Below the pieces are notes generated by a model. It worked only from the letters and a program-made list of their open reading frames with translations, was not told where the DNA came from and did no database searches. Of a stretch of 64,000 nt of DNA, positions 1 to 64,000 are shown piece by piece. The stretch's first letter is position 1. Every line of letters begins with the position of its first letter. The stretch comes from Eunapius fragilis. Its lineage: Eukaryota; Porifera; Demospongiae; Spongillida; Spongillidae. A program made the translations under genes and the position numbers. The DNA lies in contig OY811971.1 in NCBI GenBank assembly GCA_963681505.1, positions 11,917,242 to 11,981,241 on the forward strand, written 5' to 3'.

Positions 1-479
1 ATTACAGCCACTGGTCGCACATACACATTAACAAAGAAACAAATCCCTGAAGCAACAAGGTTGCTAGCTGCTAGCAGAAAGAGTACATTGTTGAATTTAT
101 TCTATGCTGTTTGAGTGCGGGTGTTTCATAAGCAAACTTTCTGGTCAACTATGAATATTTTCAACCAACACTTATGAAATCAGTAGTTTAGCAAGGTGTA
201 ATGGCCTCCCCAAAACCAGATTTGGTAACAAAGGTGATCCTGATACTAGCAACCCTTCTTTTATGGTGTCATTAGGAAATAATGAACTTCACATAAGTTC
301 GTCAAACAGTTCAGTGTCACACCTGTCTTTAGTTAAATGATGTAAACTCCCATAAGTAGGTAAATCAATGCAAAGTATGAAAAGTCTTGTTGAGTGCTCG
401 ATATTTTCATAGCGAAGAGGTTTGTGGTATACATATAGTGTTCATACCTATAAAGAGAATTGGAAATTTATAGGATCTC
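1..479. other. no gene recognised
   Basis: AT-rich sequence with no convincing coding region, repeat ends or splice structure. It may be the flank of the DIRS-like fossil that follows. Confidence 0.5.
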
Positions 480-1800
480 ATATTGAGGGCCCAATTGATG
501 TGGAATGACCCATCAACAGGTTTGATGTCATTCCAAAGGTCACGGCTTAAGGAAAATGGCACCTCACCACTGACCTACCCTACCCACTCGGGTAAAGTGT
601 CAACGACACTTTACACCAGACTCTGCTCACTCCAGTATACAACTGTGGAGGACGTGGCCAGTGTAGCGGCAAAACTAGGTCAGGGTGCGCTATCGAAGCA
701 GCCTACAGCTGGTTCCTGTTCAGCTGCATGACCATCCTTTTCCAGGTGCGAATGGAAAGGCAGATGGAATTAAAACCAAAATTGTAGGCAATGAAGTTAT
801 TTAGGAAAACAAGTGTGGAACTGAGCCCAGAGACATGGGAAATCATCAGACTTGGCAGCATTGTACTTAAGCCATTCAAGGCAGTCTTTTTAGACTTGAT
901 ACTACTACCGCTGGCCAAACACAAGACTGAGGGTCCAGCCACTAGCATCACATTCTTAGGTATCACTATTGACACGCAGCTGGCCAACTAAGCCTTTCCA
1001 ACGAAAAGGTGGAACGTTATGGTCCTTATTTGGTAGCTGGGGAGTCCAAAAAGCGTACACGAGGAAGGAGCTGGAATCACGAGTCATGACGCATGCTCAA
1101 TCACGCCTGTAAGGTCATTCCACCTGGGCACTCCATTCTTAGGAGGATGTTCAATCTACTCAAAAAAACATGGGAAGGCACATCACAAAATTCGTCTGAA
1201 TAGAGAGTTTCGATCCTACCTGCAATGGTGGTCCATATTTTCCACCTCATGGAATGGGGTGTCCTACCTATCTGCTCAAACCACGGGTAATTATCCACTG
1301 ACGCATCTAGAACGTGGGGGAAGCAGTGCCTACAACAAGGACTTATGGTTCCAGCTGCAGTGGGACGCGAATACCTTTCACTTGTCGATAGTGCTAGAGG
1401 AACTGCTGCCTATTGTGGTAGCAACCGCCATGTGGGGGTCGGCTTAGCAAACCAGGAAGAATCCATGCAGCCAGTACTGAAAAGGGTGCTATATGGTATT
1501 TGCAGAGCACAAGCGATGCAGAACAGTGACACACCTTGCATTCGTATGCCCATCAAATGGGCATATAAATGCGGGATGGGGGATGTCGCAGTTGATCATA
1601 ATTCAGCAGCTTCTTATGTCAAAATACACCTGAAAAAATCGAAGTGCGACCAGTTCGGAGCAGGTGCTGACATTCTGTTAGGTTGCACAGGGTGCGATCT
1701 GTGTCCGGTTACGGCGATCGTTGGGTATGTAAACCAAAGGGGCAAGTCACCGTTAGTGTTCCGGTTCGATCCATTCGAACCGAACATTGACCCGAACTGA
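480..1800 (+). mobile_element. DIRS-like tyrosine-recombinase retroelement, fossil
   Basis: Three collinear stretches on the plus strand resemble the DIRS/Ngaro order. At about 630-715 there is an N-terminal reverse-transcriptase stretch (YTTVEDVASVAAKLGQGAL). At about 930-1450 come the C-terminal RT and RNase H region (TEGPATSITFLGITID, then YNKDLWFQLQWDA and ELLPIVVATAMWG). At about 1450-1770 comes a tyrosine-recombinase stretch (KKSKCDQFGAGADILLG, then DLCPVTAIVGYV). The order RT, RNase H, recombinase is what this group uses in place of an integrase. The copy is old and heavily broken, with roughly ten breaks. Ends were not found. Confidence 0.75.
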
Positions 1801-1849
1801 CTTAATTCGAACTGAACTTCGAACGGTTCGTACTTAAAAATTATTACTG

Positions 1850-2470
1850 GTTAAATAAAGTTTTTATGACCATACGAAACAGTTCATTCGGCACAGATTC
1901 GCGCGTAATCGCCGTGATATTGATTTCTGAAAGTACAGATCTTGATCAGAGCATGTTAAATTGGATGCTCATCGCGTCACCTAGCTTTTCCGCAAAATCA
2001 CCATCAAGTTTCACCCAATCATCCAGCTGGAAGCATTTTAAGGACGTCATACCGAGCACTACGCATCCTCATCATGCCATATGTATTCATTGCAATACTA
2101 TTCTCTCAGTAGGCAAGTCTAGATTACCCACAACTTTGCAGAGACACATTGAGAGGTCTCAAAGAATTGTTGATCCAGTACCAGGTGCATTAGATCGCTT
2201 TGTTGAGAGGAATCCATGTTTGACTGATGCAACGCTTAAATGGATAGTGATGACTCACAATCCACTCAGTGAAGTAACTGTTCCATACTTCAGAGCAATG
2301 CTTACAGCTATTTCGAAGTAAAGCCTATTTCAAGTGAATGCCTGCAAAAGAGACTGGGGGAAGTATATGGTTTTGTTAAGATCTTTTTCGCTGTGAGAAT
2401 GTTTCCTTGACTACTGATGGAAGGAAGTCAATTGCATCAATGATTTGTCTCTCTTACATGCCCACTGATG
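1850..2470 (+). mobile_element. hAT-type DNA transposon remnant with BED zinc finger
   Basis: A 151-residue reading frame (1866-2321) contains a BED-type finger: SSWKHFKDVIP, then CIHCNTILS, then LPTTLQRHIE, giving the C-x2-C and H spacing usual for hAT transposase N-termini. It is followed by the conserved hAT block KWIVMTHNPLSEVTVPYFRAML. After the stop the next 130 bp still resemble hAT in other frames (TTDGRKSIASM), so the rest of the transposase is decayed or lost. The catalytic core and the hATC dimerisation domain are absent. Just upstream (1755-1835) there is a cluster of TTCGAAC words in both orientations that may be part of an element end. Confidence 0.65.
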
Positions 2471-2685
2471 GTATATGGGTGGTACCATGGGACTACACCC
2501 CAAGCAGAAAGGGGTGTCCCTTGACAACCCGAAACCCGGAATTGGTCAAAGGTGAACTCCCGCAGTAGCTATAGGTGCACCATCCATGGTGGTATACACA
2601 CCAGGTACATCATCGTAAAGCAAAACAGTACAGAGGTTAACTAGGAATATTAATTGTTCATGATTGTGTACTGTTTTCATTCATA
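2471..2685. other. intergenic, imperfect inverted repeat
   Basis: No coding signal. GGTGGTACCATGG near 2477 and CCATCCATGGTGGTATAC near 2580 form an imperfect inverted repeat, which may be a small palindromic element. Confidence 0.35.
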
Positions 2686-2690
2686 AGTAC

Positions 2691-2941
2691 TGTAGTATAC
2701 GTCAATGCTGATGTAATGCGACCATATCAGCTGGACTTCATTGTAAAGAACAATAGACTTTGTGCGCAAGCCAGTGGCGGCCGCCGAAGATTCTAGATGA
2801 ACAATTACTATTTATGTTATGTCATTGTGCACGGCAGTTGGATCAGTGTCCGTGTTGTGTAGTGTCTTGTGTAGATCATAGTTGTGTGCCATGTCCGTAA
2901 CTCGAGCATGCAACCAGGATTTGCGTCTGGGTGATACTACA
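2691..2941 (+). repeat. 5' LTR of the gypsy element
   Basis: 251 bp, TG...CA ends, matched by the 3' LTR at 7564-7816. The primer-binding region starts right after it at 2942 (TTTGGCGAC). Confidence 0.9.
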
Positions 2942-3776
2942 TTTGGCGACAAAGATTTAAAAAACGCTAATCGTTTCTTTCCTGTGTAAAGGGATATGGC
3001 AGCTCTGAGTACTTTGGGAACCATCAGGCCTTACGACCGCGGTTCGGAAGAGTGGTCAGCCTACTGTGAGCGGCTCTCAGCGCGAACGCAGTCGAGGATG
3101 CAGACAGGCAGCGCGCAGTGTTACTAAGCGTCTGCGAAGCACAGACATATCAGCTCATTCGCAACTTGGTGGTTCCAGCCAAGTCCTTGGACAAAACGCT
3201 GGAGGAGCTCATGGATTTGGTGAAGGAACATTTGCAGCCCGCTCCTTCAGTTATCATGCAGCGCTTTAACTTCAACGGTCGGATGCAAAAGGGGGAAGAA
3301 GCAGTGGCGGAGTATGCCGCTGAGCTGTGGAGCATCGCAGAGCATTGCGAGTTTAAAGACATGTTGGACGAAATGCTTAGGAGATCGTCTGGTATGCAGC
3401 ATCAAGGACACCGGGTTCAAAGACAGCTGTTGGCGGAGCCTAAACTCACCTTCACTAAGGCTCTAGAGATTGCTCAGGCGGCAGAGTTGGCTGAAAAAGG
3501 TGCCCGCATGCTACAGCCTTAACTAGTGATCGATTAACAAGATAGTTCAACCAACTTCCATCTCAAGGAGAAGGGACAACCACCCTTAATTGTTATGGTG
3601 GAACTGAATAATTCCAGCCAACATATGGAGATTGACACTGGTGCGGCGGGTCTCCATAATCAGCGAGACCACGTATGCAGGGTTGTGGCCAAAGAATGTC
3701 AGACCTCCGCTTCTCCAGTCTATGGTGTTGCTTCGAACCTACACTGGGGAGGTGTTGTCGGTGAAAGGGCAGGCTA

Positions 3777-4582
3777 CTCAGGGTAGTTAAGGCTGCCACC
3801 AAATAATTTTACGTCATACAAAATGGCGGCTAGTACCAAAAAGTTATATTTCACGCAAGGACCATCTACTTGCTTAAAACTTGATGTGAATATGTATGCT
3901 AAATACTGCAACTTCTAATAGCTATGTTGTATGCTCTTTAACACACCTATCATACGTAACTGTTTGGAAAACGGCTATGTAAACAAATACGGCTGTAGGC
4001 GGGGATGTTGCGATACAAATTTTAATAAGCTAATTGGCTACAAACAATCTCTTTATGCCCTCACACACTAAATCGACTGGATGCAGGAAATTCTTTGCTT
4101 GGTGTTTTAACAAGGGTCAAAATGGCCGTCGACTTGTACGAAATACGATACATCTTCGATACCCTATGCAGTTATCGAAATATCCAGTCGTAGTGAATAA
4201 CTAGAACCCTAGAGGAGCTTGCCTAGCCGAATAAATTTACCTGAGAGCTGCGTTTTCATCCCCGCGTTTTGAATCTCCGATATTCCCATACAAAGTACAG
4301 TGGTTATTAAAATATAACCACCCGCCAAATTTGTATTGCTGGGCAGCTGCAAGCTCTTTTCGCTAGTCCATTGTGGTTTTTTTCCCATTTCGTGTACGTT
4401 TTGCTCTACATCACTGTAACGTAGCAACAGTGTATGAATACGATACTGAAATAGTGTCCTTGCGCTAAATGAAGACCGAAACGTATAGAATGACATAACG
4501 TCATAATGATGTAATTACAAACATGAATGTTGACAGCATGTTAACATGATTTTTCTTGTGAGGCAGCCTTAACTACCCTGAG
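3777..4582. mobile_element. MITE-like DNA transposon nested in gypsy pol
   Basis: About 806 bp bounded by 21-bp perfect inverted repeats starting CTCAGGGTAGTTAAGG at the left, with the complement at 4562-4582. A TA dinucleotide flanks each side (3775-3776 and 4583-4584). TA duplication plus short TIRs fit a Tc1/mariner-type non-autonomous element. No transposase was seen. A 95-residue frame on the minus strand inside it (4209-4496) has no recognisable domain. Confidence 0.75.
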
Positions 4583-7563
4583 TATGGGTAAACGTCACGT
4601 ACCAGGGTCAGGTACGACAAGATTGCTTGTGGTTCGTGGTAGCGGTCCATCGCTGTTGGGTAGGGACTGGTTGTCAGCTTTGAACATCAACGTGGGTCTG
4701 TTCTGCACACGGGTGGCATCAAGATCCTTCAAGACATCTTGGACAGCCATGCGGAACTTTTCAAGAATGAGCTTGGACTGGTCATGGGTACCAAGGTGAA
4801 GCTCCTCGTTGATGACTCTTCAAGGCGAGAACAGTACCGTATGCCTTGTGGAAAAAGATGGAGGCTGAGTTGGACAGGCTGGAGAATAATAGTGTTATGG
4901 AAAAGGTCCAGTTCGTGGCGTGGGCAGCCATATCAGTGCCAATCCTTAAGCGCGATGGCAGTCTGCGCATCTGTGGGGGCTATAAGCTCACTGTCAACAA
5001 AGCAGCCATAGTGGACAAGTACCCTCTTCCTCCAATTGAAGACATACTCTCCTCGTTAGGGAACGCTAAGGTCTTCAGTAAATTGGATCTGGCCAATGCA
5101 TACTAGCAGCAACCTCTGGAAGAAGAGTCAAAGGAGTACGTCACAATCTCCACCCATCGAGGACTGTACAGGTAAAATCGACTTCCCTTCTGAGTGTCTT
5201 CGGCACCAGCAATATTTCAGCATACCATGGAGTCATTGTTGGCAGGCATACCAAATGTTTCCGTCTACTTTCATGATCTTCTGGTGTCTGGTAGTACAGA
5301 GGAGGAACATTTGCACACGCTGTATGCAGTCCTGGATCGTCCTAGCAATGCTGGAATGAAGTTAAAGCTCTATAAGTGCTTTTTCTTGTTGCCTTCAGTC
5401 GAGTACCTGGGCGATGTAATTTCTGAAAAATACATTATGGCAAGTTCCTGCCAAACTTGTCAAGTGTGCTGGCCCAGTTGTATAAATTGTTGCAGAAAGG
5501 CAGTTCCTGGAAGTGGGAAAAGGAACAGAAGGATGCATTCTTCAATGCCAAGCAGATGCTTACGTCAGCAAAAGTCCTTATCCTTTTCGATCCCAAAAAG
5601 GAGCTACTGCTGGCCTGTGATGCCTCGCCTTATGGGATTGGTGCTGTGCTCTCTCACCGGATGGAAGATGGCTCGGAGAAGCCAATAGCATTTGCTTCGC
5701 GCAGCCTGTCCCAGGCAGAGAGGAAATACTCCCAGTTAGAGGAGGGTCTAGATGTTGTGTTTGGAGTTAGCAAGTTTCAGCTCTATCTTCTGGGTAGAAA
5801 TTTCACTATTCTCTCTGACCACAAACTGCTGCAATACATCATACAATACATTCAGTAGAGGCCGAACCATTTCACCTATGGCATCGTCACGGATTCAACG
5901 TTGGGCGTTAATTTAGAGTGCTTACTGCTATCAGATTGAGTTCAAGCCTGGAAGCCAGCAAAGCAATGCGGATGCACTGAGTTAGGCTCCGACTGGACGA
6001 GGCACCCAAGGATGTTCCGGTTCCTGGAGATACCATCTGCTTAATGGAAGCTTTGGACAGCTGCGGTCCAGTTACGACTGCAGTAATCAAGTCCTGGACC
6101 GACATCCTGTCGTGTGTTAGAAATTTGGTATGTCACAGCAACTGGTCAACAGCTCCTCAAAACCCAGATTTACAACCCTTCCTTCAGAGACAGTTGGAAC
6201 TCAGCGTGGAGTGATTGCCTGCTTTGGGGGTGTCGCATAGTGGTGCCACAGGCTGGAAGAGCAAAGGCGCTAAAAATGTTACATGACTCCCACCCAGGCA
6301 TCACAAGGATGAAGGCTATCGCCAGAAGTACAGTCTGGTGGCCAAGAATTGACAATGCACTGGCAACTAAAGTGAAGACTTGTCAAGCCTGTCAGAGTAA
6401 TAGGATGTCCCCACCCTTGTCGTTACTTCATCCGTGGGGATTCCCGGCTCGCCCCTGGTCTCGTCTCCATGTAGACTTACTTTGCTGGACCATTTCTTGG
6501 AAAGCAATTCATTGTGTTAGTGGATTCTTTTTCCAAGTGGTTGGAAGTTGCAGCAGTCTCTTCCTGTTCCTCCCTGCAAGCTATCAGATTCTTGCGGCAC
6601 GTGTTTTTGACTCATGGGTTGCCTGAAATGCTGATCTCAGACAATGGCACAGCATTCACGTCTGCAGAATTTAAAACTTTTGTAGCTCACAATGGTGTCC
6701 ATAATTTAACTAGCGCTCCGTACCATCTGGGTACGAATGGCTTGGCGGAGAGAGCAGTCCAGACATTTAAGGAAGCTCTCCTGAAAACTTCTGGAGACAT
6801 TGAGACAAGACTGGCAAGATTCTTGTTCAGCTACAGAACACCACCACATATTACCACTGGCGCTTCACCTGCAGAGCTCTTGCTAGGCCGCAAGCCTCAT
6901 ACATTACTCGACAATCTGCACCCAGATCTCACGTCGAAGGTAGCCAAAAGCCAGGAAAGGCAGAAGAGAGATCACGACAGTCATGCCAGGCCTAGGTCTT
7001 TCCAAGTTGGCGATCCAGTTTATGTTACGAATTATAGTGGCTCTCCGCAATGGCTCCTAGGGGTGGTGGAGGGTTTTTCTAAACAGGCACTGCTGGTGAA
7101 GATGCAGGGTGGTAGGACTTGTCATCAACACATCGATCATGTGAGGCCACATGCTGTTGCATTTGCGGAAGAGGAGAAGCTAGGCAGAACGGAAGGAGAA
7201 AGTAATTTGGCAGACCTTGCGTTTAGTGTTGAGAGGGCAGTGGAGCTTCCAGCTGCAGAGGAACAACCCGCTGTAGAAGTACAACTTGCTGCAGAAGAAC
7301 AACCCGTGGTAGAACAGCCGCTGGAGGCGGTAGGGGATCAGGGTCATAGCTGCTGAACCACAGTCGACCAGGATAACAGTGCAGTCTCAGAACAAGTGCT
7401 GGAGGAGCAACAAAGTCTGCAGCCTAAGGATTCTACTTCACCAGTGACAGTAGTTCCAGCTGATGTCTCCCTGGAGGTGGAGCAACCTCCACCGCAGGCC
7501 CCGCCCAGGCGTTCATCTCATCGACGTTACCCCCCAGACCGCTTTGGGCTAACAGGGGAGGAG

Positions 7564-7816
7564 TGTAGTATACGTCAATGCTGAAATAATGCGACTGTAT
7601 CAGCTGGACTTCATTGTAAAGAACAATAGTCCTTGTGCGCAAGCCAGAGGCGGCCGCTGAAGATTCTAGATGAACACTTACTATTTATATGTTATGTCAT
7701 TGTGCACGGCAGTTGGATCAGTGTCCGTGTTGTGTAGTGTCTTGTGTAGATCATAGTTGTGTGCCATGTCCGCAACTCGAGCGTGCAACCAGGATTCGCG
7801 TCGGGGCGATACTACA
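7564..7816 (+). repeat. 3' LTR of the gypsy element
   Basis: Matches 2691-2941 with TG...CA ends; followed by the target duplication AGTAC. Confidence 0.9.
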
Positions 7817-7821
7817 AGTAC

Positions 7822-8584
7822 TAATGGAGTGGGCAGCAGCAATAAAAAGCGTTGCCATGGTAATTATGCCACAAACTCGAATTTAACATCTAATGCTTCG
7901 AGTGCACCAAATACTCTCTGAACTCTGATTTATTACAATACAGTCGATACACATACAGTTATAGGGAACATGCATCCACAGCTTGATTGTGGAGAAAATA
8001 AATACTATAAATAGAAGACTAAGCGAACTATCATTAAGTATTCAAGCCCCTTATGCCCTCAACGAAAATAAAGTGGCTTGTATTTATACATCCATATAGT
8101 AGTAATTGCGAATGCTTCAACATATCATATGGAGATATGCACAAGTTTAAAATGCGAGCTATTCTTATTTTCTTGTTGGAGGTGGGTAGGTGACTACATC
8201 ACTAATTTTAATATTACTGAGAGTTGTAGTGAACAATGCCTACATATATGCTATGATCAAGCTGGGACTGTATCAGCACATCCGTCCACTTACTTTTTTC
8301 TGCATCTTCGCCAAGGCCATTGCTATACTGGCAGTGATAGTGGATTTCCCCACGCCTACGCAAATAGGATAACTGATGAATAATGTTCATGTAAAAACAT
8401 AACAGTGCAAGGACAGATGATAAATCATTACTCCACATACATAGACGTAGGACACTATAACACCTCTCCGTCACCACGCACACACACAAATTATGACACT
8501 CCAAAAAAATGTTTAGTTTCTGGTTCACCACCCGCATAGATGTTTGGGAATAGTGCAAATTGATTATTGTAATTTAATTTATTA
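7822..8584. other. no gene recognised
   Basis: AT-rich. Reading frames of about 100 codons on both strands (8078-8558) overlap one another and show no domain, so they are probably chance. Confidence 0.45.
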
Positions 8585-11032
8585 ATAAATCCCTAGGTCC
8601 TGATTTCAACATCCTACCCTTCCTTTTCTCCTTCCCAAAGGGCACTGCTGCTGGCCCCTCAGGTCTCAGGGTACAACATCTAATTGATGCTGCACAAATC
8701 CCTCTTCCAATTTCCATTGGCTCATTCCTGAGGGATATTGTCAACCTCCTTGCAGCAGGCAAAGCTGCATTGTCAGTTGCCAGATTTCTAGCGGGCGGAA
8801 GCCTCACCGCTTTGAACAAGTTCCCCACCTGATATCAGGCCTATTGCTGTTGGGGAAACTCTCAGAAGGCTAACAGGAAAGTGCTTGTGCTCTTTAGTGA
8901 AAGATAAAGTGTCCAGTTTTTTTGAGCCCCATCAGTTTGGTGTAGCCTGTTCACATGGCACAGAAAAAGTGGTACACGGCCTTCGAAAGTGCATCGAAGA
9001 ACACTCGGGTGATGAAGATTTGTCATCCTGAAAGCAGATATGAGAAACGCTTTCAACCTTATTTCCAGGCTGGCTCTTCTATCTGAATGCTCCACCTTTT
9101 TCCCAGAACTCCTTCCATGGGCAAGTTGGTGTTATGGTTCACACCCTTATTTGTGGCACCCCCTACAACATCTCACTTCTGAGGCAGGTGGGCAGCAGGG
9201 AGATCCATTAGGCCCTTTGTTTTTCGCTTTGGTTCTACACAAGGTCATTGCCGCCATCGATGCAGATGATGACTGCTTTCGTCTCATCCTTCAGGTATGG
9301 TACTTGGATGATGGGGCCCCAGACAAGCTGTTCTGCGGGCGCTCTCCATAATTGAAGACCTTGCTCCATCACTGGGCATTTTCATCAATTTATCCAAATG
9401 TGAACTATTTAGCCGTAGCGATATTTCCATGTTCCCTTCTGCTATGAAAGCTTCACATGTACATGTACCACACCTAGACATTCTTGGTACTCCCAGGGGT
9501 GGATATAAGGTTTCAGAAATGGCCTGACATAATGTCAGACCATATTGGGAGTTGGTCGGACATGGTCTGACATTGCTAATTATAAATATGTCCTTCTAAA
9601 TACCATTATCATAAACCTCAGTATGGTGTAAATAAAACATTTCCCGTACATGTAACTATGCATTTTATGATCGTTGGCTTCATAGATGTACACGCAGTAC
9701 TGTAGCGCTACGTAGCAAACTTTGCTAATCTAGGTAACTATGAATTTAATACCACTTCATGTGGTTTATGTCTATACAAACGATTTTCAGTGGTTATGTT
9801 TGTACAAACAATCAATTCCACACTTGTGAATTACATTAATAAACGATCGGCACTTTTGTCCGACAATGGGAAGTTTGGGCTGACATTGTACAGTTTTGGT
9901 CGGATTTTGTCCGATGTCCGACCACTATATCCACCCCTGTACTCCTATTGGGGACTATCTTTACTGCACTGGGTTCTTTGCCGCGAAGCGTGCTGAATTC
10001 ACAAAGTTGCTATCTAAGTTGGAAGATGTTTCAGATATTGACCCACAGGTGGCCTTTAATTTGCTACGGCTTTGCAGTGGTTTTTGTAAGATGGTGCATT
10101 TAGCCAGATCAACCCCCCTAGTGTGGCTTCTGATTCTCTGAAGATACTTGACTTGGACTTAAGGAGTTGCTTCTCTAAGTGCTTATCTTTAGATCTCACC
10201 GAGGCCGCCTGGTGCCAATCTCAACTGGGCATAAGGTTTGGAGGTTTCGGCCGTCGCTCACTCTCTCACCACTCGAGTGCTGCCTTCATTGTATCCTTTT
10301 GTTCATCTGGTTTTGCCACTGCAAATAACCATCATCTGATTCATGCGGTTAATACCTTCAATAGCTTAGTCTCTACCTCAGATGCCATATCTCCAGAGTC
10401 TGCCATTGAGTCTCCTCCCTCACAGAGATCTCTCTCCCATACGCTGGATAGCTCGATTTACAGTAGTTTGTACGACTCAGCTTCTCCAGCAAACAAAGCT
10501 CGCCTCCTCTCTACCTCTGCTTCCTTGGCCACTTCATGGGTTTCAGTCTTTCCTTCGGGTGAGCCTGACCTGCATCTTGACCCTAGTGAATTCCGCACAG
10601 CTATTTCGTGGTGGCTGGGTTTAAAAACAACAGCCTCCTGCTGTCTGCTATGTCCTGAAATAGCTTTGGACTCCCTGGGGCATCATGCATTGTCATGCAG
10701 ACGAGGTGGTGATGTGGTTCTCCGACATAACCAGCTGCGAGATGTCTTTGTAGATTTTTGCCACAAGGCAAACCTTGGAGTGAGGATCGAGGCAGGTAGT
10801 GCACTTACCCCTGACCTTTCTAGGTCTCGTCCTGCGGATGCCCTAGTGAACAATTGGATAGGTGGAATCTCTGCCGCTTTTGATGTAACTGTGACGTCTC
10901 CTCTTACACCTGTGTCACTTCGTGAATCAAGCGTTACTGCAGGAACAGCTGCACTACTGGCAGAGCAGAGGAAGCACCAGGCGAATGACCCCAAGTGTGA
11001 TACCCTTAGATGGAAATGTATCCCTCTTGCTG
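8585..11032 (+). mobile_element. LINE copy A, restriction-like-endonuclease type, decayed
   Basis: Reverse transcriptase of the non-LTR type: a start like FPKGTAAGPSGLRVQHLID (8635), an AFNLISRLALLSECS helix (9048), the EAGGQQGDPLGPLFFAL block (9182) and the active site WYLDDG (9300). After the thumb region, at about 10640-10740, comes a CCHC knuckle, CLLCPEIALDSLGHHALSC, then RH. The C-terminus (10825-10910) carries RPADALV then AAFDVTVTSPL, the P-x-D and D-x-T-V pattern of the endonuclease of R2/NeSL-type LINEs. Frames change several times and a 446-bp MITE is inserted at 9494-9939. Homology stops at about 11032, where unrelated sequence begins. A matching LINE 3' end at 16113-16215 may be the other side of the same copy. 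Confidence 0.8.
9494..9939. mobile_element. 446-bp MITE inserted in LINE copy A
   Basis: Begins CAGGGGTGGATATA and ends TATATCCACCCCTG (perfect inverted ends). It is flanked by a 6-bp direct repeat, TACTCC, at 9488-9493 and 9940-9945. Inside are several TGTCCGAC and GTCGGAC words in both orientations near each end. No coding capacity. The CAGGGGTG ends are hAT-like, but hAT normally duplicates 8 bp. Confidence 0.8.
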
Positions 11033-11092
11033 GCCTATGGTACATAAGTATAATTGAGAAAACACTAGTATACAATTGTAAAAGTTCAAAGT

Positions 11093-12538
11093 TCAAACAA
11101 TGGAGCGCACAGCAGTCTCCTTTCTAAGAAACATAACAGCATAAGGGTTGGGCCAATCAGGAGGATCAAAATACTTCTCCAGGGCATCATCTGGCAGCGT
11201 AGCTGGCCAGTTTTCATTAATGTGTGGAAATAGGGCACGTAGCTTCAGATATAGATCGGCAATAGCAGCTTTAGTTTGGTTTACAGTCCATATGAGATCA
11301 CCGGACCATGTGTGGTTATCTGGGACTGCCCCCAAGAAACGCTCAGAGCTGAATCTAGATTGCAGGGCGGAGTCCCACTGTGTTCCGTATATTGTCTCAG
11401 GACCGTAATTAGAGGTAAAGATCTGCATGTAAGGCCTGATCAATCTGGTAAAGCCGCCCTTGATTTCCTTGTCAACAGGGTTAATATCGCATAATGTCTT
11501 CATTCCACAAAAGTCCATTTTATTTGATGGACTCATCTCTTCAATATGGACAATTTTCTGCATGACGTACCCCTTCCACCATTTATAGCGATCGGTTTGA
11601 GGCACGGTGTACACCTGTTGGTGTAATAGATGTTTGCAAAAGTAATGAATCAGTTTACTTTTTCCCCCTCCCGCCTGGCCTTGGATCCAAATATTGATGA
11701 CAGATTTTGCTGGGGGATCAGGAGGTAGTAGATTCATTTTCAGTTGTTCAAAGCCAGCTGCATAGGAGGTATAAAATGGAAACAATCTGCACAAGATGCG
11801 AAATTCTATGTAGGGGTCTTTAACATCAATTCAGCAATTTCTCTAAACACTCCATTAGGCTCCTTAGCATTTCTACCCTTTTGTCCCTGCACTGTTAATA
11901 TGCGTTTAGCTTTAACCTTGGACTCTAGATCCCAGTAATTTGGGTTTCCTTGTACATTTTCTGAAGGACCAATATCGATTGCTTCCGCTTGTGACTGGAT
12001 AAATCCGACAGTTTTAAGATAGCTGAGCAGTTGTTGGGTGTCAGATTCAACGACTCCGCTTCCTTCTGTAGGTGCGTCAACGATTCCGATATCCGGCAAA
12101 TCTCCAAGGCTTGAATCGGGGCCTGGCTCGGGAATGATGTCACGCAAGCCAGCTGTACCGTCTGATCCGACATCTCGTCCAGATTCGCTAGCTCCACCAT
12201 CGATATAGTCGGATCCACGCCCAGCTGTTGCATGATAGGGACCAAGATCTCTGGCACGGGGGGCGCTATGTCCATGTCCACCTCTTGGCTCGGTATGGGC
12301 ATTCCAGAACTCTCCAATTCCTCCTTCCTTTCCAATGTACTCGAGCATGTCGTCCCAGTCGGACTCATCGTTGTTTGACCAAAATCCTCCGAACCATCCG
12401 TGCAAGGTATCTCCTGTCCAACGCAACGACGTTTGGATCGCGACGTGGATGTGCGGTCCTCTTCCTTCTTGATATTCGGGACCACCCACTGCATACCGGA
12501 TTGCGTTACCACTTTCAGCCCACTCCCAAAGTCTAAGG
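11093..12538 (-). mobile_element. Rep gene of CRESS-DNA virus type, fossil
   Basis: Minus-strand coding remnant of a rolling-circle replication protein. The N-terminal part shows an HUH endonuclease signature (GPHIHVAIQ at about 12450) and a catalytic-tyrosine motif (EYIGKEGG at about 12330). After a low-complexity, acidic linker comes a superfamily 3 helicase with Walker A (GQAGGGKS, about 11670), Walker B (IVHIEEM, about 11545), motif C (IFTSNYG, about 11420) and an arginine-finger region (ALQSRF, about 11360). HUH followed by an SF3 helicase is the layout of Rep in Cressdnaviricota. This copy is partial and broken, with about two breaks. It abuts a gypsy pol fragment at about 12538. No capsid gene is recognisable nearby. 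An HUH DNA transposon is the alternative. Confidence 0.75.
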
Positions 12539-15350
12539 ATGCCCTTTGGTGTTACCGGTGGACCGAGTTCTTTTCAGCGGCTAATGGATAAAGTGCTTCT
12601 TGGCCTTTCCTTTGTCACCAGCTACATAGACAATGTTCTAATTCACTCCAGTTCTATGGAACTTCACCAATCCCATCTACGTCTTGTGTTCAATCGCTTA
12701 GCGAAGGCAGGCCTGACATTGAGGGGTTCAAAGTGTAAAATTGGCCTTGACAAGGTGCAATACTTGGGTCATATCTTCTCCAAAAATGGTATGGCTCCAG
12801 ATACAGACAAGATCGCTGTGGTGCAGAACTGGCCAACACCAACAGACGTCACAGAGGTTCGGCAGTTCCTGGGGTTGGCATCATACTATCGACGATATGT
12901 GAAAAACTTTGCAGATATTGCAGCTCCTCTTCATCATCTCACACAAAAAGCAGTGGAGTTCAATTGGGAGGAGAACTTTCAGCGATCATTTCAGGTGCTG
13001 AAAGATGCATTGACTCAAGCGCCTGTCTTATGCTATCCCTGCTTCAAGAAGGGATTCACCCTACAGACAGATGCCAGTGCGGTGGGGATAGGAGCAGTGC
13101 TGGAGCAGGATGGCCACGTGATTGCTTATGCCAGCCGCAGTCTAACCTCACCTGAAAGACAGTACAGTGTCATCGAAAGGGAATGCCTGGCTGTTGTCTT
13201 TGCAGTCAAACACTTCAGGCACTACTTACTGGGACGACCATTCAGCCTACACACTGATCATCAGCCACTACAGTGGCTTTCTGCTCAGAAGATGGAGGGC
13301 AGGTTGTGCAGATGGGCTCTTGCTCTTCAAGAGTTTGATTTCGAGATCAAATACAGGCGAGGATCATCAAATGCCAATGCAGATGCTCTCTCCCGTGTAC
13401 CTGCAATACAAGTAGAAACAAGTGAAATATGCTCTGCTACACTGATAACCCCAGAACTAACCACATGCAGGATCCAAGAAGAACAACAGAGGGACGCTGT
13501 ACTGCAGCAAGTAATCCAACACCTTACATCACAGAACAGTACATCCAAGCCAAACTGGAAGCAGTTTCCACTAAAGCGTTACTCTCAGCTACTGAAGCAG
13601 TTACATCTGGTTGATGGTGTCCTGTGTCGCAGATTTGTTCCAGGTCCATTAGAAGAAACTATCACTGTTCCGGTGATGCCCACTTCACTTCAGGAAGTGG
13701 CCCTCCACAGCAGCCATGACATCATAAGTGCAGGTCATCAAGGCACTGAAAAGACCCTAGACAGATTGAAGCGGATGGCCTATTGGGTTGGAATGGCAAA
13801 GGCAACAGAGCTGTACTGTCGGAGTTGTAATGTGTGTCAGCAATCGAAACTTCCAATGCCACTAGCAGTACCTATGACTAATGTTCCAATAGGTCGACCT
13901 TGGCAAATGTTAGCTGTTGATGTTTTGGAAGTTCCAATGTCTGGTCATGGAAATCGATATCTGCTGGTACTCCAAGATTATTTCACCAAGTGGGCTGAAG
14001 CAGTACCTATGCCTGACCAAACAGCGGAAAGGATAGTTCGAGCACTGATTGATATCTTCTCTCGCTTTGGCATCCCTGAGATCCTTCACTCTGATCAAGG
14101 AAGGAATTTTGAGAGCACAATCTTGAAGAAAACCTGTGCAGCATTTGGCATCGTCAAGTCACGAACTACTTCATATCATCCACAAGGAGATGGTATGGTG
14201 GAACGTCTTAACAGAACTCCGTTGCAGCTGTTAAGAGCCTATGTTCAACAGCAGTCTGATTGGGAATGCCAGCTTCCACTCCTGCTCTATGCCTATCGTA
14301 CGGCTCGTCACACATCAACCCACCTGAGCCCGTTTTTACTGCTAATGGGAAGAGAACCTGTGCTTCCAATCATGCCATCACTGGCGGGAGATGATGGGAA
14401 GGGTCACGATCCACACAGTTATGAACATACCCTGACAGTCAGATTGGCAGAGCTGAGGAACCTGGTGGAGTGCCATATCACACAGGAAGCACAACGGCAG
14501 AAAGCGTTCTATGACAGCACAACTAAAAGCAGAACCTTCAATGTTGGAGATGCTGTCTGGCTACATGTGCCAACAGCTGGCAAGCTGGATGCGAGATGGG
14601 AAGGAGGATGGACTGTGAAGGAGGTGCTGTCCCCAGTAAACGTTGCAGTTGAACACACCACGACAGCAAGGACTCGTGTGGTGCATGTTAACAGACTCCA
14701 GCAACGTATTGTTAGAGGAGAGGTTGAGGCACATGGTGAAGATCATGATCAACATGGTGTACCAGTAGCTGACTGGGAAGCACCTCACATCGAATACTTC
14801 ATCCTTCCACCTCAACAAAAGCAGCAAGCTGAAGTCGGAAGGCGCTACCCTCAACGTGTTCGGCACCCAGTGTTGAGATACTAAGCTTGGGGTCAAGCTT
14901 AAAAAGATGGTGGGACGAATGTAATGTCACGTAAATCTAGTCTGGGGACTTGCAAATAACTAACTCCTCTTCCTTCCAACTACTGGGCCCTTTTCCTTTC
15001 TTCTCTTCTGCATATCTGTCTCTCCCTGGAGAGTCAAATCAACCATCTCCTATGTGTTAGTCCCCCATTATAAAAAGATGCCGCCAACCGCGTCCAGTGC
15101 CCTATTATGAGGCGTCGTTTTAGTTCGGGAATAGGTGCGTGCCGCGGTTTATCTGAAAGGCCAGTTACCCCATCGGCATGCATGCTACGGGGAGTACTCC
15201 ATGCATGCTGTTAGATAGAATCGACTAACCCCTCCAGTCTCCAAAGTCACTGGAAAAACCCACATCAGCCTGAACGTAGTGTGTGTAGTCCCGTAAGGTC
15301 TGTTGCGATGGTAGCTGTATGCCAGACTCTCGCAATACCTCATAGTACAC
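12539..15350 (+). mobile_element. second Ty3/gypsy element, partial fossil
   Basis: A 781-codon open frame (12539-14884) starts inside reverse transcriptase (MPFGVTGGPSSFQRLMDKVL, then YIDNVLIHS). It continues through RNase H (TLQTDASAVGIGAVL; NADALSRVPA), the HHCC zinc finger (HQGTEKTLDRLK, then CRSCNVCQQSK), the DDE integrase core (LHSDQGRNFES; HPQGDGMVERLNR) and a chromatin-side tail. A putative 3' LTR starts TGTAATGTCACG at about 14920 after a purine tract and runs to roughly 15350; its end is not certain. The 5' LTR, gag, protease and the front of RT are not present; the copy begins where the Rep fossil stops. What remains reads with few or no breaks, so it is younger than the gypsy copy at 2.7-7.8 kb. 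It is unrelated in sequence to that copy. Confidence 0.85.
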
Positions 15351-15405
15351 ATACAAACATACACGAGATAGAAAAAGCATAAATTATAATTGTAATGTTG
15401 ATAAA

Positions 15406-15411
15406 TTTATT
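15406..15411 (-). terminator. AATAAA polyadenylation signal
   Basis: TTTATT on the plus strand, so AATAAA downstream of the 15542-15934 gene in its own orientation. Confidence 0.45.
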
Positions 15412-15541
15412 AAGACTGAAGCCTTGGTAGTTATTCCTCTAGTTCTTTGGCGATTCTTCTAATGACATTTTGCAGTATGGGAGATACCTGAGGAAGTGTA
15501 AGGCAGCAGTGAAAATACTGCCATGCAACAGACATTAATCG

Positions 15542-15934
15542 TCAGGGATGTCCTGCCCAGACTAGAGTCTTCCGGCCGGCCCGGGTGTCTGCCCTCCAGA
15601 CATACCCAGGTGCACTCAAATCACCAGCCTGAGTAAACACAGAATTCTGGAACGTGTACATTTTGGTTGTATCCATCGGTGAGTCAGTTTCAGACAGTGA
15701 TGTCACCACAGCGCCTGCACTTATAGAAGATGCAGATGAAAAGTTCTGGTAGGAATTCTGGTCCCACGTTATCGCGTTGTCCTCAAAGGCGCGCACACTC
15801 ATCCATATCATTGGATAAGGTTGAGTAGTGCCAGCACCTTGAGCGGTTCCCCGACAGAAGCACAGCTTATAACCGCTTGCATTCAGAACGGACAGGCTCT
15901 TCTCATCGATCTTGCAATTCAGCGTATAACTCAT
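15542..15934 (-). CDS. uncharacterised intronless 130-residue protein
   Basis: Single-exon frame of 130 residues starting MSYTLNCKIDEKSL. I do not recognise it with certainty. The composition (YPMIWMSVRAF, ITWDQNSYQNF, MYTFQNSVF) resembles small soluble beta-rich proteins known mainly from fungi and bacteria, but that is an impression only. No signal peptide, membrane segment or catalytic motif is visible. The surroundings look like a real transcription unit: a TATA box (TATATAAG on the minus strand at 15991-15998) about 60 bp upstream of the ATG, and AATAAA on the minus strand at 15406-15411 about 130 bp past the stop. A second short frame follows the stop on the same strand (about 15532-15430, MSVAWQYFHCC...). 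It is packed between a gypsy 3' end and a LINE 3' end, so it may have arrived with a mobile element or by horizontal transfer. Confidence 0.55.
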   Translation of the reverse strand: MSYTLNCKIDEKSLSVLNASGYKLCFCRGTAQGAGTTQPYPMIWMSVRAFEDNAITWDQNSYQNFSSASSISAGAVVTSLSETDSPMDTTKMYTFQNSVFTQAGDLSAPGYVWRADTRAGRKTLVWAGHP

Positions 15935-15988
15935 TCTTGCACTATACTTGGATCTCCGAGTACTGATAATACACTACAATACTTACAC

Positions 15989-16000
15989 TCCTTATATACC
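15989..16000 (-). promoter_or_regulatory. TATA box of the 15542-15934 gene
   Basis: Reads GGTATATAAGG on the minus strand, about 57-65 bp before the ATG, leaving room for a short 5' UTR. Confidence 0.5.
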
Positions 16001-16112
16001 TCAGCCCAGCATCCCGCCCTCCTGCGGCGCGCGCTGGACGGCTGGGAGGCTGGAGTCTTGAAGCCAGGCAGGCTTTTTCCCATTTGGTCTCGCGCCTGTC
16101 CTTTGGCATAGG

Positions 16113-16240
16113 ACACCAGAAGTCAAAGACCTTGGTAGAGATCTATGGGAAGCTAAACGTAACCCTGGTGAGGTGCAATGCCAGAGCTCTCCTAAGCGGA
16201 GCATGCAATTTGGTTTAGTTTCTCTATGTATGTACATAGT
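16113..16240 (+). mobile_element. LINE 3' end fragment
   Basis: Encodes KSKTLVEIYGKLNVTLVRCN followed by ARALLSGACNLV and a stop, the conserved C-terminus of the LINE family seen at 20, 36, 38 and 40 kb. It could be the distal end of LINE copy A, separated from it by about 5 kb of Rep fossil, gypsy fragment and the intronless gene. Confidence 0.7.
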
Positions 16241-16798
16241 GTAATAGTAGCATATATCCTTGAGACAATCCATGGTAGAGCATCACAACTTTTGCAACGA
16301 CATTCTCAGATCTTTTTTATTTTTCAGTAATCTAATAGGGCTTATAGAGATTAGTTGATATGCGGAGTTTCACTTTCTGATTCACTTCGGTTAATTGGCA
16401 ATATTTTGTCAACGTTGTAGATGCCATGAAATTATGTGATTACCATCACTGTTTTGCAAAGCTATAGTAGTTGTCAAAATAGTTGTAATTGAAACTGTTT
16501 CTAACACTACAATACACTCACCTCATGGATGTACACACATGTATGTATTGTGAAATAACCTTAATAAGTTTAAAATTTTGACTAGTTGTTTTACACTTGT
16601 CTAATTATCTCAAAACACCATAATTCATTTTTATATATCAATTTTACCACGTGACGAGATAGGTTGTGAGGTAGTTAATTCATTATTAAAATTAATTTTG
16701 GTTATCCGTTCCGCTGGTAAGTTATAAATGGATTTATGTCAAAAACCTGATGTTTCTTTGAACTGCCTCTTGACCACAAGGTTTACACAGACGTAACA
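16241..16798. other. AT-rich, no gene recognised
   Basis: No domain or long frame. It may hold the left end of the DDE-like element that starts at about 16800. Confidence 0.4.
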
Positions 16799-18192
16799 AT
16801 GCTATTAAAACAATTACATAATCTTGTAGGTCAAAAGCTATGCTCAAATTGCCGAAAAGCTGTAACGGCTCAAGAGGCGGTTCAAGAGGGACACAGTTCT
16901 CCGGAGTCTGGTTTCCCTGATTTTCAGGAAGCTGGACCATCTCACAGTGCTGACCCGGATGTTGTTGGAGAAAGTGAAATGTCATTTGAAAAACTAAATG
17001 AATGTGCAGCAATCCTGCGAGAATCACCTGTGAACTGAGGAGAATGAAGAGGTCAAAAGCATATAGGAGGCAAAAATCTCAGATGTTGCAGCATTCAGTT
17101 GTAAGAAATTTGCAATCACTATGTCCAGATGATAGCACTATCCAGGAGCCCCAGTTCAGCAGTGATGGTGATGAAATAATCCAGCAACTCAAAGAGAAGT
17201 TATTGAGTTGTGAAACAACTGGACAAAAGTTCAAGTCCTGACTGTACTGCCAAAAAGCTGGAGCATTCAAAAGATAGTAGAAGAGTTTGGGGTCTCTAAT
17301 TATTTGGCAAGAAAGGTAAAGGAATTAGTCCAAGAGAAAGGCATTCTTTCTACCCCCGATCCTCGAGCTAGGCCTTTTCCACAAGAAATTGTAGATCGTA
17401 TGACCTCCTTCTACAAGAGTGAGGACATCAGCAGAGTAATGCCAGGAAAGAAGGACTGTGTCTCTGTTATGGTACATGGGCAGCATGTATCAAGACAAAA
17501 GTACTTGATTCTTTCCAATCTAAAAGAAGTATATCAGAAATTTAAGGATGCATTTCCAGAAACTGACATTGGCTTTTCCAAGTTTGCATCCTTAAGGCCA
17601 AAGGAGTGTGTACTTGCAGGAGCAAGTGGAACCCACGGTGTGTGTGTGTATGCACAATTCACCAAAATGTCAAGCTCATGATCCATGGTGCCAAACTTGG
17701 ACACCTCACCGCAGAATCGGGTCATCCTTTGACAAGCTGTAAAGAGTGCTTAGCAAACATCACCTGCAATCCTGTAACTACAGCATGTTTCCTTGGATTT
17801 TGTGAGTATTGTGGTTTATTGGATGATTTCAGAGAATGGTTGATCCAGATCTTCTCCCACCATATGATTGACGAGGTGCAATACCAACAATGGACCACAA
17901 CAGATCGATCAAATTTAGAAACACACATTGACACAACTGAGGAATTTGTAGATCCATTTTGTGAAAAGTTGCACATCTTGAAAAGACACAACTTCATTGC
18001 TAAACAACAGTCACTATATCTCACACAAAGGAAAGAGTCGCTATTGGACAATGAATACATTGTAATGGCTGATTTTGCAGAAAACTATTCCTTTGTACTA
18101 CAGGATGCGGTGCAGGGATTCCACTGGAATAATGCTCAAGCAACAGTACACCCATTTGTGTGTTACTACCGAAGACTCGGTGTCATCAAAAC

Positions 18193-18276
18193 TTAAATCA
18201 GTCTCTTTGAACAAGTGTATTGTTGACGTCTCTCGTCAGAATGCTACCAGTGACCTGGTATCCGAACATAACCATA
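18193..18276 (+). repeat. direct repeat, left copy
   Basis: About 84 bp starting AACTTAAATCAGTCTC, repeated at 19266-19349 with about three to four differences. The two copies flank the 1 kb insert. Confidence 0.8.
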
Positions 18277-19265
18277 ATCCAACACCTCTGGTGTTGAAGG
18301 CGACGAGAGCAGAGTCTGAGGACTCCGTCAAACCAACATCTAACCTCACAGCATTAAAAAAGAAATTTCTGAAACAAACACAGAAGCCTCCACCCATTAT
18401 TGTCGATGACTTCTTTCCAGTCACATACCCATCTATCACCATATCCGCTCAACCATCACCAGCATCATCACCATCATCATCACCACCTACATCTCCAAGA
18501 AGTGGTCATTATTCTTTGTCACCATTCACTCCAATTCCATTATCCACGACTCAAGCTCCACCCATTGTTCAAGCTCCACCCACTACTCAATCATCTCAGA
18601 CTCTACCCACCACCTTAACCTCAGCTCAAGCTCCACCTACTATTCAACTACAAACTACTCCCACTATTCAAGTCCCACCCATTGCTCAGGCTCCACCCAC
18701 TCAACGACTCCAAGCTCCTGTTCAACGGTCTCAAGCCCCACCTTCTACTGGACTTCGCCCCACTCCCAATATGAACTCAAAACTCATTAAACAATTGATT
18801 ATACAATTTATTTATATTTTGTGCATTATATTAAATTTCTTTCAATTGCTTTCTTTTCTCCTTTTTTTCCATTTCTAAATATCCATCTGAATTCTTTTCT
18901 TCTCTTCTTTCTAATAAAAATATTTTCTTTCTTTGTCCTTCTCTAAATTTCCATCTTGTGTCCTTTTCTTAAAATAATTTTTTCTTTTCTTCATTCCTAA
19001 TTTTCCACCTCTTTTCCTTTTTTTCTTCTCTCTTAATTTTTTCTTTCTCCCCTAAGTGTATAATTTTCATTGATTTATATAAGATTCTGTGATTATTGTT
19101 GTAAACTTGTCACTGACGAAGGTCTATTTATAGACCGAAACATGTTTGACTGAATTAAAATTTTTTCAATTTATTCTGTCATTACACATTACACTGCGCA
19201 CATGGCAACTGGACAATCCAGTACCAATCTTTCCAAGGCCGCAGGGACCTGCTTTCCCAACAAAA
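18277..19265 (+). mobile_element. 1 kb insert with Pro-rich frame and hammerhead-like end
   Basis: Lies inside the DDE-like gene. Its first 600 bp continue an open frame with a Lys-rich start (LTALKKKFLKQTQKPPPII) and a long Pro/Gln/Thr-rich tail (QAPPIVQAPPTTQ repeats). It then becomes T- and C-rich (18790-19080) and ends with the hammerhead-like core at 19113-19141. Penelope-like retroelements are known to carry hammerhead motifs in their terminal repeats, so this may be a Penelope-type 3' end. No reverse transcriptase or GIY-YIG domain is present in the window. Confidence 0.45.
19113..19141 (+). ncRNA. hammerhead-ribozyme-like core
   Basis: CTGACGA, then A, a perfect 6-bp stem GGTCTA/TAGACC closed by TTTA, then GAAAC. 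This matches the hammerhead core CUGANGA - stem II - GAAA, with C at the variable position 7. Stem I and stem III were not verified. Confidence 0.5.
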
Positions 19266-19349
19266 AAACTTAAATCAGTCTCTTTGAACAAGTGTATTGA
19301 TGACGTCTCTCGTCAGAATGCTACCAGTGACCTGGTATCCAAACACAAC
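19266..19349 (+). repeat. direct repeat, right copy
   Basis: Second copy of the 84-bp repeat at 18193-18276. The transposase-like frame continues straight out of it. Confidence 0.8.
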
Positions 19350-20289
19350 CATATATCTTTTGTCATCATTTCAGACTGCTTAAATCATGATACCGTGGCA
19401 GTTCACTTATATCAAAAACATCTGATATCTTTTCTTACCAACCAATTTGGGCATTCTCCGGTCCGAATGATCTACTTTTCTGATGGAGCATCATCACATT
19501 ACAAAAATTGCAAAAACTTTGCCAATCTATGCCATTATGAATCTGACTTCAATGGGATCAAAGCCGAATGGCACTTTTTTGCCACTTCCCATGGCAAGGG
19601 ACCATGTGATGGTTTTGGGGGGACTGTCAAAAACCACACAACAATCAAATAATGACTCCTAGGCAATTACTTGAATACAGTAAGGAAAACATAGCTGGAG
19701 TACACTTTCACTACTGTACTAACGAAGAGTATAATTCAGAAGGCACACTTTTAGAAGCTAGGTTTAATTCAGCAAATACCATTGTTGGTACTAGAGGTCT
19801 AAATGCATTTATGCCTATAAGTTTGAACCAACTGGAAGTGAAAGTGTACTCCACCTGTGCTGAGGCTAGAATAGTATGCGTAGACACTGCTAGTCAGGAT
19901 AACTTGACATTAGAGAGTATTAGGAGATTTGTAACCTTAGTATATAACAATAAGTGGTACCTAGCTGTTACATTGCAAACATTCCCCGATACAGACCAGC
20001 ACGATCTTTTGTTTATCCGCAGACTCAAGATATTCTAGTTATTCCAGCTTCAGATGTTCTAACTCTTGTTGACCCCCTCACCAACAGCACTGCTAAATGT
20101 GTAGGACTTTGTGATACTGAATCACTCAAGGCTTCAAGAGTTCTTCAATTAAGACTGAGTAGTTAGTTCATTTTTTTTTAAAGCAATAGCACGTTTATCT
20201 TTGCTCACATGGTGTGATCTTTTGTGCACATGTATATGATTAAATAAATATTACCACGTACTACGCTTAGAGCGCTAATATTGTTGTAT

Positions 20290-21060
20290 CTTCCGTGGCA
20301 TCTTTAGAAATGGGTAACCACTCATTCACAGCAGGCCATTGTTCACTTCAATGCCTGGGTCTCTCCACAGGATTCCATCACTATGGAATCAATGCTCAAT
20401 TCTCCTCCCCAGCAGAAGTCGCTGTCTCAAAAGCTGGATTGTTTCACATTCCATTCTCTGCTGTCTTCAGCTTCCCTTGTTAACAAGGCTCGCATGCTCT
20501 CAGTTTCTTCTCCCCATGCCAGTTCTTGGAATACTGCTACCCCCTCTACAAGTTTGAAACACAATCGCCAGCGCGACATCTTTGTTGAGTTCTGTCGCCA
20601 GGCACACCTTTCTGTGAGAGTAGAAGCTGGTTATGGGCTCTCTAGGGTTCAGAGAAACACTCGCCCAGCTGATGTTCTTGTTCAGGATTGGGTCAGAGGG
20701 TCTCCAGCAGCTATTGATATAACTTTCACCTCTCCTTTAACTCCAGCCATGTTGAGGGTTGCTATATAGCTAGCACATCAGCAGGGTCAGCAGCCTATGC
20801 AGCAGAATGCTGAAACCATGAAGCCAACGACACAAAGTGCCAGGAGCTCGAATGGACATGCATTCCTCTAGCTGTGGAGACCTTTGGACACTGGAGTAAA
20901 GAGGCTCAGGCTGTTTTTTCCTGTCTTGCTTCGTTTATAGCCATCCATCGAGTCCCAAATCCAGTGTCCTAAATGAAATCTATAGTCGCCTCAACATCTC
21001 CCTAGTGAGGTCTGTAGCTAGAGCAATCTTAGTGAGGGGTTCTGCAGCATAGGACCCATG
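20290..21060 (+). mobile_element. LINE copy B, 5'-truncated, decayed
   Basis: Begins in the post-RT region (LVNKARMLSVSSPHASSW, 20476) and jumps by an internal deletion to KHNRQRDIFVEFCRQAHLSV (20560). It then shows TRPADVLVQDW and AAIDITFTSPLTP of the endonuclease, ending near 21050 with LNISLVRSVARAILVRGSAA. At least three frameshifts. The CCHC knuckle is lost in the deletion. Confidence 0.75.
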
Positions 21061-21129
21061 CGAGTAGCGTAGGTACACTGTAATGGTAGGTAGAATTGTA
21101 GTGCATACAGTGTACGTACTAATAATAAA

Positions 21130-21300
21130 ATTAACAATAATACAAACGCGTCCTGCCGATATCCTTATCCCTAACTGGGAGTTGGGCAAGCCTGCTGCAA
21201 TTGATCTTTGTGTCATATCCCCGCTTAATTCAGAAACCCTCCAAGTAGCGTGTGTGATACCAAGTTCAGCAGCAATGCAGGCAGAACAGAGGAAGCAGTA
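21130..21300 (+). mobile_element. LINE copy C, endonuclease fragment
   Basis: Encodes RPADILIPNWELGKPAAIDL and the following EQRK region only, so about 55 codons of the endonuclease domain. Confidence 0.7.
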
Positions 21301-21933
21301 GCAGCAAATAATTCCCCAGGCTCGAGCTTGCCTAACTTTGAAGACGTTTTCCTCCTTAATCAGCCAACTCTTCATTTCATACCCTCCAAGTCCCGGCCCA
21401 CCTTTGCCCGAGCTCTATCATCTGCACTGAGATGTGTCATTCGGGAGAACTCTGAAGTAGCGTGGCTGAAACTATTCATGCTTCCCAAGTGTGTTCTCCC
21501 CTCATCACGGCAGAGGGGGCAGACAGACCTCTCAATTGACACACTTTGCAACATGTGGATTGAAAACGACTTTACATCTCTCTGGAACTTAGCCAAATCA
21601 TGTGTAGTTTGTCAAAATGAAGGCAAAAGTGGATCTTAAAGTAACCAGCATACCAAAAAAATTAACCAAGCTGTATCATTGGGCAGATCAGACATGATGG
21701 GGAAAGCCTGTCGTGTCTTGCAATCCGATGGCATTGCCCCAAATAATGAAACAACATGGGAGCTTTTGAAAGCTAAACACCCCAGAGGCCCAGTACCTTT
21801 AGTCCCTGCTACTCACTCTGCACCAGTTACATTAGAGCAAGACTTTAACATCTTATCTTCTACATTCCTTCCCCAAGGACACAGCTGCAGGGCACTCGGG
21901 TCTGCGAGTATAACACCTGCTGGACGTTGCTAG
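21300..21933 (+). mobile_element. LINE N-terminal fragment of the same family
   Basis: Two frames (to 21639 and 21679-21933) match the region in front of reverse transcriptase: QPTLHFIPSKSRPTFARALS, LKLFMLPKCVLPSS, then MGKACRVLQSDGIAP and TTWELLKAKHPRGPVP. The 5'-part fragment follows the 3'-part fragment C head to tail, suggesting two insertions side by side. It stops at the gypsy LTR at 21934. Confidence 0.7.
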
Positions 21934-22795
21934 TGTAAGGATGACGCACGAACACCTGAAGTGTTAAATAGTCATGTGCTTGTACTCTAACCCCTTCTAG
22001 AACATTCTGTTAGGGTTCGTATATATACACATTCTGTCCATGTACTGCTGGCTGATAGATATCGCTTGATTACACTCATTACATTGGCGTAGTCGGCAGG
22101 ATCGAGGATATGGCTAGACCTACCGTGACTCCCGGGAAGTTCTCGGGTGAAGAATCCTGGGATCAATGGATCTTCCATTTTGAGAGTGCGGCAGATAACA
22201 AGTGGGACACCGCTGCTAAGTTGCAGTGGTTAAAAATCAGTTTGACGGGATGCACGCTGGCATCGTTCCAGAGACTTTTGCCACAAAGCATTGCGGACTA
22301 CAAGACCGCCAAAGAGACGTTGCAGGAGAGATTCGAGCCATCTTGTAGACGTGACCGCTACCAGATCGAGTTGCAGACGGCTAAGAGGAAGAAAGAAGTA
22401 GGGTGGGCAGATCTGGCGGACCGACTGAGAATAATGGCACAGAAAGGGTATCCAGACCTCAAAGACAAAGCCAAGGAGCAGCTGGCGCTGAACATGTTCC
22501 TGTCGCTTATCGACAACTCTCAAGTAGCTTTCGCTGTACGGCAGAGGCCAGCTACACTAGATACTACTGTAAGCGCAACATTGGAAATCGAGTGCTACGC
22601 GGATTCCAAATCGCATGTGGTGGGAGGAGTGACGAACGACCTGCTGATTGGAGGAGCAGGGACGAGTCCTGTCACGGCCGACGTTGTTAAGAAATTAATG
22701 GAAAGAATGGAACGGTTGGAGGCCCGACTAGAAGGAGAGAGAGAGAGGACGGGGGATGGTAGGAGGCCAAATAGAAGTAACGATCGTCCCCTAAC
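21934..22795 (+). mobile_element. third Ty3/gypsy element, 5' LTR and gag only, fossil
   Basis: A 150-bp LTR (21934-22083, TGTAAGG...ATTACA) is followed at once by a primer-binding site (TTGGCGTAGTCGGCAGG). A gag-like frame from 22110 reads MARPTVTPGKFSGEESWDQW, with the usual helical capsid composition and a charged C-terminus (RMERLEARLEGERERTGDG). Only the 5' part is present; it gives way to LINE copy D at about 22795. No pol and no 3' LTR were seen. Confidence 0.75.
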
Positions 22796-22796
22796 C

Positions 22797-23170
22797 TGCT
22801 GCTTTCATCTCTTCTTAATCATTCTCAGGTATCGGTAGGGCTAGCAATAGGCATTTAGTGAGTGCCATTTCAAGGTTCAACACTTTTGTATCCCCTAGTG
22901 ATGCCATCACAGTAGAAGCTAATTTATCCTCTCCTCCTTCCCCACATGGCTTGTCTATCTAGGAAAATAGACAGTCATCTTTTTCACTCAGTTTTGATGA
23001 CCTCCTCTCCTGCTAACAAGGCACATCTTCTTTCCTCTTCTGCTGCTCATGCTAGCTGTTGGCTGTCAGTTGTTCCTTCTGTTGGTCTTGAATTGCATCT
23101 TGAATCTTCTGAGTTCCATACAGCGGTGAAATGGTGGTTTGGCATGAACTCTACTGCTAGATCCTCTTTC
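22797..23170 (+). mobile_element. LINE copy D, central fragment
   Basis: Encodes AISRFNTFVSPSDAITVEAN and, in another frame, SSPANKAHLLSSSAAHASCW, then LELHLESSEFHTAVKWWFGM. This is the stretch between reverse transcriptase and the CCHC knuckle. About two frameshifts or stops. Confidence 0.75.
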
Positions 23171-23472
23171 CCTTTCTGTCATACACTTTTCTGTCGTTTG
23201 AGGTACAAATTAGACAGAAAATAAGCTCCTATATGAATTTAGCTAAGTGTACCGAACCAATGAGTTGGTTGGGGAGCACGAGGTACGCTATGTATATGTC
23301 ATTGATTGGTGATGATGGTGTGTATGCATAACTCTACCATGTGCATAGCTGTTGAGTGGTGTTGGAGATGCGTAAGCATATTTGGCCACGTGTAGATTGG
23401 TACATAGTGTGTCTGGCTTTGGGAGTTAGTCAATCTAGGCGTCTGTATGTGTGCACTGCTGCTGTCGGGCGA
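23171..23472. other. no gene recognised
   Basis: May be the leader or terminal repeat of the DIRS-like gag-type frame that follows; no repeat partner was found in the window. Confidence 0.35.
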
Positions 23473-23791
23473 AATGTCTTTAGATGAACTGGCCAGGCTC
23501 GGGCAGAAGCTATCCTCACCCAGATGTCCGGGTTTATGGCAGGGCTAAGAGAATTTAATGCAGAAATTGCTGTGCAGCAGGACGGGCTCGTCCATTTGAT
23601 TGCGAAACGCTCCATGCAAGATCGACCCTACGCCTTTCGACGTACGGGCAATGCTGCGCAATACAGCTTTGTGGAGGAAGTTATAGAGCACGTCAGGGAA
23701 GCATCCCGGCAGTTGGAGAAGGTGGATGGACCGAAGGCGGAAGAGGCAGCTAAGGAACTGAAGGAGGCGGAAGCTCTCCTTACTCGCAGGA

Positions 23792-24506
23792 ACAATTATA
23801 ACGGCCGGACACCGGACATTTGTCCGGCTAATTTAGTCTATTGTCCGGCGGTCAATTAACCATCCGGACAAAATGGTCGGACAAAAACGTGCAAGTGATT
23901 TTGATACTGGAAGCAGTGAAAGCCCTGGTCCTAGCTGTAAAAAAACACCTAAGTGACAAGTAACGAAAGCAACCTTCGATAGATGGCAACGAGATAATGA
24001 TCGCGATCACCAAACGCTCGTCTGGCTTCGCTGTGAACTGGAACGCGATAATGTCCACGTAGCTGTTTTGCTATGTGATGCGCGCAAGCGCCACAAGGAC
24101 AGCATTTTATCGTTGCGAAACTTCCAGATGACCTGGATTACTGGTACTATTAGGGACGTCTCCTAACTAATTTGGAAAAGTTAAAGTCATTTTAATTTGA
24201 CGTGAGGGGGGGGGGGGGGGGGGGGGGGGGCGTGACGTTATCCGATGTACTGACCAAAAAAATGGCGGCCGGCCTCCCACAACCTTCAATATCAATGACG
24301 TTATGAGGTGGGGAGAGGGGGGGGGGGGGGGGTTATAATGAAGCGTCAAAATGACGTTAACTTTTTGGAGACGCCCCTTTGTTTTGTGTCTACGTACTAA
24401 AAAAAAATGTCCGGCCATTTTTGAAACATGTCTGGGCAAACACATCTACCGCTTGACATTTGTCTGGCCATCCCAAAAAAGTTATAATTGTCCCTGTACT
24501 CGCCGG
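23792..24506. mobile_element. Mutator-like MITE nested in the gag-type ORF
   Basis: The inner ends carry ACAATTATAAC at the left and GTTATAATTGT at the right as inverted repeats. A near-perfect 9-bp direct repeat (ACTCGCAGG at the left, ACTCGCCGG at the right) flanks it. Length of the duplication fits Mutator-like elements. It contains TTGTCCGG and CCGGACA words and a further nested element at about 24152-24378. Confidence 0.6.
24152..24378. mobile_element. small MITE with long G tracts, nested twice
   Basis: Imperfect inverted ends: left GGGACGTCTCC and further in AAGTTAAAGTCATTTT; right, on the other strand, AGGGGCGTCTCC and AAGTTAACGTCATTTTGACG. Two poly-G runs (about 24207-24230 and 24319-24333) sit inside. 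Confidence 0.55.
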
Positions 24507-24861
24507 ATGAGGATCATTAAAATTGCAGACAGATCGGGCCACGGTTGGAATATGATCGCAGAATACGAAAACGATGAACTTACTCTTGACTCGGGCGATG
24601 AGAAGAGGCTTATAAGGGCTGAAATGGAGGCGGAGAAGAAGGCAGCAAGAAAGAAACTTAAGCTGCCAGCAGCCATCGCGCCCGCCGCCGCAGGTGATGT
24701 TGTCCCACCGATATGCAGGTTCGGCGCAGCTCCTCCAGTTCCAGCGAAGATAGGCACTTGTTTTGGCTGCGGGGAGTTCGGCCATTTGAGGCGATATTGC
24801 TCGAAGCCGGCTGCATTGACAAGCTCGGCATCGGTTGTGTAAGCGAAATGATGGTTGCACG

Positions 24862-24962
24862 TAGTCTCGTACCCAGACCCAGATTCCCAACAGCTGCGGA
24901 TGGATTACATCACCGCTACGTGGAAAGAGGGTCTGGCGAAATGCCCAACAAAAGTCGTTCTA
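24862..24962 (+). repeat. left 101-bp terminal inverted repeat
   Basis: Perfect complement of 32938-33038. It contains an internal inverted pair (CCAGACCC and GGGTCTGG) that could fold. Confidence 0.9.
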
Positions 24963-27331
24963 GGGTAATAAATGATACGTCATCAAACACGGTGCAATAT
25001 GACGTCGCATGGTGTTAGAAACGTCATTTAGCTCCGTATAGAGTGAGTATCATGATTATAATTGATCGGAAATGCTTCGCTGCAAGCTTTGTGTAGATCC
25101 CGTCTTGTGTTCCAAAAACAGGAGGCAGCTTGCTAGCCTATCATCAAAAAATTGCAGAGCAGTACTGACGGATTTAGCTTGCGAATGTGGGCAATCAAAA
25201 AGCAATGTTGCAAAGGACTACGGAGAAGGCTATCTGTGCAAAAAGTGCTTCAATGCAATTGCCAAGTACTCAGCCCTTCAAGAGGAAGTCCAGAACCGTA
25301 AACGTGAGCTGCTGTCAAAGTTGTCTCGTCACGTGGGTTCATCGGCTACGCATGAAACGCAAGGCACAAAGCAATCGGCCGATACTGTTCCTCACGCCGC
25401 ACATGCTGTCAAAGTAGGTCCGGATTAGGCTATTTCCCATGGTAATATTTCCTCTCTATATAGGTTGTTGTTATGTATCAAGATTATGAAAAGAAGTACA
25501 ATCTGTCTCCAACAAGAGAACCAATTGGGAAGTGCTTAGGTCGTAACGCGAAGCGGGCATTTGCGAAGCATTCATTGGAGTCTCCAGCACTGCTCGAACA
25601 TTTTCTGCTTCGAATCAATAAGATCATTCGTAAAGAGATGAGTCAGGTTCTTCGTGATACTGCATACACCATTAAAAAAGCTCAACGAGGCAGCCCTCTC
25701 GTGGGCGAACGAATACCGCACATTACGACAGAAAGCACCAGTTCTTGTACGATTTCTTGATGCTTGCATTCCAAAAGAGAGTTCGAGAAGACTATGTTCC
25801 ATCATGACTTGTATTGGAGTTTTGGCCAAGTCTCATTGTAGTAATACGCTTCTTCATGTTTTCATATCACTGGTTCTCAGTTATGGACATGCATGCAGGA
25901 AAGCTGGTATGTGCATTGGGTGTCAAGCTTTTTATGGTTCATGCTATACTTATAGGTGTATTCAAGGCTCCAGAAACTTGGCTTATGTCTCTCTGACAGC
26001 AGCACACGAGCACTGCTAGACATCCTAGGAACTGACCATGATCAAGTTGTTAAGAACTGGGTTTCAGAACTATCTTTACCAACCAATCAGGTAAGTACTA
26101 GCTCATGTAAGGGTTTCAGCATGTATATAAACTTGATGGCAATCTATCAACAGGGTATTATGTCATTTGCTCCAGCAACATTATTTGATTCAGATGACAC
26201 ATCCAATTCTACTTCTAGCTTATCCGCTGTATTCAATGAACAGTCACAGTCTAATTCTTTTCATGCATCAACTAACTCCAGTCTCATTAGTTCCCTCATC
26301 ACCACCACCACCACCACAACTGGCATCATCCTCCTCATCATCATCATCATCGTTTTGTGACAGCACTTCTCCTGTGGGTCCAGGCGACTTTTCTCTAGTC
26401 ACTGCTGAGTCTTCACCCTCCTGTGACACTCATACTAGCGCCAGTGATGAAGATACTGCTCCTTTAGCTGCAGCAGGTATGATATCATTTGTAGTTAAAT
26501 TTAAAAGGTATGCATGACTGCTCATCTTCATGCACTATTAGAGCAAAACAGTCCTCAAGATGGTTCCCCAGTGCTTGATTGCAGTGAATGGTATGGATTT
26601 AAGCTCATTGGTGACAATATTCATAAGAACATAAAACCCCGAGACATGAGGATCAACAACCAAACAAAATCTTTGCACTATTTCCATGCCTTTGCAGTGA
26701 AGGACAGGATAAACTTCAGTGACATCGCTAACAATGCTGAACTGGTTTTTCAAGATGACATAGACTACGGTGTTTTCTATCCAAATGATGATGATGATGC
26801 GCAGTTGGTTTCTAACTTTCAAACACTTGTGACCAGAATATTTTTTGAGCATATTCCTCATCTTCAACATTTGTTTGGCAAAGTGACACATAACATCAAA
26901 CACAAGTATTCAAAGAACATGAGTATTAAATCAACTGTGGTATGTTCTTCCCATCTCTGCCCGTGCTTTTTAGGTTTAGTATATCTTTGTTAATTTTATT
27001 ATACAGGTCCCATTAGGAGTCATTCTTAAGAATGAGAATATCTTAAATGATATGGTCGATATTTTGGATGTACTTCATCAATATGTACCCAAGACCACCA
27101 CCACCCAGACCTACGATACTTGTGCAGAGGACGGAAGCACGAGAACAACTGAGGTCCACATTGATCACATCAACCCTATTCTCATAGGTGGAGATCAGCT
27201 GACAGTGGCAAGGGTTCGAGGAAGTCAGGATGCTCTCCTAAACTCTGAAAGTGGTACACAGCGTGTTCAGGGACTTATACCAGTCATAGAAGACTGGCAT
27301 GCCAAGATGTGCTATATGCAGGTATACTGCC

Positions 27332-27604
27332 CATGTTGATCATGTTTTTGATACCAGACTAGACACTAGACTGTACACATGGTAATGTCCCCACCTAAGA
27401 GCATCTGCTCAGCAGCAGCATGCATGTTGATCATGTTTTTGATACCAGACTAGACACTAGACTGTACACATGGTAATGTCCCCACCTAAGAGCATCTGCT
27501 CAGCAGCAGCATGCATGTTGATCATGTTTTTGATACCAGACTAGACACTAGACTGTACACATGGTAATGTCCCCACCTAAGAGCATCTGCTCAGCAGCAG
27601 CATG
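27332..27604 (+). repeat. three identical 90-bp tandem repeats in a DUF6589 intron
   Basis: Unit begins TGTTGATCATGTTTTTGATA and ends in a CAGCAGCAGCATG run. The three copies appear identical, so the expansion is recent. They lie just after the donor at about 27321 and do not touch an exon. Confidence 0.9.
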
Positions 27605-28632
27605 CACATGATTTGAAGCATTGTTTAAGGCTTATTAATACTCCCTCTGTCCTCTGTCCCTTCCCTACCCCAAGCATTAGAATGTGTAAATAAGTCACTT
27701 CAATGAATTCACATTGGCACATTTTTTTGCACTTGTTCTGTTAATTGGCTACTTAGGTGGTGTGGAAGAGGCTGTACAACACCAGTTCAGGAGTGGATAA
27801 GGGAACCTTATTCCAACTGAGGAACCTTATAAACAGATGGAATGTTGTGTCTGACGTGAGTAAGGACACTGCTGCCTGCGAGGAGTTTATGGAGCTCATC
27901 ACTGTAGCACACATACTGTCAGCTGCAGTTCATATCACTGGTGTTCCAGACTTAGAAGGGCTATCAAAAAATATCTTATCCAGTGACAATCATTTTGCAG
28001 CTGTCAGCTCTATTGCTAAGACTTTGTGCTCTGATGTGGTCACCCTATCATTTGCTGCAAAGCCATCTACAGGTTCAGCCGACTGTGTTATGGAGTATGC
28101 CAAAGAAACTTTGTCACTAGGGTTGCTTCTTTTGGAGTTCAATGACGTCATTAGAGAAGGGGATAGTGTCAGAGTGTTGCGGTGCTGGAAGTTCCTATTC
28201 CTTTTTTTCCGTGCCGCAGGGCACAAAAATTATTGTATTGAAGCATTCCAGTTACTCATGCAGTACTACTACACACTAACATCTCGATGTGCTGAGCAAA
28301 TGCTGTGGGGCCGCTTTGTCAATAGTGTAGGTGGACCAGGTCACAATATTTCAGGAGACTTGCACATGGAACACCTAAATAGTGTCTATTTGCGCCCGTG
28401 TGCACAGGTGTGCATACTGTACGTACAGTGTGTACAGGTGTGCACACTTTATTTACACCTTCATATTTGTATTATTTTTTGGATTTATGTACCAAATTTT
28501 ACACCATTTTAAAGATGAATCATTGTAGAATATGGGGAAATACAGAATATTAGAAACTATTCAATAAACTCACAGTTTGTCGGCCTCAAAAACTACCCAA
28601 AAATTGTGCGCACGTGACATTTATAAATAAAT

Positions 28633-31072
28633 ATGGAGGGTGCACAGGACAGAGTTCTTAGGACCCGTCGTACCAGGTGAGTTATTAACAAACTGTCGCT
28701 TCGTAACTAAATGCCATGTTAATGAATTCATATCACTTTACAGTGCTGGCTGTTCTGTGGGTGCTAAACGGCAGCGCCGGGTTGAACCAGTCGCCAGTGA
28801 AGAAACGTTATTAGGCACTCAAGAAGACAGCGCAGCAGTCAGCCAGGGACTGCAAATAGGTTCTCAAGCTGTAGGGTGTGGCAGGGCAGTAAGTCGTGGA
28901 GCGCACACTGGTTCACAAGCTGTAGGACGTGGCAGGGCAGTAGGCCGTGGAGCGCACACTGGTTCACAAGCTGTAGGACGTGGCAGGGCACTAAGCCGTG
29001 GAGCGCACACAGGTTCACAAGCTGTAGGACGTGGCAGGGCAGTAGGCCGTGGAGCGCACACTGCTTCACAAGCTGTAGGACGAGGCAGGACAGTAGGCCG
29101 TGGAGCGCACACTGCTTCACAAGTTGTAGGACGTGGCAGGGCAGTAGGCCGTGGAGCGCACACTGGTTCACAAGCTGTAGGACGAGGCAGGACAGTAGGC
29201 CATGGAGCGCACACTGGTTCACAAGCTGTAGGACGTGGCAGGGCTTCTAGGGGACGGGATCAAGTTAGGGCACAGAGACACAGTGCTACTGTAGAGGAAC
29301 TCCCAAATGAAAGAGAAGGAAATATTGATGAGGATGAATCCGACATTGAGATAGAAGAGAATCCATTGCCACCTCATAGAGAAGATGTAACACATGTGTT
29401 TGTTCATGATGTGGGATGGAAAAAGAATGTAGGTCGTGCTTTATGCCCAGCAGCAACACATGGGTACTCTCAGCATGCCCAGTTCCATCTCTATAACGCT
29501 GCTGAAGCCACAGAATTTGAATACTTTCTGTCTTGTTTTCCATGTAACCTTGTGGATAGTATTTGCTGTTTGATGACCACAAAAGGCCAGGAGCAACGAA
29601 AAGGAGTCTCATTTAATGTTTCCATGGGGGAATACTGGCTCTTCATGGGTTATCTTATGTACATGTTATGCCATCCCATTGAACTCCCTATCCAAGACTA
29701 CTGGGAAGGACCCCTCTCAACAAAATATGGGGCATGTGCTAGCTTTGTCAAGCATGACCTGGGCAAGTTTGGACTCAGCTACAGCAGATTCCGCAGATTG
29801 ATGCAGGCTTTTACACTACCCCAGTATTCTGAATGTCAGACTGAGCCTTTCTCAGTGATCAGACGTTTTGTAGATGAGTGGAACCAAGTTATGCAGCGCT
29901 GTATTTCTCCAGGCCCCATTCTAGTTGTTGATGAAAGTATGGGGCAGTGGTTAGGGAAAGGGATGCCAGGGCTGATGTTTGTTGCTAGAAAGCCCACACC
30001 TAATGGAAGGGAGGCCCACACCACTGCTGACGCTGACACTGGATGTATCATCAACTATGAAATATATGAAGGCAAAACACTGATGGCTGACAAAAAGCAT
30101 GTCAGAGAACTTGGTGCTGGTACTGCTGCAGCTTTGAGACTCACTGCACCCTGGGCACATACAGGTCGTATAGTAATCCTGGATAGTGCTTTTGCAAGCC
30201 TGAAGGCTGCCAAAGTCTTAGCAGGTGCAGGGCTGTACATGGTTGGTAATGTTAAAACTGCACATACAGGCTTTCCAAAAGGTTGGTTAAATAGCCAGGT
30301 AACAGAGAGGGGTGAGCGTGCTTGTGCAACACATGCTTTCACTGTAAATGGTCAGCAGTGGGAGGCATTGGCTGCTCTGGATAAAGACAAGCAACCAATG
30401 TCCCTTATTGGGACAGCTGGAACTACTAACATGGGAAAAACACTTGTCCGAAACTTTACAGTGAGACACAGCAATGGTGATTGGCAGACCAGGACAGCAC
30501 ATTTGGAACAGTGGCATATTCATGAGATCTATCGCTCAAACTTCAATGTCATTGATAAACATAATGGCAAGAGGCAAGGCTTTGCATCTTTTGAAGAGAC
30601 ATGGAAGACACACAGCTGGTGGGTGCGGGACTTTCAAGTCTTGTTTGGCATTTCTGAAGTGAATGCTTATCTGCTGTGGGTAAAGTTCAAACCAGGACAA
30701 GAACAGGTCAGCTTGAGTAACTTTCGTATGCAGCTGTGCCATCAGATGCTGAATAACAAATGGATAATAGCTGAACGGAATGCTACATGTACATCCAGAT
30801 CAGTGCAACCCGAGCAAGATTGTAATGTAGTCCATCAACTGATCAACTGCGATAGAGGCCATTGCAGAATGTGTGGGCTTATCACTCGTTGGAGGTGCGA
30901 ATGTTTACCCCAGTCCCCTCCTGCACCTGGTGCTAAAAGAAGAAAGGACGGATCAGCAATGTATTTGTGTCCTGCATCTAAGCGTAGATGTTTGATACAA
31001 CACATTGAAGGGAATGCACCTGTGAATCTGAAGAAGCTAGCAGCATTACAGAAATGGAATGCACGAAACTGA
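28633..31072 (+). CDS. piggyBac-like transposase (DDE_Tnp_1_7 type), intact
   Basis: Two exons, 28633-28676 and 28744-31072 (GTGAGT donor, CAG acceptor), give 790 residues starting MEGAQDRVLRTRRTS. A basic patch (KRQRR) is followed by about seven copies of a 17-residue Arg/Gly repeat (RAVGRGAHTGSQAVGRG), then an acidic linker. The DDE core follows. Candidate catalytic aspartates are at about residues 411 (ILVVDESMGQW), 495 (RIVILDSAFASLKAAK) and 619 (FNVIDKHNGKRQG). KPTPNGREAHTTADADTGC lies between the first two. The C-terminus is a Cys-rich zinc-binding region (CRMCGLITRWRCECLP, CPASKRRC). No stop or frameshift was seen. The core resembles the piggyBac-derived proteins of oomycetes and sponges more than insect piggyBac. 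The RG-rich N-terminus is unusual for this family. Confidence 0.85.
28855..29245 (+). repeat. 51-bp coding tandem repeat
   Basis: About seven and a half copies of a 51-bp unit (17 codons, in frame), with a few synonymous and replacement changes such as SRG for GRG and TAS for TGS. It forms the Arg/Gly-rich N-terminal domain of the transposase. Confidence 0.9.
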
Positions 31073-31794
31073 CATTGAACTGATATAATAGTCCTGCTTG
31101 CTTAGATTGTGACCGTATTTAACCTGATTGTGTAATGAGTGTTGCTTTTACAACACCTGTCCAATGATTGTGTGAAATTTACATACTGTGTTATGCTCAA
31201 GCATTACAATTGAAGTCTAGATCTGTAACCATGCATACTTGCATGTGCAATGTTAAAGTGTGCACAAGTGTACACACTGTACTGCCAAATTCAACACAAA
31301 AAATTTAAACAAGTGTACTCAGCTGATTTAATACACAAGTAATAGTACTTACTGTCATCTATCAGTATCAACATTCAACTACACAAAATACATTATGGCT
31401 GTTTTGAATTTAACAATGTGCACACCTGTACACAATTTAAAATGCCAGGGCCCAGACACTGCTAGTGAAATAAAAGGAATTCATTTACATTGCATCGGAA
31501 TAGTAAAGCATATGTATCAACTTACTACCCACTTTTCATTTGCAGTCCACATACTTTGACATGTGCCTTTTAAGATGCAAATTTTCGTCATACAATAGTA
31601 ACTGAAGCTGCTCCATTATCATAGGATAGGCTGCATATTTTAGGACCACAGTTCTACTACTCATCAGTGCATCAATGGAGAATAACATATATTAATTTCA
31701 CAGCCACTGAGTTTAATATGAGGGATCTAATGATTCAAATTGTGAATGAGGTAAAGCATGCACGGGTGTACACACTTTCCGAAGCAAATAGACA
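31073..31794. other. 3' non-coding end of the piggyBac-like element
   Basis: AT-rich, with repeated TGTGCAC/GTGTACAC words; no gene. Confidence 0.6.
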
Positions 31795-32224
31795 ATAGGA
31801 TCCTGAAAGATACTGTGAGTCATCTTGGTGCCAACAAGACCCCAAAATCCATAGTAAGGGCTGCTAAAGCATTGGGTCCTTTGAAAGATATTTTAGCAGA
31901 ATTCGACAAGATAACTGGTGTATGGTTTACAAGCAAGCATTGTAGAAGATCAGAGAAAGAAGATCTCCTGAAAATAGTTGCAGAATTAAATCAAAATGAA
32001 GTGTTCCACTATCAACCAGGAAGAAAGCATCTGCTATTTCCTTCCATGAAATGCAATGGTCTGCTAATGTGTATAGATAGACCCAAGCTGATGTCTTGGA
32101 TGTCAGTAAAGGCGGAGAACATCCTTCGCCAAACACCTTTTACTCATTAGATTATGAGTGCATCTGCATACATGCATGTAATCCTCATTCTTGATTAAAG
32201 TAACAATTAGACATAGTGAAATAG

Positions 32225-32820
32225 TTACATCGGAAATGAATTACAATTACATTTATCACAACGAAAGTTACTAGAACACACATCACAGCAACTGCAGTCA
32301 TTATTACTTTCATATGTGCAGTCAAAGTATGACATGAGTCTAGCTCTTCTGCACACATCGTTTCCAGTGCAGTATCATTTTACCTATGTAAAGGACTTGA
32401 ACTTCGCCTCTTAAAATCCTCTCCTGCTGAGCACGATCATTCATTTCACTGCTAAGATAGGCTGCCGATAACCCTTTAGCGTTAAGAGTAGCAACCTATA
32501 CAGTAAAGAACCAAACTGTGCATGCACCGTTCATTAAAGAACATCGAGCGTACCTGGTCCTTCATTAAGGCTATCAGTGGCGATACAACAATCACTATGC
32601 TGCTGTCACGTTGGTAAAGGCAGTCAAAGGCGAACGGCAGAACTGTGAAACAGAGCGACTTTCCACTTCCAGTCGGCAAAATAACGAATATGTCATTCCC
32701 TTCCATGAAACTTTTGATCGCATTCAACTGATTCAGACGGATGGAAGCGTAGCCCAGCCTTTGACCAGATTGCAAGATTATAGAGTCAAGATTAACGTCT
32801 GCCATAGAGCTAGAGGACAT
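32225..32820 (-). pseudogene. RecQ-like helicase gene, internally deleted
   Basis: Minus strand. Exon 1 (32820-32554) has a motif 0-like GYASIRLNQLNAIKSFMEG, Walker A (ILPTGSGKSLCF) and motif Ia (VVSPLIALMKDQ). Exon 2 (32495-32384) encodes VATLNAKGLSAAYLSSEMND and ILRGEVQVLYI, as in RecQ. The frame then meets, with no intron possible in the few bases between, a C-terminal zinc-binding block (about 32378-32228: CRRARLMSYFDC, then CSCCDVC, then CDKCNC) typical of RecQ. The DEAH box and motifs III-VI are missing, so this is an internal deletion derivative. Its tail-to-tail position against the DUF6589 gene, within the TIRs, marks it as cargo of the element. Confidence 0.8.
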
Positions 32821-32937
32821 ATGTACAGGTATCTACAGGTATGCGTAATTGCTTTTGTCAAATAATTAATATTATGTATTACAATCTGACGTCACGGAGC
32901 ACTGCATTCTGATTGTGCACCTAAAATCAGGCGCACG

Positions 32938-33038
32938 TAGAACGACTTTTGTTGGGCATTTCGCCAGACCCTCTTTCCACGTAGCGGTGATGTAATCCAT
33001 CCGCAGCTGTTGGGAATCTGGGTCTGGGTACGAGACTA
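32938..33038 (-). repeat. right 101-bp terminal inverted repeat
   Basis: Exact reverse complement of 24862-24962, followed by the GGTTGCACG duplication at 33039-33047. Confidence 0.9.
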
Positions 33039-33241
33039 GGTTGCACGTTGCTTGAATATGATTTTTGAAATTACAATGCAAAAAAATAATAATAATTTTT
33101 TTGATCGCGTGCCTATGGGTTGACAGCGATGTCTGTATAGCTCACAAAAACAGGACAATTGCGCCCATTCAGCGCATAAACCAGCTCAAACTTATTGTTG
33201 TGAGCACAAAGGCGCATTCGTTACGCGTTTGATGGTATAAA

Positions 33242-35563
33242 ATGCATGTGTGCGCAGTTTGTTCGCATAAAACGTTACATGCTGCCATGTCGGAGTCCGT
33301 ATCGATCGCGAAAGCTAGGAACAAACTCACGGTGGATGAGAAATGCAGGATTGCGCGTAGGAAAGTCTCCACGGGTGACTCGGATGAGAAGGTTGCTGCG
33401 TGGTTTAACCATGTCTCGGGAAAGCAGATCTGTCAGACAGTGGTTGGAAAAGCAGTGCATGCTGGATTCCAGGATCTAAGCCCTTACGAACCAGACAAAA
33501 ATAGATGTAGGAGGCGTGCCCCGATGTGGCCACTACTAGACGAGGGGCTTTTTTCTTGGTTTAACAGGTACGTCTTTGCTATAGAGTTTGAGCGTATAGC
33601 AAATACTGATGTGATTACTTCACATACTCTCCAGCGTACGTGAGCGCAATGGAATGCTTTCTGATGCTCTGATGCTGTCAAAAGCATCAGAATTAGCCAT
33701 GTACCTGCAAATAAATCGACGAGGAGCTGTAGCTTCAATAAATGCTTCATCTGGAGTCACTCCACTTACATCTGGAGACACTGGAGCCACCTAGATGTAT
33801 TCAGCTACTCCTGTGACTTCAGCAGCAACACCTCCTGTCACTCAGACATCTGCAGCCACACCTCCATCTCTTGTCCCATCCACATCTGCAGCCACACCTC
33901 CATCTCCTGTCACTCAGACATCTGCAGCCACACCTCCATCTCTTGTCCCATCCACATCTGCAGCCACACCTCCATCTCTTGTCCCATCCACATCTGCAGC
34001 CACACCTCCATCTCTTGTCCCATCCACATCTGCAGCCACACCTCGATCCACCCTTCCATCTACCTCTTCCGCAAACATGCTGGATGATGATCACACTGCT
34101 GATGAACTTAGCAATGGTTGGCTAGCCAAATGGAAAAAACGCCATGGTGTCTTCTCTGTGCTCCTTCACGGGGAAGCTGGTGGCGCTGACCAGCAAGGTG
34201 TTGCAAGAGCCCAGAGGGAGCTGCCAGATAGTCACTACAGACCAGATGACGTCTTCAATTTTGATGAAACAGGTTTATACTACAGACAGGCAGTACGTGA
34301 TGTTGTATCAATACCAATTAATAGATTAATTTTCAAAACTTTGAATTACTTTAGCCTGACCGTACACTCACCACAACAACTGATGTGAAAGGATTTAAGA
34401 AAGTAAAAGATCGCATAACAGTGGGCCTAGCTGTTAATGTATGTGAAACTGAGCGCTTTAAGCCCATCGTAATTCATAAATACAAGCATCCCCGCTGTTT
34501 TGGGAAAAGCTTCAGCCCTGACATTGTGGTGTCTTACAATAAGAAGGCTTGGATGCGTAATGAGGTAAGTGTAGTATAATGCATGAGCTTCAAGTTTCAA
34601 CTCATTGCGATTCTCTGCAGGTTTTCACTGATTGGTCGAAGAAGGTGAATGAGCAATTTATGTCACAACAGCGTAACTGCTTGATGTTGCTGGACAATGC
34701 CAGTTCACATGGTGTGGCAGACACATTAGTTACAAAAGTGGGCAGCCTTGATGCTTTTAGGTTGACCAATCTTTTGCTCCTTTTTCTGCCACCAAACTGC
34801 ACATCAGTTGTGCAGCCCTTGGACCAGGGTATCATTGCTGCCTTTAAGGCCCACTACAAACGCAAGCTGGCTCGTTACATGGTTCAGCAGTATACGACAT
34901 TGATTCCAGTCAGGATCTACAGGCGCTGTCGCTTAAGACCAATCTTAAGCAGGTCGGTATTTTTTTCTTTACTAATGATACAGGATTTTTGTTTATGAGC
35001 TACGGGTGGTCTTAAATGCATGTAAATGCAATATCCTTTACTCTTGATACATTCAGGCTATTATGTGGCTTGTAGCTGCCTGGCACGAAATCTCTGTCAC
35101 AACTATCTTGAACTGTTGGTGCAAGTCAGGGGTTCTGCCTGGAACTTGGATCAGCCAGATGAGACCAGACAGAGCAGCAATGATGGTAGCAGATGCTGGA
35201 GAAAGTTGCCAACTAAGGGAGATAACTGCTGATATCACAAGGTTGCCGGTTGAACCAGGAGTGACCCGAATGGCAGCAGTTGATTGGATAATGGATCCAG
35301 GAGAGATGGAGACAGAAGGGGAAGAGACAATGGCGGAAATTGCAGCTAGGTTATTAGGTCAAACAACTTCATTTCCAGTTTTGGATGTTGATGAAAAAGA
35401 ATTACAAGACTCCAACAATGTGGAACCACAATCTGTTTCACTAGATAAGGCAAAGGACAGTGTGTCCAGTCTCTTACAGTTTGTGGGAGATAATATTGGT
35501 CTCTTTTCAGAGGCAGATATTAGGCATTTGTTGTGTTTACAGGACAAGATGCAGTCTATGTAA
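33242..35563 (+). mobile_element. pogo/Tigger-type transposase gene, lightly damaged
   Basis: TATAAA (33235) precedes an N-terminal CENP-B/pogo helix-turn-helix (ARNKLTVDEKCRIARRKVS, about 33310). Then come a second HTH piece (MLSDALMLSKASELAMYL, 33657), a Ser/Thr/Pro tandem repeat (33815-34045), and DDE_1: VFNFDETGLYYRQ (34252), LMLLDNASSHG (34683) and SVVQPLDQGIIAAFK (34806) supply the three acidic residues. Introns fit GT-AG: 34293-34354, 34565-34620 and 34952-35056. The last exon (35057-35563) is an acidic tail ending LLCLQDKMQSM. Frames break near 33640-33800 and near 34900, so it is probably not functional. Terminal repeats were not identified. It begins within 200 bp of the end of the 8.2 kb element. 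Confidence 0.75.
33815..34045 (+). repeat. 36-bp coding tandem repeat (TSAATPPSLVPS)
   Basis: About six to seven copies, in frame, between the DNA-binding and DDE parts of the pogo-type protein; likely a flexible linker. Confidence 0.85.
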
Positions 35564-35689
35564 TTGTGTTTGACGCGTAATTAAATTCATAATGTTATTG
35601 TAGGTACACGCAAAATCAACCACATTCGTTATAAGCTCAAATTCCTTATAAGCTCAGGGAACAAACATAGAGCTTATAAGGAGTGAACA

Positions 35690-36352
35690 CAGTGCAATGC
35701 TGCCTTGGATGCTTATGGTCATCATGCACTGTGTTGCAAGTTGGGGGGTGATGTTGTCTCCCGTCATAACAAGTAGAGAGACATCTTTAACGATTTCTGT
35801 CACCGTGCCTGTCTTGCTCCACAGCTAGAGATGGGAGGGTGGTCTAGGGAACATACTCGTCCAGCTGATGTTCTTGTTCCAAACTGGTCGTCCTGGGTAA
35901 GTCAGCAGCATTTGACCTGTCTGTCACATTAATGCTAAATGCACATGCTTTTCAAGAAGCGAGTGTGACAGCAGGTTTGGCTGCTATGGCTGCCCAGATC
36001 CGCAAGCACAGGGTTAACGATGGAAGGTGCAGTGAACTAGGCTGGGTTTGTATTCCTCTTGTAGTGGAGACATATGGATGTTGGGGTACTGAGGCTATTC
36101 AGGCACTATCAAGACTTGCCACACGTTTGTCCACCAGGCAGGGTCTCCCCAAGTCGCTAGTGTGTAACGAACTATTTGGTAGACTAAGTTTAGCCCTTGT
36201 GAGAGCAAACTCTCGAGCCATCCTATCCCGCTCCCTATAAACTGTGCATGCTGATGCTGTAGGTAGATTTTGTTTTGTGCATACTGTATCATATATCTGT
36301 ACAAGTTTATTAAAATAATAATAAATAAAATAATAATAATAATAATATATGG
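35690..36352 (+). mobile_element. LINE copy E, 3' fragment with (AAT)n tail
   Basis: Starts in the CCHC region (ALDAYGHHALCCKLGG in mixed frames), shows TRPADVLVPNW, and from 35932 an open frame to SNSRAILSRSL-type end at 36240: AAMAAQIRKHRVNDGRCSEL, VCIPLVVETYGCWGTEA. It ends in an (AAT)n-rich tail at 36310-36350, the 3' signature of this family. About three frameshifts. Confidence 0.75.
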
Positions 36353-37100
36353 TGGCTGGGTCAGGACACTTCAGTTGCCTCAGTGTGCCCATTTTGTCCA
36401 GGGGTCGCTCTTGACTCCCTTAGTCACCATGCTGTGTCCTGTAGACATGGAGGTGACACAGTCATCAGACACAACAAATTGCGTGACATCATTGCAGATT
36501 TATGTCGCAAGGCACACCTGTCTGTCAGGGTGGAAGCTGGTCATGGTATGTGTCGTGACATCAATCACTCCCGTCCAGCTGATGTCCTTGTGGAGGGTTG
36601 GGAGAGAGGCCAACCTGCTGCCCTAGACATCACAGTCACTTCTCCCCTCACTCCAGTCTCCTTGAAAGACTCAAGCAGAATTGCAGGTGTAGCAGCTCTG
36701 TCTGCTGAAACTAGGAAGCATGCTGCCAATGACCCAAAGTGTCGTGAATTGGGATGGATGTGTATACCAATGGCAGTTGAGACATACGGTAACTGGGGGA
36801 AGGGGGCCCAACACATGTTCTCAAGACTGGCTACCTATTTAGCAATCATCTTTCCTGCCCCAAGTCCAGAGTTCTGGCTGATATATATGGCCGCCTAAAC
36901 ATCTGCTTGGTGAGAGCTGTGGCAAGAGCCAGCCTGGCAAGAGGCCTTTGCCCAGTCCATCTTTAGTGTACATGTATTGTTTTCCTTGTATCTAAAGTGA
37001 TAATAGTTAGGATGTACATGGAGTTTACCTTTTTCAGGTGTATCTTATGTATTTCATGCATTCTAATAAACTTGAATAATATACATAATAAGAATAAAAT
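36353..37100 (+). mobile_element. LINE copy F, 3' fragment
   Basis: Open from 36383 to 36898: CPFCPGVALDSLSHHAVSC (knuckle), IRHNKLRD, SRPADVLVEGWERGQPAALD, ITVTSPLTPVSLKDS, ETRKHAANDPKCRELGW, MCIPMAVETYGNWGKG. The last 25 codons (LNICLVRAVARASLARG) are in another frame. It sits head to tail directly after the (AAT)n tail of copy E and ends in an AATAA-rich tail. This is the least damaged endonuclease domain apart from copy H. Confidence 0.8.
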
Positions 37101-37104
37101 GGCG

Positions 37105-38470
37105 AAATAAGGCTGCGTTGCAAATGCAACGGTAGTGGAGCGCGTTGCAAAGGCTCTAAAAGCAATAAAGGCTATGTCGACTGCTACCCAGGGAGGAGAG
37201 GTAAGTGCAGTAACGCTTCGAATAGGTCCCCAGCATAGCAGGCATCGTCGCAGCCATCAACCTGTACCCTGTCGCTTCCTTGCTCTTTGGTTGAAGCTAG
37301 CGCGTCTCAACCATCGTTAGCCTCTCTCCGGCCCCGTCCATTTCCACCGCTCCCATCCGCTGAAGAAGTTTATTCACCGCCGCCACTTAGCGCCTCACCA
37401 CAAGGAGCAGCTGTTCCCCCCCACATTCTCCCCTTGTCCTCTCCCACTTCATCCACTTGTTCTCGTTTATCTAATCAATTTCCCGCAAATGCTTCTTCCC
37501 CCCTATGTTTAGCCGTGCACCCCGCGACAGATCTTCAAGCCCGAAGGGACCCTCCAGAGTCACAGTTACAGCTGCCTCAATCAAAGCTGCCCCAATCACG
37601 GCCCAGCGGCTAAGTTCACTCGGAAGATGAGCTTCGGATGGTGTTTCTTGAAGAATCCAACCCACAATCACAGCTTCAAACTCCGTTAACCACACGCCAG
37701 CCGCGAATGGATTAGCACCCTTTCAGCTTTCAGCCTCGCAGCCTTCGTCTTATTCAGGTTCACAGGGACAGGGAACCAGCAGAAGGCAATCTAGAAAGCC
37801 TTGTCCAGTTGAAGGATGCTTAGAATTGATTGCATCATCGATGGGGAAAGCTCACATGACGCTTCATGTGCAGAATATCCTTCCAGGCGACGTCCCCCTT
37901 GAATGGTTGCAGATGCAGGATTCGTTTGTTTGCCTTAGTTGTAGGTAGGTTATGGATCGGGAGGGGATGTTTCTAATAGCCGGCCAGCAGACTTTCTGGT
38001 CCCCAACTGGACACTGGGCAAGCCAGCTGCTTTTGACCTAACTGTAGTCTCACCGCTTAACACCAATACATTGATTGAAGCGGGAGCTACAAGTGGGTCA
38101 GCAGCGGGTAAGGCCGAAGTGCGCAAGCACAATGCCAACGACCCTAAGTGCAGGGAGCTGGGGTGGGTCTGCATTCCCTTAGCGGTCGAGTCTTATGGGT
38201 GCTGGGGGGAAGAAGCACATAGTTCGTTTTCTCGCCTTGCAGCCCGCCTGGCTTTGCAGTTACAGTGCAGCAAGTCCAAAGCCACAACGACCATATACCA
38301 GAGACTTAACCTGACCTTAGTCCGTTGTAATCCATGCTATCCCATGTAAGGCTGTTGCAGTCAGTAGACGGGGGTTAATTGAGACATGTGGGTTAGGGTG
38401 GGTGTTCTTTGGGTGTTGTGGGTGTTTTTGGTGTACTGTACACTACTTAGGGGTTTTATTTCGTTGTAAT
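37105..38470 (+). mobile_element. LINE copy G, 5' and 3' ends joined by internal deletion
   Basis: The 5' part (37105-37950) holds the leader and N-terminal region: Ser/Pro-rich, then a C2H2-type finger (CPVEGCLELIASS, then HMTLHVQNILPG) as in R2-type LINEs. At about 37950 it jumps to the endonuclease: SRPADFLVPNWTLGKPAAFD, LTVVSPLNTNTLIEAG, EVRKHNANDPKCRELGW, VCIPLAVESYGCWGEEA, ending near 38348. Reverse transcriptase is wholly missing. Several frameshifts lie in the 5' part; the 3' part is open. Confidence 0.75.
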
Positions 38471-38489
38471 GTAATCTATGTTCTATAAT

Positions 38490-40500
38490 AGTTGAAAAGT
38501 CCAAAGCCAGTGACTTCTTTGCCCCCTACCAGTTTGGAGTGGCTTGTGCAGCAGGAGCAGAAAAGGTTATCCATGGTCTCAGGTCTTGCATGGATGATCA
38601 CTGGACAGATGAGAACTTCACAGTGCTGAAAATAGACATGCGTAATGCATACAATCTTGTATCTCGTCAGGCCCTCTTGGATGAGTGCAGCATTCAATTC
38701 CCAGAGTTGCTCCCTTGGGCATCATGGTGCTATGGCCAACACCCAGTATTGCAGCATGTATTGGGTACTATAAGCTCAGAGGTGGGTGTCCAGCAAGGAG
38801 ACCCTTTAAGTCCAATGTACTTCTGCCTAGTACTACACAAGATTGTGTCTGCTATTGTATCAGATGAAAATTGCTCCAGTTTGCTGTTTCATGCATGGTA
38901 CCAAGATGAGGTGTGGTTGCTGGTCCTAAGCATGCAGTTTCACGTGCACTTACCATCATCCAAGAGCTTGGCCCTCCATTGGGTCTGTTTATTAATGCAG
39001 CAAAATGTAAACTCTTCAGTATTAGTGATCTCAGCATGTTCCCACCAGAAATGAAGAGATCTAGTGTACCTCATTTGGAGATCCTGGGAGCTCCTATTGG
39101 GGGTGCAATTTTTTGTGCCAAAATTGTATCTCAGAAGTGTGCTACAGCCTCCAAATTACTTTCCCAACTGGAAGAGGTTGGTTCTGTGGACCCCCAAGTT
39201 GCTCTGCTTCTGTTACGACAGTGTGGCGGATTTTGTAAGCTTGTGCACCTGGCAAGATCTACACCCCCTTCTCTCATTGCTGAAGGACTGGAGTACTTCG
39301 ATAATGATGTTCGTCACTGCTTTGCTCTATCTACAGCTGTAGACACCACAAAGAGTGCTTGGAAACAGGCACAACTCAGCCTTAGCAGAGGTGGTTTAGG
39401 GGTTCGCCGGCTTTCAGAACATTCATCTGCCTGTTATATAGCATCTCTAAGCATGGCTGGCATGGGCTCTGAGACCAATCAGCACCTGTTGAATGCCATC
39501 GATAAGTTTAATGAACATGTTTCTAATGAGGATACAGTTACATTGGAAACTATCAGGGAGACATCATGCCGCCAAAAGATGCTTTCGAACAAATTGGAAG
39601 ACAGCCTGTTTGCACAGCTTTTTTCAAAATTATCATTGCCTGACAGAGCTCGCCTTTTATCAGTTTCATCTCCCCACGCTGCAGCATGGCTTTCCACAGC
39701 TTCTTCTCCTGGTCTCAATCTGCAGTTGGAGCCTTCTGAGTTCCAAGCAGCCTTACAATGGTGGCTTGGTGTTAGTATCTCAGGCTCTCAGGGTGCCACA
39801 TGTCCTCACTGTCCAGCTCATTCTTTGGACCCTTTACTCCACCATGCTTTGACATGCAAGCATGGGGGCGATGTGGTCATTCGTCACAACAGGCTTCGGG
39901 ATGTATTTGCAGAGTCATGTAGGAGAGCCTGCATAAGTGCACAGGTGGAGGTTGGGTACGGCTTTACATCTGAGGAGCGCCACACGCATGTCCTGGCAGC
40001 AAACTGGATGATGGGAAAGCCTGCTGCATTTGACTTTACTGTCACATCACCGCTAACCTCAAGTAATTTACCTGAAGCGAGTGTGACAGCAGGGTCTGCA
40101 GCCATTGCAGCAGAGGAGAGAAAGCATAAGGCCAATGACTCCAAATGTGCAGAACTGGGTTGGGTATGCATCCCAATAGCTGTGGAGACCTATGGGTGTT
40201 GGGGCACTGAAGCAAAGTGGGCAATATCGCAGCTAGCCTCTCGCTTGGCCACAACGTCAGAACTGCCCAAAGTCTGCATCTGTCACAGCCCTATATCAGA
40301 GGTTGAGCATGACCCTTGTTAGGGCAAATGTGAGGGCTCTGCTGCCAAGGGCCATCTCAGACACAGGCTACTGATATATTATTTAGTCTAGGTGGTAGGT
40401 AATTTAACGTTATGTGCTTGTTTATCTGTATTGTACAAGTTTTTGTCCGAATGGTTCACATTTAATTTTTTTTTTTTTTTTTTTATTTGAATAATAATAA
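38490..40500 (+). mobile_element. LINE copy H, best-preserved reverse transcriptase and endonuclease
   Basis: 5'-truncated at the palm: ASDFFAPYQFGVACAAGAEK, MRNAYNLVSRQALLDECS, GVQQGDPLSPMYFCLVLHK and the active site WYQD. A 1-bp deletion inside the second aspartate codon (about 38914) shifts the frame. From 38913 it is open for 469 codons: thumb (VALLLLRQCGGFCKLVHLAR), LSRGGLGVRRLSEHSSACYI, CCHC knuckle (CPHCPAHSLDPLLHHALTC), VIRHNRLRDVFAESCRRACI, then the endonuclease (VLAANWMMGKPAAFDFTVTS). A second 1-bp shift lies near 40270, before the end LSMTLVRANVRALLP. The element ends in poly-T and (AAT)n at 40468-40502. Only two frameshifts make it the youngest copy here. Confidence 0.85.
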
Positions 40501-40502
40501 TT

Positions 40503-40990
40503 GAACCGCCCGTGGTTGAACCGACGGTGTCCTTGCTGAGTTCGAGAGCTACCTTCGTTCTTTGGAGCGATCTCATACCTGTCCGATCGGTGCGTGTAGG
40601 CTGGCCACCTCACGGTACCTGGCACCTTTGGCTGAAACCCTAGCCTTGATGATTCGTGGTGCGCTCTTATTTGGAGACGGACACCTGGATGGAAGGATGA
40701 TGTGGACAGGTGACACAGCGGAAAAGTTGACTTCGGGAGTGGCTCGAAAAGAGAGGAATTCCCTCTGCGGATTAGGACCACGAAAGAAGGATATTACTTG
40801 GAAGCTGCCTCGGAGGACCATGTGGAACTTTCTTTTCTCAAACCACGGAAGTCTAACGAGGCTAGACCTTGGAACATTGTCCGGGAGCGCACACGAGGAC
40901 TGCATTTGCTGACTTTTGTGTAGATGGTGTCGTACATAAATGACATGTATATATATGAAAAATAATAATAATAATAATAATAACCCGCCC
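40503..40990. other. unclassified segment between two (AAT)n tracts
   Basis: Bounded by AATAATAATAA at 40490-40501 and an (ATA)n run at 40960-40982. Frames of 117-145 codons exist on both strands but show no domain. It may be a short retroelement of which only the tail signature is recognisable. Confidence 0.35.
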
Positions 40991-41815
40991 GCTCGTATCA
41001 CTTTCAAGGAAGGTATTCAACCAGAAACGAAACATTTTATTGGAGTGGCCTTATAAAGTTAATTTCCACTTTAGAAAATATAATCTGGCTGAAACACGAG
41101 AATAAAAGTACGTGGTGTGGATACGTACCTTTAGCCACAATGTACGCTAATGTACGTTAACTAATTAACAAATCAACTTTCATTCTCGTGTTCTAGCAGG
41201 ACATTCATATGTTTAACTTAGATTTTTAGAATCTGAAAGGTTATATTTTCTACTTCTCTTGAAAGGTCAATAAATAAGGTGAGGGGGTATTCCGAGGTAC
41301 AAGGTTTTATATATATGTAACTTACCTCCTTTTCCGGACACTACAAGAATTCGTCGTTTGACCGCATTCATCCTAACGTCAATGAACTTTTGGTCCGGAT
41401 CAATACCACCTTCAAAATGACCATGTTAAATGTACATGGCTCTCGAGCACGCAATTCCACAGACCTTGCGACAAGCAGAGTTCTCTTCCCGGACACCCTT
41501 TGCACACGTCCGCTTTCCCCGCAGCCGACTGCATGCGAAGGCATATCACTAAGCACACCTGCACATGACACGAAATGTACGTCCATTACCGTCTCCGAAG
41601 GACACCCAACGGCAACACCTCTGCTATCAGCGCTGTCGACCTCCATTGCTTACGTTAACTGCTTACGCAGTGCTCTCTAATTGGGATCACGCCACGTGCG
41701 GAAGAAATTTAAAAGCCCCTATTGAACAAAGGAAGCCGGTCTTAGTTTCGATGTACGTATGTCTGTTTTTCCGTGTATGTATGCGTGTGCTATAGGTAAC
41801 TACTATTGCTCCACT
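40991..41815. other. upstream region of gene X, nothing firm
   Basis: A 96-codon frame at 41390-41680 lacks any domain. Otherwise this is the likely promoter region of the gene at 41816. Confidence 0.4.
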
Positions 41816-43637
41816 ATGAATCTGCTGCGCGCGCTGGACGTCGCAGACATGGAGGTGTCCAGAGTCAGTGCTGCCCTCGTCCGTAGTTGGCTTGGCCCGT
41901 GCACCTCCTTATATTTACCTGAAACGAGAACGCCTCTACCTCCGCTCGTGCTACGCCCGGATAGGTTAGTATGTCGTGCATCCCCATGATACATGCTAAT
42001 TGTGCCCAACGTTGCTGTGTGTGTTCAGCAGCCCCCATGCATGTGGCTGGGTGACCAGATGGGGACCAGACCATACAAATGACGTAGTGATTAACCAAGC
42101 CTCGGCATACAGAGATAATATATTGATCTGGTGAATTATACTGTAGCCTCACACCCGCACATTGCGTCTCTGCCACATCTGACCAGCGAGTTCGTAATTA
42201 CTGTACGCTGGAATAGCATGTCTGGCGACTGCACTCCGTGTTCGTTGAGTAACCATTGGTGGCTGGTCCCACGTTGCACCTAATAACCTTGTAACACCCT
42301 CTTGTTGTATGTGCAGGCTTGGACTTGGGGCCACACCAGTGGCTGTGTCAGAAGAGAGCGTAAAGAGAAAGGCACTGGGCATTAAGATTGGAAGGAAGTT
42401 GAAAAAGAAGCCACCAAAAGCTGATGACGACATTCAGACTGCAGTGGAGGAAGGTGATGTGTGTGCATGCGTGACATTGGTGGGGGAAACCCCCCCCCCT
42501 CTCTGTCACCATTACCTCATTATGTAATGGGAGGGTGAAGTGGATTTGATTGATCAGTTGCCACTATTATACTTGGATTCAAAGGCTTTGTCTTGTGCAT
42601 TGTGGGCATTCTGTGATGTGTTGTGTCTGGCAAGTATAGTTGGAAGCCTTTTCACATCCCACTGCCAAGATGGCTGCAGATATGAATTCCTACCAATGGC
42701 CGCACATATGTCCATATGAATGAAAAATAAAGGGAGGTGGGGTTGAGTGGGAAAAGTGAAATCAGAAACGTTATTAAAAGGCATAACCAGTGTTGTTTTA
42801 TGTTATGCTAATCAGACTGTTCATATCTGTTTACGTCTCTAAATCAAGCTACCTGTCTTGTGTGCATGTGTGTGGGTATTTGATGTGTGTACACTTTGCA
42901 GTTAAGTGTTGATGTCATCATCTGCAGTCGGCATATTGTGCTATTAGATATAGGGTATTGTTTCTTTTGTTGAAAGCATGTGTGGTGGCTGCAGGCCTAG
43001 ACACCACTCTCCCATTGCGTTGTACCTCCCTCACACTGCCCCATGTGATCTCCCTCGTGCAGACGTCGAGGAAGAGGACGAGTCGATGAGCAGGTCGTGC
43101 GCTGTGAGGGGAAAGTCCCTGCACCCCACATTGTCGGTGGGCCAACATGGCCTTGGTAAGAGGAAGAGACGTTCAGCGGCCGTGCCTGTAGCCGGTGGAG
43201 CAGCGTGCGTGGGTTGCCCCTCCTCCTCCCCCTGTGACGTGCCCATCTCCGCCACAAGGAGCGTACGCACCACCACCTCACCTCCCTCGGGAGGCAGCGC
43301 GGTGACCTCCCCCCAGGGGGGCAGTGGGGGCCTCGGGGACGACCCCATCGTCGGATCGGTAGCAGACGCCTCCTTGGCGCACCGCCGTGGTCCCCCTCCT
43401 GCGACATCTCTCTCACCTGACAGGGGGGCCGATCACCTCACGTTGGCGGAACCTGCTGGCATTGAGGGGGCGGTGGAGGGACCCGGTACCGAGGTGGTTC
43501 AGGCGTTGGCCACACCCCCAGCTAGGAGGACGAGGTTGAACTTTTCCATTTGCATTCCCCGGCTCCCGTACTCCAAGCTCAGGCTGACGAGGAGTGGGCC
43601 CAGAGCCAGACATCGCAGAGCAATTAGCACCAAGTGA
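41816..43637 (+). CDS. gene X, unrecognised spliced host gene, 286 residues
   Basis: Three exons, 41816-41964, 42317-42453 and 43063-43637, with GT-AG introns (gttagt...gcag and gtgatg...gcag). The phases join cleanly and total 861 nt including the stop. The protein starts MNLLRALDVADMEVSRVSAA. The best-looking conserved stretch crosses the first junction (LPPLVLRPDRLGLGATPVAV) and is followed by a basic block (KIGRKLKKKPPK), an acidic run (EEDVEEEDESM) and a second basic motif (GLGKRKRR). The rest is Ser/Pro/Gly-rich and probably disordered, ending RARHRRAISTK. Two basic patches suggest a nuclear or nucleolar protein; that is inference. No catalytic domain, signal peptide or membrane segment. 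The 3' end faces gene Y, 380 bp between stop codons; AATAAA at about 43976 could serve it. Confidence 0.65.
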
Positions 43638-44017
43638 GATTTTTGGCTTTTGCCGTTTTTTTTAAACAATGTTGTGCATCTTTTTTTTGTGGACATGTTT
43701 TTGTGGACATGTTAATGACAGTGGTTGGTTAGTAAACAGAGAGTGATGCTGTTTGTTTGTTGTTGTGGGTGTGTTGTGCTTGTTTGTCCTCTTTCATAGA
43801 GCAGTCGCACAGACAGCTAGTCAACACCACCACCACATGCTTTTGTTGCACTTTCGTGGTTACCTTGTATAATGTAAATATTCACTTCTTCATTGTTAGC
43901 AGAGTGAATGTGTACACAGAATACCTGGGGGGGGGGGGAGGCTTGGCGTGGGGAGGAGAGTATAAAGGCACATAAAATAAAAAGAAATATTATATATATA
44001 TATGATGTCATATCATG
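43638..44017. other. convergent 3' intergenic region of genes X and Y
   Basis: Contains T runs, a G run (43928-43938), AATAAA at about 43976 and a (TA)n tract (43991-44002). No gene. Confidence 0.55.
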
Positions 44018-46144
44018 TCACACTCTGTATGTGGTCATGCTGTGGGTTATGAGCGGTGGCTGCACTGAAGGAAACTCGTTCCCAAACGACACTTGCTGCA
44101 GGTCTTCGTACCACTGTTTAAGAGGGCAGGGCGTCTATAATGCATCACGCGACACCCATTTTTGGCTTTACCTCATCCCTTCTCGTGCCCTTCTTGAACT
44201 TGACGTAGAATACCGAGGAGGCGTTGCCGGCATCCTCCCAGTTACGCCTCCGGGGCACGGGAGGCGTGATTCGCAGCACCCTCTTGGCGAAAGGCAGGGA
44301 CACCTTCTCTATCACGGCGTCTGTGCGCGGGGGAGGGAGAGTGTATTAAGATTTAATTTGCTTCCAAGGGTATTAGTGTGTCATTGTTTTTTGTTTTTTG
44401 TTTTTTTTTTTTTTATGAACGTACTTTTTAAGTAGATAGCCCCCAAAACGGGTGCGTCCATGAATGTCTACATCGTGAGGGAGGCGGGGGAGTGGTAAGA
44501 GTATATAATCATCGTATTGTGGCTACCACGTACACTCACTCACCTTATGGGAGCCAAAATAGTAAAGGAAGTTTCCTGTTGTCGTTGTCAGGACGACATG
44601 TGCGCGCGCGTACATCGAAGCACGCGGGGATGCACAATTAAATCACGCGTTATTCGTTGTGTGTTCATTTTTCATTGTGTGTTTACCTTTGAGAATGAAG
44701 AGTCTTTTGTTCCATTTCGAGAACCACGATGGATTGGGTCCTGCGAACGGCGTTACATGTATACATTTGCGGTTTAATACGCTGGCTACAATTATGACAA
44801 CATAAGTTATGTTTAACACATTGTACACGGGTGCAATTGTAGAGTTCTTCATGAGAATATGCATCGGACCATATAGATAATATAGAATTATTCGGACAAC
44901 TATATGCTGCTACACGCCAAATCGCTGCAGAATATAATACGCATGCATGCACGCAACACGCCTTATGCACACCCTCCTACCAACCTGTTTTCCACATTAC
45001 GTCCCGCTTCTGCCACTCAGGTGTGTTAAGACTGACTACACTTAAAATTATTAAATGGCTGTCAAAGGAAGCGTTTATTCATAAATATTCATACACAGAC
45101 GTTACCACTGATTAATAATGTCCAATACATTTTCGATTGATAACGCGTAATTAATATATAATGTTGTTTCTATGACAACGGTTACGCACGGTGAAATAAT
45201 TGACTTAATGTTAGAATTGAAAACCCGGGTGATTAAAGAATAGTTTTTCGCATGTTTCTGCAGTTCTTCTACTTCTGGGATACCCATATTTAATCATTAT
45301 ACTAGGCTTTTTGATCATTATTTCGAAACGCTTCGAGCGCTTGCAGACAAACATTAAAACTACGAAAAATTAAGCACAAAATTCATCATTTTCGTTGTGC
45401 AACTTATGCAAATGATGTTAGATTTCGTTGTGCCCACCCACAATAGTTAGACCAGTATCAAATAAACAATATATAACTGTTTTTGTCCACTAACAACAAT
45501 ATTAAATCACCCGGGTTTTGCGAAAACGTAAAGAAACGCCCCCATATTTCGGAGCGCGATGCATTAAACTACTAAGGTTGCTATGACAACTATCAATTGA
45601 ATTAATTTGCGGGATCATTGAACAAAGATTTGGTATAAAGAGAATAGCATCAAGAAGTACCCAAACAGAAAAGCGGCATGTTGTAATGTTTGAATTCGCC
45701 GAAAATTCTAATTCCAAATACAGTGTAGCCAGTCTTAACATACCTGAGCAGTCTCGGTGCAAACCCAGCTCCATGTACGTAGGCTGCATACGAGCGCGGA
45801 ATATACACCGAACACAGCGAGAAGACAATAAGTTAGCAGTACGCATGCGTGCATATGCTGCGATGTTGTACCTTTCCATCAGGAGAGGAGGAAGAACCGA
45901 GCATGTTGTAGATACACTTGTCCTTGTCACTCATCACGTTCTTGCACTCCCTCGAGATGGTCATGGTCGTCCAGGTGGAATAGCTACTCACGGAGCTGAA
46001 GCTGTACATCGACATGGTGTCGTAGCTAGACGCGGCTACGCTACGTTCGTCCGCGTCCATTGCCGAGCAGTCGGAACCGCTAGACGAGGCCATGGTCGTA
46101 CTGGGAAGTCTGCTGGTCTCCCGCGCAGCTATCGTAGTATACAT
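44018..46144 (-). CDS. gene Y, unrecognised spliced host gene, about 192 residues
   Basis: Four exons on the minus strand: 46144-45872, 45783-45744, 44320-44172 and 44134-44018. All introns are GT-AG and phases join without a stop, giving 579 nt. The start could be MYTTIAARETSR at 46144 or a second Met with a good context, MASSSGSDC, at about 46093. The first half is Ser/Thr/Met-rich (SMYSFSSVSSYSTWTTM). The second half is compact and probably folded: DAVIEKVSLPFAKRVLRITP, PVPRRRNWEDAGNASSVFYV, KFKKGTRRDETPCPLKQWYE, with the end FPSVQPPLITHSMTTYRV. I do not recognise a family. It is downstream of ARL8 on the same strand, with its start 315 bp past the ARL8 stop, and converges on gene X. Confidence 0.65.
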
Positions 46145-46458
46145 TGATGCAACGGCCGACAAGCGAACGTCATCTGATTATATACGTGCGCTTACGTCAC
46201 CGCGCGACGGAAAGGTTGCGAGATGAATCCCCACTTTCAGCTAGCGCAACAGAAATTACAGAAACCAGACAAGACACAACATCACCACGTACACATCATA
46301 GAGGTGGGGGGCGCTAAGAAGGGAGGAGGGGGGCGCTAAAAAGGGAGGGGGGGACGGGGGAGCACATCAATCTATGGCCTACGCAATCCACTCAGAAAAT
46401 CGACCATCCAAAAAAAAAACAAAACAATTAACACCAAGAGTTTTAACGGAGATTAATC
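46145..46458. other. intergenic between gene Y and ARL8
   Basis: Probable promoter of gene Y plus the ARL8 3' UTR. It contains G-rich runs (46300-46355) and an A run at 46411. No gene. Confidence 0.5.
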
Positions 46459-46594
46459 TCATGACCTCCTGTTCTTGGCTGTTTGGATTAGCCATTGAAG
46501 TGTGGTCTCTGAGAAAGGATTGAAGGTGATAGAAATGATAACAATTGTCAATTCTATGCGAAACTTTAACAATTCTATCGCACAACACACACTT

Positions 46595-46630
<36 letters not shown>

Positions 46631-46862
46631 TGCCCTTGGATTAATGCACACTCATCACTGGGACAAACAACATGAGTATACAAATGAACACGCAGTGGTA
46701 TACCATCATGAAGAGGTGAGGTATCAGCAGTAGTCATACACAACCAACACACCACACACCTCAACTTCCCAACGACAAAACTATTCTCTCCACAACACAC
46801 CTGTGCAACATTTTATGGGTAATGAACCAAACCAAAGGAGTTAGTGACGACCCCCCAGTGAC

Positions 46863-46897
<35 letters not shown>

Positions 46898-47674
46898 TGT
46901 GTGTATGGTGCAACAACAGTAACATGGACATGGACATGTAAAGATCCAATGCACGCGTAAATTTAAATTAATAAAAACAAACAAACATTCTAAGTTATTC
47001 CAACTGCCCAATGTTATGGAATCACTTTAAATGTTAATGATTAATTAGTATTAATTACCCATCCCTGCAGGGCGTCGCTTACACTCAACCCAAGAAGATC
47101 CACCCCCCACCCAAGGTTATCTGTTTGGAACAACCCTAGCCTTTTTGCACGCTGCATGGTATCTGTTTGGAATGATTCAAAGCTTCCCGCACGGCTGCTG
47201 GAATGCTACTAATTCATTATTATTTATAATTTTTGAATTAACTATGAACTGATTATAGATCAGGTGCAAATGTGTATGGTACATTTGACATCAATGCCAT
47301 ACAGTAATATGACCATAGTGGAAATATACAACACTGGACCAATAGTGCCAGAGCTGTATTAAGCTTCCATATGCCCAGGACTGCACGCAACACTTCCCCC
47401 ACCACTATGGCTTTACCAACAGCACTCAGGGCACATGGGTGCGGCCAACAGCACCCTTACAATATGCATGGCCAAAACACACACACACATCACACACACA
47501 TCACCGCCACCAATAGTTCAAAATGTAAGCACTTGTTATTCAAACGGGTTGATCAAAGGCAAGCCTTAGTAGTTGACCGAGGTTGATGGTACACCCCTAA
47601 TCAGAACACCCATCTACACCCTCCCCAACATGCACACCTCTAAGCCGCAATGAAAACACATCCTCAGCTCATGT

Positions 47675-47738
<64 letters not shown>

Positions 47739-50700
47739 GACTGCAGCCATCAATTGTTGTCTACAGAGTGTGTATTGAATCATATTCCCACACACACTTA
47801 CATTCATACTAATGGATTGGTGCAAAATAAAACCCACAGGTGTTAGTTAGTGGGGGGGGGGGAGGAGGAAGTCACAGTTAAACAACCCTTCCCCTCCCTT
47901 CCGTGGGAATGAAAATACATGTAGATATGTGACAATAACACAAAGGTGTGCCAGAAGTGTTCGCCATCAGAACACTACCATACAGATAGGGGAGGGGGTC
48001 ACGGGGGGAAGGGGATTATGCTGCTACCATAGGGGAGGGGGTCATGGGGGAGGGGGATTGCCATAGGGGAGGAGTCACGCTACTAGGGGTCATAATGTAT
48101 GCAAGCACTCTACTCTGAATTATGTGCATAGGGGGAGGGGCATATCGTTAATGATATTCTCACATTGGGTGTGGCTAACAGAGGTGTCACATATAGAATC
48201 ATGGGTTACAACAGCTAATCACAAACAGTTCTGCTTCCTTTATTAAATATGATGTCTTCCGAGGGACTGTGGCAATGAATGGGGGTGCTGTGCACAACGG
48301 GATAGGTATGAGGTGACTGCGTCTTTGGCTACTGACATGTGTTGGGTTCAGTGATTGCCAAAGAGGCCCTTGTGTTTGCGTGCACCGTGTGAGTGTGTGC
48401 ATGTGTGTGTGTGGTGTCTCTTTAGCTCACACGTGGCAGTGATAGACGTGACAGGCATTAGCGGATACGTGTGCAGGTGTAAGTGTAGGTGCCGTCAAGT
48501 AAATAGCGCACCCACCCACCCACCCCAGGTGTTCTGTTAATTGCGCACACATTGGACGTCCAACACGACTATGTCATGACCATTCGCCAGGGACAAAAGA
48601 ATGATGCTGTTCTGTTAATTACAGGGTTCGTACAGCTCCTATATCCATTAATTTCAAAACTTTCCCATAACTATTCGCAACTGTTTTCCAAGACCAAACC
48701 CTCCCACTCCCTTGTATTGAATATCTAAGACCTACACAAAACAATTGGGTGCAGATGCTGAAGCGACAGAGCCAGATACGCTACTAGTAAGGAAGTCAAC
48801 TATACTTGGTTGTGCCCTCTTTAAGGCTAAAGCAAGGAGATGATGGTGCTCTTTACCCTCAGCATGACTAAGAAGAGCTGCTTTGCCCATCGTTGTGATT
48901 GAGAAAGATTTGTTGCGAACTTTACACAATGCAATATATGCTGGTCTTTAAAATCTCTGCAAACCCAATCCTTAAGACCGTGGTCTGTTAGCCGTGTATC
49001 ATTAAACCAACACAACCCAGGCATTGTGGAACATGCTTCCAAGCTCATGAAACTATATAAGTACAAACATATTACAAGTAACGTGGATACTGACTAGCTT
49101 ATGCATATGATCGAATATCTTAGAAGAAGTACTATAATCACAATAGAATAGCTTCACTTTGACGCTCTGGCTTGAAACCAGAGGAAAACAATAAGACCTT
49201 GGCAAAATCAGCTAAAGGACTTGTACAACGAGCATGCACTGTCAAATGTAAAAGGGGGGGAGGGGGGGATCTTAAACTGGCAGAACGTGAATAAATTCAT
49301 TTTCTGTACACCGCAGTAGACAAATATCCCCCCCCGGGAGGACACCCGGTACATTAGACATTAAGTCAATTGGCAGCGACCTTTTCCAAAACTATTCAAA
49401 AATATGTTTACGGCTAGGCTATTACTTTTCCGGGCCCTTGAAAACATCTAAAAACTTTTCCAGGATTCCAAAATCTGTACAAACCCTGTAATTCAGCATA
49501 CTTTCGAAATTAAAAAAAGGCTCATGTTTTTAATCAATCATATTTTGAGCGTTTAAGTAAATACATCATTTTAGAAAAAATTTAAACAAAGAAGGAACTC
49601 TGTAGTGTATATGGTTACGGAGATAGGCACTTTAAACACGTGCCATTTGAAAATGGGTGTGGCTTATCAGCAGCACACATCAAAACAAGGTACCACACCC
49701 TACTAGGGGGAATCCCCCTAACGTAACAAGAAGTGCATGCGCACCACTGAGCTCATTGTCACACATCCACCCCGGTCCCAAGCCCATACCATTGAGCTCA
49801 TCGTCCCACATCCACCCCGGTCCCCAGCCCGTACCATTGAGCTCATTGTCCTACATCCACCCCGGTCCCCAGCCCGTACCACTAAGTTACATTTGCAGTA
49901 GCAGCAGACGACAGTAATCACCTGTAATATGTGTGGTCAGCACAAGTACACATGTGGTGGACCAAGAGGTGGGTGTGGTGGCAGGAGGTGGTGAGTGGGA
50001 GGGTGTGGTGGGTGTGGTGGCAGGAGGTGGTGGGTGGGAGGGTGAGGTGGGTGTGGTGGCAGGAGGTGGTGGGTGGGAGGGTAGGGTGGGTGTGGTGGCA
50101 GGAGGTGGTGGGTGGGAGGGTAGGGTGGGTGTGGTGGCAGGAGGTGGTGGGTGGGAGGGTGAGGTGGGTGTGGTGGCAGGAGGTGGTGGGTGGGATGGGC
50201 GACACACATGTTCCGTACGTTTTCACGGCTAAGGGATTGACATCCTACTACATGGGGCGTTCACCATACGTACGAAGATATGATAAAATAACAAATAAAA
50301 TAATTTCAGTGTACATTGGTCGTATTAGCTTCAACACTACTGACGATCTCTTGTTAACTTGTACAGCACAGGGTCTCTTTTATTGCTTCCCTCTATTGCC
50401 ATCATTACAAACATAAACGGTGTGATCCCTCACGCTGAGGCTGCTTCATAGAGAACATTTAATTTTAATTCTTCACATTATGTTTAGTGTATTTTGCATT
50501 TAAGCAATACAGTAATGTTATGCCTTGCAGTGGTGTTTGGTTTCTCTTCTCCCTGTGAATGTACGTGTGTATTTAGCTGCAGTGCCTACTGGGAACACCT
50601 CTGGCAGTTCACAAGTGTACGTCTATATCACAGTGGTTTGGCAGCATGAATACAGGACCTTCTCGTGTGGACTGGATGCGTGCAATTTACTGTAACAGAT

Positions 50701-52271
50701 AGCACACAGCAGGGCTTGGTGGGGGGCAGGGGGGGCTTGGTGGGGGCAGTGGGGGCTTGGTGGGGGGCAGGGGGGGGCTTGGTGGGGGCGGAGGGGGCGC
50801 AGCCTGTTCTCGTACATAATCTGGCTGGATGAATGCGTATGGCTTCCCACATTATCCTGAATGCAAGGCAAGTGATAAGGTCAACTGGGGGGGATATCAG
50901 ACTGGGGGGGGGGGGGGGGGTATGTAAACATTAAAAACAATCACTATTTAAAAAGGCAAGCCAAAAGTGGATTAAGTTGGATTGTACTGCAAACATTTCT
51001 CAGTGCCCGTTAGAAGTATCCTTGTACCAGACTATGTGTGTGTGCATGCTCTATAGTGTATAGTGATGAGTTGCATGGTCTGAATGCATGCATTCAGAAT
51101 GCTATTACTCACATAACATAACTGGGGGGGAGGGGGGGGGGGGGGGGGGGGGGCCTGAACCTGATCCTACCTACATGTATATGTGAATGTAATCCTACCC
51201 TTTACTGCCAGTGTGTGTGCAATGGTCACAGTGGCAAACACGTGCACACACACCTTACACATGAGGTGTTCATCACACACACCTTACACATGCATGGTGT
51301 CACACGTGCCTGTCATAGTGAGTGTAGAGGACCACACCCCCTCCCACACCTCCTTCCCTGGTCTATAGATGTGTCCGTTCATAACTTGGGATAACGTCGC
51401 GTAACACTGTGTAGTTACAACGCAATGCTGCACATTGTCCCTACCTGCGGACGCAGCCTGGTACATGACCATGTATGGTGGTGGGTCACGTGAACATCTT
51501 ACTTGTGATATCAAATATTCCTTAGTTGGAGGCCTGCTCCAAACCTCATAGCAAGAACATGTCCCGTAAGTGTTTAGGGCAAACCACAGTTTATAAACAA
51601 TGCAAATTAAATGATAAGAGGTTTACACAACACACCCACCCAATAAATCATTGAATGATTATTAATGATTATTAAAAATGAGTTATCAAGACTGTAATAA
51701 GCAATTGTCATTACCTAAACGAACCGGCACTGCATGAATGCATGTATACCACTGTTTATGTAAGGAGGGGGCGCAGACTAAGGGGAATGGGTCATTACAT
51801 CACTGTGACCCCACCTCTTTGTAAAAGTTCAATGGACTCCACATGTAAAGGGCACTCGTTTATCAATAACACAGCACAGTACGCGTTCGTATAAAATGTA
51901 TTAGCATCAGAAGGTTTAATGGCTGCCTCCTCTGTCATAATCATATTATTGCAATTCATGTGAGTGGACCAGCATATGGGGGGGTACCACCAGCTTAATT
52001 AATGTGTGAGTGGACTGGGCACCAGATGTAAGTGGACTGGGCACCAGCACACTTATCACGTGAGTGGACTGGGCACTAGCATAAGCACCTACAAATTAAA
52101 TGGACTGGTTTGAGATTAGCAATATAAGGCCCCAGGAGTGTGGAGAGAGGATGTTTACTTCCTGAACCAAACAACACGCTTACAAGTCTTAGTGGACCAC
52201 CCACTCACTTCCCACTACACATCCACACAGGGAAGAGCATAAAATCACTGCCCTTACCTTACATGCCTGTT

Positions 52272-52313
<42 letters not shown>

Positions 52314-52941
52314 CACACACGCACACACACACACTCACACACACATACCAATGTTCTCTCTTTCTTTGCAGGAAATGGAATAGCAGCACAGCTCTCTGTC
52401 AGCTACTGTTGTTAACCCTCTAGTAGCACAGGATGTAACCAAGGTAACATGAACATGCGCACATGACTCACAATCTTTCAGTTAACTCCTTTTCTTTGAG
52501 AGCATTAGGAAGGTCCACCTTATTACCCAGTACTAGCACCTAAGCACACCACACATACACACACACAGACACACACACACACACACACAGACACACACAC
52601 ACACAAGATAACGGATTACATGCCATTGATGGGTCACACACCCTTCACCCTGAGTTGCTCATTTAGTGTGCTGTCTTTTTTTTTACACATGGCACACACC
52701 ACAGGCAACACACATCCCCACCCCTCTCCTTCCCTACACCCACGCCACACACTCACCGGTATCCCTGCCAGCTGAGGCTTCTCCAGGAGGGAGAGCAGCT
52801 CTGTCTTAGCTGTCTCCAGCTTCTCGTGGTCTGCTGCATCCACCATGTATACTATGGCTGTCACACCTCTGCAGTACCTCTCCCACATGGAACGGAACCG
52901 GGGCTGGCCTCCAATGTCCCACAGCTACAGCCACATAGGGA

Positions 52942-52982
<41 letters not shown>

Positions 52983-53486
52983 AGAGAGAGAGTGAGAGAG
53001 AGAAGCACCATACAGTAAATGGCTCTATTACGAAGACAGATAACACAATGTACAGCACAAGAGGATGTTGCGTTGCCAAAGCCAACGCGCGCGCGCTCGT
53101 GCACTCGACACAGAGAGGGGCCTGCCGCGTGGACCCATTTAGTAGCAGTCACGTCACCTTAATTGTGGCGTTGCCTTTTGAAACCTTCCTCATGTTGAAA
53201 CCCACAGTGGGTATCATGTCGTCGCTGAATTGGCCAGTCTGAGCGGGGGGAGGTTTTTTAAAAAAGGGGGGGGGTGGGGTTGGGGGCGGCAGGTGGCATA
53301 TGGTGAATAGACCGACACAACGTCAAAATGTGAAGCAACTGATCTGACGTGTAGAGAACTTACAGCTATGACGTTGACGAAGGAGGTTTTCCCAGAGTTC
53401 TGAAGTCCGACAAGGGTGATTTCCATCTCCTCCTTCCAGAAGAGACTCTTGAACCATTCTAGGATACTCTGAAAGAACGACAACAT
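46459..53486 (-). CDS. ARL8: ARL8, lysosomal Arf-like small GTPase, complete
   Basis: Six exons: 53486-53364, 53238-53158, 52924-52757, 52539-52472, 52419-52349 and 46508-46459. Together they give exactly 186 residues, the length of human ARL8A/B. The N-terminus [20 protein letters not shown] is the amphipathic helix that binds lysosome membranes. G1 GLQNSGKT (27-34), switch I Thr52 (IPTVGFN), G3 WDIGGQ with Gln75, G4 NKVD (130-133) and G5 SCK fit human numbering. The C-terminus is [14 protein letters not shown]. Known role: GTP-bound ARL8 recruits kinesin adaptors and tethering factors to lysosomes. The last 50-nt exon is separated by a 5.84 kb intron filled with simple repeats and a decayed DNA transposon. 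All splice sites are GT-AG. No damage is visible. Confidence 0.97.
46598..46628. repeat. (AC)n microsatellite
   Basis: Dinucleotide run in the last intron of ARL8. A (GT)n run follows at about 46866-46900. Confidence 0.9.
47674..47738. repeat. (AC)n microsatellite
   Basis: About 32 repeats in the ARL8 last intron. Confidence 0.95.
48620..49492 (-). mobile_element. decayed hAT-like element in the ARL8 intron
   Basis: Ends ATTACAGGGTTCGTACAG at the left and TGTACAAACCCTGTAAT at the right form inverted repeats about 870 bp apart. On the minus strand two overlapping frames (49066-48827 and 48929-48732) encode [20 protein letters not shown] and [10 protein letters not shown] or [20 protein letters not shown], then [11 protein letters not shown]. 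This is a zinc-finger N-terminus often found in hAT-type or related elements. The rest of the transposase is missing, so it is a deletion derivative. The target duplication is unclear. Confidence 0.55.
49746..49880. repeat. 45-bp minisatellite, three copies
   Basis: Unit starts TTGAGCTCAT and contains CACATCCACCCCGGTCCC. In the ARL8 last intron. Confidence 0.85.
49968..50205. repeat. 39-bp G-rich minisatellite, about six copies
   Basis: Unit GTGGGTGTGGTGGCAGGAGG followed by TGGTGGGTGGGAGGGTGAG. Strongly strand-biased for G, with repeated GGG blocks, so a G-quadruplex is possible. In the ARL8 last intron. Confidence 0.9.
50720..51154. repeat. poly-G and G-rich simple repeats
   Basis: GGGGGGCTTGGTGG-type repeats at 50720-50800, a G run at 50905-50921 and a 28-bp G run at about 51124-51153, interrupted by one A. 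In the ARL8 last intron. No exon found between 46509 and 52348. Confidence 0.85.
52274..52345. repeat. (AC)n microsatellite next to an ARL8 splice donor
   Basis: Dinucleotide repeat with CG and CT interruptions. It begins four bases past the donor of ARL8 exon 5 (52349). Confidence 0.9.
52937..53000. repeat. (AG)n microsatellite in an ARL8 intron
   Basis: GAGAGA run close to the acceptor of ARL8 exon 3 (52924). On the transcribed strand it is a CT tract and can act as the polypyrimidine tract. Confidence 0.85.
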
Positions 53487-53805
53487 CTTCAGGGATATTC
53501 CTTGTAGTCTACAATAGAATGAATGTGTGTGCTTCTATCTGTCTCAACAGAGTAATGACAAAACACACGTGACTAGGTAATAACTTTCATAACCGGACTA
53601 TACCGCCCACCGAGGAAAGTTTATGTACACATCTATTTAAAAATTTAAGGTCTATTTTTTAAATACAGTACTGGTCGAAAAAGCAAGGGGAATCCAATGT
53701 CGTATGTATGGAACTCGTTGTGTAGAGTACCACGACCTTCCCGTGCAATAGGTGATGGGCGTGTCGCATCGATTGGTTAGCACTTCCGGTGTACAATTAG
53801 TTGCA
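53487..53805. other. ARL8 upstream region
   Basis: Likely promoter and 5' UTR of ARL8. No clear TATA box. No other gene. Confidence 0.45.
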
Positions 53806-53857
53806 TGGGCGTAGCCCGACCTTCTCGTGTTGCATGGCGGAGGTCGGGCTACGCCCA
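53806..53857. repeat. 17-bp perfect inverted repeat (hairpin)
   Basis: TGGGCGTAGCCCGACCT at 53806-53822 and its complement at 53841-53857 enclose an 18-base loop. The arms themselves contain GTAGCCCGAC words. About 320 bp upstream of the ARL8 start. Confidence 0.85.
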
Positions 53858-54282
53858 ACTAAAAGTATGGTCCGAGGTTCTAAGCTTTGCAGCTGTGCTA
53901 GATTCGTACTCTAAGCACCCCTACTGCCCCCTAAATCAGAGATAATATATAACTAAGTCATTCTAAGTGTTACATGTAGCGCCTCAGTATACGTACCTGA
54001 ATATCACTTTTGTCGAATGTACTTGTTTTACGACGAGGTTCGCGCACTTGGGTCACTCTAGATCTGCGCGTACCGGTACTACAGCGGCGTCCCGCCAAGA
54101 GCACATTAAAATATCCGTATACCATGGTTACGCTGTGTCGGAGATAATATCTCTGGTTGTGTGATGTAATTATGACAACCCCTGTAACAATGCTCATTAA
54201 ATATTCATAGCTAATTTAATTTGCGATGAATTACGTACTTGTGCGACGCGTCTGATAATGCTTTTTTTGTACGGGCCTGTTT

Positions 54283-54410
54283 GGGTCTCAAGTTGAAGCA
54301 GGAAGTGATTTGGGGCATGAAGGACATAGAACACGGCCAGCAGACATCCTTATCCCTCATTTGGATTTGAGCAAACCAGCAGCTCTAGATTCCAGCAATT
54401 GCGGACATGA
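54283..54410 (+). mobile_element. LINE copy I, small endonuclease fragment
   Basis: Encodes QVEAGSDLGHEGHRTRPADI, LIPHLDLSKPAALD, the start of the endonuclease domain of the LINE family, in one frame of about 40 codons. Confidence 0.7.
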
Positions 54411-54845
54411 ATAGGCCCGGCAAGCGTATGCATGCACCTCTAAAATAACTATCAATAACGGCGGCTTCATTCGAAGGCTCAACAAAGGCATTCTTTACAT
54501 CTAAACCAATTACATCTTAACCAAAAAAAAAAAACCCGCCGGTAGAAGTTATAACTACATGCATCCAAGTTAGTCTCGCAAGCCAGGCGTACTAAGACGT
54601 ACCGTACTATGACGTAACTGAGGACTAGCACGAGTAGTACGTCTGGTGACATCGGCCACTAATGCATGCTACATTAATCTGGAATTTAACCACGGAACCG
54701 CGTCACATGAAAAACATTATTCATAATCTCAAGTCACATGAAACATGGCACAACATTGGTTTAGATGTATGCTAAATGTCTCGTGTGTGCAGCCTGGCCA
54801 ACGTAGGAAGATACAAACCTGCCCAGATATCCTTGCACTCGTAAA
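54411..54845. other. no gene recognised
   Basis: AT-rich with an A run at 54522-54534. No domain. Confidence 0.45.
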
Positions 54846-54847
54846 GA

Positions 54848-56045
54848 ATGCCTTTGTTTTGTTCTTATAAGAAATATTACAAGACTCTTACAAGAATCCT
54901 GCAGCGTCTATTCTTATAAGATTCCTGTTTTGTTCCTATAAGAAATATTACAAGACTCTTACAAGAATCCTGCAGCGTCAATTCTTATAAGATTCCTGTT
55001 TTGTTCCTATAAGAAATATTACAAGACTCTTACAAGAATCCTGCAGCGTCAATTCTTATAAGATTCCTGTTCTGTTCTTATAAGAAATATTACAAGACTC
55101 TTACAAGAATCCTGCAGCGTCTATTCTTATAAGATTCCTATTTTGAGCTTATAAGAAATATTACAAGACTCTTGCAAGAATCCTGCAGCGTTTATTCTTA
55201 CAAGTAAACAAAAACATTCTCTACGAGAAAGTTGGTGGGATATAGGATTTGATTATGACATTGGTGGTGTAAAAAGCAAGGAAACAAGGTCATATCAGAA
55301 GGGAAAATGTCATAGTCCTATATTTAGCACATTTCTAGGGCATGTGTTGTTTGTGTGCTAAATATAGGACTATGACATTTTCCCTTCTGATAAGACCTTG
55401 TTTTCTTGCTTTTTACACCACCAATGTCATAATCAAATCCTATATTCCACCAACTTTCTCGTAGAGAATGTTTTTATTTACTTGTTTTCTTAATTTTTTT
55501 TTCATATATTATATAAAAGCGAGTCCTCCAGCCGATTCTGAAGCTATTGGTGAAATTTTCATCGCTTAGAAATGTTCCTGTCCTGAGTTATGCGTTGCCA
55601 AGAAGAAGGAGAAGAGAAGAAGAATAAGAAGATGACCCGCCCCTAGTTCCGAGACTGGGTACGAGGACGGGCAGTACACTCTTGTTCTCAACAACCACGC
55701 GGTTCAGCGACATGAAACAAAAACGAAACTACTCATTTTTGACTTCTAGATCGATTGCTAAAACAAGCTACACGATCCGATCGTCGGGAGTGTTGTTACA
55801 GACGGGTCGCGTTTTTTTAATGACATTCATAGTCGGGGTCAAATCCTATATGGAAGTTTCTAACGAAACTTCCGATAAGATTCCTGTTTTGTTCCTATAA
55901 GAAATATTACAAGACTCTTACAAGAATCCTGCAGCGTCCATTCTTATAAGATTCCTGTTCTGTTCTTATAAGAAATATTACAAGACTCTTACAAAAATCC
56001 TGCAACGTCTATTCTTATAAGATCCTGTTTTGTTCTTAGGTAATT
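54848..56045. repeat. 71-bp tandem array with TTCTTATAAGAA palindromes, interrupted
   Basis: Units of 70-71 bp, each with CTTATAAGAAATATTACAAG and AAGAATCCTGCAGCGTC. GAAATATT occurs at 54871, 54942, 55013, 55084 and 55154, then again at 55902 and 55972. The gap 55200-55867 is a later insertion that starts with the fold-back element. Each unit holds short palindromes around TTATAAG. Unit-to-unit differences are few. Confidence 0.9.
55200..55485. mobile_element. fold-back hairpin element, copy 1
   Basis: Two arms of about 130 bp, inverted, with about four mismatches, around a loop of about 25 bp (TTTCTAGGGCATGTGTTG region). The outer part begins ACAAGTAAACAAAAACATTC and ends GAGAATGTTTTTATTTACTTGT. 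It is followed by a T tract, as in copies 2 and 3. No coding. It is inserted in the 71-bp array together with about 380 bp of extra sequence (55486-55867). Confidence 0.85.
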
Positions 56046-56925
56046 CTTACACGTTCCTACATGTTTCTTGTAGGACTGAATCTTGTAGGAATCTTATAGG
56101 GCTTTAGGATCTTACGACGCTTATTGTTTCTTACCCTTTTTCTTATAAGAAATGAAGTTCTTATAAGATTATTACTAATTCTTGATAAGATCTTTTGCTA
56201 GGGCCAGTGGGGGGGAGGGGGGGGGGGGGGCGGGTGTCGCTTTCGGCCAGTTCAATCAATCAGGTGTCCGCGCTTTCGGCAGATTCAACCAGTGGGCGGT
56301 GGACGCTCAGCTATGGGAGGGGTGCGCATGTATATAAACAAAGGGGGGGGGGGGGGGGGGGGGGGGCGCCATTAGGGGAGGGGGGCGCCATTCAGTCCCG
56401 AAGGGGGGGGGGGGGGCCATGGCCCCCCCTGGGGACGCCCTTGAACTGTATACAAGTGTGAGATCAAAAGATAAATAGATACAAGAGACAGAGATCATAT
56501 ATAGATCTCTGCAAGAGGCAAAGAGTATGAGGGTCTCCAGGTCCACAGTCGACATAACCAAGAGGCGTTGCGTTTATAGCACTGTGCGAGGCACTGTGCA
56601 TAAAAAGGCAGTATAATATTATAATAATTCTAGATATAAAAAACCGTACGCACCTGATTCTTCAAACATTCACGATTCTAAATGTTCAATGCATAGGAAT
56701 GTTTCAAAATACTATAAGTTCAAAACTGAATAAGCAGTACCAGAGGTGATCTGGTTGAACCTGAGCTGACAGTGATGCACAGTAATTCGGCCGTCCACAC
56801 GCGGGTGAATTGCATTCAGTCACACAATAACGATGCGGCCGGCATACATGTGGCGACTTCCTGCCGACTTGTCAACTTGTTTATTGTGGCGCCATGGCTA
56901 GAACAATATCCTGCATGGGTGTGGT
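56046..56925. other. simple repeats and G runs, no gene
   Basis: Contains TTCTTATAAGA words to about 56185, then G runs at 56210-56231, 56342-56366 and 56403-56417. GGGGACGCCCTTG at 56430 may be the end of a small MITE. Nothing coding. Confidence 0.5.
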
Positions 56926-56926
56926 C

Positions 56927-57315
56927 TAGTATTTAAGAGTGTCAGGGGTTAAGCTACTTGGCTGACACAATAAGTCGTGTGAGTGTGGTCTACTATGTAA
57001 GGGGTTAAGCAACTTGGCCAAGAAAATAAGCCCTTTGTGTGTGGTCTGGAATGTAAGAGTGACAGGGGTTAAGCAACTTGGCTGATACACTAAGCCCTGT
57101 GGGTTTGGTCTAGAATGTAAGAGTGTCAGGGGTTAAGCAACTTGGCCGACACAATAAGTCGTCTGGGTGTGGTCTAGTATGTAAGGGGTAAAGCAACTTG
57201 GTCAAGACAATAAGCACTTAGTTTAATTTCTGGTAAGAGTGTCAGGGTTAAGCAACTTGGCAGACACACGAAGCCCTGTGGGTGTGGTCTACTATGTCAG
57301 GGGTTAAGCAACTTG
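56927..57315. repeat. degenerate minisatellite of about 60 bp, six to seven copies
   Basis: Unit contains GTGTGGTCTAGTATGTAAG, then GTGTCAGGGGTTAAGCAACT and TGGCTGACACAATAAG, with many substitutions and deletions between copies. Confidence 0.85.
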
Positions 57316-58089
57316 CCCCATCATACTCCCACTCAGGCTAAACGATAAAAGAGAAGTAGTCATAGGATGTCAAAGGTGATACATGTTGATGATGATGGTA
57401 TACATCTACCTGTGTAGGAGGAAGAAAATCCACACTCCTTATGTAAGTTATGTTTTATTGTTGTTGTCACCTTCCCAACACACACTGCCCTACTTCCACA
57501 ACAACAGCTCTATTGTTCTTTAATTACACTAATGATTTATCTTATTTAGGTTCATAGCCAACGTATAGGAGCAGTCTCCACTTCCAATGAAACATTTGAA
57601 CAATTTCATCATCCAGTATCCTTTGTGATGTGACTCCTGTTGATGCATTCTGTGTCAATCGTTTTTTGCTTTTTTTGCTTTGTAATTACACACTTAACAT
57701 TTTGAATGCAATGGATTACGAGGTGGGGGTGTTGTGTATGTGCGTGTACTCACAATATCGCTTACATGACATTACAAGTATGAGCATCAAACTTGAACTT
57801 TGTCTATTGTCTATATAAGAATGTTCAATCCCTTCGCAACCATTGAATCTAACTGAGTGTACGTAGTGTCAGCAGCACATGATAGTCAGCATCTTATCTG
57901 ATGTAGTTATATAATATATATGCCATGCCGGTTCAAACATGTAGGTTACTACATATCATCATATCATTTGCACTAATACAGCTCGGCAATACTACTGCAT
58001 GCGTAAAGTATTTGTTATGATGGCCCACCCCCCCTCACCTTGTGACATAGGTGAACATCAAGTTGCTTGTTAACGTTAACGTTACTAGT
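57316..58089. other. no gene recognised
   Basis: AT-rich. A 62-codon frame at 57630-57818 has no domain. Confidence 0.45.
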
Positions 58090-58094
58090 TACTG

Positions 58095-58282
58095 GTGGTG
58101 GTCATCATCATCATCTTCTTCATCATCTTCACCACCAACATCACAATCACCATCACCATCACCATCACCACCATCACTCCCATTACCACAATCACCATCA
58201 TCATCATCATTACCACCATACCACCATCATCATCACCACCACCACCATCATCGTCATCATCATCATCATCATCATTATCAAG
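58095..58282. repeat. (CAT)n/(CAC)n trinucleotide repeat tract
   Basis: Long run of ATC and ACC triplets. Every frame through it is open for a while, which explains the His-, Ser- and Ile-rich frames there. Confidence 0.9.
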
Positions 58283-58577
58283 AAGAGAAACAGTCCACTT
58301 AAAGGCAACATTATTGGGAGAGTCCTGAACTGCTCGCTTGCGAAGAGAGTGCGGTATTGGAAGGCTAAGTGTACTAGTACCCTGCAAAACCAAATGAGGC
58401 CATCGAAAGAGTACTACCAATTAAGTTATTGAAAGGCATGTGAATGTAGCTACCTACTCTTACTTAGCTTGGTTTACAATATGACATTGGCATTACGGAT
58501 CAATTACGGATCAATTACGATCATCAACTACAACAAATATGCATCGGATAAATGTGCATGAAAAAAAAAAGAATGAA

Positions 58578-58822
58578 ACAAGTAAATAAAAAACCTTCTC
58601 AATGAGAGAGTTGGTGAGATATAGGATTTGAAGGCAATGGTGGTGTAAAAAGCAAGGAAACAAGGGTCTGTAATAGTAAAGGAAAATGTCATAGTCCTAT
58701 ATTAAGCCCACGAACATAGTATATGCTACAAACGGGCCGCTAAATATGTAGGACTATGACATTTTCCCTTACTATTACAGACCCTTGTTTCCTTGCTTTT
58801 TACACCACCAATGCTAAAGGCA
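58578..58822. mobile_element. fold-back hairpin element, copy 2, one arm truncated
   Basis: Begins ACAAGTAAATAAAAAACC at the left after an A run, so it is in the opposite orientation to copies 1 and 3. Inner arms pair over about 75 bp (for example GGTGGTGTAAAAAGCAAGG with its complement near 58790). The outer part of the right arm is missing. Confidence 0.8.
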
Positions 58823-59032
58823 AATTTCAGTTATGCTGCGGAGATAGCTAGTATTTGGCTTCTCTCTGGTCTTCTTTAGCCTCAGCTCACACACTCTGCA
58901 ATGCACAGGCACTTGCTGGATGTGGTACTCCATTCCTATAATCATGTTCATGCATGTACAATGCGTACGCATAAACTTTATCGATTATTCATAAAATACG
59001 CTAGGCTTGTTTGTGGCTATCAGGGCTGCCAA

Positions 59033-59110
59033 AGGCCAGCCGACCTGTCCGGCCTGACAGGCCAGAGACCTGCATGGCCTGACCTGTCAGGTCGGACCCC
59101 TGGCATGTCA
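59033..59110. repeat. GC-rich imperfect palindromes
   Basis: GGCCTGACAGGCC and CCTGACCTGTCAGGTC type words in alternating orientation, together about 75 bp. Possibly one end of a small element. Confidence 0.5.
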
Positions 59111-59292
59111 GGCCGGACCACGCCCTCATTTTGCCAATACATGCCTATAGTATATGACTGATTTGTACATGTACAGATCAAGCTTACTTCTTGTTCAGAA
59201 TTCAAATATTAATGTAATAGTGAAGATGATCGATAGTAAAATAATAATAAATCATACTGAGATGCAAATAAATATGGAACAGTTTAATATTT

Positions 59293-59589
59293 ACAAGTAA
59301 ATAAAAACCTTCTCTAACGAGAAAGTTGGTGGGCATATAGGATTGACAATGTTGGTGTAAAAAGCACGGAAACAAGTGTGACAGAAATGTTACTGGAAAA
59401 TTGAAATAGGCCTATATTTAACCCAGTCACATTTAGGCAGCGCACGCCAGAGAAAATGGGCTAAATATAGGCCTATTTCAATTTTCCAGTAACATTTCTG
59501 TCACACTTGTTTCCGTGCTTTTTACACCAACATTGTCAATCCTATATGCCCACCAACTTTCTCGTTAGAGAAGGTTTTTATTTACTTGT
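59293..59589. mobile_element. fold-back hairpin element, copy 3
   Basis: Arms of about 132 bp with one visible mismatch around a loop of about 33 bp. Outer ends ACAAGTAAATAAAAACCTTC and GAAGGTTTTTATTTACTTGT; a T tract follows at 59600. Inner arm sequence (for example TGTTACTGGAAAATTGAAAT) differs from copies 1 and 2. Confidence 0.9.
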
Positions 59590-59814
59590 TTCATACGTTT
59601 TTTTTTCTCCGTGTCAACAAAGCTTCATAACTGTAATGTGATGAGGAACGATGTGCAATGGACAAAATGCCTATACCTTACGAACGCTTTGTGCATTGCC
59701 CCGACCACAAGTTACTATATAACTTTAATAAATACGTATGTAAAATTAATGTTACAATAACAATAAAATAAATAGTGATAAGTGTAGTTGTTTTTGATAA
59801 AATAAATAGTTTTG

Positions 59815-60120
59815 CCGCCTCCTCTTCCTCTTCTTCTCCTCCCCCCCCCCCCCCCGGGGTAAGGCCATGCGGGTGGCAGGGGCAGTAAAAAAGGCGGGGG
59901 CAGCATTGGGGGCAGCATTGGGGGGAGCATCAGCGGGGGTAACGCTGCAGGCGGTGGGTCCAGCGCTGCTGCAGGCGGTGGCGGGGCTTCTGCTGGCGGT
60001 GCCCGTGGGTCCAGCGCTGCTGCAGGCGGCGGCGGCGGCACTTCTGCTGGCGGTGGCGGATCTTGGACATGCATCCTCGTCAAAGAAGTCTGTCCCTATA
60101 ATTAAGTTATCTTCAGCCAT
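59815..60120 (-). other. possible start exon of a Pro/Ala-rich minus-strand gene
   Basis: On the minus strand an ATG at 60120 opens MAEDNLIIGTDFFDEDACPR followed by Ala/Ser-rich repeats, or in another frame Pro-rich PPPPAAALDP repeats. The DNA is an imperfect 42-51-bp GC-rich tandem repeat (GTCCAGCGCTGCTGCAGGCGG) next to a C run (59839-59857). It may be a real low-complexity exon, as the first 25 residues look non-random, or only a repeat. No splice partner is convincing. Confidence 0.3.
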
Positions 60121-60303
60121 CTATGTGGCAGACAGATTATTGAAACAACTCGCAAAATATAGTATTTACCTTTGATGAATTTTTTCAAGAGAGAAATGTG
60201 CTGTTCTGCGGGTCATTGGTTTATACACATGTACAGCCATGTGTTCTAGCTGTGCTATAATTCTATTGGCCCAATTTCATCCGTCCATTCACTGATTGGT
60301 CGC

Positions 60304-62178
60304 TTATTCATGCATGACATCACATACTGAGTGGGAGGAGTGAAGTGTGTGTGTGTGTAGGTGTGCTAAAATTCTGATCAATAAACCCAGCTGATCAATA
60401 AACCCAGAATGTGATTTCAAAGTGACATCATAATGAACATGACCACACCCTGAATCAAGAGCATTGAGCCCAGCTCTGAGGTCTTCAATGGACTTTTGGA
60501 ACAGTGAATTTGTTTTTAACACTATTGCTACTTCTTCACTAGTGAGCTTGCGACACTCATTTGTACATTTCCATTTCAAAGGGCGCATGGTGACCTTATC
60601 CCTGTCCTTTATCTCCTCTGCCACTACACACCTGCCATTGAGGTCTACTGGAATGGCTCCATGCTGTTTTCTGTGAGTGTATGAATTATCAAAGAAGTAA
60701 GGCTCAGCCCCAGCAGTATGAAACCTATGCCCGACTAAAATATCACTCTCTTGCAACTTCTTTGCATTAACCTTACGGATAGTTTTTAGCAGTGACCCTG
60801 CCTGTGATCTTCGTACACTTATTGCTTTAGCAAGTAATGCATCTGCACTAATCTTACTTACTGCTGCACGGACAGATCTTGTAACAACCTTTTGAGCTAG
60901 CAATGGATGGCTATTGCAGAAAACATTGTTTACATCACTCAGAAGCTCACTATCCCTAAGAATTGCTTTTTCAAGACTCACTCCATACTCTGCTAGTGTG
61001 CGAGAGTTGGGCTCAAACAGGGAGTAACTATACGGGAGAAATTAGGGTTGCAGTACTTTTATTTTACCACACATTATGCCTTATCATGTATCAAAACATT
61101 TTACCAACTGCGCATAATGTGAATTATTTTATTTCAACAACTCAATTTTCTGTACACACATGTGTAGTGGACCTTTAAAACAACATGAGAGACACAAATT
61201 ACCTTTTGTACCCTGTACATGGGGAACTTTTACTTGTGGGAAGCCTTACTGTACATCTGATAATCGGCTGCATGCAAGGGTTGGATGCGCATGACAGACT
61301 TGTTAATTAAATTTCTGAAAATGCAATTACAGTAGTACACACATGTGTATAGTCCTTTATTGCACATCACATTTACAATGTAACAGACACAGATGCATGT
61401 ACATGTACAAATAACCTTCTGTACAAACATTGACCTTTACCAGGGAACATCCCGTGTAGGAAGCCATACTGTACATCTGATAATATGTCATGCAGGCATA
61501 CAAGAGTGTTAATGTGTGCATGACAGGAAGCCATGAGCCACGTGCATAGCAGCCCTTAGATTTGAAATGGTACATACAGCATGCTATAACATACCTTTGG
61601 GTGGTAGTGGTAGTGGTAGTTCTACGACCCTTCCAATATCGACTCATTCTAGCTGCCTTAATGGTAGCTGAATTACCCCTGTATATCCGCCTTTTAGCAG
61701 CACGGTTCTCCTCGACGCGCTCTTGATATCGCTGCCTTTTAACAGCACGGTTCTCCTCGAGGTCCTCTCCATATCGCTGCCTTTTAGCAGCACGGTTCTC
61801 CTCGAGGTCCTCTCCATATCGCTGCCTTTTAGCAGCACGCTTAGGTTCAATATTTGCGATGTAGCTCTCGCGTACAGAGGCCTTCTTTTTTTCAGGATCG
61901 GCCTTGTAGCTCTCGCGTACAGAGGACTTCTTTTTTTCAGGATCGGCCTTGTAGCTCTCGCGTACAGAGGCCTTCTTTTTTTCAGGATCGGCCTTGTGGC
62001 TCTCGCGTACAGAGGCCTTCTTTTTTTCAGGATCGGCCTTGTAGCTCTCGCGTACAGAGGCCTTCTTTTTTTCAGGGTCGGCCTTGTAGCGCTCTCGGGC
62101 TTTAGCCTTGTTCTCTTCTTGCTTTTGGAGGTATTCCGCTCGTTGCTTCGTTCTCTTTTTTCGATTACGCGAAGGCAT
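60304..62178 (-). CDS. lysine-rich 15-residue-repeat protein, sponge multicopy family, possibly truncated
   Basis: Exon 1 (62178-61595) starts MPSRNRKKRTKQRAEYLQKQ. It carries about six repeats of RESYKADPEKKKASV (45 bp each), then three of LEENRAAKRQRYGED type, ending in a Thr run. A GTATGT donor joins in phase to exon 2 (acceptor TATAG at 61028, exon from 61027). Exon 2 reads SYSLFEPNSRTLAEYGVSLE, RRSQAGSLLKTIRKVNAKKL, HTAGAEPYFFDNSYTH and WKCTNECRKLTSEEVAIVL. This matches a multicopy family I recall from sponge genomes, whose members continue further; here the frame drifts into non-conserved sequence after about 60420 and stops at 60304. The DNA-binding-like basic repeats and the copy number suggest a mobile-element-linked protein (Helitron-like elements have similar N-termini), but that is inference. 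It is divergent from GST. Confidence 0.6.
61693..62095. repeat. 45-bp coding tandem repeats
   Basis: Two adjacent arrays, in frame with the lysine-rich protein: units around GCTCTCGCGTACAGAGG (61866-62095) and around TATCGCTGCCTTTTAGCAGC (61693-61845). In-frame copy-number change is likely between alleles. Confidence 0.85.
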
Positions 62179-62309
62179 TTTTAGAAAAACAACTTCACTA
62201 GCCAAAATAAGTAACGACTAAACTGCTAAATAATCTATGACTATATAAAAGGTAGACACGTGCTGAATTGGATTGTTTCTTCCATATAATTTCTGAGTGT
62301 GCTGAAAAG
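62179..62309. promoter_or_regulatory. bidirectional promoter between the repeat-protein gene and GST
   Basis: Only 131 bp separate the two divergent start codons. A TATATAA word occurs near 62242-62248 and an ATATAATT near 62284. The 5' UTRs must be very short or overlapping. Confidence 0.5.
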
Positions 62310-63982
<1,673 letters not shown>

Positions 63983-64000
63983 TGCGTGACCTTTGTCTAA

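Follow-up and report, generated by a model that had tools for sequence, protein, structure and literature searches.

The locus considered here raises the question of what kind of mobile element joins a gene for a Pfam domain of unknown function, DUF6589, to a RecQ-like helicase gene. The window, a stretch of 64,000 nucleotides from the Eunapius fragilis genome, holds one such unit, for which the preliminary description had found no matching transposon superfamily. Our analysis indicates that the unit is very probably a cut-and-paste transposon of the AcademH type, present as a degenerate copy, with DUF6589 as the putative DDD/E transposase.

The element is a DNA transposon that spans positions 24862-33038, with inverted ends that are perfect over 101 bp. 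The left terminal inverted repeat (TIR; 24862-24962, plus strand) begins TAGTCTCGTACCCAGACCC, and the right one (32938-33038, minus strand) is its exact complement. The 9-bp target-site duplication reads GGTTGCACG both at 24853-24861 and at 33039-33047. The perfect TIRs and the perfect 9-bp direct repeat reported earlier were thus both confirmed. A simple composition model gives p = 4e-6 for an exact 9-mer match at a fixed boundary, and by the same kind of model a chance origin of the inverted repeat was rejected (p ~ 4e-61).

DUF6589 (PF20231) was matched on the plus strand at 26980-27339 (E = 7e-12) and 27757-28512 (E = 1.4e-28). From the open reading frames (ORFs), the Pfam matches and motifs found by comparison with other copies, we mapped the 5' part of the gene to 25066-28382 on the same strand. 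It comprises a Cys-rich N-terminus (ORF at 25066-25428), a first D motif within 26505-26993 (GDNIH in the window copy versus GDNID in most copies), a second D motif, GGDQLT, within 26980-27339, and an E motif, DLHMEHLN, within 27757-28382. Three exact 91-bp tandem copies (27332-27606, plus strand) lie between DUF6589 exons. The 3' tail of the gene, at about 31795-32150 (plus strand), was recognised by its match to the last exon of the C15 copy (L029), which is continuous there. In the window copy this tail is split off by a nested 3412-bp element (28383-31794, plus strand) that has ends TGTCTATTTGC and ATAG flanks; the counterpart in the C15 copy is uninterrupted. The transposase ORF of this insert (28631-31072; DDE_Tnp_1_7, E = 3e-38) was absent from the preliminary description.

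The helicase lies on the minus strand. Its N-terminal part was mapped to 32482-32832 (PF00270, DEAD, E = 1e-11; the start of the DEAD domain, with LPTGSGKS), and a 42-aa piece of the C-terminal region to about 32249-32374 (tblastn, 100% over 42 aa). Between the two pieces, approximately 840 bp of helicase sequence are absent from the window copy, as judged by the BLAST gap against the C15 copy. The convergent arrangement described earlier, DUF6589 on the plus strand and a RecQ-type helicase on the minus strand, is correct as to strands; the helicase is only a remnant, and DUF6589 is split by the nested insert. With this insert, the helicase loss and a frame-changing deletion, the window copy is degenerate.

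The pairing of the two genes recurs in the genome (219 Mb searched, in 24 contigs). Of 90 merged DUF6589 loci, 38 lie no more than 12 kb from a convergent helicase match; 200 shuffles, in which contigs with no listed size were set at 6 Mb, gave 0.37 such loci on average and never more than 4. This search used one 116-aa helicase query and scored 150 of 829 candidates, and at that depth 51 of the 90 loci showed no helicase match within 12 kb. Direct inspection of 19 loci, picked by their ends or by a high DUF6589 score and including some close copies of one another, revealed helicase sequence convergent with and downstream of DUF6589 in every one; 18 have both N- and C-terminal pieces and one (L034) the C-terminal piece only. 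The claim that DUF6589 and a RecQ-like helicase go together is borne out by 19/19 inspected loci. The Pfam matches of the helicase are DEAD and Helicase_C, with RecQ_Zn_bind just below the cut-off, and a PDB search with the C-terminal part of one helicase copy returned WRN and RecQ-family entries as its best matches.

Similar ends surround these genes elsewhere. Across the genome, the 19-bp end is present in 563 + 546 exact copies (1,109 in all; control, 0 + 0). Terminal pairing was limited to ends of either the TAGTCT[C/G][G/T] or the TAGCCTCG type, the two ends of a pair differing at no more than 3 of 19 positions. This yielded 13 pairs, with an exact 9-bp duplication in 9, an 8-bp duplication in 1, a 3-bp duplication in 1 and none in 2; an exact 9-bp duplication is thus lacking in 4/13. 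No 9-bp duplication was seen at L037, L042 and L048. L044 sits within a G run, where no duplication is readable. Three further large copies that bear the ends of the window element (C15; C1, 12.9 kb; C6, 14 kb) all contain both genes, and the six shortest gene-bearing copies measure 4.8-5.3 kb. Many short copies share the ends as well, the boundaries having been inspected for one of them (139 bp). Elements with a diverged DUF6589 retain similar ends. With such ends recurring around DUF6589 and the RecQ-like helicase, and with 9-bp duplications that are real, the view of the locus as a TIR-bounded mobile unit is supported.

Empty sites were also identified. When the flanks of L041 were joined, 39 of the 40 matches scored (from 153 candidates) crossed the junction, and therefore empty sites exist; at least 218 of the 220 bases were covered in 30 of the 40, the best at 98%. 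Two paralogues of the window site, L053 and L054, are without the element, but 7 bp at the site are also missing. Because of this loss the clean proof comes from L041, and for the window copy the empty site is only approximate.

The earlier suggestion that DUF6589 is a transposase gains plausibility from the D, D and E motifs that the copies conserve: the D of GDN/VDN in 33/33 sequences with letters at that position, the D of GGD/AGD in 33/35 and the E of EHLN/EHVN in 39/39. These counts take in all 35, 36 or 39 sequences, some copies being counted twice. A filtered protein set kept 11 sequences, from which we had excluded any copy that contained stops, had over 60 gaps or was more than 90% identical to one already kept; six of the 11 form alignment A1, in whose first sequence the candidate acidic residues are D9, D179 and E427. 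The DUF6589 profile had no PDB match even with the E-value limit set at 10, and among other Pfam families none scored better than E = 0.04; neither search revealed an RNase H fold. No DUF6589 relative was confirmed in viral contigs, where a pattern matched 7 and 39 stretches, or in genome contigs, where 28 stretches matched. No paper naming DUF6589 was found among open-licence texts, which is no proof that none has been published. As far as the protein sequences can tell, DUF6589 is a plausible DDE transposase, and its D, D, E motifs make it probably the transposase of AcademH.

AcademH has already been described in animals and fungi. Passages of PMC10045372 (citing Kojima 2020) present it as a lineage of the Academ superfamily that encodes a helicase and makes 9- or 10-bp duplications. 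The elements studied here are alike in encoding a helicase (in all inspected loci), in duplication length (exact 9-bp in 9/13 terminal pairs) and in being TIR elements with a likely DDD/E transposase. We found no difference from AcademH, the likeness being judged by published description; that the transposase descends from Academ proteins, which would place the elements in that superfamily, is presumed. The window element very probably belongs to a kind already described, and a helicase-encoding transposon with 9- or 10-bp duplications is not without precedent. The claim that the unit fits no known superfamily is not supported. The other Academ lineage, AcademX, differs in having a nuclease instead of a helicase and 3- or 4-bp duplications, again in the portion of PMC10045372 that treats it. 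It was rejected on the 9-bp duplications seen here and on XPG_I, whose two matches in the genome are separated from the closest DUF6589 locus by 106 and 173 kb, so that none lies within 100 kb of one.

An unlikely reading is that DUF6589 represents a separate DDE superfamily, sharing the helicase and the 9-bp duplication with AcademH by convergence. It would suit the lack of detectable similarity to solved proteins in the PDB profile search, and the AcademH likeness is drawn from described traits. Two traits, helicase and duplication length, nevertheless agree with the AcademH description in PMC10045372, and the length of the shortest gene-bearing copies is near the mean of 5565 bp that the relevant part of PMC10294476 gives for bivalve Academ. 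A KolobokH-like element, with a Kolobok DDD/E transposase, is very unlikely. As far as the pertinent text of PMC9587614 goes, KolobokH and Kolobok-1_CCri also pair a DDD/E transposase with a RecQ helicase, which in Kolobok-1_CCri is on the complementary strand, as in the window element. This helicase is shared with AcademH and so is not diagnostic, whereas the Kolobok duplications given there are 4-bp TTAA and none of the 13 terminal pairs has one.

Mutator-like elements (MULEs, such as MuDR) typically have long TIRs and make 9-bp duplications, and both traits fit a MULE in which DUF6589 and the helicase are cargo. The genome also has 45 MULE-domain matches, two of which have a DUF6589 locus nearby, at distances of 5.5 and 9.6 kb. 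For the other 43, however, none of the 90 loci is as close as 12 kb, no Pfam MULE match was found in the ORFs scanned (8 in the window and 10 in L029 and L040), and the constant company of helicase and DUF6589 in the inspected loci is unlike chance cargo, making a MULE highly improbable. It is scarcely conceivable that the nested DDE_Tnp_1_7 transposase moves the whole unit. Although it is the only domain named transposase among the scanned window ORFs, it sits in an insert with its own ends and flanks, and nothing matching that insert is present in two copies of this family, C15 and the 12.9-kb one. KolobokH, MULE and the nested transposase were all rejected as movers.

For an AcademH-type element, DUF6589 would recognise ends starting TAGTCTCGTmCCCAGACCC, excise the element and insert it at a target whose strands are cut 9 bp apart, in cut-and-paste rather than replicative movement; host gap filling at the stagger would then create the 9-bp duplication. 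The helicase, encoded convergently within the unit, probably serves to unwind DNA, either at the ends or at strand-transfer junctions, and copies that keep these ends but have lost internal sequence may move by proteins supplied in trans.

If the assignment is true, a Pfam family of unknown function gains a probable role, as the AcademH transposase, and genes annotated with DUF6589 become candidate transposon genes. The genome holds young copies: two 5301-bp copies, at different sites and with different 9-bp duplications, show 13 differences. Together with the abundant exact 19-bp ends and the empty sites, which are clean for one copy or more, these would make it a good place for testing the role of a transposon-borne helicase.

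The segment at window 24862-33038 (8177 bp) is a real transposon. Its ends are exactly complementary 101-bp repeats, GGTTGCACG is present at both flanks, and Pfam searches detected DUF6589 (PF20231) in two ORFs on the plus strand and the start of a DEAD helicase on the minus strand. The terminal inverted repeats, flanking repeat and plus-strand DUF6589 reported in the preliminary description were all recovered. The genome (219 Mb, 24 contigs) was searched for related copies. The 101-bp end gave at least 40 matches (40 scored of 1427 candidates), and its first 19 bp occurred exactly 563 + 546 times, against 0 + 0 for the control pattern read backwards. Two further copies carrying the genes of the window copy, C15:1401644-1408436 and the 12.9-kb C1:12124044-12136912, showed 97.6-99.3% identity across the main DNA stretches. 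The ends are often closely paired in the genome, so short copies are common. One of 139 bp, whose boundaries were read, was mapped to C1:12137481-12137619 (positions 13982-14120 of the joined loci L030 and L031), approximately 570 bp from the 12.9-kb copy, and is flanked by an exact 9-bp duplication of its own, CTATTGTAT. The short copies would most simply be internally deleted copies moved in trans.

Target-site duplications were surveyed in the window and in 18 regions retrieved from the surroundings of ends or DUF6589 loci, by pairing ends of the TAGTCTCG type and reading their flanks. Nine of the 13 terminal pairs had a duplication of exactly 9 bases, one of 8 and one of 3, with none in the remaining two. 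The 5301-bp copies L040 (C8) and L041 (C20) differ from each other at 13 positions and carry different 9-bp duplications, which probably indicates recent movement. L041 is located within a repeat. To query for empty sites, flanks were joined; with those of L041, fused around a single 9-mer, 39 of the 40 scored matches (153 candidates) cross the junction, and 30 of these 40 span 218 or more of the 220 bases. Searching with the joined flanks from the window copy, of which the left one recurs elsewhere in the genome, gave nine matches: two are that copy's own flanks, three cross the junction at 83-87% identity, one ends just short of it, and three are confined to the far right. The element is absent from the two junction-crossing matches that were fetched (L053 and L054), but the site is 7 bp shorter there, making the empty site of the window copy only approximate.

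The association of DUF6589 with a RecQ-type helicase, also proposed in the preliminary description, holds in other copies. Merging 116 DUF6589 genome matches gave 90 loci. With 150 helicase matches scored of 829 candidates, at least 38 of the 90 have an opposite-strand helicase match downstream within 12 kb (200 shuffles: mean 0.37, maximum 4), one has another arrangement, and 51 have no match among those scored. In addition, we inspected 19 loci directly, namely the window plus the 18 retrieved regions, which had been picked by ends or DUF6589 score and include close copies of one another. Helicase pieces were found in all 19, always convergent with DUF6589 by position and strand; both N- and C-terminal pieces were present in 18, with L034 having the C-terminal piece only. 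Even L048, the most diverged locus (29-36% identity), has helicase pieces. Judged from sequence, the transposon helicase is RecQ-like: it matches the Pfam families DEAD and Helicase_C, with RecQ zinc-binding just below the cut-off, and the C-terminal part encoded in the C15 copy has WRN and RecQ-family entries as its closest solved relatives.

According to PMC10045372, AcademH duplications are 9 or 10 bp and those of AcademX 3 or 4 bp, lengths related to the encoded helicase and nuclease, respectively. KolobokH pairs a transposase with RecQ but uses TTAA (PMC9587614). By duplication length and helicase, the transposon is best filed as AcademH, its transposase being putatively of Academ descent. 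The six shortest gene-bearing copies (4.8-5.3 kb) are similar in size to curated bivalve Academ elements, which average 5565 bp (PMC10294476).

DUF6589 is likely the transposase of this AcademH-type element, a useful new point. In counts where some copies were entered twice, the acidic D of GDN/VDN is kept in 33/33 sequences with letters there, that of GGD/AGD in 33/35, and the E of EHLN/EHVN in 39/39. On the first sequence of an alignment of six DUF6589 proteins, these three residues are D9, D179 and E427, with EDWH at 211. DUF6589 matched no solved structure, none of the other Pfam families matched it below E = 0.04, and no open-licence paper naming it was found.

Compared with its relatives, the window copy is broken in three ways: an early exon of DUF6589 has a small deletion that changes the frame (noted by eye from the ORFs), another element is nested in the unit, and some 840 bp of helicase sequence are gone. 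The nested DDE_Tnp_1_7 element (28383-31794, 3412 bp), with an IS4/piggyBac-type transposase, has 11-bp ends TGTCTATTTGC. Whereas TTAA is expected for piggyBac, its flanks are ATAG, or AATAG when one base is shared. A 51-bp tandem array (28859-29244) lies inside its transposase ORF. Between the DUF6589 exons, three exact copies of a 91-bp tandem repeat were mapped to 27332-27606; BLAST matches to this array differ between the C15 and 12.9-kb copies, and its copy number may therefore vary among transposon copies.

Elsewhere in the window, two overlapping minus-strand ORFs at 11096-12573 resemble, by eye, a rolling-circle Rep with an SF3-type helicase. One half (11096-11830) matches PF00910 (E = 2.7e-9) and the other has no Pfam match; the pair is possibly an endogenous CRESS-like Rep remnant. 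The ORF at 24342-24842, ending just ahead of the transposon, has no Pfam match and contains a zinc-knuckle-like CFGCGEFGH, noted by eye. ORFs 10090-11124 and 38910-40319 look like retroelement pieces, also by eye, and window 40122-40213 has 79% identity to the repeat hosting the L041 insertion.
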